Of a stretch of 49,735 nt of DNA, positions 1-49,735 are shown in pieces (position 1 is the first letter of the stretch; the number at the start of each line of letters is the position of its first letter). Origin of the DNA: Verrucomicrobiota bacterium (GTDB lineage: Bacteria; Verrucomicrobiota; Verrucomicrobiia; Chthoniobacterales; Terrimicrobiaceae); assembly GCA_026398275.1 (NCBI GenBank), contig JAPLTF010000078.1:1-49735 (forward strand), given 5' to 3'. The notes under the pieces are model-generated. The model was given only the letters and a program-made list of their open reading frames with translations. It did no database searches and was not told the origin of the DNA. Made by a program: the position numbers and the translations under genes.

Positions 1-2
1 CC

Positions 3-116
3 GAAAAAGTCCTCGCTTTCCGTTGCATCAACGCGAGCCGCAGACTCGATTCCTTCTGGAAAGACCGCCTCAACTCTCAGGCCGCGCAGAACCACTTGCT
101 ACCCCTTGCTGCCTGA
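3..116 (+). CDS. C-terminal tail of an unidentified protein (partial)
   Basis: An open frame enters from the left edge and runs 37 codons to a TGA at 114-116. The translation is mixed-charge and ends in QNHLLPLAA. The other two forward frames are also open for a while, so coding is only suggested by residue composition. I do not recognise the family. It precedes the ExbB-type gene on the same strand with a gap of about 90 bases. Confidence 0.25.
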   Translation, partial: EKVLAFRCINASRRLDSFWKDRLNSQAAQNHLLPLAA

Positions 117-205
117 CGGAAGATTTTTGTCCTGCACCCGAGGGCTGAACCGCTGAAAGACCGCCCTTGCAAGCGCGGCGGGGACCATTATTGTGGTGGC
201 TTCTT

Positions 206-985
206 ATGCACCTGAATATCGGGGGTATCCCACGTCCTGTCCGGCGGATCCATTCTCTCAACGCAACTCTTCTGGCGTTCGCGTCGGCCATGGTCGCAGC
301 TCCGGCGGCTTTGGCCCAGGAGGTGATTGAGGTCCCGATGAAGACCAGCCTCTGGCAGATCGCGCTGTCGGGCGGGTATGTGATGATCCCGCTGGCCGCG
401 CTCTCGATCCTCGCGGTGATGCTCATTCTCGTCTATCTGGTGACCCTGCGCCGGGGCGCGGTGGCGACCTCGCGATACATGCAGACAGCGGAGGCGCTGA
501 TCCGCAAGAAGGACTATCTCGGGCTCCTCGCAATCTCAAACCGTCACAACGAGGCCGTCGCGCGGATCGTCCAGCGGACGCTCGATTTCATGACAAAAAA
601 CCCGCGCGCCACTCTCGCGGAAGCCCGGGAGATCGCCCAGGCCGAGGGCACCCGGCTGGCCGGCGCCCTGAACCAGCAGATCACATACCTTGCGGATATC
701 GGCACCATCGCGCCGATGCTGGGGCTCTTCGGCACAGTGCTCGGAATGATCAAATCGTTCACCGCGGTCGCGAGCGACATCGCCGCCTCCCGGCCCATGC
801 TCCTCGCGCACGGCGTCTCCGAGGCCCTCGTGACGACCGCCGCCGGGCTGCTGGTGGGCATTCCCGCCATGGCGGCGTATTCTTTTTTCCGGGGACGCGT
901 CCAGGCGCGGATCTCGGATCTGGAGGCGGCCACCACCCAGCTCATCGCGCTGCTTGGCGTTGGCTCGTCCGACCGCCGCGAATGA
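206..985 (+). CDS. MotA/TolQ/ExbB proton channel family protein
   Basis: This is an inner-membrane proton-channel subunit of the ExbB/TolQ type, about 259 aa. ATG 206 is preferred because it gives a signal-like N-terminus (hydrophobic segment, then APAALAQ); an upstream TTG at 167 would add 13 uncharacteristic residues. A TM segment follows (GGYVMIPLAALSILAVMLIL), then a cytoplasmic helical region. The diagnostic ExbB block TIAPMLGLFGTVLGMI lies near residue 170, and the last TM (TTAAGLLVGIPAMAAYSFF) follows it. The family normally pairs with an ExbD/TolR protein and passes proton-motive force to a TonB- or TolA-like protein. No exbD is adjacent; the next gene is a large TPR protein. The cleavable signal plus periplasmic head is a variant layout. 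ExbB and TolQ cannot be told apart here. Confidence 0.85.
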   Translation: MHLNIGGIPRPVRRIHSLNATLLAFASAMVAAPAALAQEVIEVPMKTSLWQIALSGGYVMIPLAALSILAVMLILVYLVTLRRGAVATSRYMQTAEALIRKKDYLGLLAISNRHNEAVARIVQRTLDFMTKNPRATLAEAREIAQAEGTRLAGALNQQITYLADIGTIAPMLGLFGTVLGMIKSFTAVASDIAASRPMLLAHGVSEALVTTAAGLLVGIPAMAAYSFFRGRVQARISDLEAATTQLIALLGVGSSDRRE

Positions 986-1014
986 GCCTGTCTCCTGCGA
1001 ACCTTCCGGCGGCT

Positions 1015-1077
1015 TGTAGAGGCGGTTGTGCCAACCGCCCATCGGCTCAACAGGCCCTTGGCACAAGGGCCTCTACA
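1015..1077. repeat. REP-like compound palindrome (63 bp)
   Basis: The ends TGTAGAGGC and GCCTCTACA are perfect inverted repeats. Each half contains its own hairpin: GGCGGTT-GTGCC-AACCGCC (1021-1039) on the left and GCCCTT-GGCAC-AAGGGC on the right (to about 1070). The two loops, GTGCC and GGCAC, are complementary. The unit could therefore fold as a cloverleaf-like cruciform in DNA or RNA. It fills the gap between the ExbB-type gene and the TPR gene and ends five bases before the latter's likely start. It is the only copy in this window. Confidence 0.7.
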
Positions 1078-1082
1078 GGCGA

Positions 1083-3665
1083 ATGAGAGCAAAGCTCACG
1101 GCCGTTGCTTTTTTCGCCGGATTGATCGCAGCCTCCGGCCAGCCGGTCTCGGGAGAGCCGGAAATCCGCAGGGCGCTGCCGGTCAACACGCCGGCACCGA
1201 CAGAAATGCCGGGATGGATGGACCGCTTGCCAGCGCCAACACCTGCGCGGCGCGAAGTCCCTGCAGCCACACCAATCCCTGTCGCCACCCCGATTCCCAT
1301 GGATGCCGCCACTCCGCGGCCGTCCTCGCCTTACACCCCGTCCGAACAACCGTTCCGGCCAGCGCCAGGCGGCGAGGGCGCACAGGCACCACAACCGGAC
1401 GAGAGCGGCAGCATCCGGATCGCGCCATCCTCCGGTCAGATCGTTGACCAGGCCCGCGGGCAGCTGGAGCTGGCGAACAGCCTTTACTCGCGGAAAATGT
1501 ATGACCTCGCGATACCGGAATATGAGAAGTTTCTGATCTCATCGAGTCCGGCGGAAGGCCGGGATGGCGCCCTGTTCCGCCTCGCCGAGTGCCACCGGAT
1601 GCTGGGCAACACGCCCTCGGCCAGATCGGGCTACGAGAAGCTGGTGATGGAGTTTCAGAAGGGCGAGTTCGCCGGCGCGGGCGCCTACCGCCTCGGCGAA
1701 TTTCTGTTCGGCGAAAAAAACTACGAGGCGGCGAACACGCAGTTCCAGAACGCGGCCCGCGAATCCAAGGACGGCGAGGTCCGCCTCACCGCGCTGTATT
1801 TTTCCGCCCGCAGCCTCGACTACCTCAAGCAGGACAAGGAGGCCCTCGACGCCTACAAGTCGGTGCTGGCTGTGCCGGGGAAAAACCCCTACCGCGACCA
1901 CGCGCTCATGGCGACCGCCGACATCGCCTCCCGCGACGGCGACAAGGAGGCCGCCCTGGCCGCCTACGAGGATCTGGGAAAATCCGGCAAGAGCGCGATG
2001 GCGGTCGAGGCTGCCGTGAAGGCTGCGGCGCTGGCCTCGGATCTCGGCCAAAAGGAAAAGGCGGCCGCGCTGTTTGAAAAAGCCATCGATAATCCGGATG
2101 GCGGGGACTGGAAGTCCGTGGCCGTCATCGGACTCATGCGGCTCCGCTACCAGGCCTCCTCCTACAAGGCGCTCGTGGACATGGCGGCCGCTGCGGACCA
2201 GCTTCCTGCGGATACCCGCCCGGAGGCGCTCCAGATCATCGCGGCGTCCCACCGGCAGCTCGGCAACAACCTCGAAGCCCGCAGGACCTACGACCGGATC
2301 CTCAAGGAATTCCCCGACTCCGCCCCCTCCGATGATGCGCGCTACCAGCGGCTGGTCAGCCTCTACGCGCTGAAGGACAAGAACCTCTCCGCGGAGGTCG
2401 ATGCGTTTTTGGAAAAGACCACGAACCCGAAGGAGCGCACGCAGGCACTGCTCCTCAAGGCGGAGACGCTGTTCAAGCAGGCCGACTATGCCGGTGCCGG
2501 CAAGGTCTACGAAGGCCTCCTCTCCCGCGAGCTCGCCGACGACCTCCGCGCCGACGCCCTCTACAAGCTCGCATGGTGCCTGGCCAACACCGGCGACCAC
2601 CCCGCCGCCTCCTCGGTCTACACCGAATTTTTGCAGAAATTTCCCGACCACAAGCTCGCCGCCACCGCGCTCGCCCAACGCGCGCTCTCGAAGCAGGAGA
2701 GCAAGGCGTTCGACTCCGCGATCGAGGACTTCGACCTGATCGCGGAAAAATATCCCGGCACGAAGGAACACGAGCTCGCCCTCCAGCAGAAGGCCCTGAT
2801 TTTCGGACAGCTCAAAAAATATCCGGAGATGACGCAGGCGTTTGAAAAGCTGCTCGCCGACTTCCCGAAAAGCGCCGCCGCCGCCCAGGCGAATTTCTGG
2901 CTCGGATGGGCGGCGTTCGAACAAAAGGATTACAAGGCCGCCATCCCGAAACTCGAAACCGCCCGCACCCTGGATGCCGCGCAATACGGCGAGCGCGCCT
3001 CGCTGCGGATCATCCTGTCGTATTACTACATGGAGGACCGCGAATCCGTCGCCAGGGAGGCAGCCAATTACAAGGGGGGAAATCTTCCCGCCGAGATCAC
3101 CCTCTGGCTGGCGTCCCGTCTCGTGGACGAGGGCAGCTACGCCAAAGCCGAGGCCCTTCTGCTTCCGCTTGCCAGCAACCCGGCCGCCCTGACTCCCGAC
3201 GCATGGATCAACCTCGGCGAGTCGGAGATCCGCCTGGGAAAATTCCAGGAAGCGCGCGGCCCGATCGACAAATTCCTCGAGACCGCCCGCGATTCGGCCA
3301 CCCGCGCGCGGGGCCTCATGGCCAGCGCTCAAATCCATCTCGGAATGAAAGATCCCGCTCAGGCCGCCCCCGTCGTCGAGGAGGTCCTGCTCCTCCAGCC
3401 GGAGGGGCGCCTGAACGCCGAGGCCCGGATCCTGCAGGGGGACATCCAGCTTGCCCAGGGGAATGCCGATGCCGCGGCGCGCTCGTATATGACGGTCGCC
3501 GTGCTCCTCGACGACCCCGCAATCACGCCACGCGCACTGCAGAAGGCGGCGAATGCCTACCAGCGCTCGAACAACCGGTTCGAGGCGGAAAAAGCCCTTG
3601 CACAACTCCGTGAAAAATATCCAGATTTCCAGAAATCGTCCAAGCCTCCGAAAACCAAATCATGA
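1083..3665 (+). CDS. Large exported tetratricopeptide-repeat protein
   Basis: This 860-aa protein starts at ATG 1083. An in-frame start at 1026 lies inside the palindrome and would replace the signal peptide with non-signal residues. The signal sequence (MRAKLTAVAFFAGLIAASG) is followed by a Pro/Thr/Ala linker (about residues 30-110). TPR-type helical pairs then run almost to the C-terminus, with many A..L..Y.K.L..FP elements such as YDLAIPEYEKFL and YKAAIPKLETA. The FP-ending repeats resemble YbgF/CpoB and BamD-like outer-membrane assembly proteins. That, plus the upstream TolQ/ExbB-type channel, suggests a periplasmic scaffold linked to envelope energetics; this is inference. It overlaps the next gene by ATGA (3662-3665), so the two are translationally coupled. 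Confidence 0.8.
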   Translation: MRAKLTAVAFFAGLIAASGQPVSGEPEIRRALPVNTPAPTEMPGWMDRLPAPTPARREVPAATPIPVATPIPMDAATPRPSSPYTPSEQPFRPAPGGEGAQAPQPDESGSIRIAPSSGQIVDQARGQLELANSLYSRKMYDLAIPEYEKFLISSSPAEGRDGALFRLAECHRMLGNTPSARSGYEKLVMEFQKGEFAGAGAYRLGEFLFGEKNYEAANTQFQNAARESKDGEVRLTALYFSARSLDYLKQDKEALDAYKSVLAVPGKNPYRDHALMATADIASRDGDKEAALAAYEDLGKSGKSAMAVEAAVKAAALASDLGQKEKAAALFEKAIDNPDGGDWKSVAVIGLMRLRYQASSYKALVDMAAAADQLPADTRPEALQIIAASHRQLGNNLEARRTYDRILKEFPDSAPSDDARYQRLVSLYALKDKNLSAEVDAFLEKTTNPKERTQALLLKAETLFKQADYAGAGKVYEGLLSRELADDLRADALYKLAWCLANTGDHPAASSVYTEFLQKFPDHKLAATALAQRALSKQESKAFDSAIEDFDLIAEKYPGTKEHELALQQKALIFGQLKKYPEMTQAFEKLLADFPKSAAAAQANFWLGWAAFEQKDYKAAIPKLETARTLDAAQYGERASLRIILSYYYMEDRESVAREAANYKGGNLPAEITLWLASRLVDEGSYAKAEALLLPLASNPAALTPDAWINLGESEIRLGKFQEARGPIDKFLETARDSATRARGLMASAQIHLGMKDPAQAAPVVEEVLLLQPEGRLNAEARILQGDIQLAQGNADAAARSYMTVAVLLDDPAITPRALQKAANAYQRSNNRFEAEKALAQLREKYPDFQKSSKPPKTKS

Positions 3666-4189
3666 GAACCGCACTCCTTGTCCTCCTCACCGCTGCCGCC
3701 GCATGGGCCGCCGAGATTACCCTTCACGAGCAGGCCCTGCCCGAGGTGAAAGCCACGATACAGGTTCCCGAGGGCTGGACATCGTCCACCGAGAGCGACG
3801 AGGGGGTTTTTGTCTACCACCTCGGCAAAGGCGGCAAGCCGGAGGAGCCGGACCCCATGGCCATCACGCTCAGCGTCACCACAAAGGTCCCTGAGCGTAC
3901 GACCCAGTCGCCTTCGGCCTATGCCGCCGCGCTGATCGACATGTCGCAGGATGAAGGCCCGAATACCCCGGCCCAGAAAGGCCAGCTCAGCGGCCTTCCC
4001 TCGCTCCGGTCGGAATACGGCTTCGAGAGCGACAAGGGCAAGATGCGCGCCGTGAACATCGCGATTCCGAATGACAAAACCGGCACCCTCTACTTCTTTG
4101 CCTGGCAGGCCCCGATGAACGAGCCTGCCGAGGCGGAGGCGATCCGGGACAAGGTCGTCGAGTCGGTGAAGTTTGATCCCGCGTTCTGA
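3662..4189 (+). CDS. Small secreted protein of unknown function
   Basis: The 175-aa product has a short signal peptide (MRTALLVLLTAAAAWAAEIT) and a soluble domain of mixed charge. Features include an early IQVPEGWTSSTES segment and alternating beta-strand-like stretches (AITLSVTTKV, AVNIAIPNDKTGTLYFFAW). The fold looks like a small beta-rich periplasmic protein of the kind with a 'peptide plus Trp-containing strand' start, but I cannot name a family. Its start codon overlaps the stop of the TPR gene, and the HtrA gene starts nine bases downstream, so it belongs to the same operon. A role in the envelope is suggested only by the signal peptide and its neighbours. Confidence 0.7.
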   Translation: MRTALLVLLTAAAAWAAEITLHEQALPEVKATIQVPEGWTSSTESDEGVFVYHLGKGGKPEEPDPMAITLSVTTKVPERTTQSPSAYAAALIDMSQDEGPNTPAQKGQLSGLPSLRSEYGFESDKGKMRAVNIAIPNDKTGTLYFFAWQAPMNEPAEAEAIRDKVVESVKFDPAF

Positions 4190-4197
4190 TCCGGACC

Positions 4198-5292
4198 ATG
4201 AGGAACCTGCTGCGCTTTCTCGTTTTCGTCGCTGCGGCCGCCTGCGCCGTCGGAGCCCTGTATTTCTGGAAGACCGTTGCTCCCGCCCCGCTCTCCCCTG
4301 CCCCCGCGCTCCCGGCATCACACGGACGCCTGGCGGAGATCGATCGCGAATTCACCTCCCTCGTCGGAAACGTCCTGCCTTCTGTGGTCAGCATCAATGC
4401 GATCCCTGCGGATGCGATGGATCCGCGGGCCAACCTCCTGCGAAGCCTGCTCGGCGCAGGCCCCGGAGCCAAGCCTCCCGGCCAGCTCGGCTCGGGCGCG
4501 ATCGTTTCGAAGGACGGCTACATCGTCACCAATGTGCATGTCATTGAAAATGCCGGAGCGGTTCAAATCCAACTCAACGACGGACGCTCGCTCCCGGCGA
4601 AGTTTGTCGGCGCGGACCGGATCGCCGATGTCGCCATACTCAAGATCGATGGCGGGGATTTCCAGCCGCTCGAGTTTGCGGACTCCGATGCCGTGCGCAT
4701 CGGGCAGATGGTGATCGCCGTCGGCAACCCCTACGGCCTCCAGGAAACCGTCACCAAGGGGATCGTCAGCGGCAAGGGCCGCAAGATGATGAGCGAGGCG
4801 GCGAACGAATTTTTCCAGACCGACGCCCCGATCAACCCCGGCAACTCGGGAGGGCCGCTCGTGGATCTCAATGGCCGGATCATCGGCATCAACAACTTTG
4901 TCATCCAGAACACCGACGGCATCGGCTTCGCCATCCCGGCAAACACCGTCCGCAAAGTGTATGAAAATATCCGCGAGTTCGGCCACGTGATCCGCCCGTG
5001 GTTCGGAGTCATCATGATGGAGCTCACCCCGGCCGTGGCCGCGCAGCTCGGCCTGCCGGATGCCAGAGGCGCCCTCATCCAGGCGACCATGGAAAACTCC
5101 CCGGCAGCGCGGGCGGGGCTGAAACCCGGCGACGTCATCCTCTCCTACGGCGGCCGCCCGATCGCCGATTACAACGACCTTCGCAACAGGGTCGCGGAAA
5201 CGGAACCCGGCCGGGAGGTTTCCCTCAATGTCATCCGCGAGGGCCAGAGCCTTAAAATTCCTGTCAAAATTGAAAAGCAGCCCGGCGAATAG
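4198..5292 (+). CDS. HtrA/Deg-family trypsin-like serine protease with one PDZ domain
   Basis: The 364-aa product is an envelope quality-control protease anchored by an N-terminal TM helix (LLRFLVFVAAAACAVGALYFW). The chymotrypsin-fold triad is intact: His114 in TNVHVI, Asp144 in RIADVAILKID and Ser217 in NPGNSGGP. A single C-terminal PDZ domain spans about residues 272-360 (ARAGLKPGDVILSYGGRPI). One PDZ plus an uncleaved-looking anchor resembles DegS or short DegQ proteins. DegS-like enzymes sense misfolded outer-membrane proteins and start a sigma-E response, but no anti-sigma factor gene is nearby, so the substrate is unknown. It is followed after 40 bases by a membrane TPR protein. Confidence 0.92.
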   Translation: MRNLLRFLVFVAAAACAVGALYFWKTVAPAPLSPAPALPASHGRLAEIDREFTSLVGNVLPSVVSINAIPADAMDPRANLLRSLLGAGPGAKPPGQLGSGAIVSKDGYIVTNVHVIENAGAVQIQLNDGRSLPAKFVGADRIADVAILKIDGGDFQPLEFADSDAVRIGQMVIAVGNPYGLQETVTKGIVSGKGRKMMSEAANEFFQTDAPINPGNSGGPLVDLNGRIIGINNFVIQNTDGIGFAIPANTVRKVYENIREFGHVIRPWFGVIMMELTPAVAAQLGLPDARGALIQATMENSPAARAGLKPGDVILSYGGRPIADYNDLRNRVAETEPGREVSLNVIREGQSLKIPVKIEKQPGE

Positions 5293-5332
5293 GACTTTGT
5301 TTTTTCAAAAAAACCGGTAGGTTGCGAAGCTT

Positions 5333-6388
5333 GTGACCCAGTCCTCGCAAGCATCACCTCCGATTCCCCGCCAGCCGATTGGAGCGACATTCGCTGTTGC
5401 CGTTGGCATCCTGGGGTTTTTCCTCGTCCTGCAATTCCTCGCGGTCGCCTGGTATTTTCTGCCGATCCTCAGGGAGAAAGTGGTCGAGAGCGCCACGGTT
5501 GCCAGCGTCCAGCCCGCCGCGGAAAATCCGGTTTCTCCGGCGCAAACGTCCGGCACGGCAGCGCCCGAACGCCCGCAGGCGGACCCCGCGCTCGTTCAAA
5601 AAATCAGCCGGCTCGTCACGGATTCCGACCGCGCCTACCGCGTGGGAGATTTTGAAACCGCACTGAAAGGGATCAACGAGGCGGCCGACCTGCTGCCCGA
5701 CGATCCGGGCATCCTCCTCCGCCGCGCCCGCCTCCTCGAGAGCATGCAGCAGCCCTCCGACGCCGCAGCCGACTATGCGCGTGTCGCCGCGCTCCCGGGC
5801 CTCTCCCCGGAACTGCGCGCCCAGGCGGAACGCAAGCTCACCCAGCTCGGCGGCAGCGTCTCGGGAAATCCGGCCGCAACTCCTTCCAGCAGCCAGACTG
5901 TGGACGATGCCCCCTCGCGCAGCGGCGCGGATGTGCGTGAAGACACCGGCCTCCAGCCCGGCTCCAGCCTCGGGATCGTGGATGCCAGGCTGCGCGACGG
6001 AACGCCGGGGACCAAAGTCCTGCGCGTGGCCATCAAGGCCCGCCCGGGAACCACCGTGGACACCAGGCAGATGAAGCTCCACGTGTTCTTTTACGAAAAG
6101 GACGATGCGGGAGAAGTGCAGCTGACCGAATCCAAAGTGGTTTCCCAATGGATCAGCCCGCCGGTCAACTGGGCGGACAACGAGCCGGAACTTCTCGACG
6201 TGACCTACATTCTTCCCGACAGCACCCTCCCCGGAAGCGCCGCTTCGAACGGCTCTCCCGGCAGAACATTCGTGGGCTACATCGTCGGCATTTACTACAA
6301 CAGCGAACTTCAGGATACCCGGGCCGACCCGGGCAATCTGGCCAAAAAGTTCCCGCTGCCGCTGTATCTTAAACAAGAGACCCCATGA
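5333..6388 (+). CDS. Membrane-anchored TPR-containing protein, unknown function
   Basis: The start is GTG 5333. The 351-aa product has a cytoplasmic Pro-rich N-terminus and one TM helix (about residues 20-45, FAVAVGILGFFLVLQFLAVAWYF as a long hydrophobic run). A Pro/Ala linker, one or two TPR-like helix pairs (residues about 85-170) and a low-complexity Ser linker follow. The C-terminal beta-rich domain (about 200-350) contains VLRVAIKARPGT and MKLHVFFYEKDDAG. The last stretch, FVGYIVGIYYNSELQD, is well ordered, not disordered. I do not recognise a named family. The stop overlaps the start of the receiver-like gene (ATGA), so it is co-translated with the receiver/pseudokinase locus. Confidence 0.7.
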   Translation: MTQSSQASPPIPRQPIGATFAVAVGILGFFLVLQFLAVAWYFLPILREKVVESATVASVQPAAENPVSPAQTSGTAAPERPQADPALVQKISRLVTDSDRAYRVGDFETALKGINEAADLLPDDPGILLRRARLLESMQQPSDAAADYARVAALPGLSPELRAQAERKLTQLGGSVSGNPAATPSSSQTVDDAPSRSGADVREDTGLQPGSSLGIVDARLRDGTPGTKVLRVAIKARPGTTVDTRQMKLHVFFYEKDDAGEVQLTESKVVSQWISPPVNWADNEPELLDVTYILPDSTLPGSAASNGSPGRTFVGYIVGIYYNSELQDTRADPGNLAKKFPLPLYLKQETP

Positions 6389-7257
6389 AAATACTGGTAG
6401 TGGATAACGGGCCCGGTGTGGCCGAAGCGTTGGCGCAATCTCTCCAGACCCTCGGATGGCCGGGAGCAGGAGCAGCATCCAACTCCGACGAGGCTGTGGA
6501 ATGGATCAACCGGCACGGAGGATGCGACATCCTCGTCACGGAGGTCTTCCTTCAGCCTGCGGACGGATTCACCCTCCGGGAAACCATCCAGCCGCATCTC
6601 CCAGAGATGAAAACCATTTTCACATCGATCCACGATGCCTCGGCTTACACCGGGCGGATGGCCGGAAACGGATTTCTCCCGGCACCGCTGACGGCAGAAG
6701 TCTTGAACGCCGCACTCCGCCGGTTGACTCCCGTTTCCATCCCGACCCCTTCCGCGCCTGCCGTGTCCGCCAGACCGACACCAAGACCCACCGCGACTCC
6801 CACCGCGACACCCACCGCGACTCCCACCGCGACTCCCACCGCGACTCCCACCGCGACTCCCACCGCGACTCCCACCGCGACTCCCACCGCGACTCCCACC
6901 GCGACTCCCGACTCCCACCGCGACTCCCACCGCGACTCCCACCGCGACTCCCACCGCGACTCCCACCGCGACACCCACCGCGACTCCGGCCCAGCCCAAG
7001 GCGGTTGCCCATCCTCAAGCGAGAGCCACTGTCTCGTCGCAACCAAAAGCAGTTGCACCGCTCGCCTCCGCACCGACCCCCAGAGCCGCTGTCAAAACCG
7101 ACGCGCAGCCATTGGCTGTCCAAGCGACGCCGGCCCAGCAAGCCGTCGCGGTAAAGGCTGTCGCGGTAAAGGCCGTCGCGCCGAAACCGGCCGCCGGCAA
7201 GCCGCGTCCCGCTGCAGCCTCCGCGACCGGCGCTCCAATCCTGGGATCCGAGATTGA
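6385..7257 (+). CDS. Receiver-like N-terminal part of a frameshifted multidomain protein
   Basis: Residues 1-120 follow the response-regulator receiver fold (MKILVVDNG... CDILVTEVFLQPADGF ... GNGFLPAPL). The phosphoacceptor Asp is replaced by Glu53 and the conserved Lys of the KP motif by Ala, so it should not be phosphorylated normally. From about residue 130 the chain becomes TPTA repeats encoded by a 12-bp tandem array. A 7-bp partial unit at 6904-6910 then throws it out of frame, giving an Asp-Ser-His-Arg repeat and a low-quality tail to 7257. In the shifted frame the array reads TPTA again and continues into the pseudokinase gene. I therefore read this as the front half of one gene of roughly 830 residues (6385-8887). 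Either the gene is broken or phase-variable, or there is an assembly error. Confidence 0.8.
   Translation: MKILVVDNGPGVAEALAQSLQTLGWPGAGAASNSDEAVEWINRHGGCDILVTEVFLQPADGFTLRETIQPHLPEMKTIFTSIHDASAYTGRMAGNGFLPAPLTAEVLNAALRRLTPVSIPTPSAPAVSARPTPRPTATPTATPTATPTATPTATPTATPTATPTATPTATPTATPDSHRDSHRDSHRDSHRDSHRDTHRDSGPAQGGCPSSSESHCLVATKSSCTARLRTDPQSRCQNRRAAIGCPSDAGPASRRGKGCRGKGRRAETGRRQAASRCSLRDRRSNPGIRD
6784..6982 (+). repeat. 12-bp tandem repeat array (unit ACTCCCACCGCG)
   Basis: A degenerate leading unit (6784-6795) is followed by nine units (6796-6903), one of them starting ACACCC. A 7-bp partial unit ACTCCCG (6904-6910) comes next, then six more units (6911-6982), the last again starting ACACCC. 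Whole units keep the frame and encode Thr-Pro-Thr-Ala; the partial unit shifts it. The antisense strand gives long Gly-Val-Ala-Val ORFs that are shadows. Such an array is a natural site for slipped-strand length change. Confidence 0.92.
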
Positions 7258-8887
7258 ACTCCCCCCCGACCAACTGGTTGGCCAAACCATCGGGAACTAC
7301 CATGTGGAGGCCCGTATCGGAAAAGGTCCCATGGGCCCCATCTACCGCGCCAGCCAGACGAATATTGAAAGGCTGGTCCGGTTCTATGTTCTGGATGCCG
7401 CGCTCACCTCGGATAAAAACGCGATCACCCGGTTCCTTTCGAACGCCTCCGCCAAAGCCAAGGCGACCAACCCTGTCATCATGGCGGTCTACGAAGCCGG
7501 CGACAGCGAAGGCGTGTATTTCTACTCCTGCGAATACGTCCCCTGCCGCTCGATCGGCCAGCTCCGCGAATCGGGTGGCACCCTGGATGAGACCACCGCC
7601 CTGTCGGTTCTCAAGGCTGCCGGCGAAGCCCTGGACTATTTCGCCCGCGAAAAAATCGAGCACGATCTGCTCACAGAGAACGCGTTGCTGATAGGCCCCG
7701 GAAACCGCATCCGGGTCGCGAACATCGCTTCGAACAAGGCCGCGCAGGCGTTTGATGTGAAGGCGGAGATGCGCCGCGTCGGCGAGATTGTTCTCGGCGC
7801 GCTCCCGACCTCCGGCACCCAGAAAGCCAGGGACCTGGCCACGCAGCTTGCCGATCCCGAAAACTGCCCTCCCTCGTGGGCGGCCTTCCTCCAAACGGTC
7901 GCCACCTACCAGCCCAAGGCTGTCATCGCCGATGCCTACAAGCTCGATGCCCAGGAGCGCGCAGCCATCCGGATCGTCGAGGAATCCAAGAAGCGCCAGA
8001 AACGCGGGATGATCATCAACTCGATGGTCTCCCTCGTCCTTTTGGCAGCAGCCCTCTTTGCCATCAAGTATGCCCTCAGCGGCTCCAAAAGCGCCACCGT
8101 CCGCAGCCTCGAGGAGATGGTTGAAGTCCCGGCCGGCGAATTCATTTACCAGGATGGGAAGAAAGAAACCCTGCCGGCATTCTCCATCGACAAGTATGAG
8201 GTCACGATCGGCCAATACGCCCAGTTCCTCGACTTCCTTGAGAAAAATCCGGACAAGGTCGCGCAGTATGAGCATCCGGAGCAACCGAAGGGAAAAACCC
8301 ATGTGCCGGTGGAGTGGGCGGACAAAAAGGAGCTCACCCCCCCGTTCCCGGGATATTACCAGCGCGCCAAGCGGTGGGGACGCTACAAGGAAGCCGCGCT
8401 CGACGTGAATTCCCCGGTCTTCGGCGTGGATTGGTTTGACGCCTATGCCTATGCCAAGTGGAAAGGCCGCCGCCTGCCCACCGAGCTGGAATGGGAAAAA
8501 GCCGCCCGCGGAACAAGTGGGGCAAAGTTTTCCTGGGGAAACGAGGAGGATGCCTCCCACTCCCGCGCAAACACCGGAGCCGATCTCGATCCCGATCCCA
8601 AAAAGGGCGGAGACAAGGACGGCTTCAAGCGCTGGAATCCGGTGGATGCGAAGAAAGGCGACAAGAGCCCATTCGGTATGGTGGGCGCTTCAGGCAATGT
8701 CTCGGAGTGGACCGGATCCATTGTGCCCAGCCCGGAAGGCGGCGGAAAAGTGCCGGTGATCCGTGGCGGAAATTGGAAGACAAATGATCCGTCCGTGACC
8801 CGCCGCATCCTCCTGCTGATGGACCTTCAGCAGGATGACGCCCTCGGCTTCCGCACCGCCTCCGACACTGCACCCGCCAAGAAATGA
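7112..8887 (+). CDS. Pseudokinase / TM / FGE-sulfatase-fold protein (C-terminal part of the frameshifted locus)
   Basis: The listed start is a TTG with no convincing ribosome site. The same frame is open back through an Ala/Pro/Val linker into the TPTA array, so it probably joins the receiver half. A kinase-like domain begins near residue 60 (IGNYHVEARIGKGPMGPIYRA) but lacks the ATP-binding Lys (VRFYVLD), has EHDLLTEN in place of HRDLKPEN and has no DFG. A TM helix follows (MIINSMVSLVLLAAALFAIKY). The C-terminal half is a formylglycine-generating-enzyme/sulfatase-modifying fold: VEVPAGEFIY, IDKYEVTIGQYAQFLDF, RLPTELEWEKAARG, GNVSEWTGS, VIRGGNW, LGFRTASD. This domain has no cysteine, so true FGE oxidase chemistry is unlikely. 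A ligand-binding or scaffold role is inferred. It overlaps the next gene by ATGA. Confidence 0.88.
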   Translation: MAVQATPAQQAVAVKAVAVKAVAPKPAAGKPRPAAASATGAPILGSEIELPPDQLVGQTIGNYHVEARIGKGPMGPIYRASQTNIERLVRFYVLDAALTSDKNAITRFLSNASAKAKATNPVIMAVYEAGDSEGVYFYSCEYVPCRSIGQLRESGGTLDETTALSVLKAAGEALDYFAREKIEHDLLTENALLIGPGNRIRVANIASNKAAQAFDVKAEMRRVGEIVLGALPTSGTQKARDLATQLADPENCPPSWAAFLQTVATYQPKAVIADAYKLDAQERAAIRIVEESKKRQKRGMIINSMVSLVLLAAALFAIKYALSGSKSATVRSLEEMVEVPAGEFIYQDGKKETLPAFSIDKYEVTIGQYAQFLDFLEKNPDKVAQYEHPEQPKGKTHVPVEWADKKELTPPFPGYYQRAKRWGRYKEAALDVNSPVFGVDWFDAYAYAKWKGRRLPTELEWEKAARGTSGAKFSWGNEEDASHSRANTGADLDPDPKKGGDKDGFKRWNPVDAKKGDKSPFGMVGASGNVSEWTGSIVPSPEGGGKVPVIRGGNWKTNDPSVTRRILLLMDLQQDDALGFRTASDTAPAKK

Positions 8888-9807
8888 GGCTTTATCTCGT
8901 TCTGGCAGCCCTCCTCCTGGCTGCCCTCACCGCAAGTGCCCAGGTGCAGGTGGATATCTCGATGAAGCGGACGCTCTACATCGCTTACGAGCCGATCCTC
9001 GTCACCGTCACAATCACCAACCTCTCCGGAAACGAACTCGCCCTCGCGGACAGCGGAAACAACAAGTGGTTCGGCTTGCAGTTGGAAACGCTCGACGGAC
9101 GGCCCATCGCGCCGGTGAACGGTGAATATGCCAACCAGCCGATCGAGCTCGGACCCCAGCAGAAAATCTCCCGGACCGTCAACCTCACCCCCATCTTTCC
9201 CGTCAGCGAATTCGGCGGATACCGCCTGAAGGCAAATGTCTTCTCGCAGCAAAACAACCGGTTCTTCGCGTCGCCGTCACTCAATTTTGAAGTCACCGAC
9301 GGCCATGTGATCTGGCAGAAATCCGTCGGTGTGCCCGACGGTTCGCCCGGCGGCGGCACCACCCGCCTGATCTCATTGCTCTCGCACCGGCTTCCGCAGA
9401 GCACCCAGCTCTACATCCGGATCGAGGACAAGCAGGCGGGGATCGTCTACTGCACGCACCAGCTCGGAAAGTTTCTCACCTTCGGGAACCCCAACATCCT
9501 CCTCGATACCCAGAACAGGATTCATATCCTTCAGAACGTCGCCCCGAAATCCTTCGTTTACTCCAAGATCGGACTCAACGGCGAGGTGATGGAGCGCAAG
9601 TCCTACAACGAGTTTTCCACCCGACCGGAGCTCCGCCGGGGAAGCGATGGAAGCGTTCTGGTTATCGGCGGGCAGGTTTACGATCCAACAGCCACACCGC
9701 CGGAACAATCTCTGCCGACACTGAGCGACCGCCCGGTTCCCCTCCCCGGGCCAAAGGCCAAACCCACCCCGGAAGACAAGCGTCCGGAAAATCTCCTCTC
9801 GCGATAA
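8884..9807 (+). CDS. Secreted protein of unknown function, last gene of the envelope cluster
   Basis: The 307-aa product begins with a clear signal peptide (MRLYLVLAALLLAALTASAQ). It has an immunoglobulin-like or adhesin-like N-terminal beta domain (VDISMKRTLYIAYEPILVTV, then ITNLSGNELAL), which is typical of periplasmic proteins that open with a 'potency of being lent/held' strand order. A second beta-rich region holds DTQNRIHILQNV. The C-terminal 40 residues are Pro-rich and probably unstructured. It overlaps the pseudokinase/FGE gene by four bases, so it is a likely partner of that protein outside the cytoplasmic membrane. I do not recognise a named family. No terminator is obvious in the 180 bases that follow. 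Confidence 0.72.
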   Translation: MRLYLVLAALLLAALTASAQVQVDISMKRTLYIAYEPILVTVTITNLSGNELALADSGNNKWFGLQLETLDGRPIAPVNGEYANQPIELGPQQKISRTVNLTPIFPVSEFGGYRLKANVFSQQNNRFFASPSLNFEVTDGHVIWQKSVGVPDGSPGGGTTRLISLLSHRLPQSTQLYIRIEDKQAGIVYCTHQLGKFLTFGNPNILLDTQNRIHILQNVAPKSFVYSKIGLNGEVMERKSYNEFSTRPELRRGSDGSVLVIGGQVYDPTATPPEQSLPTLSDRPVPLPGPKAKPTPEDKRPENLLSR

Positions 9808-9989
9808 CCTCGCGGAAGTCCCGGAAGATGCGCCACCCTCCCCGCAAATCGCAGAAGCGCCCGTCACGAATCCTCACAAATAAGGAGGGACTGGCTACAT
9901 ACACAATTTAAAACGTGGCCGCCTTTTTCCATCTGCTTAACCTTATTCGCGTTCGTTCGCTTGATTCGCGGGAAAAATCCGTTTTCGGG

Positions 9990-10514
9990 ATGAATGTTCT
10001 CAAGGCAGGGCTGCCCCTCATTCCGCTTCTCCTCGTTGGGTGCGCCAGCACTGCCCCGCTGCCGGAGGAAAGCGAACCGGTCGTAAGCATGATGGCGGAG
10101 CGACTGGAGCTCGCGCACGATGTTGCCTGGGCCAAATGGGCGGACGGCCTGCCGGTCAGGGATCCTGCGCGCGAGGCTGCAGTCCTCGGCAAGCTCGTCC
10201 GCCAGGGAGAGGCTGCGGGAATCGAGGAGGCTTTGGTTTCACGGTTTGTCCGCGCGCAGATCGAAGCCTCGTGCCTCGAGCAGGAAGCCTGGATGGCCAA
10301 ATGGCGGAAGGGCGATCCCCTTCCCCCCGGAGAACCTCCCACGCTGGAAAGCCTTCGCACGCGGATCGACCACATGTCCTCCCTCCTCCTCGCGGAATGG
10401 GCGGCCGCCCCAACCACTCCCCGCCCCGCCGCAAGGCAGCGACTCTTGAAGTCGGTGGCCGACCCCCGCTCGGCAACCGTCGCCGCATCGGGATTTTTCG
10501 ACGCTGACCGGTAA
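9990..10514 (+). CDS. Secreted chorismate mutase-like lipoprotein (AroQ-gamma type)
   Basis: ATG 9990 gives a 174-aa lipoprotein precursor with lipobox LLVGC; an earlier in-frame start at 9915 would bury the signal. Residues about 35-110 match the periplasmic AroQ (monofunctional chorismate mutase) class. The conserved elements are RLELAHDVAWAKW, then RDPAREAAVLGKL, then FVRAQIEASCLEQEAW. Chorismate mutase turns chorismate into prephenate, but chorismate is normally cytosolic, so the role of exported forms is unclear. Other exported AroQ proteins have cleaved signal peptides, so lipid anchoring is unusual. The gene stands alone; a palindromic repeat begins 12 bases after its stop. Confidence 0.72.
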   Translation: MNVLKAGLPLIPLLLVGCASTAPLPEESEPVVSMMAERLELAHDVAWAKWADGLPVRDPAREAAVLGKLVRQGEAAGIEEALVSRFVRAQIEASCLEQEAWMAKWRKGDPLPPGEPPTLESLRTRIDHMSSLLLAEWAAAPTTPRPAARQRLLKSVADPRSATVAASGFFDADR

Positions 10515-10526
10515 GTCCGCGCGGGC

Positions 10527-10664
10527 GTGATCAAATGTGGGTGCGGTTGGACGCAATGACTGGATCGGGTGGGACATCCCCGGCCCGCCGCGTGGGGAAC
10601 GGTCAGCCCGGAGGTCTGACCCTACCTTTCGTGCGCCAAGGAAACCTCGCCCGCATTTGATCAC
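10527..10664. repeat. Palindromic repeat element, copy A
   Basis: The 138-bp element opens with GTGATCAAATG and closes with CATTTGATCAC; inner arms GGTGCGGTT and AACCTCGCCC are partly complementary. The core contains GGGACATCCCCGGCCCGCC, which is shared with copy B apart from one base. It has no ORF, consistent with a non-autonomous REP/MITE-type repeat. It lies exactly where the coding homology of the truncated RluA-family gene begins. Confidence 0.75.
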
Positions 10665-11009
10665 ACACCTTGCGAAGAAGCCGGGCTTGAGGCGCTCACG
10701 GACTTTCAAGTCATCCAGCGCTTCGCCGATGGCTCATCGTTGCTCGAAGCCCGGCCGCGGACCGGCCGCACAAACCAGATCCGCATCCACCTCTGGCAGT
10801 TCGGCCTGCCGGTCTGCGGCGATCCGGCTTATCTGGCAGAGGGGAAAATCGGATCCGCCATGACCCTCGATCCCGCGCAACCCCCGCTCCGCCTGCATTC
10901 TTGGAAATTGTCGTTCTTGCATCCGCTGACCAAAGAACATCTCGCCTTCGAGGCCCCCGCCCCTGGCTGGGCAACGGATGCCGCGCCCCAGGCGATCGCC
11001 CGGGAATAG
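10665..11009 (+). pseudogene. RluA-family pseudouridine synthase, N-terminal truncation
   Basis: The frame reads from the edge of repeat A to a TAG at 11009. It matches only the C-terminal third of the RluA/RluC/RluD family: EALTDFQVIQRF, then LLEARPRTGRTNQIRIHL and GLPVCGDPAYL, then LRLHSWKLSFLHP. The N-terminal part with the catalytic Asp (HRLD motif) is missing, and upstream lies only the repeat and an unrelated gene. About 200 residues have been lost, and no good start codon remains; a TTG at 10740 is not credible as a functional start. It should have no synthase activity. It converges with the aldehyde dehydrogenase gene. Confidence 0.85.
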
Positions 11010-11054
11010 CGGGCCGCGTATCGCTCCGAGCAAAGGACGTTTTCGGGCCAAAAC

Positions 11055-12482
11055 TCAGCCCCGGTTGATGACGAGGCACCGCGGTTCGGTCATCTCCTCC
11101 ATCGCGTAGCGGACGCCCTCGCGGCCGAAGCCGCTTTCCTTGACGCCGCCATAGGGCATGTTCTCGACGCGGAACGTGGGGACCTGGCCGATCATGACTC
11201 CTCCGACCTCGAGCTCTTCGAAGGCAAGCAGGGCCTTGCGGATGTCGCCGGTGAACACACCGGCCTGAAGTCCGAATGCGGAGTCGTTGACCATCGCGAG
11301 GGCCTCGGAAAATGAATCGTAGCTTTGCAGGACAGCGAGAGGGGCGAAGGCCTCCTCGCAGAGCGCGGAGCAGTTTGCAGGGACATTTTCGAGAAGAACC
11401 GGTCCGAGAAGCGAACGGCCTTCGACGCGCAATGGCGTGAGCCGGCGGGCTCCCCGGGCTTCCGCCTCCTTGATCCACCCGACGATTTTTTCGCGCTCGT
11501 CCGCATTGATCATCGGTCCGACGACGGTGGATTTGTCCGCAGGATCACCCGCGGAGATTTTCTCGTTGATATAGCCAGCCAGCGCCTCGCGGAAAGGAGC
11601 GTGGATATCCTTGTGGACGAGGATGCGCTGGACGCTGATGCACGACTGCCCGGCATATCCGAAGGCCGCAGAGGCGATCTTGGGAATCGCGGCCTTCCAG
11701 TCGCAGTCCGGCTCGACGACGACCGCCGCGTTGCCGCCCAGCTCGAGGGCGACTTTCTTTTTTGCGGCCTGCGCCTTCATCCGCCACCCAACCCGGGCGC
11801 TGCCGGTGAAGCTGACCATCTTGATCCGCGGATCCGCGAGGAGCGGCGGGATGTGATCGTGACCGAATGGGACCACATTGATCTGGCCCGGAGGAACCTG
11901 GGCTGCGTCGAGCACCTCCGCCAGCAGGAGGCTGGAAAGCGGGGTCTTCAGCGCCGGCTTGAGGACCATGGTATTGCCGGTTGCGAGGCAGGGGGCGACT
12001 TTGTGGGCGACGAGGTTGAGCGGGAAATTGAACGGGGTGATCCCGAGGATCACGCCCATTGGAAAGCGCTTCACCAATCCGAAATGTCCGGCGCCCGGTG
12101 CGCTCGCATCCATCGCAATCCCGTGGCCCTCGTCGGAGAGGGCGAGCGCGGCAGCAAAGCGGAATGTCAGGCGCGCGCGCTCGGTTTCCGCCTCCGCAAA
12201 CGCCACCGGCTTTCCCGCTTCGGCGACGATCGTCGAAACAAAATCCGCCCGGCGCTCCGCGATGAGCAGCGCGATATTCTCCAGGATGACCGCGCGGGCA
12301 TCGGCGGCCATCTTTCGCGTGGTCTGGAAGGCGGTGTGGGACGTTGCGACCGCCTCCTCCACCTGTGAGCCATCCGCCACGCAGACGTCCGCCAGCCGGG
12401 CGCCGTTCCAAGGGTTGTTCACGGTATGGGTGATTCCGGAAGCCACATGGCGGCCGTTGATGTAGAGCGGCTTCGGTGTCAT
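11055..12482 (-). CDS. NAD(P)-dependent aldehyde dehydrogenase
   Basis: The 475-aa product starts at the ATG complementary to 12480-12482 (MTPKPLYINGRHV). It is a standard aldehyde dehydrogenase superfamily enzyme with cofactor-domain segments GITPFNFPLNLVAHKVAP and SFTGSARVGW, the general-base Glu in LELGGN and the catalytic Cys in GQSCISVQR. The C-terminal GVKESGFGREG is also present. It oxidises an aldehyde to an acid (or acyl derivative) with NAD(P)+. The substrate is not fixed by sequence. The upstream co-directional gene is a saccharopine dehydrogenase-like protein, ten bases away, so aminoadipate semialdehyde in lysine breakdown is one option and other semialdehydes are possible. The two genes form an operon. 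Confidence 0.9.
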   Translation of the reverse strand: MTPKPLYINGRHVASGITHTVNNPWNGARLADVCVADGSQVEEAVATSHTAFQTTRKMAADARAVILENIALLIAERRADFVSTIVAEAGKPVAFAEAETERARLTFRFAAALALSDEGHGIAMDASAPGAGHFGLVKRFPMGVILGITPFNFPLNLVAHKVAPCLATGNTMVLKPALKTPLSSLLLAEVLDAAQVPPGQINVVPFGHDHIPPLLADPRIKMVSFTGSARVGWRMKAQAAKKKVALELGGNAAVVVEPDCDWKAAIPKIASAAFGYAGQSCISVQRILVHKDIHAPFREALAGYINEKISAGDPADKSTVVGPMINADEREKIVGWIKEAEARGARRLTPLRVEGRSLLGPVLLENVPANCSALCEEAFAPLAVLQSYDSFSEALAMVNDSAFGLQAGVFTGDIRKALLAFEELEVGGVMIGQVPTFRVENMPYGGVKESGFGREGVRYAMEEMTEPRCLVINRG

Positions 12483-12492
12483 GGCTGTGGCT

Positions 12493-13719
12493 TCAGATTC
12501 TTTCCACTTCGCGCTTCTCGACAAAGATCGGAAGCCCCTCGCGGGTGAAGTGGTTCATGAGTTCCTCGGGATCGAGCGCCTCCGGCATCATCACCCCGCG
12601 CTCGGGAATTTTTCCGGTGGCCAGGAGCTTGGCCGTGAGCGCCGGCGGAATCCCCGTCTGCACGAGCGTGAGCGAGTATCCGTATTTTTCGTAGGTGTCG
12701 CGGTGGCTGTCCATCGAGTAGACAAAATACTCAACGCGCTTCCGGTCCTTCGTGCCGCGCACCTCGGTGCCGACGCACGAGTAGCCATCCACGGTCGCCC
12801 CAAGCTGGGCGGGCTTCGGCAGGTGGGCGCTGGCCACGCGCACCGGCGCCACCTCGACGCCGTCCACGCGGACTTTTTTCCACGTGTCGAGGTTGAGGAG
12901 CTGGAGCGATTTGGAGATGTTCACGACCTTGTCCGGGACGCTGTATTTGAAGACGGAATACCGGACCCCCTTCTCCACGAACGGCGGATAAATCCCGAGG
13001 CTGACGCCCTCTTCGTGGGCGACGGCATAGGTCTTCTGGAGGCCGATCGGATCCGGGAAGCGCACCCATTCGACCTCGGTCTCAAGCGGCTTGCCACTGA
13101 TGACCCGCCCGTCTTTCACGTAGTAGGGCGCGGCTCCCAGCTCCTCAAAAAATGTCTCGGGGGAAAACAGGACGGCGAACCGGTAGCCCTTCACCTCGGC
13201 ATTGTCGGCGTCGAGCACGCGGATGCTGGATGCGGTGTCGAGCCGGTCGATCGCCCAGCGGGCGAACACGTTCACCGCCCCCGGATCCATCCCCATGCAC
13301 AGGATCCCCGCGAGGTCGCGGTCGAGGAACGGCTGGTGGAATTTTTCGATCTCGGCCTCGAAAGAATTTTTCCCGGGGCGTTTGACGCCCGGTGCGGAGT
13401 AGATGTCTGCGGCCATGTCGAGGTAGTGCGAACCCGCGCGCAGGCAGGCCTCCAGGACCGAGTGGTTCGTCTGGCAGACGCAGGCGTTGCAAGTCACGGT
13501 GACCGAGTGTTCCTTCATCAATGCCGTGAGGCCGTCGATGTCCATCGCGTTCGCCTGCACGACGACAAACCGGTTTTTCGGCGTCTTGGCAGCGAGCTGC
13601 TGCGCGAAAACCGGATCCATATCCGCGAGAACAATCCGGTCGAAACAATCATATTCGTGGAGCTTCTGTCCGATCACGGAGCCAACCCCACCGATCCCAA
13701 TAACCATTGCATTAGCCAT
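12493..13719 (-). CDS. Saccharopine dehydrogenase-family protein
   Basis: The 408-aa product starts at the ATG complementary to 13717-13719 (MANAMVIGIGGVGSVIGQKL), with the Rossmann GxGGVG loop at once. An upstream in-frame start would add 18 residues lacking a known role. Later features are the conserved YLDMAADIY and GMDPGAVNVFARWA segments and the C-terminal VDGYSCVGTEVRG. The family (COG1748) includes saccharopine dehydrogenase and carboxynorspermidine synthase. The pairing with an aldehyde dehydrogenase favours lysine metabolism; nspC, expected for the polyamine alternative, is absent nearby. A short hairpin followed by a T-rich run sits between the likely promoter and the start. Confidence 0.85.
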   Translation of the reverse strand: MANAMVIGIGGVGSVIGQKLHEYDCFDRIVLADMDPVFAQQLAAKTPKNRFVVVQANAMDIDGLTALMKEHSVTVTCNACVCQTNHSVLEACLRAGSHYLDMAADIYSAPGVKRPGKNSFEAEIEKFHQPFLDRDLAGILCMGMDPGAVNVFARWAIDRLDTASSIRVLDADNAEVKGYRFAVLFSPETFFEELGAAPYYVKDGRVISGKPLETEVEWVRFPDPIGLQKTYAVAHEEGVSLGIYPPFVEKGVRYSVFKYSVPDKVVNISKSLQLLNLDTWKKVRVDGVEVAPVRVASAHLPKPAQLGATVDGYSCVGTEVRGTKDRKRVEYFVYSMDSHRDTYEKYGYSLTLVQTGIPPALTAKLLATGKIPERGVMMPEALDPEELMNHFTREGLPIFVEKREVERI

Positions 13720-13726
13720 AAGAAAA

Positions 13727-13739
13727 TGCCCTTCGGGCA
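13727..13739 (-). promoter_or_regulatory. Leader hairpin in front of the saccharopine dehydrogenase-family gene
   Basis: On the minus strand TGCCC-GAA-GGGCA is followed by TTTTCTT and then the ATG at 13719. The position, one T-tract before the start codon, would allow attenuation or ribosome-site masking. The stem is only five pairs, so this is a weak call. An upstream pair TTGGTT and TAATTA, with a 17-base spacer and in the correct order, could be the promoter. Confidence 0.3.
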
Positions 13740-13852
13740 GTGTCAGCCTAGCCCACAGCCTTTGACATGGCAAGCTTTGCAGGCGCTTCCCAGCGATTTA
13801 ATTATCACACAATCAACTCTCAACCAATCACTTATTCAGGCCTGACCGGCCC

Positions 13853-14644
13853 TTATTGCGGTGCCGGTTCGACGGTGAGCGCGCCCTTTAGCTTCGCGCG
13901 ATCGGGTGGCCCAAGCCGGTTTGGAAATGAGCCCAGACGCTTCGGGCCGGCGGCTTTTTTATACGGGATTGCCCCGCGCTGATACAGATATTCCGAGAGG
14001 GAGGAATTGACCTCGCGGGCGGTGCGGATCGTATCGAAGGTGATCCCGCTCCGAATGCCATCCACCACGTTGAAGAGGTTGGTCAGTGCGGTCGGCCCGG
14101 AGATGAAGAATGTCGCGACCCCCCCGATTCCCGGCGAGATATTTGATCCGCCCGTGGTGACAATCCGCAGGAAGGGCATCGGCTCGGGGCCGGAGAGATC
14201 GTAGATCACGGTGGTGGTCTCCATGCGGGTGGCCCCGGCTCCCAGCCCGACCACCGACCTCAGGAACCGGCTGCCCTGATAGATCCGGTCGAAGTTTCCG
14301 CGGATGAGCCAATAATTTCCCCGGGGGAGAGGCGCGTTGACGGCGATCGCCTCGGCCGGCGCCACATACTTCGGAAGCCGCCGCACCAGGCTTCTGGTCA
14401 TAAACTCGCGGAGGTTGAATTTGAAATTTTCAAGCGCGGCCCCGGAACGGTCGACCCGAATTTCCTTTTCGCTGAAGGAAAACGGTGCGACGAGAACCTT
14501 CTCCGGCAATCGGGATGGCGGGTTCGGATCCAAGCGGGCGACGTCCCTCACGCTGACAGAGGCACAAGAGGAGAGCAGAAGGGCGGACAGAACGAGGGCG
14601 GGAAGCCAGTAACAAATCTTCAGAAAACTACGCATGCGGGGCAT
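13853..14644 (-). CDS. DUF4410-type lipoprotein
   Basis: The best start gives MPRMRSFLKICYWLPALVLS followed by the lipobox LLSSC (about 263 aa); the next Met, three residues later, is equally usable. Mature segments VLVAPFSF, LVRRLPKY and GNYWLIRGNFDRIYQGS resemble the DUF4410 family of periplasmic lipoproteins of unknown function. So do the glycine-rich ATRMETTTVIYDL strand and the late SPGIGGVATFF segment. It lies downstream of the frameshifted pseudogene on the same strand, with about 60 bases between them. The saccharopine dehydrogenase-family gene further downstream has its own leader. Confidence 0.7.
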   Translation of the reverse strand: MPRMRSFLKICYWLPALVLSALLLSSCASVSVRDVARLDPNPPSRLPEKVLVAPFSFSEKEIRVDRSGAALENFKFNLREFMTRSLVRRLPKYVAPAEAIAVNAPLPRGNYWLIRGNFDRIYQGSRFLRSVVGLGAGATRMETTTVIYDLSGPEPMPFLRIVTTGGSNISPGIGGVATFFISGPTALTNLFNVVDGIRSGITFDTIRTAREVNSSLSEYLYQRGAIPYKKAAGPKRLGSFPNRLGPPDRAKLKGALTVEPAPQ

Positions 14645-14706
14645 TGTTTTTGATGAGGAAGCCCTTCCTGTCCATGAAAAACCGCCTCCCCCCGCACGCG
14701 GGAATT

Positions 14707-15180
14707 TTAATCCAGGAATGCCCAAAGCAATCTTCTGCTGGCCTGATCAATCTCCTCGGGCCTGGGGATGCGGTAGAGATCGCCGGTGGTATCACGCACA
14801 ACCCACCCCCCGCCTGGGATCGGTTCCGGCCATGTCGAGCGAGTTCAGGTCCACCCCGTCGATGGCGACTTTTTGCAGATGCGCGTAGACCTCCTGCCTC
14901 AGATCATGCGCGACCTCCTTGCGGTAGGGCTTGAAGTAACCGAGCAGCCTCCAAACAACGGCCATCTGGTTCTTTGCCACAGTCGACTGCGCGTCACGGA
15001 TCCGCGATGCCACCGCCTCCGCATAGATTTCATCCGGGTTCGACGGCGTGACCGGATGGCCGTCCAGCTGCTGCTGCAGCAGAAACCGCACCTGCTCGAA
15101 CGCGCGCTTCTGCCGGTTGGTGAAGGAGATCCCGGCGGATCAGCGACTGGTCGGTGGAGAGTTTTGAGGAACTGGGCATG
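14707..15180 (-). pseudogene. Unidentified gene with two single-base frameshifts
   Basis: On the minus strand MPSSSKLSTDQSLIRR starts at the ATG complementary to 15178-15180. Frame then shifts: dropping one G of the GGG near 15130 continues as ISFTNRQKRAFEQV and a helical, charged segment to DMAGTDP. Dropping one A near 14813-14816 then continues as GGGWVVRDTTGDLYRIPRP and EEIDQASRRLLWAFLD, ending at TAA 14707. Restored length is about 157 aa. I do not recognise the family. Both defects are one extra base beside a G or C run, so sequencing error and true decay are both possible. It follows the antiporter gene by 31 bases on the same strand. Confidence 0.7.
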
Positions 15181-15210
15181 CCGTTCGGCAAAGATTCCAT
15201 CTTCTTCCCG

Positions 15211-16734
15211 TCAGGGCAGGAAGAGAAAGGCCAGAATCATGATCGCGGTCGGGATGAGGGCGGCGAGGAGGAGCTTCACGGCATCCACGCCATTTGCTCC
15301 GAAGTGGGATTGCAGGATCGACTGGCCGGCCGGGTTCGGCGCGTTCGCGATGACGGTGAGACCGCCGCCGGCGACGGCACCCGCCATGACCGCGAGTTTC
15401 GCCTGCGCTGAAAACCCCGGCACGAGCGACGCGAGATAGGTGATCGCCGCATTGTCGTTGAAAGCGGTGAGCACGGTGGAGCCGAGCAGGAGCTGGAGCG
15501 GGTTCAGGCTCGTCAGCACGGGCTCGATCCACCACCCCTGGCATCCGCCGTGGATAACGAGCCCGGCGAGAAAAAAGCCCACAAGAATGGGAGACTTCAG
15601 GCTGATGAGATCCTGGTTCCGCTCGGTCGCCATCACGAAGGCCTGGAACAGCATGAACGTGAGGACGACGACGGCGGCGTAGTGGGACGCATAGACGACG
15701 AAGCCGATGAATAGAAGGTGGGTGCCCACGATCCACTTCGGAACATCCGGCTTGGGCTTGTCGAACTCACCCACCGGAGCGCTGAGGGCGAGAAGCTCGC
15801 GCCGGAAGACCAGAAAGGCCAGAAGGTTGCACGCCACGATCCCGAGCGCGGCCTTCCAGCCGAAATTGGCCATCATGAACGGCGTGCCCCAATCCCATCT
15901 CGTGGCCGCCATCACAACTGGCGGAGCTGCGAAATGGGTGAGCGTCCCCCCGACCGAAATGTTCACGAAGAGCAGGCCGAGCGTGGCGTAGCGGAGAGGC
16001 ATGGAGGGTTCGAGCCGGTAAAACTTCGCCACCAGGAGCATCGCGCAGATCGTCATGGCTGCGGGCTCGGTCACGAAGGATCCGAGCAGAGGACCCACGG
16101 TCAGGAGCGACAGCCACCACGCCGCGGGCGTTCCCCGGCCGAGATTCGCCACCACCCTCAGGCAGGCCTCGGCGAAGTAGAGGACCGGACGCGAGCTGGC
16201 GATGGCCATGATCACGACGACAAAGATCGGCTCCGTGAAATTGACCCCGTTGATGTAGGCGCGCGCCGTCTCGGGGCCCTCCATCAACGTCATCGCAATC
16301 GCGAGCGGGATCACCCAGATCCCGAACACCGCCTCCACCTCACCGAGAAAATGGAACACGACCTCAAAAAACTTCTTCCTGTCCGCCGCCCGCTCGAGCT
16401 TCCGGCTGGAGGACTCCCCGCCATCCAGCCTCGCGCGGATCTCCTCATATTGCTTTTCAAACCGGTGGGAGATCCCGCGGAATTTCGCGGCGAGAAAGGT
16501 ATGCGCGATCGCTCCCAGAAACAGAAGTGTGGCGACCGCGTTGAAGGGATCCTTCTGCACCCTGCCCGCAAGCTTCACCAGGAGGCGCGTCTCCCCGCCG
16601 TCCGCATAACTTTCCACCGGCGTTGGAAAATCCGCATGGTCCGGAGCGGCGGCCCGCGCCGCCGGAATCCCGAGGGCACCGGCCAGGGCCAGTGCGAACA
16701 CCCACTTCTTCAGGGACCCGGGAAACAACGCCAT
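15211..16734 (-). CDS. Putative Na+/H+ antiporter (Na_H_antiport_3 type)
   Basis: The 507-aa product has an N-terminal signal or TM segment (WVFALALAGALGIPAA) and a short basic and acidic loop with a coiled-coil-like helix (about residues 95-120). About ten further TM helices follow, among them FVVVIMAIASSRPVLYFAEA and GSFVTEPAAMTICAMLLV. Motifs include GGTLTHFAAPPVVMAA and, near the C-terminus, TAFNDNAAITYLASL and VIANAPNPAGQSIL, which are typical of this putative antiporter family. It would exchange Na+ for H+ across the inner membrane. The divergent gene is riboflavin synthase. Confidence 0.85.
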   Translation of the reverse strand: MALFPGSLKKWVFALALAGALGIPAARAAAPDHADFPTPVESYADGGETRLLVKLAGRVQKDPFNAVATLLFLGAIAHTFLAAKFRGISHRFEKQYEEIRARLDGGESSSRKLERAADRKKFFEVVFHFLGEVEAVFGIWVIPLAIAMTLMEGPETARAYINGVNFTEPIFVVVIMAIASSRPVLYFAEACLRVVANLGRGTPAAWWLSLLTVGPLLGSFVTEPAAMTICAMLLVAKFYRLEPSMPLRYATLGLLFVNISVGGTLTHFAAPPVVMAATRWDWGTPFMMANFGWKAALGIVACNLLAFLVFRRELLALSAPVGEFDKPKPDVPKWIVGTHLLFIGFVVYASHYAAVVVLTFMLFQAFVMATERNQDLISLKSPILVGFFLAGLVIHGGCQGWWIEPVLTSLNPLQLLLGSTVLTAFNDNAAITYLASLVPGFSAQAKLAVMAGAVAGGGLTVIANAPNPAGQSILQSHFGANGVDAVKLLLAALIPTAIMILAFLFLP

Positions 16735-16832
16735 GGCAGGTGCTTAACATAGAATCGCAGGATCGCAAGACGCGCCAGCGCGGGCTGCGGAAAACGATTG
16801 CGCTCGGGTCACTCTCAGGAAATGATCGCCGG

Positions 16833-17423
16833 ATGTTTACAGGACTGGTTGAAGAAATGGGCGAGTGCCAATGGCTCCGCCGCACCACGGAATCGACGCA
16901 ACTCACCGTTTCGGCGCCGCATATCGAAAAGCGGATCCGGACCGGGGACAGCGTCGCCATCAACGGCTGCTGCCTCACCGTCACCTCGCACAAGAAGGAA
17001 CTCATCTCGTTCGATCTCCTCGACGAAACCCTGAAATGCACGAACCTCAAATCCGTGCGGCCGGGAACGAAAATCAACCTCGAGCGCGCACTCGCGGCCG
17101 ACGGACGGCTGGGCGGGCATTTTGTGCAGGGCCACGTGGACACGACAACCGTCCTCCGCGCGGCGACCCCCAAAGGCGGCGACCTGCGACTGGATTTCGA
17201 AATGCCGGCCGCCTACGCCCGCTACATCGCCTACAAATGTTCTGTCGCGATCAACGGCGTCAGCCTCACGGTCGCGGAAGTCGGCGATGATACCTTCACG
17301 ATCTGGATCATCCCCCACACGCGGAAAGTGACGAACCTCGGCAGGCTCGAAGCCGGCGACGAGGTGAACCTCGAATGCGACATCCTCGCCAAATACACCG
17401 AGCGCATCCTCGCAGCAAAGTAG
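16833..17423 (+). CDS. ribE: Riboflavin synthase alpha subunit
   Basis: The 196-aa product starts MFTGLVEEMG, the invariant start of the family. Riboflavin synthase dismutates two 6,7-dimethyl-8-ribityllumazine molecules into riboflavin and a pyrimidine. The two homologous lumazine-binding barrels are visible: the first has SVAINGCCLTV and GGHFVQGHVD, the second CSVAINGVSLTVAEV and later FTIWIIPHT. The length is normal. The gene is alone; no other rib gene and no FMN riboswitch is present in the window. Downstream is a 340-base non-coding stretch holding repeat B. Confidence 0.95.
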   Translation: MFTGLVEEMGECQWLRRTTESTQLTVSAPHIEKRIRTGDSVAINGCCLTVTSHKKELISFDLLDETLKCTNLKSVRPGTKINLERALAADGRLGGHFVQGHVDTTTVLRAATPKGGDLRLDFEMPAAYARYIAYKCSVAINGVSLTVAEVGDDTFTIWIIPHTRKVTNLGRLEAGDEVNLECDILAKYTERILAAK

Positions 17424-17765
17424 CGGTCCGCGCTGGCGAAAAAGCTGAGAAGAGACCGCCCTGTCCAGCGCCACCCCGGCAACCTGCCGCGCGGGTTTAT
17501 CTGGGTCGGCATGTCGGCGCAGTAAACTGCCCCTCGCTCCGCAATGCCGGCCGGGTGCGATCAAATGTGGGTGCGGTTGAATGCTATTTTTGGGCAGGGC
17601 GGGACGTCCCCGGCCCGCCGCAGCCTCCTTCTTCGGTCGGTCCGGAGGCCCGCCCCTGCCTCGTATTATCCCATCGAACCCCACCCAGTTTTGATCACGC
17701 CCAATGCGGCCGGTCATCGGCTTTTTTTCTCGCATTCTGGCGGCATTTGAAACTACACTGCCGTT
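17424..17765. other. Non-coding interval between ribE and the first DUF4159 gene
   Basis: No credible ORF. It holds repeat copy B (17557-17698) in its centre. The left part is GC-rich with a CCCCGGCAACC stretch near 17475-17485 that I could not fold into a known riboswitch. The right part, after the repeat, runs to the ATG at 17766 and is slightly AT-richer (CGGCTTTTTTTCTCGC); it may carry the DUF4159 promoter, but no clear hexamers stand out. Confidence 0.6.
17557..17698. repeat. Palindromic repeat element, copy B
   Basis: The 142-bp element begins GTGCGATCAAATGTGGGTGC and ends AGTTTTGATCAC. The core GGGACGTCCCCGGCCCGCC differs from copy A by one base. An inner pair GGCAGGGCGGG and CCCGCCCCTGCC makes a second stem. 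The outer TGATCAAA arms, inner core and absence of an ORF match copy A. It stops 68 bases before the first DUF4159 gene. Confidence 0.75.
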
Positions 17766-19025
17766 ATGTCTCCCCGGCATACCACCTCCGAAGTTCGGCG
17801 GAATCTCATCGGCAGACTTGCGCGGTCGAGGGATTTCTCCATCTCACTGATCCTCCACCTCATCCTCGTCGTCTCATTCGGATCGCGGATCCTCTATGTG
17901 GCGGTCCATGAACCCCCGGAAATCTCCTCCGGAGACGAGCAGTTTGTTCAACCGCAGGCGGCGGCAAATCCTGCCCCGAAGCACGAAAGCCCCGCACCGG
18001 AAATTCCAGATCTCATCAAACAGCCATCCCAGCAACCATCAATCCAGGACATCATTACCCACCTTCCGCCGCCGCAGGAATCCGCGCCGCCGATCGGGGA
18101 TATGGCCTTGAAAACCCCGGCCGGGCTGGATCCGGCAATTTCACGCCCGCTGCCGGCTCCAGATGCAGGACAAATCCCGCGCGAACAGATGGCCGCCATG
18201 AAGGAATTCCGGGAGGACTGGGTGAAACCCTCCTCGGGCGGCAGGCCGCCGGAATACCAGTTCACCGCATACATCGGCCAATACGCCAAGGGGGACTGGA
18301 ACTCGACGAATCTCGTTGCCAACAACAAAGTGGAGAATGGAAGCCTGCCCAACCTTCTGTATTTCATGAGCGCCTTCTCGAACAGCAAGGTGAAAACCAA
18401 CTACCAGAACGTGAAGGCCATCCGCCTCGACAGCGACGAACTGTTCTCGGAAAAACCTCCGTTTATCTTCCTCACCGGAACGCGCGACTTTGAACTCTCC
18501 CCGCAGGAGATCGAAAATTTGCGGAAATACCTCATGATCGGCGGGGCGATCTGGGGCGACAGCTCGGTGCCGGGAAAAAATTCCCGGTTCGACATCGCAT
18601 TCCGCCGGGAGATGAAAAAGGTGGTCGGCAATGTGGACAGCGGCTGGGAGCGGCTCCCCGCGCAGCATCCGGTTTTCACCAAGGCCTTCTTCCCCGAAGT
18701 CCGCGATGTGCCGGCCGGCCTCAACTCCTATCGCGATCCGGTCGAGGTTCTGAAAATCCACGGCGAGATCGCGGTGGTCTACACAGCGAACGATTATGGA
18801 AACATGTGGCAGGTCGGCCTCGACAAGTCGGGGAAGATCGACCTCCGCAGAAATGAAAAGGGCGCGTTCGTCGCCACCAATGAAAAAATCTGGGACAACC
18901 GCGGAACCTACCTCCGGAACCTCACCGAGGATTCGCTCAAACAATCCTACAAGTTCGGCACCAATATCGTCATCCACCTCCTCACCCGCTGGGAAAATTT
19001 GAACACGGGCGCGAGCCGGCTCTGA
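17766..19025 (+). CDS. DUF4159 protein with TonB-like N-terminus (paralogue 1)
   Basis: The 419-aa product has a basic cytoplasmic head and then a single TM helix, SLILHLILVVSFGSRILYV. Its Ser27 and His31 form an SxxxH pair like that of TonB. A periplasmic Pro/Gln-rich spacer (about residues 52-135) follows. The C-terminal DUF4159 domain (about 160-400) includes LPNLLYFMSAF, KAIRLDSDELF, PFIFLTGTRDF and GGAIWGDSSVPG. DUF4159 has an unknown role; its fold is related to glutamine amidotransferase-like or ThuA-like domains in some predictions, and I see no Cys nucleophile. It is followed after about 110 bases by a close paralogue. Confidence 0.85.
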   Translation: MSPRHTTSEVRRNLIGRLARSRDFSISLILHLILVVSFGSRILYVAVHEPPEISSGDEQFVQPQAAANPAPKHESPAPEIPDLIKQPSQQPSIQDIITHLPPPQESAPPIGDMALKTPAGLDPAISRPLPAPDAGQIPREQMAAMKEFREDWVKPSSGGRPPEYQFTAYIGQYAKGDWNSTNLVANNKVENGSLPNLLYFMSAFSNSKVKTNYQNVKAIRLDSDELFSEKPPFIFLTGTRDFELSPQEIENLRKYLMIGGAIWGDSSVPGKNSRFDIAFRREMKKVVGNVDSGWERLPAQHPVFTKAFFPEVRDVPAGLNSYRDPVEVLKIHGEIAVVYTANDYGNMWQVGLDKSGKIDLRRNEKGAFVATNEKIWDNRGTYLRNLTEDSLKQSYKFGTNIVIHLLTRWENLNTGASRL

Positions 19026-19030
19026 TCGCG

Positions 19031-19074
19031 CCGCGCTTGGGCACCTAGGAAACCTCAGCCGCGTTTGATCACAC
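19031..19074. repeat. Right-arm fragment of the palindromic repeat, copy C
   Basis: The sequence GGAAACCTCAGCCGCGTTTG (from about 19048) and the following ATCACAC line up with the right end of copy A (GGAAACCTCGCCCGCATTTG then ATCACAC). No left arm or core is present. It lies six bases after the stop of the first DUF4159 gene, so it is a remnant or a half element. Confidence 0.6.
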
Positions 19075-19138
19075 CCGGCTGCGGCAGGAGATGAGATTTT
19101 TTCTCGCAAGCGGATCGGGAATGTCCTAGGGTTCCACC

Positions 19139-20404
19139 ATGCCCTCCGCCAAGAGTCCAATGCTCCAGAAGCTGATCGACAAATTCAGCAACTCCCGGGA
19201 TTTCACGATTTCTTTTGTCCTCCACGTCATTCTCGTGGCGATTTTTGGAACAACCGTGCTCTTCCAAGCGGTCCAGGAGCCGCCGGATTTCGAGGGGGAA
19301 GGCGGCGGATTCGTGGGAGGCGACGCAGCGGTCACAGCCCCGCCTCCAACAACCCAGCCGGTCCCGACAACTCCGAATATCACCGTGACCCCCACCACCA
19401 ACCCGGTGAACACCATCACCACGGTTGCCCCGTCGCCCGTGAACTTCACCATGGCGCCGATGATCATCACTCCGGTGAACCCGACGACTCCTCCGGCCGC
19501 GGAAATGAGCGCGCCCAAGCCCTCCACCGCTGGGGCCGACGGGCTCACCGGCGCCCAGGCCTCGGCGATCAAAGCCTTCACCGGCGGCTGGGGCAAGGGC
19601 AGCGGCACCGGCACGGGAACCCGCAGCAGGGAGTTCGAGTTCACCGCCTATCTCGGCCAATATGCCGGGGGAAATTGGAACTCGACGGTCCAGATCACCA
19701 ACAACGTGATCTGGAACGGCAGCCTCCCGAACCTCCTTTACTTCATGCAGTCGAGGTCGAAGAACAAGGTGAAGACCAACTGGAAAAATGTGAAGGCCAT
19801 CAAGCTCGACAGCGACGAGCTGTTCTCGGTCAAGCCCCCGTTCATTTTCATGACCGGAACCCGCGACTTCAGGCTCAGCGACAAAGAGGTGGAGAACCTC
19901 CAGAAATACATCCGCCTTGGCGGCGCGGTCTGGGGCGACAGCTCGGTCCCGGGGAGAAACTCCCGCTTCGACATCGCGTTCCGCAGGGAGATGAAGCGCG
20001 TCATCCCCGATGTGGACAAGGATTGGGAGCCACTGCCGGCCAACCATCCGATCTACACCCAGACTTACTACCCGGAGGTCAAGGAAGTCCCGCCCGGCCT
20101 GAACTTCTATCGCGAACCGATCTATACCCTGAAAATTTACGGCGAGGTCGCGATCATTTACTCCCCGAACGACTACGGCGACATGTGGCAGATCGGACTC
20201 AACGAGCAGGGACAGATCGATACGCGGAGAAATGAAAAAAACCAGCTTGTCGCAATGAACGACGTGATCTGGAATAACAGCAAGGTTTATCTGCGAAACC
20301 TCACGCCCGGCTCCCTTGATGTGACCTACAAGTTCGGAACCAATCTGGTCATCCACCTCCTGACCCGCTGGGAGAACAAGACCCGCACCGCTTCCTCGCT
20401 GTAG
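19139..20404 (+). CDS. DUF4159 protein with TonB-like N-terminus (paralogue 2)
   Basis: The 421-aa product repeats the plan of its upstream neighbour: NSRDFTISFVLHVILVAIFG with Ser25 and His29 as SxxxH, a longer Thr/Pro/Val spacer (about residues 50-155) and a DUF4159 domain. The shared blocks are LPNLLYFMQSR, VKAIKLDSDELF, GGAVWGDSSVPG and NSRFDIAFRREMK. The two catalytic-looking halves are similar while the spacers are unrelated in sequence, as expected for a tandem duplication with free linker drift. The start is an ATG 113 bases after the first gene. A strong terminator follows the stop. Confidence 0.85.
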   Translation: MPSAKSPMLQKLIDKFSNSRDFTISFVLHVILVAIFGTTVLFQAVQEPPDFEGEGGGFVGGDAAVTAPPPTTQPVPTTPNITVTPTTNPVNTITTVAPSPVNFTMAPMIITPVNPTTPPAAEMSAPKPSTAGADGLTGAQASAIKAFTGGWGKGSGTGTGTRSREFEFTAYLGQYAGGNWNSTVQITNNVIWNGSLPNLLYFMQSRSKNKVKTNWKNVKAIKLDSDELFSVKPPFIFMTGTRDFRLSDKEVENLQKYIRLGGAVWGDSSVPGRNSRFDIAFRREMKRVIPDVDKDWEPLPANHPIYTQTYYPEVKEVPPGLNFYREPIYTLKIYGEVAIIYSPNDYGDMWQIGLNEQGQIDTRRNEKNQLVAMNDVIWNNSKVYLRNLTPGSLDVTYKFGTNLVIHLLTRWENKTRTASSL

Positions 20405-20417
20405 GAATCCCACCGGA

Positions 20418-20446
20418 GGGACGGTCGCCGTGCCGTCCCGCTTTTT
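20418..20446 (+). terminator. Rho-independent terminator after the DUF4159 pair
   Basis: GGGACGG (20418-20424) and CCGTCCC (20433-20439) form a seven-pair GC stem with an eight-base loop, followed by GCTTTTT. It lies 14 bases after the paralogue 2 stop, between convergent genes (thiS runs the other way), and only the plus direction has the T tract. Confidence 0.8.
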
Positions 20447-20485
20447 GGATTGCGCCGGAAACAAACGGGCACTGCGGGCGTTGCC

Positions 20486-20686
20486 TCACCCGCCTGCCGC
20501 GATCCGAAGGATCTCGATCCGGTCGCCATCCCGGAGCGGCGTCTCCCCCCATTCCGACTTCCGCAAAGCCAGCCCGTTGAGTTCGACAAGAACCAGCGGT
20601 CCGGGCAGACCCAGCTCCTCCACCATCCCCGCAACTGTGCCGGCGCTCAACTGCTGGCCAGCCCCGTTGATCGTCAGCGTCTTCAT
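20486..20686 (-). CDS. thiS: Sulfur carrier protein ThiS
   Basis: The 66-aa beta-grasp protein starts MKTLTINGAGQQL and ends with the Gly-Gly tail (LRIAAGG) that becomes a thiocarboxylate during thiazole synthesis. Segments LVLVELNGLALRKSEW and LRDGDRIEIL are typical. Its ATG overlaps the stop of thiH by four bases, so the two are translated from one transcript. An upstream in-frame Met nine residues earlier is less likely because the conserved start would be displaced. thiG, thiF and thiE are not in the window. Confidence 0.92.
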   Translation of the reverse strand: MKTLTINGAGQQLSAGTVAGMVEELGLPGPLVLVELNGLALRKSEWGETPLRDGDRIEILRIAAGG

Positions 20687-21798
20687 GCGGCACCGAGAAT
20701 GCCCGCATCCCAATCCTTCCAGACCGGCTCCAGCCCCATATCCGCCAGAGAGGCTCCCATCGTCCGGGCATCCCGGTCATCGGAAATCGCAAACTGCTCG
20801 GTTGCGGACACCCCGCCGGTTCCAGTCACCGCCTTCCCCCTTACCGTCAGGTGAAGCGCCTCGCGCCCCTGTCCCGTGTAGCCGCCGGGCTCCGTGTGGC
20901 TGCCGGCGCTCATCATTGTCACGCCGAGCGGGGCCACCACGTCGCGCAGAGCCGCTGACTCCCGCGTGCTCAACACGATGCCGACCGTGGGAAATGTCAC
21001 CCGCAATGCGCAGAGAAGCTGGATGAACTCCCGGTCGGGCAACGGATGCGGGGGCTCGAACTCGCCTGCGGCCGGACGCAGCCTCGGTGCGCTCACCGTG
21101 ATCTGCGAGCGCCAGCAAACGCGCTGCAGATGCTCGAGGTGCGCGGCGAGCGCCAGCGCCTCCTCCCGCCAGTGCCAAAGCCCGAAGAGCGCGCCGATCC
21201 CCACCCGGCGGAATCCCGCTTCATGGCCCCGCTCCGCCGTGTCCAGCCGCCAGTCAAAATCCTTTTTCGGCCCGTGCAGGTGCATGTTCCGGTAGGTTTC
21301 GCGGTGGTAGGTTTCCTGATAGACCACGAGCCCTTCGGCCCCGGCGGCCACCAGCGGCCGGTAGGCCTCGCTCTCCATCGGTGCCACCTCGATCGAGATG
21401 CCAGGAACAAACCCGCGCAGCCGCGCAATGCAGCGGGCCAGGTAATCCCCGCTGACAAACTTCGGGTGCTCGCCTGCGACCAGCAGGACATTCCGGAACC
21501 CCTCGGCTGCCAGATGCCTTGCCTCGGCCTCGACCTGGTCGATCTCAAGCGTCACCCGCTGGATCGCATTCTCGCGGGAAAATCCGCAGTAGGCGCAGGA
21601 ATTGATGCATTCATTCGAGAGGTAAAGCGGCGCAAACAACCTCATCGTGCGGCCGAAATGCCGCCTCGTCAGCGCCGCCGCGCCCGCCGCAAGCTCCCCC
21701 AGCCCACGCTTGTCCATCGGCTCCAGGAGCGCCTCAAACCCCCTGACAACGCGGGATCTGTCCCTGAGGGATTGGTCGAGAATGGCTGAGAACGACAT
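20683..21798 (-). CDS. thiH: 2-iminoacetate synthase ThiH (radical SAM)
   Basis: The 371-aa enzyme splits tyrosine to dehydroglycine (2-iminoacetate) and p-cresol for the thiazole ring of thiamine. The radical SAM cluster motif CINSCAYC is visible, with Cys64, Cys68 and Cys71 (CX3CX2C). It is followed by GFSRENAIQRVTL and VLLVAGEHPKFV, the GLVVYQETYHRETY segment and RRVGIGALFGLWHWR. C-terminal DVVAPLGVTMMSAGSHTEPGG fits the family end. Length is normal. It lies divergent from the peptidyl-prolyl isomerase gene; the 176-base spacer shows no TPP riboswitch. Confidence 0.93.
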   Translation of the reverse strand: MSFSAILDQSLRDRSRVVRGFEALLEPMDKRGLGELAAGAAALTRRHFGRTMRLFAPLYLSNECINSCAYCGFSRENAIQRVTLEIDQVEAEARHLAAEGFRNVLLVAGEHPKFVSGDYLARCIARLRGFVPGISIEVAPMESEAYRPLVAAGAEGLVVYQETYHRETYRNMHLHGPKKDFDWRLDTAERGHEAGFRRVGIGALFGLWHWREEALALAAHLEHLQRVCWRSQITVSAPRLRPAAGEFEPPHPLPDREFIQLLCALRVTFPTVGIVLSTRESAALRDVVAPLGVTMMSAGSHTEPGGYTGQGREALHLTVRGKAVTGTGGVSATEQFAISDDRDARTMGASLADMGLEPVWKDWDAGILGAA

Positions 21799-21974
21799 GT
21801 GGAAAACCTTCGATGCTTGGCCCCTGAAAATACATCTCTTTCCGCGGATAGCATCAGAATTTCAGTGCCCGAAAAAATTGGCGGCCGCGGCAACCGGAGG
21901 GCCCGGCTTTGATTTCCGTGTTTTTCCACTCGCATTTGCTGAACATTCCTGCGCATCGTGTGTCTCTTATTCCA

Positions 21975-23099
21975 ATGACAAAATTTCATCTCTCCGCCAC
22001 CATCCTCTCCCCGGTTGCTGCAGCAGCTCTTGTGCTGCTGCCCGCCTGCAAGCCAGCCCCGGCTCCTGTTGAGGCTCCCGCCAAGCCCGCTCCGACAGCG
22101 GCGCCGACGGCAACTCCGACCGCCGCCCCGACCGCGACGGCGGCTCCCGCACCAGCCACAAACGCCGCAGCCCCTTCGGAAACCAGCGCGCCTTCGGTGG
22201 ATTTGAAGGATCCTGTTGCCAAGGTCAATGGGGAGGACATTACGAAGGCCCAGGTCGAAGAGGCCTTCGCCGCCGCCGTCCAGGCGTCAGGCGTGAAGGC
22301 GGCCGACCTCACCGCCGACCAGAAATTGAATGGCTACCGCCAGATCCTTGACGAGCTGATCATGGACAAGCTGGTCGCAAAAGCCGCCGCCGGCGAGACC
22401 GTCTCCGACGAGGATATCACCGCCGAAATCGCCAAGCTCAAAAAGCAGTTCCCGACCGAGGAAGCCTTTGAAGCCCAGCTCAAGGAAGCCGGTCAGTCTC
22501 CGGACAAGCTCAAGACAGCCCTCCGCACCATGCTCCAGCAGCAGCGCTGGATGCAGAGCCAGATCAAGGACGGGGACAAGATCACCGACGCGGATGCGAA
22601 GAAATTCTACGACACGAACACCGAGGAATTTAAAAACCCCGAAACGGTCAAGGCAAGCCACATCCTCTTCATGGTCAACAAGGATGACTCCGAGGAAGTC
22701 GTGAAGCAGAAGGAGGCCGCCGCGAAGAAGGCCGCCGCCCGCGCCAAAAAGGGCGAGGACTTCAGCAAGCTCGCCAAGGAACTCTCCGAGGAGCCCGGTG
22801 CCAAGGATTCGGGCGGCGATCTCGGATTCTTCGCCAAGGACCGCATGGTGCCGGAATTCGCCGAAGCCGCCTTCAGCCAGAAGCCGGGCACGATCAGCGA
22901 TCCGGTGAAAACCCAGTTCGGCTGGCATGTCATCAAAGTCACCGAGAAGAAGCCGGCCGGCACAGTTCCGTTCGAGGAGGTCAAAGACCAGATCACCGCC
23001 TACCTCAAGAGTGCCAAGCAGAGGGAAGCGGTTCAGGCTATTTTGAAAAAACTCAAGGACTCGGCCCAGATCGAATCCACGCTGCCACCAGCAAATTGA
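21975..23099 (+). CDS. PpiC/SurA-type peptidyl-prolyl isomerase, lipoprotein
   Basis: ATG 21975 gives a 374-aa precursor with a signal and lipobox LLPAC (MTKFHLSATILSPVAAAALV then LLPACK). A Thr/Pro/Ala linker comes next (APTAAPTATPTAAPTA). A SurA-N-like helical domain (about residues 75-225, VAKVNGEDITKAQVEEAF) precedes a parvulin domain with KASHILFMV, SGGDLGFFAKDRMVPEF and KTQFGWHVIKV. It should help fold proteins at the inner or outer membrane. The C-terminal tail is a short helix. The next gene begins with a four-base-type junction at the stop. An earlier in-frame start at 21909 would hide the signal. Confidence 0.9.
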   Translation: MTKFHLSATILSPVAAAALVLLPACKPAPAPVEAPAKPAPTAAPTATPTAAPTATAAPAPATNAAAPSETSAPSVDLKDPVAKVNGEDITKAQVEEAFAAAVQASGVKAADLTADQKLNGYRQILDELIMDKLVAKAAAGETVSDEDITAEIAKLKKQFPTEEAFEAQLKEAGQSPDKLKTALRTMLQQQRWMQSQIKDGDKITDADAKKFYDTNTEEFKNPETVKASHILFMVNKDDSEEVVKQKEAAAKKAAARAKKGEDFSKLAKELSEEPGAKDSGGDLGFFAKDRMVPEFAEAAFSQKPGTISDPVKTQFGWHVIKVTEKKPAGTVPFEEVKDQITAYLKSAKQREAVQAILKKLKDSAQIESTLPPAN

Positions 23100-23107
23100 G
23101 CGGGCGA

Positions 23108-24067
23108 ATGGGACGCCAGGTCAAACCCACCGCCGGAGTCATCGGGCTCGGCATCATTGGAAGCAGGGTGGTCTCCGCTTTGAGAAAAAACGGATACCAG
23201 GTGTGGCTATACAATCGCTCCCCGCGTCCGGAACCGAATTTTCTGAGCTGCCCCGCCGAAGTGGCCGAGTCCGCAAAGCACATCCAGATCTTTGTTTCTG
23301 ACGGCCCCGCATTGATCTCCGTCGTCAAAAATCTCGCTCCGGCCCTGACTCCCGATCACGTGGTGATGAACCACGCGACGATCTCCCCCCACGAGACCAG
23401 GGAGGCCGCGGAAATCGTGGCCTCACGTCACGCAAAGTTTCTCGATGCCCCGTTCACCGGAAGCCGCGACGCGGCGGAGCGCGGCGAGCTCGTCTACTAC
23501 ATCGGAGGTGATTCGGCAGTCCTCTCATCCGTCCGCCCACTCCTTCAGGCCTCCTCGAAGCAGATTCTGGAGATCGGCGACATCGGGCAGGCATCCGTTG
23601 TCAAAATTGCCACCAACCTCATCGCGGCGACCGCCGTGGAGGCCCTCGCCGAGGCGCATGCGCTTCTCGACAAAAACGGAATCGACCTCCGAAAGCTTTC
23701 GCTCGCGCTTCAGTCCCATGCCGTCCGCTCCCCGCTCGCGGACATGAAAATTCCAGGGATGATCTCCGGCGATTTCGAGCCCAGGTTTTCTCTCAAGCAC
23801 ATGTTCAAGGATATCCAGCTTGCCCTCGGGCTCGCCGCGGAGAAGGAGATTGACCTTCCCGCCGCCTCCGCATTCGCCGGCGCTGCCATGGCGGGCATCC
23901 AACAGGGCTGGGGAGATTCCGACTTCTCCGTAATTTCCAGATTCTACGGGTTTCCTGGTCAGGGCCACGCGCTGCCGGAGGTATCCCCCGAGGCTGCCAA
24001 GCCGGAGCCCGCGGCAGCGGAAACCAAAGCGGCACGCGGCTGGAGCCTCTTCCGCGGCGGAAAGTGA
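23108..24067 (+). CDS. NAD(P)-dependent beta-hydroxyacid dehydrogenase-like oxidoreductase
   Basis: The 319-aa product (ATG 23108; a TTG at 23096 that overlaps the upstream stop is the alternative) has the 6-phosphogluconate dehydrogenase NAD-binding fold, with GVIGLGIIGSRVVSALRKNG. The 'sensor' segment reads LDAPFTGSRDAAERGELVYYIGG, shown here in two halves: LDAPFTGSRDAAE and LVYYIGG. The catalytic Lys region is QASVVKIATNLI. A typical C-terminal helical domain follows (SLKHMFKDIQLALGLA). The family reduces or oxidises 3-hydroxyacids, glyoxylate or succinic semialdehyde; the substrate cannot be set here. The C-terminal Ala/Glu tail is not conserved. Its stop overlaps the next start (GTGA). 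Confidence 0.85.
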   Translation: MGRQVKPTAGVIGLGIIGSRVVSALRKNGYQVWLYNRSPRPEPNFLSCPAEVAESAKHIQIFVSDGPALISVVKNLAPALTPDHVVMNHATISPHETREAAEIVASRHAKFLDAPFTGSRDAAERGELVYYIGGDSAVLSSVRPLLQASSKQILEIGDIGQASVVKIATNLIAATAVEALAEAHALLDKNGIDLRKLSLALQSHAVRSPLADMKIPGMISGDFEPRFSLKHMFKDIQLALGLAAEKEIDLPAASAFAGAAMAGIQQGWGDSDFSVISRFYGFPGQGHALPEVSPEAAKPEPAAAETKAARGWSLFRGGK

Positions 24068-24942
24068 GCAAAGCTCCTGCGGAGCGAATCCAAGCCCTCC
24101 GCGACTCCGGAGGGTATTTCCCGCTCCGGCACAGATCCCGGATCCGCCTCACCGGTGCCGATCGCGTCAGATATCTCAACGGGCAGCTCACGGCGGACAT
24201 CACCAAACTCGCCGGGGAAACCGCAAAGCCGGCCCTGCTCCTCACTGCCAAGGGCAAACTCTGCGCGCCCGTCCTGGTTTGGAAAGACAGCGACGCCCTT
24301 GTGGTAGAAGTCGAGGAAAGCCTGCGCGAAGAATCCCTCGCAAGGCTGGAGCGATACATCATCTCGGATGATGTCGTCCTCGAAGACATGGCCCCCGCGC
24401 CCCAGGTCTTCCACGCCTTTGGAACCGGGGCTTCGCCTGCCGGATCCCTTAAAATCAACAGGCTCGGCGTCCCCGGATTCGACACGGAGACCGAACCCAC
24501 ACATCTTCTCATGGCAGAGCCCGCCGAGGTGGAATTCCTCCGCATCGCGCGCGCCCTCCCCGCGTGGGGAGCCGAGCTCGATACCAACACCCTGCCGCAG
24601 GAAGCCCGCCTGGAAACTTCCTCCGTGGATTTTGACAAAGGCTGCTACGTCGGCCAAGAAGTCGTCTCCAGGCTCAGGAGCGTGGGACGGGTCAACCGCC
24701 TCCTCCACGCCTTCCATGGCACGCTGGAACCCACCTCCGAAACCCGGCTTTCCCTGCATTTGCCCGGTCGCCCCGGCGACGTCGCCGGAACCCTCACCAG
24801 CTGGTGCCACGATTTTGAGTTGGCGCAAACCATCGCTCTTGGTTATCTCAACCGTGAGTTCGATGATTCCGAATCATTCGTCGCCGCCGATGCGGCGGGC
24901 AATGCTCTTGGAAAACTTGAAAAACGTCCCATCCTGACCTGA
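24064..24942 (+). CDS. ygfZ: YgfZ/GcvT-type folate-binding protein
   Basis: The 292-aa product starts at GTG 24064, overlapping the upstream stop. It belongs to the COG0354 YgfZ group related to GcvT (glycine cleavage T-protein), which binds folate and supports Fe-S protein assembly or repair. The hallmark KGCYVGQEVVSR lies near residue 195, and the N-terminal RLTGADRVRYLNGQLTADI is characteristic. The C-terminal barrel (ALGYLNREFD) is complete. The downstream cyclophilin starts directly after its stop. Gene symbol assigned by family only. Confidence 0.85.
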   Translation: MSKAPAERIQALRDSGGYFPLRHRSRIRLTGADRVRYLNGQLTADITKLAGETAKPALLLTAKGKLCAPVLVWKDSDALVVEVEESLREESLARLERYIISDDVVLEDMAPAPQVFHAFGTGASPAGSLKINRLGVPGFDTETEPTHLLMAEPAEVEFLRIARALPAWGAELDTNTLPQEARLETSSVDFDKGCYVGQEVVSRLRSVGRVNRLLHAFHGTLEPTSETRLSLHLPGRPGDVAGTLTSWCHDFELAQTIALGYLNREFDDSESFVAADAAGNALGKLEKRPILT

Positions 24943-25548
24943 ATGAAATCCAACCTCGCCCTTCTCCTGATCCTCGCCGCCGGCCTGCTGGCAGCCCACG
25001 CCGCACCTCTCGGACCGGATGTCGCCGTCCTTCAAATCCGCGTCGGAAAAGCCAGGGAACTCCAACGCGTCGTCATCGGGCTCTACGATACCTCCACCCC
25101 CGTCACGGTTGCAAATTTCAAGGAGCTCGTCCGGAAAAAATTCTACAACGGCCTGCGGTTCCACCGCGCCCTGCCGGGAACCCTGGTCCAGACCGGCGAT
25201 CCCTCCAGCCGTCACGGCCAGGCCGACCGCACCGGGACCGGCGGACCCGGCTTTACCATTCCCGCCGAGATCAAGCTCCGCCATGACAAAGGCTCCGTCG
25301 CCATGGCCCGCCTCCCCGACGCCATCAACCCCGCGAAAAATTCCAATGGCAGCCAGTTCTACGCCTGCCTGAAACCGCTCCCGAAGCTCGACGGCCAGTT
25401 CACGGTCTTTGGCGAAGTCCTCGAAGGACTGGACGTCCTCGACTACATCAGCAACCAGCCGACAAACAGCAACGATTTTCCATTGCCAAAAATCGTGATA
25501 AAATCCATTGTCATCGAACCGCGCGTCGCCCCACCGGCGAATCAGTAA
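24943..25548 (+). CDS. Exported cyclophilin-type peptidyl-prolyl isomerase
   Basis: The 201-aa product has a signal peptide (LALLLILAAGLLAAHAAP) and a cyclophilin domain: VVIGLYDTSTPVTVANF, FYNGLRFHRALPGTLVQTGD, GGPGFTIPAEI and NSNGSQFYACLKPLPKLDG. The catalytic Arg in FHR is present. The usual active-site phrase SQFFI reads SQFYA, and the position normally holding Trp is Lys in KLDG, typical of small bacterial cyclophilins. It acts in the periplasm. It abuts the YgfZ gene without a gap and lies 28 bases before tRNA-Tyr. Confidence 0.92.
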   Translation: MKSNLALLLILAAGLLAAHAAPLGPDVAVLQIRVGKARELQRVVIGLYDTSTPVTVANFKELVRKKFYNGLRFHRALPGTLVQTGDPSSRHGQADRTGTGGPGFTIPAEIKLRHDKGSVAMARLPDAINPAKNSNGSQFYACLKPLPKLDGQFTVFGEVLEGLDVLDYISNQPTNSNDFPLPKIVIKSIVIEPRVAPPANQ

Positions 25549-25576
25549 CCCACTGACTCCGCGCAAATTTCCCAAC

Positions 25577-25659
25577 GGGTAGGTACCGAAGTGGCCAAAC
25601 GGGGTGGACTGTAAATCCACTGGCTTACGCCTTCAATGGTTCGAATCCATTCCTGCCCA
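25577..25659 (+). tRNA. tRNA-Tyr (anticodon GUA)
   Basis: The 83-nt gene has acceptor arms GGGTAGG and CCTGCCC (one T-G pair) with discriminator A at 25659. The anticodon stem-loop is GGACTGTAAATCC, with GTA at the centre. A long class II variable arm and the T-arm GGTTCGAATCC follow. No CCA is encoded. A hairpin with flanking T and A runs follows at once. The 3' 16 bases plus the next 8 recur at 25786-25809. Confidence 0.95.
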
Positions 25660-25667
25660 TTCTTTTC
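25644..25667 (+). repeat. tRNA 3'-end direct repeat, copy 1
   Basis: A 24-base stretch begins AATCCATTCCTGCCCATTCT and ends TTTC; it covers the T-arm 3' strand, acceptor strand, discriminator and eight flanking bases. The identical 24 bases occur at 25786-25809. This is the pattern left by tyrosine-recombinase integration at a tRNA 3' end. Confidence 0.85.
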
Positions 25668-25681
25668 TGCGAAGCAGAAAA
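25663..25681 (+). terminator. Hairpin behind tRNA-Tyr
   Basis: TTTTCTGC and GCAGAAAA form a perfect eight-pair stem with a GAA loop. The stem is A/T-rich at the base, so T and A runs are part of it. It could end tRNA transcription in either direction. Confidence 0.5.
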
Positions 25682-25785
25682 CAAAAGTTCATCCCAATGG
25701 ATGAGAACTCCGTTCGACTACCCGCGCGATAGCGCTTCCCTCATTCGCGAAGCCTCTCCCGTAGAGCCCCGGCCGCGCCGGGGAT

Positions 25786-25809
25786 AATCCATTCCTGCCC
25801 ATTCTTTTC
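25786..25809 (+). repeat. tRNA 3'-end direct repeat, copy 2
   Basis: Perfect 24-base copy of 25644-25667, 142 bases downstream of the first. The interval contains no gene; it holds the tRNA hairpin and a CCCCGGC-CGC-GCCGGGG palindrome (25767-25783) behind a GTAGAG stretch reminiscent of the REP-like end at 1017. It looks like an att-site scar. Confidence 0.8.
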
Positions 25810-25830
25810 CGTGGTCAAGGAACGGGAATC

Positions 25831-28800
25831 TCACCCGGCAGTCCCCGCGATCGCTCGTGGTTTCACGCGGAACAGCCGGAGCACGGCGACGAAGAACAGC
25901 GGGATGAAAAGGATGCCGAAGAACGTCGCGGAGAATGTGCCGCCGATCACCCCGGTGCCAATGGCATTCTGCCCGCCGGAGCCGGCACCGGTCGTGAGCG
26001 CGAGCGGAAGGACGCCGAGCATGAACGCGCACGAGGTCATGAGGATCGGCCGCAACCGCTGGCGTGAGGCGGCGAGAGCGGCTTCCACCAGCCCCATGCC
26101 CTGATCATAGTTCGCCTTCGCAAACTCGACGATCAGGATGGCATTCTTCGCGGAGAGCCCGACGATCGTGAGCAGTCCGACCTGCAGGAACACGTCGTTC
26201 GACAGCCCCCGGCTCATCGTGGCGACGACCGCTCCGAGGATGCCGAGCGGAACCGACATCATCACAGCTGTCGGGATCGACCAGCTTTCGTAGAGGGCGG
26301 CGAGGCAGAGGAAAACGACGAGAAGCGAGATGGCATACAGCGAGCCCGACTGCGCGCCGGCGGCGCGCTCCTCGTAGGAGAGCCCGCTCCATTCGAACCC
26401 GATCCCCTTCGGCAATTTGTGAGCGATCTCCTCCATCGCCTTCATGGCCGTGCCGCTGCTTTCGCCGGGCGCCGGCTGCCCGAGGATCTGCATGGAGGGG
26501 CGACCGTTGAATCGCTCGAGGCGCGGGGAGCCGAAGGTCCACTCCCCGGTGGCGAACGCGGAGAAAGGCACCATTTTTCCGGAGGCGTTGCGCACATACC
26601 ACTTTCCGAAATCTTCGGGCTGCATGCGCGACGAAGGATTTCCCTGGAGGAAAACGCGCTTGATCCTTCCGCGATCGACGAAGTCGTTGACGTAGGCGGA
26701 CCCCCATGCGGTCGAGAGCGTGCTGTTGATGTCGGCGATCGTCAGGCCGAGCGCCCCGGCCTTCTCGTGGTCGATCTTGATCCGGTATTGCGGTTCGTCG
26801 TTGAGCCCGTTCGGGCGCACCGCGACAAGCTGTTCGGGGTTCTTGGCGGCCATCCCGAGGAGCTGATTGCGAGCCTCCATGAGCTTTTCATGGCCGACGC
26901 CGGCCTGGTCGATGAGCTGGAAGTCAAAGCCGGTGGCATTGCCGAGCTCGAACACGGCGGGCGGCGGAAACGCAAACGCCAGCGCCTCTCGGTAGCTCAT
27001 GAACCGCGCCATCGCGCGCTTGGCAATCGCCTGCACGCGGTTCTGTTTTCCGGGGCGGCTGTTCCAGTCTTTGAGGCGCACGAAGACCAGCCCGGCATTC
27101 TGCCCGCGACCGCCGAAGCTGAATCCGGCCACGGTGAGCACCGACTCGACGCTGGCCTTCTCCTCGTTCAGCAAATAGTCCCGCACCTTGTCCAAAACTT
27201 TTTCCGTGCTGCTCAGCGTCGAGCCCGGCGGGGTGGTGACCTGCGCAAACATGAGCCCCTGGTCCTCATCCGGCAGGAACGAAGTCGGGAGTCTTTTGAA
27301 CAGAACCACCATGGCCACAACGATCGCCAGATAGATGACAAGGAACCGTCCGCTCCGGTTCAGGATGCCGGTGACGGTGCCGACGTATTGATTCGTCCCC
27401 CAGTGGAAGGTTTTGTTGAACCACCCGAAAAAACCCCTCGTGGCCTCGCGGTGTCCTTTGGGAATCGGTTTCAGCAGGGTCGCACAGAGGGCCGGTGTGA
27501 AGATCAGGGCCACGAGAACCGAGAGCGCCATGGCGGACACGATCGTGATCGAGAACTGACGGTAGATGACGCCGGTCGAGCCGCCGAAGAAGGCCATCGG
27601 CACGAACACCGCGGAGAGCACGAGGCCGATGCCGATCAGCGCACCCGTGATTTGCGACATGGATTTGCGCGTGGCCTCGCGCGGCGAAAGCCCCTCCTCG
27701 GACATCACGCGCTCAACATTTTCGACCACGACGATCGCGTCATCAACCAGCAGCCCGATCGCCAGCACCATCGCAAACATCGTCAGCGTGTTGATCGAGA
27801 ATCCGCAGGCGGATAAAACAGCGAACGCCCCGAGCAACACGACCGGCACGGCAATCGTCGGGATGAGCGTCGCCCGGAAATTCTGCAGAAACAGATACAT
27901 CACGCAAAACACCAGAAGCACGGCCTCGAAGAGCGTGACCACCACCTCATGGATGGAGATCTCGACAAACGGCGCGGTGTCGAGCGGGTAGACGACTTTC
28001 ACGCCGTGGGGGAACGTCGGCTGAAGCCGCTCCATTGTGGCCCGAACCGCCTCGACCGTCGTCAGCGCATTCGCTCCGGTCGCCAGGCGGATCGCCATGC
28101 CGGACGTCGGCTGGCCGTTGTATTTGGCAGCGATCGAAAAGTTTTCCCCGTCGAGTTTGATCTCCGCAACGTCCTTGAGGCGGATCTGCCCGCCGCCGGC
28201 ATCGACCCGAAGCAGGATCTTCCCGAACTCCTCCGGCGTCGAGAGCCGCGACGGCCCGAGAACCGTGGCATTGATCTGCTGGCCGGCCGCCGAGGGAAGG
28301 CCGCCGATCTCGCCGGAAGCCACCTGAACATTCTGCGCCGCGATCGCGTTCCGCACGTCGGCCGGAGTGAGGCTGTAGTTCGTGAGCTTTGTGGGGTCGA
28401 GCCAGATCCGCATCGCGTATTGGGATCCGAACACCTGGAAGTCCCCGACCCCCGGCGTGCGACTGATGGGATCCTGGATGTTCGACACGACGAAATCCTG
28501 CAGGTCGGCCGCGTTCATGCTTCCGTCAGTGGAGACGAACGCCACGATCACCAAAAAGTTTCTTGTGGATTTCGCGACCCGGATCCCCCTCTGCTGGACT
28601 TCCTGCGGAAGGAGCGGAATCGCCAGCGAAAGCTTGTTCTGGACCTGGACCTGGGCGACGTCCGGGTTCGTGCCCTGGCGGAACGTCAGCGTGATCATCA
28701 TGTTTCCGTCCTTCGTGCTCTCGGAGGAAAAGTAGAGCAGGTTGTCGATGCCGTTCATCTGCTGCTCGATCACCTGCACCACCGAGCTCTGGACGGTTTC

Positions 28801-28962
28801 CGCAGAGGCTCCGGGGTAGTTCACGGTGATCGATACCGCAGGCGGCGCGATGCTCGGATACTGCGCGATGGGAAGGGTCTTCAGCGCGAGCGCGCCCGCC
28901 AGCATCATGAAGATGGCAATGACCCAGGCAAAGATCGGGCGGTCGATGAAAAAATTAACCAT
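25831..28962 (-). CDS. RND multidrug efflux pump, inner-membrane transporter (AcrB/MexB type)
   Basis: The 1043-aa product is a full-length hydrophobe/amphiphile efflux protein. It begins [20 protein letters not shown] and shows the porter-domain text [20 protein letters not shown]. The proton-relay Asp pair sits in TM4 ([20 protein letters not shown]). Duplicated periplasmic halves are visible, and the C-terminal TM bundle includes [15 protein letters not shown]. It exports drugs, dyes or lipophilic compounds using proton-motive force, with an adaptor and an outer-membrane channel. It lies three bases after the adaptor gene on the same strand. No TolC-type gene is present in the window. Confidence 0.95.
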
Positions 28963-28965
28963 GCC

Positions 28966-30159
28966 CTATTTTGCGGTCTCTTCCGCGACCTCCACCGGTC
29001 GCACCTCGGCCCCGGGCGCAATCTTTTGCAGCCCCTCGACGATCAGCCGGTCACCCGCTTTCAGCCCGTCGGTGACCAGCCACTTGTCGCCGATGGCCCG
29101 GTCGGTTTTCAGCACCCGGAGCTCGATTTTGCTCCCCTCGCCCACAACGAACGCCGTCGGCTCGCCACGCACGTTGCGCGTCACGCCTTTTTGAGGAACC
29201 AGAATCGCCTGCTCGTTGACTCCCTCGCTGACAATCGCACGCACGAACATCCCCGGAAGAAGCTCGCGTCGGGGATTCGGAAAAACCGCCCGCAAAGTCA
29301 CCGAGTCGGTCCCCGGATCCACCCCGACCTCCGAGAACTGGAGCGTGCCCGGCTCGGAATACTCCGTGCCGTCCTCGAACACCAGCCGGGTCGTGGCTTC
29401 GCCGACCTTCGAATTCTTGAGATGGCCGGATGCCACCTCGCGCTGCAGGCGGAGCAGCTGGCTGCTCGATTGGGTGATGTCCACGTAGATCGGATCAAGC
29501 TGCTGGACAGTCGCCAGCGCACCGGCCTGCCCGGATGTCACGAGCGCCCCCTCGGTGATCATCGAGCGTCCGATGAATCCCGAGATCGGCGAGAGGACCT
29601 TCGTGTATTCCAGATTGATGCGGGCCTCCTCCAGGACCGCCTGCCGCGAGGCGATGTCCGCCTCCGCCTGCCGCATCACCGCAAACGAGTCGTCGTAATC
29701 CTGCTGGCTGATCACCTTCGAGCCCGCCAGCTTTTTGCGGCGATCCATCAGAAGTTCCGCCACATGGGCCGCCGCCGCCGCCTTCGCCAGATCCGCCTTC
29801 GCGCTATCGTATGCGGTCTGATACGTCGCCGGATTGATCTGATAAAGCTGCTCGCCCAGCTTGACCTGGGCCCCTTCCGTAAACAGGCGCTGCAGGATGA
29901 TCCCGCTCACCTGCGGACGCACTTCGGCGATCCGGCAGGCCGCGGTCCGCCCGGGCAATTCCGTGACGATCTCCGCCCGCTGCGGTGCCAGCGTCACCAC
30001 CGCAACCTCCTGCGGCGGCATCCCCCCGGGTGGCCCGGCTACAGCATTTTCGGACTTCTTACCGCATCCGGTCATCAAGGCGACCGTGACGATCAAAAGA
30101 CCCGCCAGGTGCGCGCCGCGCCACAACGTTGCTCGGGTGGGAGGCGATAGGTGGTTCAT
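28966..30159 (-). CDS. RND periplasmic adaptor (AcrA/MexA type) lipoprotein
   Basis: The 397-aa product has lipobox ALMTGC at about residue 27-32. It then shows the adaptor order: beta-barrel start (QEVAVVTLAPQRAEIV), lipoyl half (VRPQVSGIILQRLFTEGAQV), alpha hairpin with coiled coil (about 110-190), second lipoyl half (LSPISGFIGRSMITEGALV) and barrel plus membrane-proximal domain (GTDSVTLRAVFPNPRRELLP). It bridges the inner pump and an outer channel. It is the first gene of the pump operon, and the promoter called at 30244-30270 reads into it. Confidence 0.94.
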   Translation of the reverse strand: MNHLSPPTRATLWRGAHLAGLLIVTVALMTGCGKKSENAVAGPPGGMPPQEVAVVTLAPQRAEIVTELPGRTAACRIAEVRPQVSGIILQRLFTEGAQVKLGEQLYQINPATYQTAYDSAKADLAKAAAAAHVAELLMDRRKKLAGSKVISQQDYDDSFAVMRQAEADIASRQAVLEEARINLEYTKVLSPISGFIGRSMITEGALVTSGQAGALATVQQLDPIYVDITQSSSQLLRLQREVASGHLKNSKVGEATTRLVFEDGTEYSEPGTLQFSEVGVDPGTDSVTLRAVFPNPRRELLPGMFVRAIVSEGVNEQAILVPQKGVTRNVRGEPTAFVVGEGSKIELRVLKTDRAIGDKWLVTDGLKAGDRLIVEGLQKIAPGAEVRPVEVAEETAK

Positions 30160-30539
30160 GCTGGAAAGAAAGTTTTCAGTGGGAATAAGAAAAATTTCCT
30201 CACTTCCCTGATTTGTTAATCACTTTGATTATTAATATCGTTTATTATATTGCGCGGAAAATATTGTCAAGTGAGTCGCTGGTGCAGGAGAGCATTCCCT
30301 CGTGCCCGCGAATTTCCAGGCGGCCATGAGCGGAGCCAGGGGAAAGGACCTGAGCAAATCCCGGGAGGGACCAGTTGGTTGCCTCCCATGGAATTTGATG
30401 CGTCCGCCCGATGAGTGGCTGGCCTCCGGTTGACTTCCAAGTTAAGCCGGTCTTTGATGTCGCCTTTAACAGGCCGGCAGCCGCCCACTGCGGGCCTTAA
30501 ATCCACGGGCGCAGCAGGAACCAAAAACAAGAAAGAGCC
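30160..30539. other. Non-coding interval between the RND operon and the ABC ATPase
   Basis: The left 110 bases are strikingly AT-rich compared with the rest of the window and hold the pump promoter. They also hold short palindromic steps (TTAATCACTTTGATTATTAA) that could bind a regulator. The right 260 bases are GC-rich. They have no convincing ORF and give no clear promoter hexamers for the ATPase gene; AAGAAAGAGCC just before 30540 can serve as a weak ribosome site. Confidence 0.6.
30244..30270 (-). promoter_or_regulatory. Promoter of the RND efflux operon
   Basis: On the minus strand TTGACA (30265-30270) and TATAAT (30244-30249) both match the sigma-70 consensus, separated by 15 bases. 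An alternative -10, TAATAA, sits two bases further downstream with a 17-base spacer. The expected start of transcription is about 70-80 bases before the adaptor ATG, leaving room for an operator in the AT-rich leader. Confidence 0.6.
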
Positions 30540-31684
<1,145 letters not shown>

Positions 31685-31688
<4 letters not shown>

Positions 31689-32153
31689 CGGATATGCGCC
31701 GCAAAAATCACGCTTCGAAATCCATCTCATCCGCCGCCCGGACCAGCTCGGACTTCGAGCGGGAGGAGCGGGTCCAGCTTTCGCCGTTTGCCGTGCCGCC
31801 CGAGGGCACGGCGGGACGTGCGCATCGCGAGCCCGGCCACGCGTTCCGCTCGGAGATCCAGAGGGACCGCGCGCGGATCATCCATTGCTCGGCGTTCCGG
31901 AGGCTCGACGGAAAGACCCAGGTCTTTCTGAACGGGACCGGTGACCACTACCGGACCCGCCTGACCCACACGATCGAGGTGGCCTCGATCAGCCGCACGA
32001 TCGCGCGGGCCCTCCGGCTCAATGAGGACCTCGCGAATCAAGAAATACGGGATGGAGCGCAGCCTCTGCGATTACATCTCGGGGATGACCGACCGCTACC
32101 TCGCATTGCAGCACCGGGAATTGGTTGCCACAAAACCGCGCGACCGGGCCTGA
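31685..32153 (+). pseudogene. dgt: dGTPase (dNTP triphosphohydrolase), internally deleted
   Basis: The N-terminal part (about 110 aa from ATG 31694 or the TTG at 31685) shows family text: [38 protein letters not shown] and [20 protein letters not shown]. Directly after NEDLA the reading frame jumps: in another frame the DNA gives [20 protein letters not shown] and YLALQHREL, which is the C-terminal end of the same family (stop TGA 32151-32153). The central HD-domain metal site (HDLGH, PFGH) and about 200 codons are missing. The junction is a single out-of-frame deletion, so there is no activity. Confidence 0.85.
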
Positions 32154-32173
32154 AGATCTGTCTTCAGGATTTT
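32149..32173. terminator. Hairpin at the end of the dgt remnant, overlapping the clpB stop
   Basis: CCTGAAGA (32149-32156) and TCTTCAGG (32161-32168) form a perfect eight-pair stem with loop TCTG, followed by ATTTTG on the plus strand. It covers the final codons of clpB on the other strand. It may act on both converging transcripts, with the T run favouring the plus one. Confidence 0.6.
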
Positions 32174-34722
32174 GAGAAGACGAGCTTTCCCTTCTCGACC
32201 CCGGCCTGGATTTTGTCGCCGTCGCCGAAATGACCGTCCAGGATTTGGAGGCTGAGCGGGTCGAGGATTTCCTTTTGGATCACGCGCTTGAGCGGGCGGG
32301 CTCCGTAGGCCGGGTCGTATCCCTCGCGGGCGATATGCGTCTTCGCGGCGTCGGTGAGCGTGAGCTGGATGTTCTGCTTCTCAAGGCGCTCGAGCAGGCG
32401 CCGGAGCTGGATGTCCACGATCCGGGTGATCTGCTTTTCGTCGAGCCGGTCGAAGATGATGGTCTCGTCAATCCGGTTCAGGAACTCCGGGCGGAAGTGC
32501 CCGCGGAGGGCCTCCATCACGCGGCGGTTGCGCTCTTCGACATCGAGGTCCTCCATGATGAACTGGCTCCCGATGTTTGACGTGAGGATGATGACGGTAT
32601 TCTTAAAATCCACCGTGCGCCCCTGCCCGTCGGTGATGCGCCCGTCGTCGAGGACCTGGAGCAGGACGTTGAAGACATCGCCGTGCGCTTTTTCCACCTC
32701 GTCGAAAAGCACGACGCTGTAGGGCTTGCGCCGGACCGCCTCGCTGAGCTGGCCGCCCTCCTCGTAGCCGACATATCCCGGAGGGGCTCCGATCAGGCGG
32801 GCGACCGTGTGCTTCTCCATGTATTCCGACATGTCGAGGCGTATGATCGCGCCCTCGTCGTCGAAGAGAAATTCCGCGAGCGCCTTCGAAAGCTCGGTCT
32901 TGCCGACCCCGGTGGGACCGAGAAACAGAAACGATCCGATCGGGCGGTTTTCGTCCTGGAGCCCGGCGCGGGCGCGGCGGACGGCATTCGAGACCGCCTT
33001 GATCGCCTGCTGCTGGCCGACGACGCGTTCCATGAGACGCTCCTCCATTTTCACGAGCTTCGCGCGCTCGCCTTCCTGGAGCCGCGAGACCGGGATGCCG
33101 GTCCAAGTGGCGACAACTTTTGCAATGTCCTCCTCCGTCACCTCCTCCTGGATCATCGTCTCGCCCTCCTGCTTGTGCGGCGACTCGTGCAGGTGCTGAA
33201 GCTCGGGGAGACGTCCGTATTGGATTTCGCTCGCGCGCTGGAGGTCTCCCTTGCGCTGCGCCTGCTCGAGCTCGGCCTTCAGCGATTCGATCTCCTCGGC
33301 AACCTTGCGGGATTTCCCGTGCTCCGCCTTTTCCTTGAGCCAGCGGGCCTTGAGCTGCCCGGCCTCTTCCTTCATGTCAGCGAGTTCCTTTTCGATCTTG
33401 GAAAGCCGCTCGCGGCTGGCGGCGTCCTTTTCCTTTTTCAGGGCGGTGCGCTCCATTTCAAACTGCATGATCTGGCGTTCGAGCTGGTCGATCTCGGTCG
33501 GCATCGATTCGAGCTCGATCTTCAGCCGCGAGGCCGCCTCGTCGATGAGGTCGACCGCCTTGTCCGGAAGGAACCGGTCGCTGATGTAGCGCTGGCTCAG
33601 GATCGCTGCGGCCACCAGCGCGGAGTCCTGAATCCGGACCCCGTGGTGGACCTCGTAGCGTTCCTTGAGCCCGCGGAGGATCGCGATCGTGTCCTCGACG
33701 CTCGGCTCGTTCACCATCACCGGCTGGAAGCGGCGCTCGAGCGCCGCGTCCTTTTCGATATACTTCCGGTATTCGTCCAGCGTGGTCGCCCCGATCGTGC
33801 GCAACTCGCCGCGCGCGAGCTGGGGCTTGAGGAGATTCGAGGCATCCATCGAGCCCTCGGCCGCGCCCGCCCCGACAATCGTGTGAAGCTCATCAATGAA
33901 AAGGATCACCTCGCCCTCGCTGGAGGTCACCTCCTTCAAAAATGCCTTGAGCCGGTCCTCGAATTCCCCTCGGAATTTCGCGCCCGCCACCATCGCGCCG
34001 ATATCCATCGCGACGAGCCGCTTGTTCTTGAGCGACTCCGGAACATCCCCGCTCACGATCCGCCGGGCGAGCCCCTCGACGATCGCCGTCTTGCCCACGC
34101 CGGGCTCGCCGATGAGGACCGGGTTGTTCTTCGTGCGGCGCGACAGCACCTGCATCGTACGGCGGATTTCCTCGTCCCGTCCGATCACCGGATCGATCTT
34201 CCCCTTGCGCGCCAACTCGGTGAGGTCGCGACCGTATTTTTCAAGCGTCTGGTATTTTCCCTCCGGGTCCTGGTCCGTCACCCGCTGGTTGCCGCGGATC
34301 TCGACCAACGCCTTCATCAGTCGGTCGCGGGTCACCCCGCTGTCCTTGAGCAGCTTTGCGGCGGATGATCCGGAACCGATCAGCGCGATCAGGTAATGCT
34401 CCGCGCTCAGGAACTCGTCCTTGAGCTTCGCCATCTCGCCCTCCGCCGCATCAAGGGTTTTGCGCAGCTCGTTGGAAAGCTGAGGCTGCGCGCCTCCGCG
34501 GGCTTTCGAAAATCCTGCGATGGCATCGTTCAACCGAGCCTCCAGCGTGGAGGCGGAAACGCCGAGCTTCTCCAGCAGCGGGCGCGTCAGGCCATCCGCC
34601 TGCCCGACAAGCGCGAGAAGAAAATGCTCGTTGGTGATTTCCGGATTGTCGTTCTTGGACGCGAGGTCGAGCGCTGCATTCAGCGCCTCCTGCATCTTGG
34701 CGGTGAATTTGTCGGGTCTCAT
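32164..34722 (-). CDS. clpB: ATP-dependent disaggregase ClpB
   Basis: The 852-aa Hsp100 chaperone has an N-terminal Clp repeat domain ([20 protein letters not shown]). AAA1 contains Walker [16 protein letters not shown] and [20 protein letters not shown]. The ClpB-specific coiled-coil middle domain spans about residues 400-520. AAA2 contains [37 protein letters not shown] and the C-terminal arginine-finger region [12 protein letters not shown]. It works with DnaK to resolve aggregates in the cytoplasm. I see no CIRCE or clear heat-shock promoter in the 230-base upstream gap. Length and order are standard. Confidence 0.97.
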
Positions 34723-34951
34723 AGGGGAAGAGATAAGTTATCACGATGCCTGGAGGATGACAACATCGGCACGACGCAAAGCCGCGGCCAACGGATCATT
34801 AGCTCCCCTGCGCTCCCCGGAATGTCACGGTTCGAGGCGCTTTCTTCGTGCGCTGACGCTGGCGCACATCGTGCGCGGGATCCGAAAAAGCGGGGAAATC
34901 TTGAGCATGGGCTTTCCTCGCGATGCGGTGATGGTTTAGGCTCAGCGACGC

Positions 34952-36196
34952 GTGACCCCGTTCGAAATATCCGTTCTCTTTTTCCTTCAACTCGCCGTGA
35001 TCCTCGGCTTCTGCCGCATGGTCGGCTGGGTCGCGGCGCGGCTCGGCCAGCCGCAGGTTGTCGGGGAGATGATTGCCGGGGTGATCCTCGGCCCGTCGGT
35101 TTTCGGGGCGTTGGCACCCGCCCTGCAGGCGGCCTTGTTTCCGCCGGCGTCGAAGCCGGTTCTGTTTGCGGTCTGCCAGCTCGGACTTTCGGTTTACATG
35201 TTCCTTGTGGGTGTCGAATTTGATGCGGGGCTGATCAAATCGCGCTTCCGGAGCGCGGCGGCGGTTTCGATTTCCGGGATCCTCGCCCCGTTTGCGCTCG
35301 GGGCGGCGGCGGCATGGCTCCTGGCCCCGCACTGGCCGCTGTTCTCAGAAAAAACCAGCGCATGGGAGGGCATGCTTTTCATGGGGGCCGCGATGTCGAT
35401 CACCGCCTTTCCGATGCTGGCCCGGATCATCTACGAGAGGGGCCTCACCGGAACCTCGCTCGGCACGCTGGCGCTCGCCGCCGGATCGATCGACGATGCC
35501 GCGGCCTGGTGCGTGCTGGCGATCGTGCTGGCCAGCTTTGCCGGGAACCCGCTGGTCGCGGTGGTGGCGATCGGCGGCGGCCTCGCCTACGTCCTCGTGG
35601 TCTGGCTGCTCGGAGCCCCCCTGCTGAAATTCATGGCGGCAAAGACCGAGAAGCGTGGCGGCATGACGCACGCGATGCTCGGCACGACATTGTCGCTTGT
35701 CATGCTGGGAGCCTGGTTCACGGACAGGATCGGGATCTACGCCGTCTTCGGGGCCTTCATCCTCGGGGTCGCGGTGCCGAAAGGATTCTTTGCGCAGGCC
35801 CTGCACAAGCATCTGGAGAAAATGACGACGGCCTTCCTGCTGCCGCTGTTCTTCATCTACTCGGGGCTGAACACAAAGATCGGCCTGATCATCTCGCCGC
35901 ACCTCCTCGGGGTGACGCTCCTGCTGCTCTTCCTGGCGATTGCCGGCAAGGGCGTGGCCTGCGCCACAGCCGCCTGGCTGAACGGGGAATCCCCCCGCGA
36001 GGCCCTCGCCATCGGAACGCTGATGAATGCGCGCGGCCTCATGGAGCTGATCATCCTCAACATCGGGCTTGAACACGGGGTCATAACGCCCACACTTTTC
36101 ACCATGCTGGTCGTCATGGCGGTCGTCACCACACTCATGGCCACTCCCGCGTTCAATTTTGTCCGCCGGGGCGAACCGGAAATCACACCTGCATGA
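34952..36196 (+). CDS. CPA2-family cation:proton antiporter
   Basis: The start is GTG 34952. The 414-aa product has about twelve TM helices. Family features include GQPQVVGEMIAGVILGPSVF in the third helix region, the TMs after QLGLSVYMFLVGVEFD, MSITAFPMLARIIYERGL, the two Asp of AAGSIDDAAAWCVLA and LFFIYSGLNTKIGL at the end of the transport core. No C-terminal RCK/TrkA domain follows, so it is a short Kef/NapA-type exchanger, probably Na+ or K+ for H+ in the inner membrane. It overlaps the YqgE gene by ATGA. The 229-base upstream gap holds a GC-rich hairpin GTGCGC..GCGCAC near 34850. Confidence 0.9.
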   Translation: MTPFEISVLFFLQLAVILGFCRMVGWVAARLGQPQVVGEMIAGVILGPSVFGALAPALQAALFPPASKPVLFAVCQLGLSVYMFLVGVEFDAGLIKSRFRSAAAVSISGILAPFALGAAAAWLLAPHWPLFSEKTSAWEGMLFMGAAMSITAFPMLARIIYERGLTGTSLGTLALAAGSIDDAAAWCVLAIVLASFAGNPLVAVVAIGGGLAYVLVVWLLGAPLLKFMAAKTEKRGGMTHAMLGTTLSLVMLGAWFTDRIGIYAVFGAFILGVAVPKGFFAQALHKHLEKMTTAFLLPLFFIYSGLNTKIGLIISPHLLGVTLLLLFLAIAGKGVACATAAWLNGESPREALAIGTLMNARGLMELIILNIGLEHGVITPTLFTMLVVMAVVTTLMATPAFNFVRRGEPEITPA

Positions 36197-36726
36197 GGAA
36201 TGCGGCCAACAACCTGACCGGCTCGATCCTGGTCTCCCACCCCTCCCTTCGCGATCCCCGGTTCCGGAAGACGATCCTTTTTCTTTCGCATCACAGCGAG
36301 GAGGAGGGGGCGACCGGATTGGTGCTGAACCGTCCGTTGAACCAGATGCTGGACCAGGTTCCCGGGGTGCCCGGGATTCCCATGTTCTACGGGGGCCCGG
36401 TCGAGGTGGACCACATCCTTCTCGCAAGCCTGCAGTGGAGGGATCACCCCACCGTCGTGGCGTTCCGGGCATTCGCAGGGCGGACCGGCGAGGAATTGGT
36501 CGACGACGAATGGCTTCCCGGGCTCAGGGCCTTCGCGGGCTATGCCGGCTGGAGCAGGGGCCAGCTCGAAGGGGAGATCGCCGAGCACTCATGGATCGTC
36601 ATCCCCCCCACGCGCGAAATTGTTGAGATGCCCTGTCCGGACAACATCTGGAGGGACATCATGAAAATGTCGGGCCCGATGATGCACCTGCTCTCCGAGG
36701 CTCCGGACCATCCGGAGAGGAACTGA
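36193..36726 (+). CDS. YqgE/AlgH-family protein
   Basis: The 177-aa product matches the YqgE/AlgH family (COG1678), a compact protein of unknown biochemical role named for an alginate phenotype in Pseudomonas. Recognisable segments: GSILVSHPSLRDPRFRKTI, FLSHHSEEEGATGLVLNRPL and YGGPVEVDHILL, then GYAGWSRGQLEGEIAEHSW. It starts inside the antiporter stop codon, so it is co-translated with it. The end converges on trpF with 12 bases between the stop codons. Confidence 0.9.
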   Translation: MRNAANNLTGSILVSHPSLRDPRFRKTILFLSHHSEEEGATGLVLNRPLNQMLDQVPGVPGIPMFYGGPVEVDHILLASLQWRDHPTVVAFRAFAGRTGEELVDDEWLPGLRAFAGYAGWSRGQLEGEIAEHSWIVIPPTREIVEMPCPDNIWRDIMKMSGPMMHLLSEAPDHPERN

Positions 36727-36738
36727 GCCGGACGGCAA

Positions 36739-37389
36739 TCAATCCCGCCGTTTTTTCGCCTCGTGGACAAACTGCCGGACAAGGTATTCGTCCTTGTGCC
36801 GGGCGCTCAGCTCAACACCGCTGGCGACATCCACAGCATTGGGCCGCACAATCCGGATGGCCTGTCGCACGTTCTGCACGTTCAAGCCGCCGGCGAGGAT
36901 GAAGCGCCTCTCCGGGTGGGCCCCGACAAAATCCCGGACGACGTCCCAATCCAGCCGCTGCCCGGTTCCCCCGTAGGCCTTGGCAGTCCACCCGTCGAAA
37001 AGGAGATTGTTCGTCGGGAAGGAAAGCGAGCCCTCGACAACCTCCGGCCCGGAAACCCGGATCGCCTTGATCCAGCGCGCGAATCCCGCCTGCGCACAGG
37101 CTTCGGGGTGTTCGTCCCCGTGGAACTGAATCATTTCAAAACACCCGGCATCGCGGAGCATGTCCAGCAGGCCATGCGAGGGGTTCACCACAACAGCCAC
37201 CCTGTCCGCCGTGTCTCCGAGATCGCGGATCCAGGGAATCGCTTCCTCGGGATCGATGTATCTGGATGATCCGGGGTAGAAATTAAACCCGACGGCATCC
37301 GCTCCGGCCGATACGCACATGCTGGCATCGGCCAGGCTGGTGACGCCGCAAATTTTGACATGGGATTCGGGGGAATCCAGGAAGCTCAT
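36739..37389 (-). CDS. trpF: Phosphoribosylanthranilate isomerase
   Basis: The 216-aa TIM-barrel enzyme isomerises N-(5-phosphoribosyl)anthranilate in tryptophan synthesis. The general base Cys14 is in HVKICGVTS. Other family elements are DAVGFNFYPGSSRY, EMIQFHGDEHPEACAQAGF, the general-acid Asp in LLFDGWTAKAYGGTG, and FILAGGLNVQNVRQAI with NAVDVASGVE for phosphate binding. The Met at 37389 is preferred; 13 further upstream residues are possible but not family-like. It is separated from other trp genes. The upstream small membrane gene ends 19 bases before its start. Confidence 0.94.
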   Translation of the reverse strand: MSFLDSPESHVKICGVTSLADASMCVSAGADAVGFNFYPGSSRYIDPEEAIPWIRDLGDTADRVAVVVNPSHGLLDMLRDAGCFEMIQFHGDEHPEACAQAGFARWIKAIRVSGPEVVEGSLSFPTNNLLFDGWTAKAYGGTGQRLDWDVVRDFVGAHPERRFILAGGLNVQNVRQAIRIVRPNAVDVASGVELSARHKDEYLVRQFVHEAKKRRD

Positions 37390-37408
37390 GGCCGGATCGT
37401 GGAGTCGG

Positions 37409-37819
37409 TCATTCGAGCGTGCGGGCATCGGCTTTTTTCATGGCCGGGTGGTGGGTGATCGCGTGGATCTTTCCGTCGCTGGTCCGGAAAAACGAGCTCA
37501 GGATCCAGCTCACCAGGCTGATGATGATGGCACCAAAAAATGCGCTCCAGAACCCCGCGACATAGAATGACGGAATGATCTTCGAGACGAGCAGGAGGAG
37601 CAGCGCGTTGACCACAAAAATAAAGAGCCCCATGGTCACAATAATAAACGGCAGGCTCAGGAGAAGAAGGACGGGCCGGACAAACGCGTTGATGATCCCC
37701 AGCAGCAGGGAGGCTCCGAGGAGGGCACCCACCGGCTCGCACTTGATCCCGGGGACCAGCCTGGTGGCCACAAAGACCGCAATTGTCGTCACAAACCAGC
37801 GGATGAGGAACGCAGCCAT
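37409..37819 (-). CDS. Four-TM phage_holin_4_2-family (PF04020) membrane protein
   Basis: The 136-aa product starts MAAFLIRWFVTTIAVFVATR and has four TM segments: LIRWFVTTIAVFVAT; ALLGASLLLGIINAFV; LLLLSLPFIIVTMGLFIFVV; and FWSAFFGAIIISLVSWILSS. The RPVLLLLSLPFIIVTMGLF and VVNALLLLL phrases are typical of this widespread family of unknown function, named for similarity to phage holins but found as chromosomal genes. It diverges from the DUF2934 gene; the 80-base gap is AT-rich and likely holds both promoters. Confidence 0.85.
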   Translation of the reverse strand: MAAFLIRWFVTTIAVFVATRLVPGIKCEPVGALLGASLLLGIINAFVRPVLLLLSLPFIIVTMGLFIFVVNALLLLLVSKIIPSFYVAGFWSAFFGAIIISLVSWILSSFFRTSDGKIHAITHHPAMKKADARTLE

Positions 37820-37901
37820 GGGAGGATCGTATTTTAATGGAAACTTTTTTGAAGATTTATTTTGCAACGATGGCCGCTTCGGTTGCACAAACGGGTTCAC
37901 C

Positions 37902-38228
37902 ATGTCCAAGAAAAAATCTGAAAAAGAAGGAAAAGAGAAAAAGCACACCGCAAAAAAACCGCCCGTGAAGCCGGCGGTTCCCGCAGTTGAGGATGGGGAG
38001 ACGGCGGCTGTCGAAGCGAAGCCAGCAGCGAAGCCCAAGGTCAGAAAATCCCCGGCAGCCCCGCGCAAGAAGACGGTCAAGGCCCTGGCGATCACGGGCG
38101 ACGACATCGCGCTGCGGGCGTATTTCATCGCGGAGCGCCGTCAGAAAATGGGATGGCACGGGGACAGCACCGGCGACTGGGTGGAGGCCGAGCGCCAGCT
38201 GAAAGCCGAAGCCGCCAGGAAGAAGTAG
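37902..38228 (+). CDS. DUF2934-containing Lys/Pro/Ala-rich protein
   Basis: The 108-aa product starts MSKKKSEKEGKEKKHTAKKP and stays Lys/Ala/Pro-rich (histone-H1-like) for about 65 residues. It ends in a DUF2934 motif: IALRAYFIAERRQKMG then GDSTGDWVEAERQLKAEA. The family is common in soil bacteria and often small and basic; its function is unknown. DNA or RNA binding by the basic tail is inferred from composition only. The gene is divergent from the 4-TM protein and followed by the epimerase gene after about 60 bases. Confidence 0.8.
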   Translation: MSKKKSEKEGKEKKHTAKKPPVKPAVPAVEDGETAAVEAKPAAKPKVRKSPAAPRKKTVKALAITGDDIALRAYFIAERRQKMGWHGDSTGDWVEAERQLKAEAARKK

Positions 38229-38286
38229 ATCCCATTCGAGGGAGCCGGATGTCCTGCAGGGACAAGGCTTCGTCATTCAAATCCTC

Positions 38287-39174
38287 ATGGAGCCCGAGAC
38301 AATCATCCTCACCGGCGCAAGGGGCCGGCTCTCCTCGGTGCTTTCGAAACGTCTGGGGGACAATGTGGTTCCGGTCTCCCGAACAGGCGGGGGGGGGTGC
38401 ATCCTTTATGAGGATTTGCTCCAATCGGGCCTGCTGTCACGGCCGGGAGTGCTTCTGCACAGCGCATGGAGCTCGGTCCCGGCAACCGCGGAGAACCACC
38501 CGGCAAGCGCATGGACCGACGACCTGCCCCTCATGGCAAAGTTGCTGGCCGAGATCGCCAGAGCCCCGGCGAAGTCGCGGCCGCGCTTTGTTTTCTTCTC
38601 GTCGGGGGGAGCCATCTACGGAGAAAGGCGGACCCCCGCCGTGGAGACGGACATGCCCGCACCCCACGGCTGGTATGGATTGGGAAAACTTGCGGGCGAG
38701 CAACTCCTGCAGGCCTTCGCATCACAGTCCGGCCTGGAGGCTTGCTCGCTCAGGATTTCCAATCCTTACGGATTCGGATTCACTCCGGAAAAACCCCAGG
38801 GAATCGTCGGGGCCGCGCTGCACGCGGCGAGGACGGGGCGCCCGATGAATCTCCTCGGCGCCGGCGCTTCAAAAAAGGATTTTCTGCACATGGAGGATCT
38901 CACCTCGGCGATCCAGGCGGTGATTGCGAATCGCCCGACCGGCTGTTTCAACATCTGCTCCGGCCGGTCCACCGCGACCGCTGAGCTCCTTGCCATGATC
39001 GAGACCTCCATCGGGCGGAAGGTTCCGGTTCTGCCCGCCCCTGCAGCCGCATGGGATGTCCAGTCCAGCCTGCTCTCACGCGAAAAATTTGAATCCGCAA
39101 CCGGCTGGGTTCCCGGTTGGGGCCTCGAGGCAGGGATCGCATCCGTGGTTGGCACCGCCATGCGTGCGGAGTAG
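38287..39174 (+). CDS. NAD-dependent epimerase/dehydratase (extended SDR)
   Basis: The 295-aa product has the Rossmann start TIILTGARGRLSSVLSKRL (GxxGxxG-like), the Ser of VFFSSGGAIYG, the catalytic Tyr and Lys in GWYGLGKLAGEQLL and RISNPYGFG after it. The C-terminal substrate part has DFLHMEDLTSAIQAV and CFNICSGRSTATAEL. These match nucleotide-sugar epimerases or reductases of the cell-surface polysaccharide type. The sugar is not identifiable, and no glycosyltransferase is adjacent. The TPR gene converges on it with 13 bases between the stops. Confidence 0.85.
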   Translation: MEPETIILTGARGRLSSVLSKRLGDNVVPVSRTGGGGCILYEDLLQSGLLSRPGVLLHSAWSSVPATAENHPASAWTDDLPLMAKLLAEIARAPAKSRPRFVFFSSGGAIYGERRTPAVETDMPAPHGWYGLGKLAGEQLLQAFASQSGLEACSLRISNPYGFGFTPEKPQGIVGAALHAARTGRPMNLLGAGASKKDFLHMEDLTSAIQAVIANRPTGCFNICSGRSTATAELLAMIETSIGRKVPVLPAPAAAWDVQSSLLSREKFESATGWVPGWGLEAGIASVVGTAMRAE

Positions 39175-39187
39175 CCCGCCTGCACCC

Positions 39188-40249
39188 TTATTTCAGCCAC
39201 CCGATTTTCTTGAGCGATTCCTGATAGGCGGCCGCCTGTTCGCCGAAGAGTGTTCCGGCCGTGGCAATGAGGCGCTGCGCTTCCGGCTTGTTTCCCGCGC
39301 GGAGAGCCTCCGACGCCTGAACATAATACCACTCCACGGAATTGGGATGAACGGAAAGCTCCTTCATCACCTCCCCGGCCATCGGGCGCTCGTCCAGCAG
39401 CGAGTAGCAAAGGTAGCGGCGAAACAAAATGAGCGGATTTTGGGGCAGGCGCTTTCCAGCCCGTTCGTAATAGCCGGCCGCCCGCGTGTAGTCCCCCGAG
39501 GCAAACTCGACTTCGCCCAGGTTGATCAGGGCAGTAGGCAGGCCGGGGGCCAGCTCCAGGGCACGGAGGTATGACTTGCGGGCCTCATCATACTTCTTTT
39601 CGTGGGCCCATACCGTGCCGCTGGCGACGAAGGTTCTTGGATCCTTCGGATAAAACTCTTCGAGCTCCGAAACTGCGACCTTCGCTGCGCTGCCATCATG
39701 CGCAACCAGGGCCGACTGAATCTGCTGAATCAGCTCCATCGCGGGGGGCGTGCGCTGCGGGACGGCGCGCCGGGCGATCCCTTGGGGAGGCTTCGCAAAA
39801 AGTATTGCCAGGCACAAGGTCAGAGAGATCGCCGCTGGAACTCCAAGGTAAAATCCGAGGATCTGGCCGATCGTGAACCGGGCATGAAACCGGCGGACGT
39901 GCCGGCGGAACAATTTCCAGTAAAACCGGAGAAGCCGCATCCACCCGACATGTCTCGCTTTTTTTACGCCGGCACCCGTGGGCTGGAAAATCTCCCCGGG
40001 GGGAGGCTTCACCGATCCACGCCCGACCACCCGCCGGAAGAACCGGCCCGTAACGTTTCCGGATGCCCCCTTCTGCCCCGGCTTCGAGCTCCCCTTCTTC
40101 CCCGCTCCCCTGCGTCCCCGCGGCGGTTTGACTGCGGTCAGACGCTTGGCGGGCAAGCCGGGCTTCGCCGGATCATCTGACGATTCGGCATCCGGCCCGC
40201 CAGTAGTGGGATCGGGCGGAATCGGCGGGGGCGGGTCGGTCGGCTCCAT
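39188..40249 (-). CDS. Membrane-anchored TPR protein with basic Pro/Gly-rich N-terminus
   Basis: The 353-aa product opens with a Pro/Asp/Gly-rich acidic stretch and then a Lys/Arg/Gly-rich one (about residues 1-85). One TM helix follows (LGFYLGVPAAISLTLCLAIL). A periplasmic domain with TPR pairs (about 180-350) shows KYDEARKSYLRALELAPGLP and ASGDYTRAAGYYERAGKRLP, the classical A..Y..A(L/I) repeat. I cannot name a family beyond TPR. It is divergent from dapF with about 140 bases between. Confidence 0.75.
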   Translation of the reverse strand: MEPTDPPPPIPPDPTTGGPDAESSDDPAKPGLPAKRLTAVKPPRGRRGAGKKGSSKPGQKGASGNVTGRFFRRVVGRGSVKPPPGEIFQPTGAGVKKARHVGWMRLLRFYWKLFRRHVRRFHARFTIGQILGFYLGVPAAISLTLCLAILFAKPPQGIARRAVPQRTPPAMELIQQIQSALVAHDGSAAKVAVSELEEFYPKDPRTFVASGTVWAHEKKYDEARKSYLRALELAPGLPTALINLGEVEFASGDYTRAAGYYERAGKRLPQNPLILFRRYLCYSLLDERPMAGEVMKELSVHPNSVEWYYVQASEALRAGNKPEAQRLIATAGTLFGEQAAAYQESLKKIGWLK

Positions 40250-40387
40250 GCGCCTACTCTACACAATGGGCGTCCGGGATCGAGACTTTGATGCCATGCC
40301 CGGCGACCGTCCGCGCGAGAATAAAACTTCCCGCCAAAAAAACTGTTGCCAGGATTCGCGGCCTTGCCCGAATGTGCGGATACGGAA

Positions 40388-41191
40388 ATGAATTTCACCA
40401 AGATGAACGGGGCGGGCAATGACTTTGTCGTTGTGGACCATCGCGATGGGTCGCTCGCTCTTTCGAAGGAATCCATCGCGCGACTCTGCGACCGCCACCG
40501 CGGTGTCGGGGCAGATGGCGTTCTCGCGGTGGAACCCCCGCAGGCCGCCGCCGACTTCCGCATGCGGTATTATAATGCGGATGGCGGGGAGGCGGACATG
40601 TGCGGCAACGGGGCCAGGTGCTTCGCGAGATTTGCCGCGCGCCTTTTGCCCGGGCAGCCGGAAGCGCTGTCCTTCGAGACCCCTGCCGGGCTGATCCGCG
40701 CAAGATTTTCCGGAGACCTCGTCACCATCAACATGAGCGAGCCCCACGGGCTGCGGGAACCGGCCGATCTTGAGATTGACGGTCTCGGCACCTGCAGGGT
40801 GCATTTTCTCAATACCGGCGTGCCCCACGCGGTGGTTTATGTCCCGGATGTCGCTGCGGTGGATATCGCGAAAGCCGGCGCGTCCCTGCGATGGAACCCG
40901 GCCTTTGCGCCTCAGGGCGCAAATGCGAATTTTGCGCAGATCCTCTCGCCGGAAAGCCTCGTGCTCCGGACGTTCGAACGCGGGGTCGAGGGCGAAACCC
41001 TCGCCTGCGGCACCGGCGTCTGCGCGGCCGCCCTCCTCCACCACATGGCTTCGGGAGCTCCACCCCCGGTCTCGGTGCGGGTCCGCGGCGGCGAGACTCT
41101 CGAAGTCGGATTTGATGTCTCCGGATCCGCCCGGAATGTCACCCTCAAGGGACCGGCGGATTTTGTCTTCGACGGGGAAATCAAGTTCTGA
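40388..41191 (+). CDS. dapF: Diaminopimelate epimerase
   Basis: The 267-aa enzyme converts LL- to meso-diaminopimelate for lysine and peptidoglycan. The start MNFTKMNGAGNDFVVVD is invariant in the family and fixes ATG 40388 (42 bases upstream a further in-frame start is not needed). The two catalytic cysteines are Cys72 (ADMCGNGARC) and Cys207 (TLACGTGVCA). Also present are the first-half RHRGVGADGVL and NTGVPHAVV. It is followed by dapA and dapB, with only 59 bases to dapA. Confidence 0.96.
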   Translation: MNFTKMNGAGNDFVVVDHRDGSLALSKESIARLCDRHRGVGADGVLAVEPPQAAADFRMRYYNADGGEADMCGNGARCFARFAARLLPGQPEALSFETPAGLIRARFSGDLVTINMSEPHGLREPADLEIDGLGTCRVHFLNTGVPHAVVYVPDVAAVDIAKAGASLRWNPAFAPQGANANFAQILSPESLVLRTFERGVEGETLACGTGVCAAALLHHMASGAPPPVSVRVRGGETLEVGFDVSGSARNVTLKGPADFVFDGEIKF

Positions 41192-41250
41192 GGCCATCGC
41201 CCGCTGCGGATTTTGTTTCCGTGGAGCAGGTTTCATTGTAGGAAGTTTTT

Positions 41251-42123
41251 ATGTCATTTGCAGGAACCCATACCGCCCTCGTCACTCCGTTCCGCGGCGG
41301 CAAGTTTGATGAGGATGCCTTCCGCTCGCTCATCGAGGATCAGATTGCCGGCGGAATCACCGGGATTGTGCCCGTGGGCACGACCGGAGAGTCCCCGACC
41401 CTGGACTACGACGAGCACAACGAGGTGATCCGCGCCGCCATTGAAGCTGCGGCCGGAAGGTGCATCGTGATGGCCGGCACCGGCTCGAACGCCACATCCG
41501 AAGCAATCGCCCTGACCGTGGAGGCGGAAAAACTCGGGGCGGATGCCGCCCTCCTCGTCGCGCCCTACTACAACAAGCCCTCGCAGGAAGGCCTCTACCG
41601 GCACTTCCGGGCCATTGCCGAGGCGGTAAAAATCCCACTGGTCCTCTACAGCATCCCCGGACGGTGCGGCGTCGAAATCGGTGTGGAGACGGTTGCCCGC
41701 CTCGCCAGGGATTGCCCGAACATCCGAACCATCAAGGAAGCCGGCGGCTCGGTCGAGCGCGTCAGCCAGCTGCGTGCGGCGCTGGATCCCGATTTTGAAA
41801 TCCTCTCCGGCGACGACTCGCTCACGATCCCGTTCCTGTCGGTTGGCGCCGTCGGCGTGATCAGCGTCGCCTCGAATCTTTTCCCGGCGGAAATTTCGAA
41901 AATGGTCCGGCTCTGGCTGGATGGAGACACGTCGGCTGCCCAGGCCCTGCACCGTCGATTCTATAACCTCTTCAAAGACCTCTTCATCGAACCAAACCCG
42001 GTTCCGGCAAAATTCGGCCTTTCGCTCCGCGGAAAAATGTCCGCCGAGGTCCGGCTCCCCCTCTGCGGGATGTCCGAGGCCAACGAATCGCGCGTCCGCA
42101 CGACCCTGGAGGCCCTGAAATGA
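41251..42123 (+). CDS. dapA: 4-Hydroxy-tetrahydrodipicolinate synthase
   Basis: The 290-aa TIM-barrel aldolase condenses pyruvate and aspartate semialdehyde. The Schiff-base Lys162 is in RTIKEAGGS, the catalytic Tyr133 in VLYSIPGR, and the Thr pair in GTTGESPTL. The phrase YNVPGR of many family members is YSIPGR here, a conservative change outside the key residues. The gene carries LRGKMSAEVRLPLCGM at its C-terminal end. It overlaps dapB by ATGA and is part of the dapF-A-B-folK group. Confidence 0.96.
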   Translation: MSFAGTHTALVTPFRGGKFDEDAFRSLIEDQIAGGITGIVPVGTTGESPTLDYDEHNEVIRAAIEAAAGRCIVMAGTGSNATSEAIALTVEAEKLGADAALLVAPYYNKPSQEGLYRHFRAIAEAVKIPLVLYSIPGRCGVEIGVETVARLARDCPNIRTIKEAGGSVERVSQLRAALDPDFEILSGDDSLTIPFLSVGAVGVISVASNLFPAEISKMVRLWLDGDTSAAQALHRRFYNLFKDLFIEPNPVPAKFGLSLRGKMSAEVRLPLCGMSEANESRVRTTLEALK

Positions 42124-42854
42124 TCCGCCTCCTCATCAACGGAGCCAAGGGCCGCATGGGACAATCCCTGATTTCCTGCGCAGCGGAGGACCCCGAGCTC
42201 ACGGTCTCCGCGCAGATCGATGAGGGCGACGATTTTTCATCCGCCCTGGCCGGCTGCGACGCAGTCATCGATTTCACCCATGCCCCGGCAACCGCCGCCG
42301 TGGCGGACGCCTGCGTGGCTGCCGGCAAGGTGCTCGTCATCGGAACCACCGGACACTCGGACGGGGACCGCTCCCGGATTTCCGCCTGCTCGCAAAAAAT
42401 CCCCATCGTCTTTGCCCCGAATTTCAGCGTCGGGGTCAACACCCTCTTCTGGCTCACTCAAAAAGCCGCCGAAATCCTCGGGCCGGACTTCGACCTCGAA
42501 GTCGTGGAAATGCACCACCGGCTCAAAAAGGATTCCCCCAGCGGAACCGCGAGGCGGCTGGCCGAGATCCTTGCAGAAGTGCGCCACCTTTCCTACGGGA
42601 AGGATGTCGTCCACGGGCGCAAAGGAATGGTCGGCGAACGGACCCGGACGGAAATCGGCATGCACGCCATCCGCGGGGGAGACGTCGTCGGCGATCACAC
42701 CGTCATCTTTGCCAACACCGGGGAACGCCTGGAGCTCAGCCACAAGGCCTCCAGCCGCGAAACTTTTGCAAAGGGTGCCCTCCGCGCCGCCAAATGGGCC
42801 GCCTCCAAGCCGGCCGGCCTTTACGACATGCAGGACGTCCTCGGGCTCCGTTGA
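42120..42854 (+). CDS. dapB: 4-Hydroxy-tetrahydrodipicolinate reductase
   Basis: The 244-aa reductase starts MIRLLINGAKGRMGQSLISC, with the GxxGRMG nucleotide loop. The substrate site EVVEMHHRLKKDSPSGTARR is complete, with the catalytic His pair, the Lys and the SGTA stretch. FAPNFSVGVNTLFWL and the C-terminal LELSHKASSRETFAKGALRA are family features. It produces tetrahydrodipicolinate for meso-DAP. The start overlaps the dapA stop. folK begins ten bases downstream. Confidence 0.96.
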   Translation: MIRLLINGAKGRMGQSLISCAAEDPELTVSAQIDEGDDFSSALAGCDAVIDFTHAPATAAVADACVAAGKVLVIGTTGHSDGDRSRISACSQKIPIVFAPNFSVGVNTLFWLTQKAAEILGPDFDLEVVEMHHRLKKDSPSGTARRLAEILAEVRHLSYGKDVVHGRKGMVGERTRTEIGMHAIRGGDVVGDHTVIFANTGERLELSHKASSRETFAKGALRAAKWAASKPAGLYDMQDVLGLR

Positions 42855-42864
42855 AATATCTGCC

Positions 42865-43374
42865 ATGAGAGCCGGCATCGCATTGGGATCCAACCTCGGC
42901 GACCGCCTCGGTAACCTCCAGGAGGCCCGTCGCCACCTCCTCGCCCTTCACGACGGCTCCGGCCCGTTCCTCTGCTCCAAAATCTACGAAACCGCACCCG
43001 TAGACTGCCCACCCGGCTCACTCCCGTTCCTCAACGCCGCCATCGAACTCTCCACCAGCACCCCTCCCCTCAATCTCCTCGCCGATCTCCAACGCATCGA
43101 AATCGAATCCGGACGATCCGCCGACCATGCATTCCACGGACCGCGCACTTTAGATTTGGACTTTCTTTATTATGGATCGCTACAGTTATCGCACATTCAG
43201 CTAACTCTGCCGCATAAGCGAATCCCAAGCAGGCTTTTTGTTCTAATGCCTCTTGCAGACATCCGTCCCGAGCTGATTCTCCCAACCGAAAACCTCACAA
43301 TTCGCGCATTATGCGAACATGAGGAGTCGCGCGCAAAATATCCACAGGATATAAATTTCATATCTTTTTTCTGA
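42865..43374 (+). CDS. folK: HPPK, folate-pathway pyrophosphokinase FolK
   Basis: The 169-aa 2-amino-4-hydroxy-6-hydroxymethyldihydropteridine diphosphokinase starts MRAGIALGSNLGDRLGNLQE and has SKIYETAPVDCP. The metal/ATP motif GPRTLDLDFLYYG and RIPSRLFVLMPLADI (usually HPR..RAFVL) follow. DNA composition changes just after the GPRTLDLDF codons: up to about 43145 it is GC-rich like its neighbours, then clearly AT-rich to the stop. The ORF remains intact through the change. The next gene is panB, so this is a small vitamin cluster behind the dap genes. Confidence 0.92.
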   Translation: MRAGIALGSNLGDRLGNLQEARRHLLALHDGSGPFLCSKIYETAPVDCPPGSLPFLNAAIELSTSTPPLNLLADLQRIEIESGRSADHAFHGPRTLDLDFLYYGSLQLSHIQLTLPHKRIPSRLFVLMPLADIRPELILPTENLTIRALCEHEESRAKYPQDINFISFF

Positions 43375-43401
43375 TAAACCAAATAAAGCAGTTTTATACT
43401 T

Positions 43402-44166
43402 TTGAAACAGACAGTAAATTTTCTGGTTAAGGCAAAGGAATCCGGGCGCAAGATTGCGAGCTTGACCGCGTATGACTATCCGATGGCGAAGTTGTTGGAT
43501 GAGGCGGACCTGGATTTTCTTCTCGTTGGAGATTCTCTGGGAATGGTGGTCCTGGGCTACCCTGATACGACGAGTGTGCGGATGGAGGACATGCTCCACC
43601 ACACGCGGGCGGTGGCACGTGGTGCGACGAAGACATGGATCGTCTCGGATCTGCCAACAGGGAGCTATCCGTCTCCCGAGGCGGCTGTGGAAAATTCCGC
43701 ATTGCTGATCGAGGCCGGTGCCGACGCGGTGAAGATTGAAGGCGGGCGGGAGCGACTCCGGATTGTGCTGGCGATCCGGGAGGCGGGGATTCCGGTTGTC
43801 GGCCACCTTGGCATGCTGCCGCAGCGGGTGCGTGAAGAAGGCGGCTACCACATCAAGGGCCGTTCGGAGGAGGAATCTGCGAGCCTGCTCGCGGACGCCA
43901 TCGCCCTGGATGAGGCTGGCGTCAGCGCCGTGGTCCTGGAACTGGTCCATGCTCCGGTCGCCGAGAAGATTTCCCGCTCCGTGAAAATCCCGACAATCGG
44001 AATCGGCAGCGGGCCGTCCTGTGACGGCCAGATCCTGGTCCTGCACGACGTGATCGGCCTGTTCCCGTGGTTCCGTCCCCGATTTGCACAAGTGCGGGCG
44101 GATCTGGCGGCGGAGGTGACGCGTTCGGCCGTGGAGTTTGTTGCCGCGACGCGGTCGGAGAAGTAG
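43402..44166 (+). CDS. panB: 3-Methyl-2-oxobutanoate hydroxymethyltransferase
   Basis: The 254-aa enzyme transfers a hydroxymethyl group from methylenetetrahydrofolate to 2-oxoisovalerate, the first step of pantothenate synthesis. The TTG start at 43402 is chosen because [20 protein letters not shown] followed by [15 protein letters not shown] is the family start. Metal and substrate residues are in [15 protein letters not shown] (Asp and Ser), [10 protein letters not shown] and [11 protein letters not shown]. The C-terminal [20 protein letters not shown] is conserved. Codon use is less extremely C-ending than in dapA or dapB, as in the adjoining AT-rich folK end. Confidence 0.94.
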
Positions 44167-44222
44167 CGACGGAGACCCCCCGGATGTTTTTCTTTCCCAA
44201 ATCTCCTCCGGAGGTTACTTCG

Positions 44223-44723
44223 ATGGGGAACCGGATGAACCTGATCCGCCCGCTCCTCCCCATCGTTTCTGTGCTCTGCGTATTCTGGATCTCCGGATGT
44301 GCCACTCCGCGCCGTCTCGTGACCGATCCGGCCCCGGGCGGAAAAGCCGGGGATACGGAGCAGCTGCCCTCCATCTATGCCCCGAAACCGGTCTCCGTGC
44401 TGAGCGGGAAGGCGTCGTTCTACGGCAAGCCCCAGAAAACCGCCAGCGGGGAGCGGTTCGATCCCAGAAAGCTCACGGCTGCCCACAAAACCCTCCCCAT
44501 GCACAGCGTCGTCCGGGTCATCAACCTGAGGAATGGGAAAAGCGTGATCGTGCGGATCAACGACCGGGGTCCCTACGTCCGCGGCCGCATCATCGACCTG
44601 AGCACGGCGGCCGCCGAGAAGATCGACATGATCAACGCCGGCGTCGCCCCCGTGAAGGTCGAGGTCCTCAAGAAGATCGACGTGATGACCAAGCCGAACC
44701 GCAAGGTCAAACCCACGAATTGA
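44223..44723 (+). CDS. rlpA: RlpA-type septal ring lytic transglycosylase, lipoprotein
   Basis: ATG 44223 is preceded by GGAGGTTACTTCG, one of the best ribosome sites in the window; starts at 44184 and 44235 are less well placed. The 166-aa precursor has lipobox WISGC. The double-psi beta-barrel shows [37 protein letters not shown] and [20 protein letters not shown], with the catalytic-type Asp of NDRGP. RlpA cleaves glycan strands lacking stem peptides at the division site. A SPOR domain, usual in Gammaproteobacteria, is absent. The downstream neighbour is ffh. Confidence 0.9.
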
Positions 44724-44839
44724 ATCGCCCTCACCGCCCGTGTCCTCGACGCGGAAAAGTCCGCCGACGGAATCCCTTCGTCTTCTGACCGGAAAATCCC
44801 CTTTTATTGGCGGCTTTGTCGGCTAGGTTGTGCGTTCAC

Positions 44840-46186
44840 ATGTTCAGCAGGCTATCAGACAAACTTCAGGACGTTTTCAAAGATCTCCGTGGTCACGGAA
44901 AGATCAGCGAGGTCAATGTGACCGACTCCCTGCGCGAGGTGCGCATGGCCCTGCTGGATGCGGATGTGCATTTTCAGGTCGCGAAGGACTTCATCGCACG
45001 CGTCAAGGACAAGGCGCTCGGCGAGGAGGTCCTCCGCAGCGTCACACCCGGACAGCAGATCGTCAAAATTTTCCACGAGGAACTCTGCGCCCTCCTCGGC
45101 GGCGACGCGTCTCCCCTCAACCTGGACAAGCCCGCGAGGATCCTGATGGTCGGCCTCAACGGAGCCGGAAAAACCACCTCGTCGGCCAAGCTCGCCCGCT
45201 GGCTCAAATCCCAGGGCCGTTCCCCCCTCCTCATCGCCGCCGACCTTTACCGCCCGGCCGCCATCGAGCAGCTCGCCGTCCTCGGCGAACAGGTCTCCGT
45301 ACCGGTCTTCCGCCCGGAGGCCGGAGAGACGGATGTCGTCCGCTCCTGCAAAAAATCTCTCGAATGGTGCGAAGCCACCGGCGGAAACGTCCAAATCTTC
45401 GATACCGCCGGACGTCAGGAAATTGATGAGCCGCTGATCAAGGAACTCCAGCGCCTCCGCGATTTTCTCCAGCCCAAGGAGATCCTGCTCGTCTGCGACG
45501 CCGCCACCGGGCAGCAGGCGGTCAGCGTGGCGGAGCACTTCCACTCGGCGCTCGGCATCACCGGCATCGTCCTCACCAAGCTCGACGGCGATGCCCGCGG
45601 CGGTGCCGCCCTCTCGCTCCGCGCCGTCACCGGGCGCCCGATCAAATTCGCAGGCGTCGGCGAAAAAACCGACCAGTTCGAACCGTTCCACCCCGACCGC
45701 CTCGCCGGACGCATCCTCGGCATGGGCGATGTCGTCAGCCTCGTCGAGAAGGCCGCCGAGGCCATCACCGAGGCGGACGCCCTCCGGATGGAACAGAAGC
45801 TCCGCACCGCCAGCTTCGACCTCGAGGACTTCCTCCAGCAGTTCAAAATGCTCAAGCGCATGGGACCGCTTGAAAATATCCTTGGCATGATCCCCGGAAT
45901 GGATAAGTTGAAAGATTCCTCGATTGACGAGAAGCAACTGAAGCGGGTGGAGGCGATTGTCCTCTCCATGACGCCGCAGGAGCGGGCGCGGCCGGATATC
46001 CTGAACGCGCGCCGCCGCCAGCGGGTCGCCCGGGGCAGCGGCACGACCGTCACCGAGGTGAATAATCTTCTCCTGCGCTTCTCCCAGATGCGCAAGATGA
46101 TGAAAAATACGGGGCAGATGAAAAAAATGATGTCCCGTGCCGGAAAAAATTTCGGCCTGCAGGTCCCCGGGGGACTCGGAGGCTGA
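44840..46186 (+). CDS. ffh: Signal recognition particle protein Ffh
   Basis: The 448-aa GTPase starts MFSRLSDKLQDVFKDLRGHG. The NG domain carries G1 GLNGAGKTT at 105-113, IFDTAGRQEIDEPLIKEL, LTKLDGDARGGAAL and GVGEKTDQFEPFHPDRLAGR. The C-terminal M domain is methionine-rich (QMRKMMKNTGQMKKMM) and binds 4.5S RNA and signal sequences. It targets membrane proteins co-translationally. Codon use is strongly GC-ending. The next genes are rpsP and khpA, a common bacterial order with trmD and rplS often following but not here. Confidence 0.97.
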   Translation: MFSRLSDKLQDVFKDLRGHGKISEVNVTDSLREVRMALLDADVHFQVAKDFIARVKDKALGEEVLRSVTPGQQIVKIFHEELCALLGGDASPLNLDKPARILMVGLNGAGKTTSSAKLARWLKSQGRSPLLIAADLYRPAAIEQLAVLGEQVSVPVFRPEAGETDVVRSCKKSLEWCEATGGNVQIFDTAGRQEIDEPLIKELQRLRDFLQPKEILLVCDAATGQQAVSVAEHFHSALGITGIVLTKLDGDARGGAALSLRAVTGRPIKFAGVGEKTDQFEPFHPDRLAGRILGMGDVVSLVEKAAEAITEADALRMEQKLRTASFDLEDFLQQFKMLKRMGPLENILGMIPGMDKLKDSSIDEKQLKRVEAIVLSMTPQERARPDILNARRRQRVARGSGTTVTEVNNLLLRFSQMRKMMKNTGQMKKMMSRAGKNFGLQVPGGLGG

Positions 46187-46215
46187 AGTCGATTTCGCAC
46201 GGTGATGCCCGTGAC

Positions 46216-46243
46216 TTGCAACTCAATACTTAAAACTTAATAC
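46216..46243 (+). promoter_or_regulatory. Possible promoter of rpsP (near-leaderless)
   Basis: TTGCAA (46216-46221) and TAATAC (46238-46243) are separated by 16 bases in an unusually A/T-rich stretch. Transcription would start only a few bases before the ATG at 46253, implying a very short leader with no Shine-Dalgarno sequence. Confidence 0.3.
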
Positions 46244-46252
46244 TTCTACTCC

Positions 46253-46504
46253 ATGGCCGTAGCAATCCGACTCCGCCGCGAAGGCGCGAAAAACAGTCCC
46301 TATTACAAAATTGTCGTCGCCGACCAGCGTCGTGCGCGCGATGGCAAATTCATCGAAATCATCGGCACTTACGATCCGAGAAAAGAAGGGGAAAATTTCT
46401 CCATCGAGCTCGACCGCGCTGACTACTGGGTCGGGGTCGGTGCCCGCCCGTCCCAGACCGTCGGCAGCATCATGACGAAGGCCCGCAAAAAGCTCGCGGC
46501 CTGA
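46253..46504 (+). CDS. rpsP: 30S ribosomal protein S16
   Basis: The 83-aa protein starts MAVAIRLRREGAKNSPYYKI and contains VVADQRRARDGKFIEIIGTY, DPR, and the C-terminal RPSQTVGSIMTKARKK, all typical of S16, which binds 16S rRNA early in 30S assembly. It follows ffh after 66 bases, and khpA starts eight bases after its stop. Confidence 0.97.
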   Translation: MAVAIRLRREGAKNSPYYKIVVADQRRARDGKFIEIIGTYDPRKEGENFSIELDRADYWVGVGARPSQTVGSIMTKARKKLAA

Positions 46505-46511
46505 TTCCGCC

Positions 46512-46742
46512 ATGGAAGAGTTCCTGCGCTACGTGATCTGCAGCCTCGTGGAATTTCCCGACGAGGTCGTCTTCACAAAGACCGAGACGCCGGAGCGCAC
46601 GATCTTCCACGTGGCCATGAGGAAGACGGATCTTCCAAAAATCATCGGCAAGGGAGGGAACACCATCCAATCCCTCCGCACTCTCCTGAATGCCGCCGCC
46701 CACAAGCGCGGCACCAAAGCCTCCCTGGAGATCATCGAATGA
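46512..46742 (+). CDS. khpA: KhpA-type KH-domain RNA-binding protein
   Basis: The 76-aa protein starts MEEFLRYVICSLVEFPDEVV and has the KH GxxG loop in KIIGKGGNTIQSLRTLL. The family (formerly YlqC) works with KhpB/Jag on RNA in cell division and small-RNA regulation. Its place between rpsP and, usually, rimM is typical; here rimM and trmD are absent and a lipoprotein gene overlaps by four bases. Confidence 0.92.
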   Translation: MEEFLRYVICSLVEFPDEVVFTKTETPERTIFHVAMRKTDLPKIIGKGGNTIQSLRTLLNAAAHKRGTKASLEIIE

Positions 46743-46942
46743 CAAAAATCCTTCTGTCATCGCTCGCCGCCGCCGCCATCCTTCTCGGATCGGGATGCGA
46801 GCAGCACCCCGCCTCCCAGACCGTCCCAGGCTTCAAAGAAAAGAACGCCAAAAATCAGGCGGCCCAGGACAAGAAGGCCCGGACTCCGGTCGCCATCAAT
46901 CCGGACGCCCCCAGGTTTTTTCCTCCGAACAACGGACGGTAA
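46739..46942 (+). CDS. Small lipoprotein of unknown function
   Basis: The 67-aa product starts MTKILLSSLAAAAILLGSGC with a lipobox at LGSGC. The mature part is basic and polar with a Lys/Asn/Gln-rich middle (FKEKNAKNQAAQDKKA) and a Pro/Arg end (APRFFPPNNGR). No family recognised. Its start overlaps the khpA stop. Confidence 0.75.
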   Translation: MTKILLSSLAAAAILLGSGCEQHPASQTVPGFKEKNAKNQAAQDKKARTPVAINPDAPRFFPPNNGR

Positions 46943-47020
46943 CAACGCCCGTCCGGAGGCCAGCGGCGCAACGTGTTTCGTCAGCGCTGGCCCAAGCCGT
47001 CGAAATTCTTTCCATCTCCC

Positions 47021-48295
47021 ATGACCATCTCCCACGATCTCTTTGAGGCAGCCCTACGCCGGATCCCCGGCGGCGTCAACTCGCCAGTCCGCGCATTCCG
47101 CGGGGTGGGTGGCGAGCCGTTCTTCACCAAGTCCGCCAACGGCTGTCGCCTGGTCACTGCGGACAACGAGGAACTGATCGACTACGTGGGAACCTGGGGA
47201 CCGGCCATCCTCGGGCATGCCCCGAGCGTGGTGACCAATGCGGTCCGCGAAACCGCCCAGCACGGGCTGAGCTTCGGAACCCCGAACCCGCTCGAGGTCG
47301 AGATGGCCGAGACGATCTGCCGCTTCGTTCCTTCCGTTGAAAAAGTCCGCATGGTCAACAGCGGGACCGAGGCCACCATGAGCTGCATCCGCCTCGCCCG
47401 CGGGTTCACAGGCCGTGACAAAATCATCAAATTTGAAGGCTGCTACCACGGGCACGTGGATTCCCTGCTGGTCAAGGCCGGAAGCGGTGCGCTCACCCAT
47501 GGAACCCCGGACAGCGCCGGAATTCCCAAAGCGCTCGCCCGTCTGACCATCACGATTCCTTTCAACAACATCGAGGCTGTCCGAGCCGCCTTCGCCGCCA
47601 ACCCGGGCGAGATCGCCGCCGTGATCCTCGAGCCGGTGCCGGCAAACGCCGGACTCTACCTTCCGGAACCGGGATTTCTGGAGTCCCTGCGCACCCTCTG
47701 CACCGAGTCCGAATCCCTCCTGATTTTTGATGAGGTCATGACCGGCTTCCGGCTCGCGCGCGGCGGAGCCCAGGAAGTTTTCGGAATCCGCCCCGACCTC
47801 ACCGCCCTCGGCAAGGTCATCGGCGGCGGCCTCCCGGTCGGCGCATTCGGCGGACGCGCCGACATCATGGACCAGCTCTCTCCCGACGGCCCGGTCTACC
47901 AGGCCGGCACCCTCTCCGGCAACCCGATCGCCATGGCGGCGGGCCTCGCCCAGCTCCGCGAACTCGAGCGCTGCCACGGATGGTCCCAGCTCGAGGAGAT
48001 CGGACTGTCCTTCGAAGCCCTCGCCCGGCAAGCCATCCGCGGGCTTCCCCTCACCTTTCAGCGCATCGGCTCGATGTTCTGCCTCTACTTCCGCGAAGGC
48101 CCGGTCCTCCGGCTCTCGGATGCCATGCAGAGCGACCGGGAACGCTTCGCAAAATACTTCCACCGCTGCCTCGACTCCGGCGTCTACTTCGCTCCCTCAC
48201 AGTTCGAAGCCGGATTCCTCTCCGTCGCCCACACCAGCGCCGACATCGACCAGACCGCCCGCATTATGTCCGACGCCCTCAAAAGCGTGTTCTAG
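47021..48295 (+). CDS. hemL: Glutamate-1-semialdehyde 2,1-aminomutase
   Basis: The 424-aa PLP enzyme makes 5-aminolevulinate from glutamate-1-semialdehyde in C5 haem synthesis. The PLP Lys265 is in TALGKVIGGGLPVGAFGG. Other family segments are the IPGGVNSPVRAFRGVGGEP start, VNSGTEATMSCIRLARGFTG, FEGCYHGHVDSLLVKAG, and LLIFDEVMTGFRLARGGAQE. ATG 47021 is fixed by this start. hemA is not in the window. The stop is about 150 bases before ssrA. Confidence 0.96.
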   Translation: MTISHDLFEAALRRIPGGVNSPVRAFRGVGGEPFFTKSANGCRLVTADNEELIDYVGTWGPAILGHAPSVVTNAVRETAQHGLSFGTPNPLEVEMAETICRFVPSVEKVRMVNSGTEATMSCIRLARGFTGRDKIIKFEGCYHGHVDSLLVKAGSGALTHGTPDSAGIPKALARLTITIPFNNIEAVRAAFAANPGEIAAVILEPVPANAGLYLPEPGFLESLRTLCTESESLLIFDEVMTGFRLARGGAQEVFGIRPDLTALGKVIGGGLPVGAFGGRADIMDQLSPDGPVYQAGTLSGNPIAMAAGLAQLRELERCHGWSQLEEIGLSFEALARQAIRGLPLTFQRIGSMFCLYFREGPVLRLSDAMQSDRERFAKYFHRCLDSGVYFAPSQFEAGFLSVAHTSADIDQTARIMSDALKSVF

Positions 48296-48408
48296 AAAAG
48301 GCCACACGCAAAGGCTGCGGAAGTCGTTGAGGAAATTGCAAATGCCGGTCAAGAGGAACGGCACGATATTCTTTCCGGCTCCACTCTCGCATTTCCGCTC
48401 TTTCGCCA

Positions 48409-48436
48409 TTGCTTTTCCGCAAAGCCGCGCTATCTT
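48409..48436 (+). promoter_or_regulatory. Promoter of ssrA
   Basis: TTGCTT (48409-48414) and TATCTT (48431-48436) are separated by 16 bases. Transcription would start about 6 bases upstream of the mature tmRNA 5' end (48449), consistent with RNase P processing of a short leader. Confidence 0.4.
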
Positions 48437-48448
48437 CTGCCTTAGTTA

Positions 48449-48802
48449 GGGGGCGTACTGGTTTCGACTTGAGGTGTGAAGCCCGGCCCGCATGCCGAGG
48501 ATGATTCGTTGGCCTCGTAAAAAATCGGATCAAAAAAACTAAATGCAGATTACGAAGATCTCGCTCTCGCGGCTTAATTGACCGCGACGTTTCCCGGCGA
48601 ACGCCTGCTACTCCGGGAAACGACGACAGCAGGCTAATTTTCAGCCGGGGTGGCCGCGGCGGGAAGTGAATCGATTTCGTGGCCGCTCTGGGGTCGGTGG
48701 CGTGACGGTTCGCAGCAGGGCTCCAAGATTAAAGACCGTATAAGCATGTAGAAGGTTGTGTAGATCGCTTTAAGGACAGGGGTTCAACTCCCCTCGCCTC
48801 CA
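48449..48802 (+). ncRNA. ssrA: Transfer-messenger RNA (tmRNA)
   Basis: A one-piece tmRNA of 354 nt. The 5' acceptor strand GGGGGCG is followed by TACTGGTTTCGACTTG, the canonical 5' consensus, and pairs with CGCCTCC at 48795-48801; discriminator A at 48802. The T-arm reads GGGGTTCAACTCCCC. The internal ORF ends NADYEDLALAA then TAA, with a hydrophobic LALAA tail as in other ssrA degradation tags. The exact resume codon (GCA or AAT) is not certain. It rescues stalled ribosomes and tags the nascent chain for proteolysis; its 3' end is a common integration site, and the sequence downstream is gene-poor. Confidence 0.95.
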
Positions 48803-49211
48803 TTGTGTTGATTGTCAGTTACTTACAAACAAGAAACTGTCATTCTAATACTTAAACTAAGACAAAGTCCGCCAAAAGCCACCTTTGTGTGCCTGTATCC
48901 GCCGCCCCGAAATTTCATGGAGGGAACCGCACCTTTCTCTGGCCAACTTAAAAGCATCACCTCCGCCCAATCGCACGGTGCCAATGACGGGAGGCAACGC
49001 AGTCCGCGACAACGAAACAAAGCCCACCGTGAGGCGAATGGACGTTGTTCTGGGCCGATTCCACAAGCAGAGATGAATCGCTTGTGCGGTCCAAAAGTTT
49101 CAGGTTCAATCTGAGGAGTCAGATTCTTCGCCCATCGCGGGAATGTCGGAGTCCTTGTGTGGGTGGGGCAGTTCAAGAAAGCCCAAGCCGAGCGCATAAA
49201 ATGAAACAGCC
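48803..49211. other. Gene-poor interval downstream of ssrA
   Basis: No convincing ORF on either strand. The first 100 bases are AT-rich compared with the window, then composition returns to average. Two short open frames overlap on opposite strands with no signal or domain and are rejected as coding. It may be the left end of an inserted segment at ssrA. Confidence 0.6.
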
Positions 49212-49373
49212 ATGAGGAACCCCATCAAACTTGCCGCATGGACCCTGCTCATCGCCGTCGCCGTGTGGATCTCCATTGTCACCGTCCTGAACATCGGACA
49301 GCCGCGCCACTGGGGAGCAAACCCCGAGATCGGCCATCGAGCGGCCCACCAGTCAGGCAACCCGCCGCCGTAG
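49212..49373 (+). CDS. Small one-TM protein (53 aa)
   Basis: ATG 49212 to TAG 49373. The product has a TM helix (AAWTLLIAVAVWISIVTVLN) and a short polar tail (GQPRHWGANPEIGHRAAH). A weak upstream purine stretch precedes the ATG. No family recognised. It is plausible because the frame has TM organisation rather than random composition. Confidence 0.45.
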   Translation: MRNPIKLAAWTLLIAVAVWISIVTVLNIGQPRHWGANPEIGHRAAHQSGNPPP

Positions 49374-49687
49374 CCCACAGCCCCGCCAGCAGCCCGAAAG
49401 CACGGCGAGCGGGATGACGCACGGCGAATCTCCGCCGCGAGCGCAGGCAACGAACGCCAGCGAGAGCGAACCATGCAGCCAACCCAGAACAAGGGGAAGA
49501 GAGAGGACAGGACACCGCGCCCAGAAGCCCCGCCAACGCCCGAGCAGGCCAAAGCCCGGAACCGCCCCGGCAAACCCAAACCGCCCGGCGGCAGATGCGG
49601 GCGCCGGAGCGAACGTCGGATGATTTGGCCGGTTTGAAAACCGGATAGCAAAAAGCGGTTTTTGACGCATGAGCGGAAGAGGGGTTT
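49374..49687. other. GC- and Pro-rich interval before the IS21 fragment
   Basis: Open frames exist on both strands (about 70 aa plus, up to 180 aa minus), but their residue use is repetitive (Arg/Pro/Ala or Arg/Ser/Gly) with no motif. I see no gene. The right end, GGTTTTTGACGCATGAGC, could be the edge of the insertion sequence. Confidence 0.5.
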
Positions 49688-49735
49688 TTAGGTTTCGATG
49701 CGGTCTTTCATGCGGAAGCTTGAGCCTTCGATGAT
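49688..49735 (-). mobile_element. Probable C-terminal tail of an IstB-like (IS21) ATP-binding protein, partial
   Basis: The minus strand from the right edge reads IIEGSSFRMKDRIET then TAA at 49688. This resembles the end of IS21 helper proteins (a H.A..I.GxSFRxKD type tail), which follow the transposase IstA. Only 15 residues are visible, so the call rests on a short phrase. Confidence 0.4.

Follow-up and report, generated by a model that had tools for sequence, protein, structure and literature searches.

Within a 49,735-nucleotide stretch of DNA from a Verrucomicrobiota bacterium (contig JAPLTF010000078.1, hereafter the window), the protein encoded between the genes for a TPR protein and a secreted protein (SEC) is, on balance, a copy of a conserved verrucomicrobial inner-membrane binding scaffold that most likely assembles with these two neighbours. 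Its likely role is that of an envelope signalling scaffold, whose proposed mechanism would rely on binding. The chain consists of a receiver-like domain, a linker, a kinase-fold domain, a single transmembrane (TM) helix and a domain with the fold of the formylglycine-generating enzyme (FGE), whose positions are given in Table 1. Judged from aligned residues, none of the 93 orthologues examined has a catalytically competent kinase, whereas inactivity of the receiver is not a design feature of the family.

Table 1. Features of the locus in the window
Feature	Position	Strand	Evidence
HtrA/DegP-type serine protease with PDZ	4198..5292	+	Pfam Trypsin_2 4.8e-35, PDZ_2 1.1e-15
TPR protein, N-terminal membrane anchor	5333..6388	+	weak TPR match, synteny
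Receiver-like domain	6385..6774	+	PF00072 7.8e-10, residue table
Thr-Pro-Thr-Ala linker coded by 12-bp tandem repeat	6787..6987	+	TRF score 353
7 extra bases CCCGACT	6907..6913	+	between repeat copies at 6895 and 6914; frame shifted, gene split into two ORFs
Remaining Ala/Thr/Pro-rich linker, in frame of 6728-8884	6988..7270	+	
Pseudokinase domain	7271..7921	+	PF00069 5.8e-6, AlphaFold2, PknB Z 21.6
Transmembrane helix, single	8009..8065	+	hydropathy 2.41, K/R counts, helix in model
FGE-like periplasmic domain	8102..8875	+	PF03781 1.4e-37, fold Z, residue table; ORF end 8887
SEC, N-terminal signal peptide and Ig-like domain	8884..9807	+	model pLDDT 89.9, Ig-like matches, synteny

Domains and their residues

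The receiver-like assignment of the original prediction is borne out by a Pfam PF00072 match of 39.4 bits against a cut-off of 30.2, and both residue changes claimed for it could be read in the window, with Glu53 (GAG at 6541-6543) at the position of the phosphoacceptor Asp and the KP Lys replaced by Ala100 (codon 6682-6684). Among the relatives, Asp53, the Lys and the acidic pocket are all retained in 28 of 80 receivers, and the remaining 52, which include the window, Prosthecobacter-like and Akkermansiaceae-like rows, are degenerate, with one row counted among them that contains no real receiver and whose tabulated residues are spurious. Loss of the Asp or its exchange to Glu is recurrent, the state of the receiver shifts at least seven times on the tree, and in Akkermansia-like genomes the receiver is absent. 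In other lineages, the linker position is taken by a DUF4388/PATAN domain.

The kinase-like domain of the window scores 26.3 bits with PF00069, which is under the cut-off of 31.7, yet most relatives tested reach about 50 bits and the AlphaFold2 model (pLDDT 92, mostly 93-98 in the pseudokinase) adopts a protein kinase fold that aligns with 213 residues of PknB (VIA Z 21.6, rmsd 2.6-2.7), so that the assignment holds. Also upheld in the window are the predicted residue losses, with Tyr in place of the VAIK Lys, a degraded HRD motif (EHDLLTEN) and DFG read as NIA, the DFG Asp position being occupied by Asn (codon 7721-7723). The triad of Lys, HRD Asp and DFG Asp is found in none of the 93 orthologues, whose DFG Asp position carries Asn in 89 and Gly in four, and the VAIK Lys is retained in 33, which makes nucleotide binding possible in part of the family and speaks against the scaffold reading. 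The VAIK Lys, alpha-C Glu and catalytic-loop Asn vary freely among lineages, as does the HRD Asp, whose column is off by one in register between orthologues and controls and was examined in both registers. The distance from the DFG position to helix F is about 15 residues in orthologues as compared to 40-45 in active kinase-FGE controls; the activation segment is thus shortened and largely deleted. Since the kinase losses are common to all orthologues, they must be old and stable. Homologues with intact residues, which were to count against the original prediction, exist for the receiver and not for the kinase triad, so that half of this refutation applies, and the view that all domains are pseudoenzymes, which fits the genus of the window and certain further lineages, fails for the family.

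The TM helix predicted between the kinase and FGE domains is supported by hydropathy (2.41) and by a helix in the model. Its kinase side is rich in K/R (7 versus 3), and the same excess before the helix is observed in 52 of 65 rows. Beyond it, the FGE-like domain matches PF03781 with 130 bits (1.4e-37) and resembles FGE and EgtB in fold (Z about 24-25; human FGE about 24, EgtB 25.2); it is also similar to PvdO, and its top PDB sequence match is SUMF2 (1y4j, 1.3e-35). Absence of the catalytic Cys pair of FGE, as predicted, is evident from the window region RGGNWKTNDPSVTRR, which contains no Cys; no invariant Cys is present in this domain among 65 rows, and Pfam reports no fused DinB-like domain in the window protein. 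SUMF2, PorK/GldK and EgtB-type proteins, which share the fold and all turned up as matches, do not use the FGE Cys pair, and hence the missing cysteines are not a specific decay.

Conservation and neighbouring genes

About 90 orthologues were found, nearly all in records named as Verrucomicrobiota. Full-length orthologues of the kinase-FGE part occur in 42 of the 58 genomes searched (own genome included), and a phylum-wide search with six candidates scored per genome and a threshold of 1e-60 gave at least 23 of 241 genomes. Homologues on plasmids were sought as well, and no record contained a single site that covered 80% of the query, with the matches listed being mostly to the FGE part. Within the genus, protein identity is 73-80% and dN/dS is 0.05-0.21 for all domains with dS saturated; taken together with the presence in 42 of 58 genomes, this low ratio indicates more than chance retention.

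The gene overlaps the TPR gene (5333-6388) and the SEC gene (8884-9807) by 4 bp at each end, as had been foreseen; the HtrA gene, assigned earlier to the same overlapping operon, is set apart from its neighbour by a 40 bp gap. Conserved synteny with HtrA and SEC had been named as support for one system, and it was observed for SEC, located downstream in 71 of 101 loci, but HtrA is adjacent in only 14 of 82 and was rejected as a core partner. The TPR gene is positioned upstream in 84 of 92 testable loci. ORF clustering in 72 loci revealed that among phylum-wide neighbours only the trio is widely shared, and no histidine kinase is conserved beside it. Every one of the 42 genomes with the pseudokinase also encodes SEC, as do 8 of the 16 that lack a full copy. 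TPR and SEC are found in the absence of the pseudokinase too, so that the latter is dispensable for whatever this pair does, which speaks against the scaffold reading. For SEC, neither Pfam nor NCBIfam gave a match, and none in the PDB was significant by sequence; a fold search revealed a common Ig-like arrangement over approximately residues 18-140, with the rest barely covered. The TPR gene matched the Amuc_1098 type IV pilus family only weakly (7.8e-5, in the TPR region), and this was not counted.

A proposed binding scaffold and competing explanations

Co-inheritance with two envelope proteins suggests that the protein probably holds other proteins together instead of performing chemistry. 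In the proposed arrangement, the N-terminal receiver-like domain, the flexible linker and the kinase-fold domain would reside in the cytoplasm, from where one TM helix would lead to the FGE-fold domain in the periplasm, which most likely assembles there with the TPR and Ig-fold secreted proteins of the flanking genes. The kinase fold, without phosphorylation, and the receiver would serve as docking surfaces, and the system would couple a cytoplasmic state to the periplasmic assembly. Ancestrally, the receiver was probably the acceptor of a phosphoryl signal, and in the window's genus the Asp to Glu exchange may hold a fixed state, with Glu as a putative phosphomimic. The original idea of a membrane scaffold acting by binding thus retains the dead kinase in 93 orthologues, well-kept folds and conserved neighbours, and loses the receiver in the 28 of 80 relatives where it is intact and HtrA, which is a local neighbour.

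That the protein might instead be a transmembrane enzyme, whose kinase- or FGE-fold domain keeps a non-standard activity such as PvdO/EgtB-like chemistry, we regard as unlikely. SelO and SidJ are pseudokinase precedents for such activity (PMC12599244), the similarity of the FGE domain extends beyond FGE to EgtB and PvdO, and a pure scaffold need not retain the prevalent DFG-position Asn or the VAIK Lys; free variation of the other kinase residues and of this Lys between lineages, the deleted activation segment and the lack of an invariant Cys argue against it. There is also little chance that we are dealing with an ordinary two-component output, in which a histidine kinase phosphorylates the receiver in most relatives and thereby switches the membrane protein, with the window as an exception, since the intact receivers that favour it are outnumbered by the 52 that are not intact and the trio has no conserved histidine kinase. 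In lineages with an intact receiver, the two-component and scaffold readings are compatible.

The domains had been predicted to form one reading chain, and this is not the case in the window, where the seven extra bases inside the 12-bp array place the kinase/FGE stretch (open frame 6728-8884) in another frame than the receiver (6385-7257), which counts against the scaffold reading. A homologue search for the same domain order, however, revealed the full receiver, kinase, TM and FGE chain in a single open frame in about 30 relatives; the domains thus do occur together, and the interruption of the frame is local and probably stems from misassembly of the repeat. Seven relatives have contigs that stop within or close to the linker, which shows that short-read assembly struggles there. 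A genuine split, either into a soluble receiver ending in a repeat tail plus a separate kinase-TM-FGE protein or as an on/off switch based on the repeat, is rather improbable: the array is prone to slippage, both frames are open across it and a TTG start is located at 7112, but slippage by whole 12-bp units leaves the frame unchanged and the unsplit relatives oppose it. A seeming split in a second member of the genus turned out to be a scaffold gap of Ns and was dropped as backing for a true frameshift. Decay of the gene towards loss is scarcely credible; the frame break, receiver decay in several lineages and the Akkermansia-like genomes without a receiver could be read that way, yet the identical, old kinase losses, the identity within the genus, dN/dS (with dS saturated) and shared synteny disfavour it.

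Beyond the window, the binding scaffold may tentatively be viewed as one of a phylum-level pseudokinase family forming a catalysis-free transmembrane relay, composed of a phosphorylatable or Glu-locked receiver, sometimes PATAN, pseudokinase, TM helix, FGE fold and the TPR and Ig-fold partners, which apparently lies outside the published families. Such a relay might control envelope machinery, for instance pili, a lead taken from cyanobacteria, where PATAN response regulators target the type IV pilus motor. Little work has been devoted to bacterial pseudokinases, and here an old, conserved one with two constant partners is present in a phylum whose gut and soil members attract broad interest. 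Recurrent Asp to Glu exchange in relatives of intact receivers provides a natural test of a switch turning into a fixed part, and TPR and SEC are named as partners for direct interaction tests.

Comparison with known systems

Among characterized proteins, YukC/EssB is a pseudokinase without ATP binding that serves as the interaction hub of T7SSb (PMC9600267), a precedent in favour of the scaffold reading, and shares the order of cytosolic pseudokinase, single TM helix and extracytoplasmic domain, the topology being predicted in our case; it differs in having no receiver, an all-helical extracytoplasmic part instead of FGE, and a tie to T7SS genes, whereas the conserved neighbours here are only TPR and SEC. 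The MviN pseudokinase (ActPs3) has likewise lost all three catalytic motifs, carries an activation-loop deletion and in many members has a TM segment after the kinase fold (PMC12599244), but it is actinobacterial, is part of a peptidoglycan-synthesis membrane protein, recruits an FHA protein and has no FGE or receiver. Glu at the Asp position can serve as a phosphomimic in many response regulators (PMC12632262), and pseudo-receivers or Asp-less receivers similarly keep the fold without a phosphorylatable Asp; here the domain is fused to a pseudokinase and is degenerate in part of the family only. SUMF2, PorK/GldK and other FGE-fold proteins are alike in fold, but have no attached membrane pseudokinase.

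The architecture had been considered not known from described systems, which our searches bear out for the full combination and the trio, but not for its kinase-TM-FGE portion. Planctomycetota transmembrane Ser/Thr kinases with a periplasmic sulfatase-modifying (FGE) domain have been described (PMC11032199), with the same order of kinase, single TM and periplasmic FGE; they differ in being reported as Ser/Thr kinases, with no receiver and no TPR/SEC trio seen, and three non-Verrucomicrobiota kinase-FGE loci in our set retain HRD and DFG-type motifs. Chlamydia Pkn1, from the same superphylum and likened by description, likewise unites a kinase at the N terminus with an FGE domain at the C terminus of a single protein (PMC3581485), but is a validated autophosphorylating kinase predicted to be cytoplasmic (PMC5177608). 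Named pseudokinase families are ActPs1-3, GLW, CP1, DYD and DLHK; the 2025 review of bacterial pseudokinase families names none from Verrucomicrobiota and none with FGE or a receiver, and our literature search found no description of the receiver-pseudokinase-TM-FGE architecture or of the gene trio. Thus, kinase-TM-FGE proteins and pseudokinase scaffolds are known, and it is the combination of receiver, pseudokinase, TM and FGE together with the TPR/SEC trio that was found nowhere described.

Domain chain and frame break

The original prediction placed receiver-like, kinase-like and FGE-like (formylglycine-generating enzyme fold) domains in one reading chain, which does not hold in the window, where the receiver part and the kinase/FGE part lie in different frames because of seven extra bases between copies of a 12-bp repeat (see table). 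The frame 5' of these bases encodes ...TPTATPTATP, and the frame 3' of them encodes TPTATPTATP...AQPKAVAHPQ and then runs into the kinase, with 4-bp overlaps joining this region to the preceding TPR gene and the following secreted-protein gene. That the domains belong together is nevertheless borne out by relatives, since receiver, linker, kinase, transmembrane (TM) helix and FGE domain form a single open frame of about 650-1000 residues in about 30 loci, namely those with enough sequence. Because relatives are unsplit, the seeming split in G002 (a genome of the window's genus) comes from a stretch of Ns within its linker, and the linker or its vicinity is a contig end in several relatives, the break in the window is most likely an assembly error, although it may be a real indel.

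Features in and around the pseudokinase locus
Feature	Position	Strand	Remarks
Small protein with signal peptide	3662-4189	+	directly upstream of HtrA; no significant family match
HtrA/DegP-type serine protease	4198-5292		
TPR gene	5333-6388		
Receiver-like domain	N-terminal part of ORF 6385-7257	+	PF00072, 39.4 bits
Kinase-like domain	in open frame 6728-8884	+	PF00069, 26.3 bits, under cut-off
FGE-like domain	in open frame 6728-8884	+	PF03781, 1.4e-37
12-bp repeat array	6787-6987	+	
Seven extra bases CCCGACT	6907-6913	+	flanked by 12-bp repeat copies
Secreted-protein gene	8884-9807		
Chorismate mutase type II domain protein	9915-10514	+	PF01817, 7e-13; adjoins the TPR-pseudokinase-secreted trio
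Tandem duplication, first copy	17766-19025	+	adjacent and clearly similar to second copy
Tandem duplication, second copy	19139-20404	+	

The linker is about 0-300 residues long, apart from one outlier of 775, and is Pro/Ala/Thr-rich in many members. In G044, G052, G035, G034, G027, L081, L118, L122 and L128 it carries a DUF4388 domain, which we take to be the PATAN domain of cyanobacterial regulators. In Synechocystis, PATAN response regulators have been connected with the type IV pilus motor (PMC7690835), which by analogy may offer a lead on function. A further shuffled form, with DUF4388-like and FGE-like domains and no kinase match, occurs at L132:4363-5640 and L136:5480-6739.

Distribution and state of the domains

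When 58 genomes (that of the window plus relatives) were searched at the protein level, 42 had a near full-length match (E below 1e-80); scanning named genomes yielded 80 loci, of which about 67 are orthologues. Orthologue record titles point to Verrucomicrobiota (Chthoniobacterales, Spartobacteria LR76, Prosthecobacter, Akkermansiaceae, Methylacidiphilales), a few being less specific or conflicting, such as L125, titled 'Betaproteobacteria'. In the best matches outside this phylum (KSB1, Anaerolineales, Planctomycetota, others), a kinase that has HRD and DFG-type motifs is joined to an FGE domain, and the reading frame includes no receiver. Genomes of an Akkermansiaceae-like family have a shorter form lacking the receiver, with the same TPR and secreted neighbours. 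Distant members at L121, L122, L128 and L135 (about 900-1470 residues) have long N-terminal parts and carry Gly, not Asn, in place of the DFG Asp; neither neighbour was found at these loci.

As predicted, the kinase-like domain lacks a complete set of catalytic residues and has kept its fold: none of 93 orthologues has the intact Lys/Asp/Asp triad, and the fold is predicted at high confidence (mean pLDDT 92), matching PknB with Z 21.6. The DFG Asp is replaced by Asn in 89/93 and by Gly in 4/93, the VAIK Lys is retained in 33/93, and the residue in place of the HRD Asp varies under either of two alignment registers. The distance from the DFG position to the helix F acidic residue is about 15 residues, as compared to 40-45 in active kinase-FGE controls, and therefore the activation segment is largely gone. 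Judged by these residues, the kinase is dead throughout the family.

The reading of the receiver as a pseudoenzyme stood only in part, since Asp53, the Lys and the acidic pocket are not kept in 52/80 relatives, with Glu53 in the window's genus, but are kept in 28/80, which contradicts an all-dead view. Glu53 recurs in well-separated clades, including a second genus of the window's family, a Prosthecobacter-like clade and the G044/G052 pair, in which the Asp-to-Glu change is nearly pure and the remaining pocket intact. At least seven changes between receiver states are required on the tree of the kinase-FGE part, a count that alone gives no direction of gain versus loss; the intact receiver is taken as ancestral because receivers in general are phosphorylated. 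In many response regulators Glu can imitate phosphorylation (PMC12632262), and we infer that Glu53 may act as such a mimic here.

The FGE-like domain matches FGE and EgtB (Z about 24-25) and lacks catalytic cysteines, as had been proposed, although this absence is common in the FGE fold. A single TM helix lies just N-terminal to it, hence between kinase and FGE domains as expected, and in 52 of 65 rows K/R residues are more frequent on its kinase side; this bias and the single helix place kinase and receiver most probably in the cytoplasm and the FGE domain in the periplasm. Within the genus, dN/dS is low in all domains (0.05-0.21, with dS saturated).

Neighbouring genes

In 84 of 92 testable loci the gene immediately upstream encodes a TPR protein whose N-terminus carries a membrane helix; the secreted protein is encoded downstream in 71/101. 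The expected synteny thus extends to the secreted protein but not to HtrA, a neighbour in only 14/82 loci and thus not a core partner; beyond the trio, no gene is shared widely among the loci. The secreted protein, whose N-terminal domain is Ig-like and which matches no known family, is present in all 42 genomes with the pseudokinase and in 8 of the 16 that lack a full copy. Some of these 8 have adjacent TPR and secreted genes with no pseudokinase between, and in others (G042, G050) the two genes flank a receiver-DUF4388 protein. In G039 the secreted gene is located elsewhere. At loci L157-L164 (families f7, f8, f13) the TPR and secreted genes are likewise either adjacent, with no pseudokinase, or separated by a receiver-DUF4388 gene; the pair seems to be older than the pseudokinase, or more basic.

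The chorismate mutase protein next to the trio, found also in G001 (L034) of the window's genus, has an apparent lipoprotein signal, LLLVGCAS, ahead of its domain and is probably secreted. The tandem duplicates share an N-terminal hydrophobic helix, a Pro-rich stretch and similar C-terminal domains.

Proposed scaffold and known systems

The pseudokinase protein is most likely a transmembrane scaffold, in which the dead kinase and the receiver would provide docking surfaces inside the cell and the FGE fold would bind the TPR and secreted proteins outside; complex formation and signal direction are our inference. The predicted action by binding agrees with the dead kinase, the kept folds and the conserved neighbours. 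The nearest working model is YukC/EssB, likewise a pseudokinase-TM protein, which serves as its machine's hub without binding ATP (PMC9600267), and another is the pseudokinase scaffold MviN (PMC12599244). The claim that the architecture is absent from described systems needs narrowing, as kinase-TM-FGE proteins are described in Planctomycetota (PMC11032199) and a kinase-FGE protein is known in Chlamydia, Pkn1 (PMC3581485). Verrucomicrobiota, FGE and receivers all go unmentioned in a published review of the pseudokinase families of bacteria (PMC12599244). Hence, on its domain order, the Verrucomicrobiota pseudokinase with a receiver appears to be a variant, absent from that review, of an already known kinase-TM-FGE arrangement.
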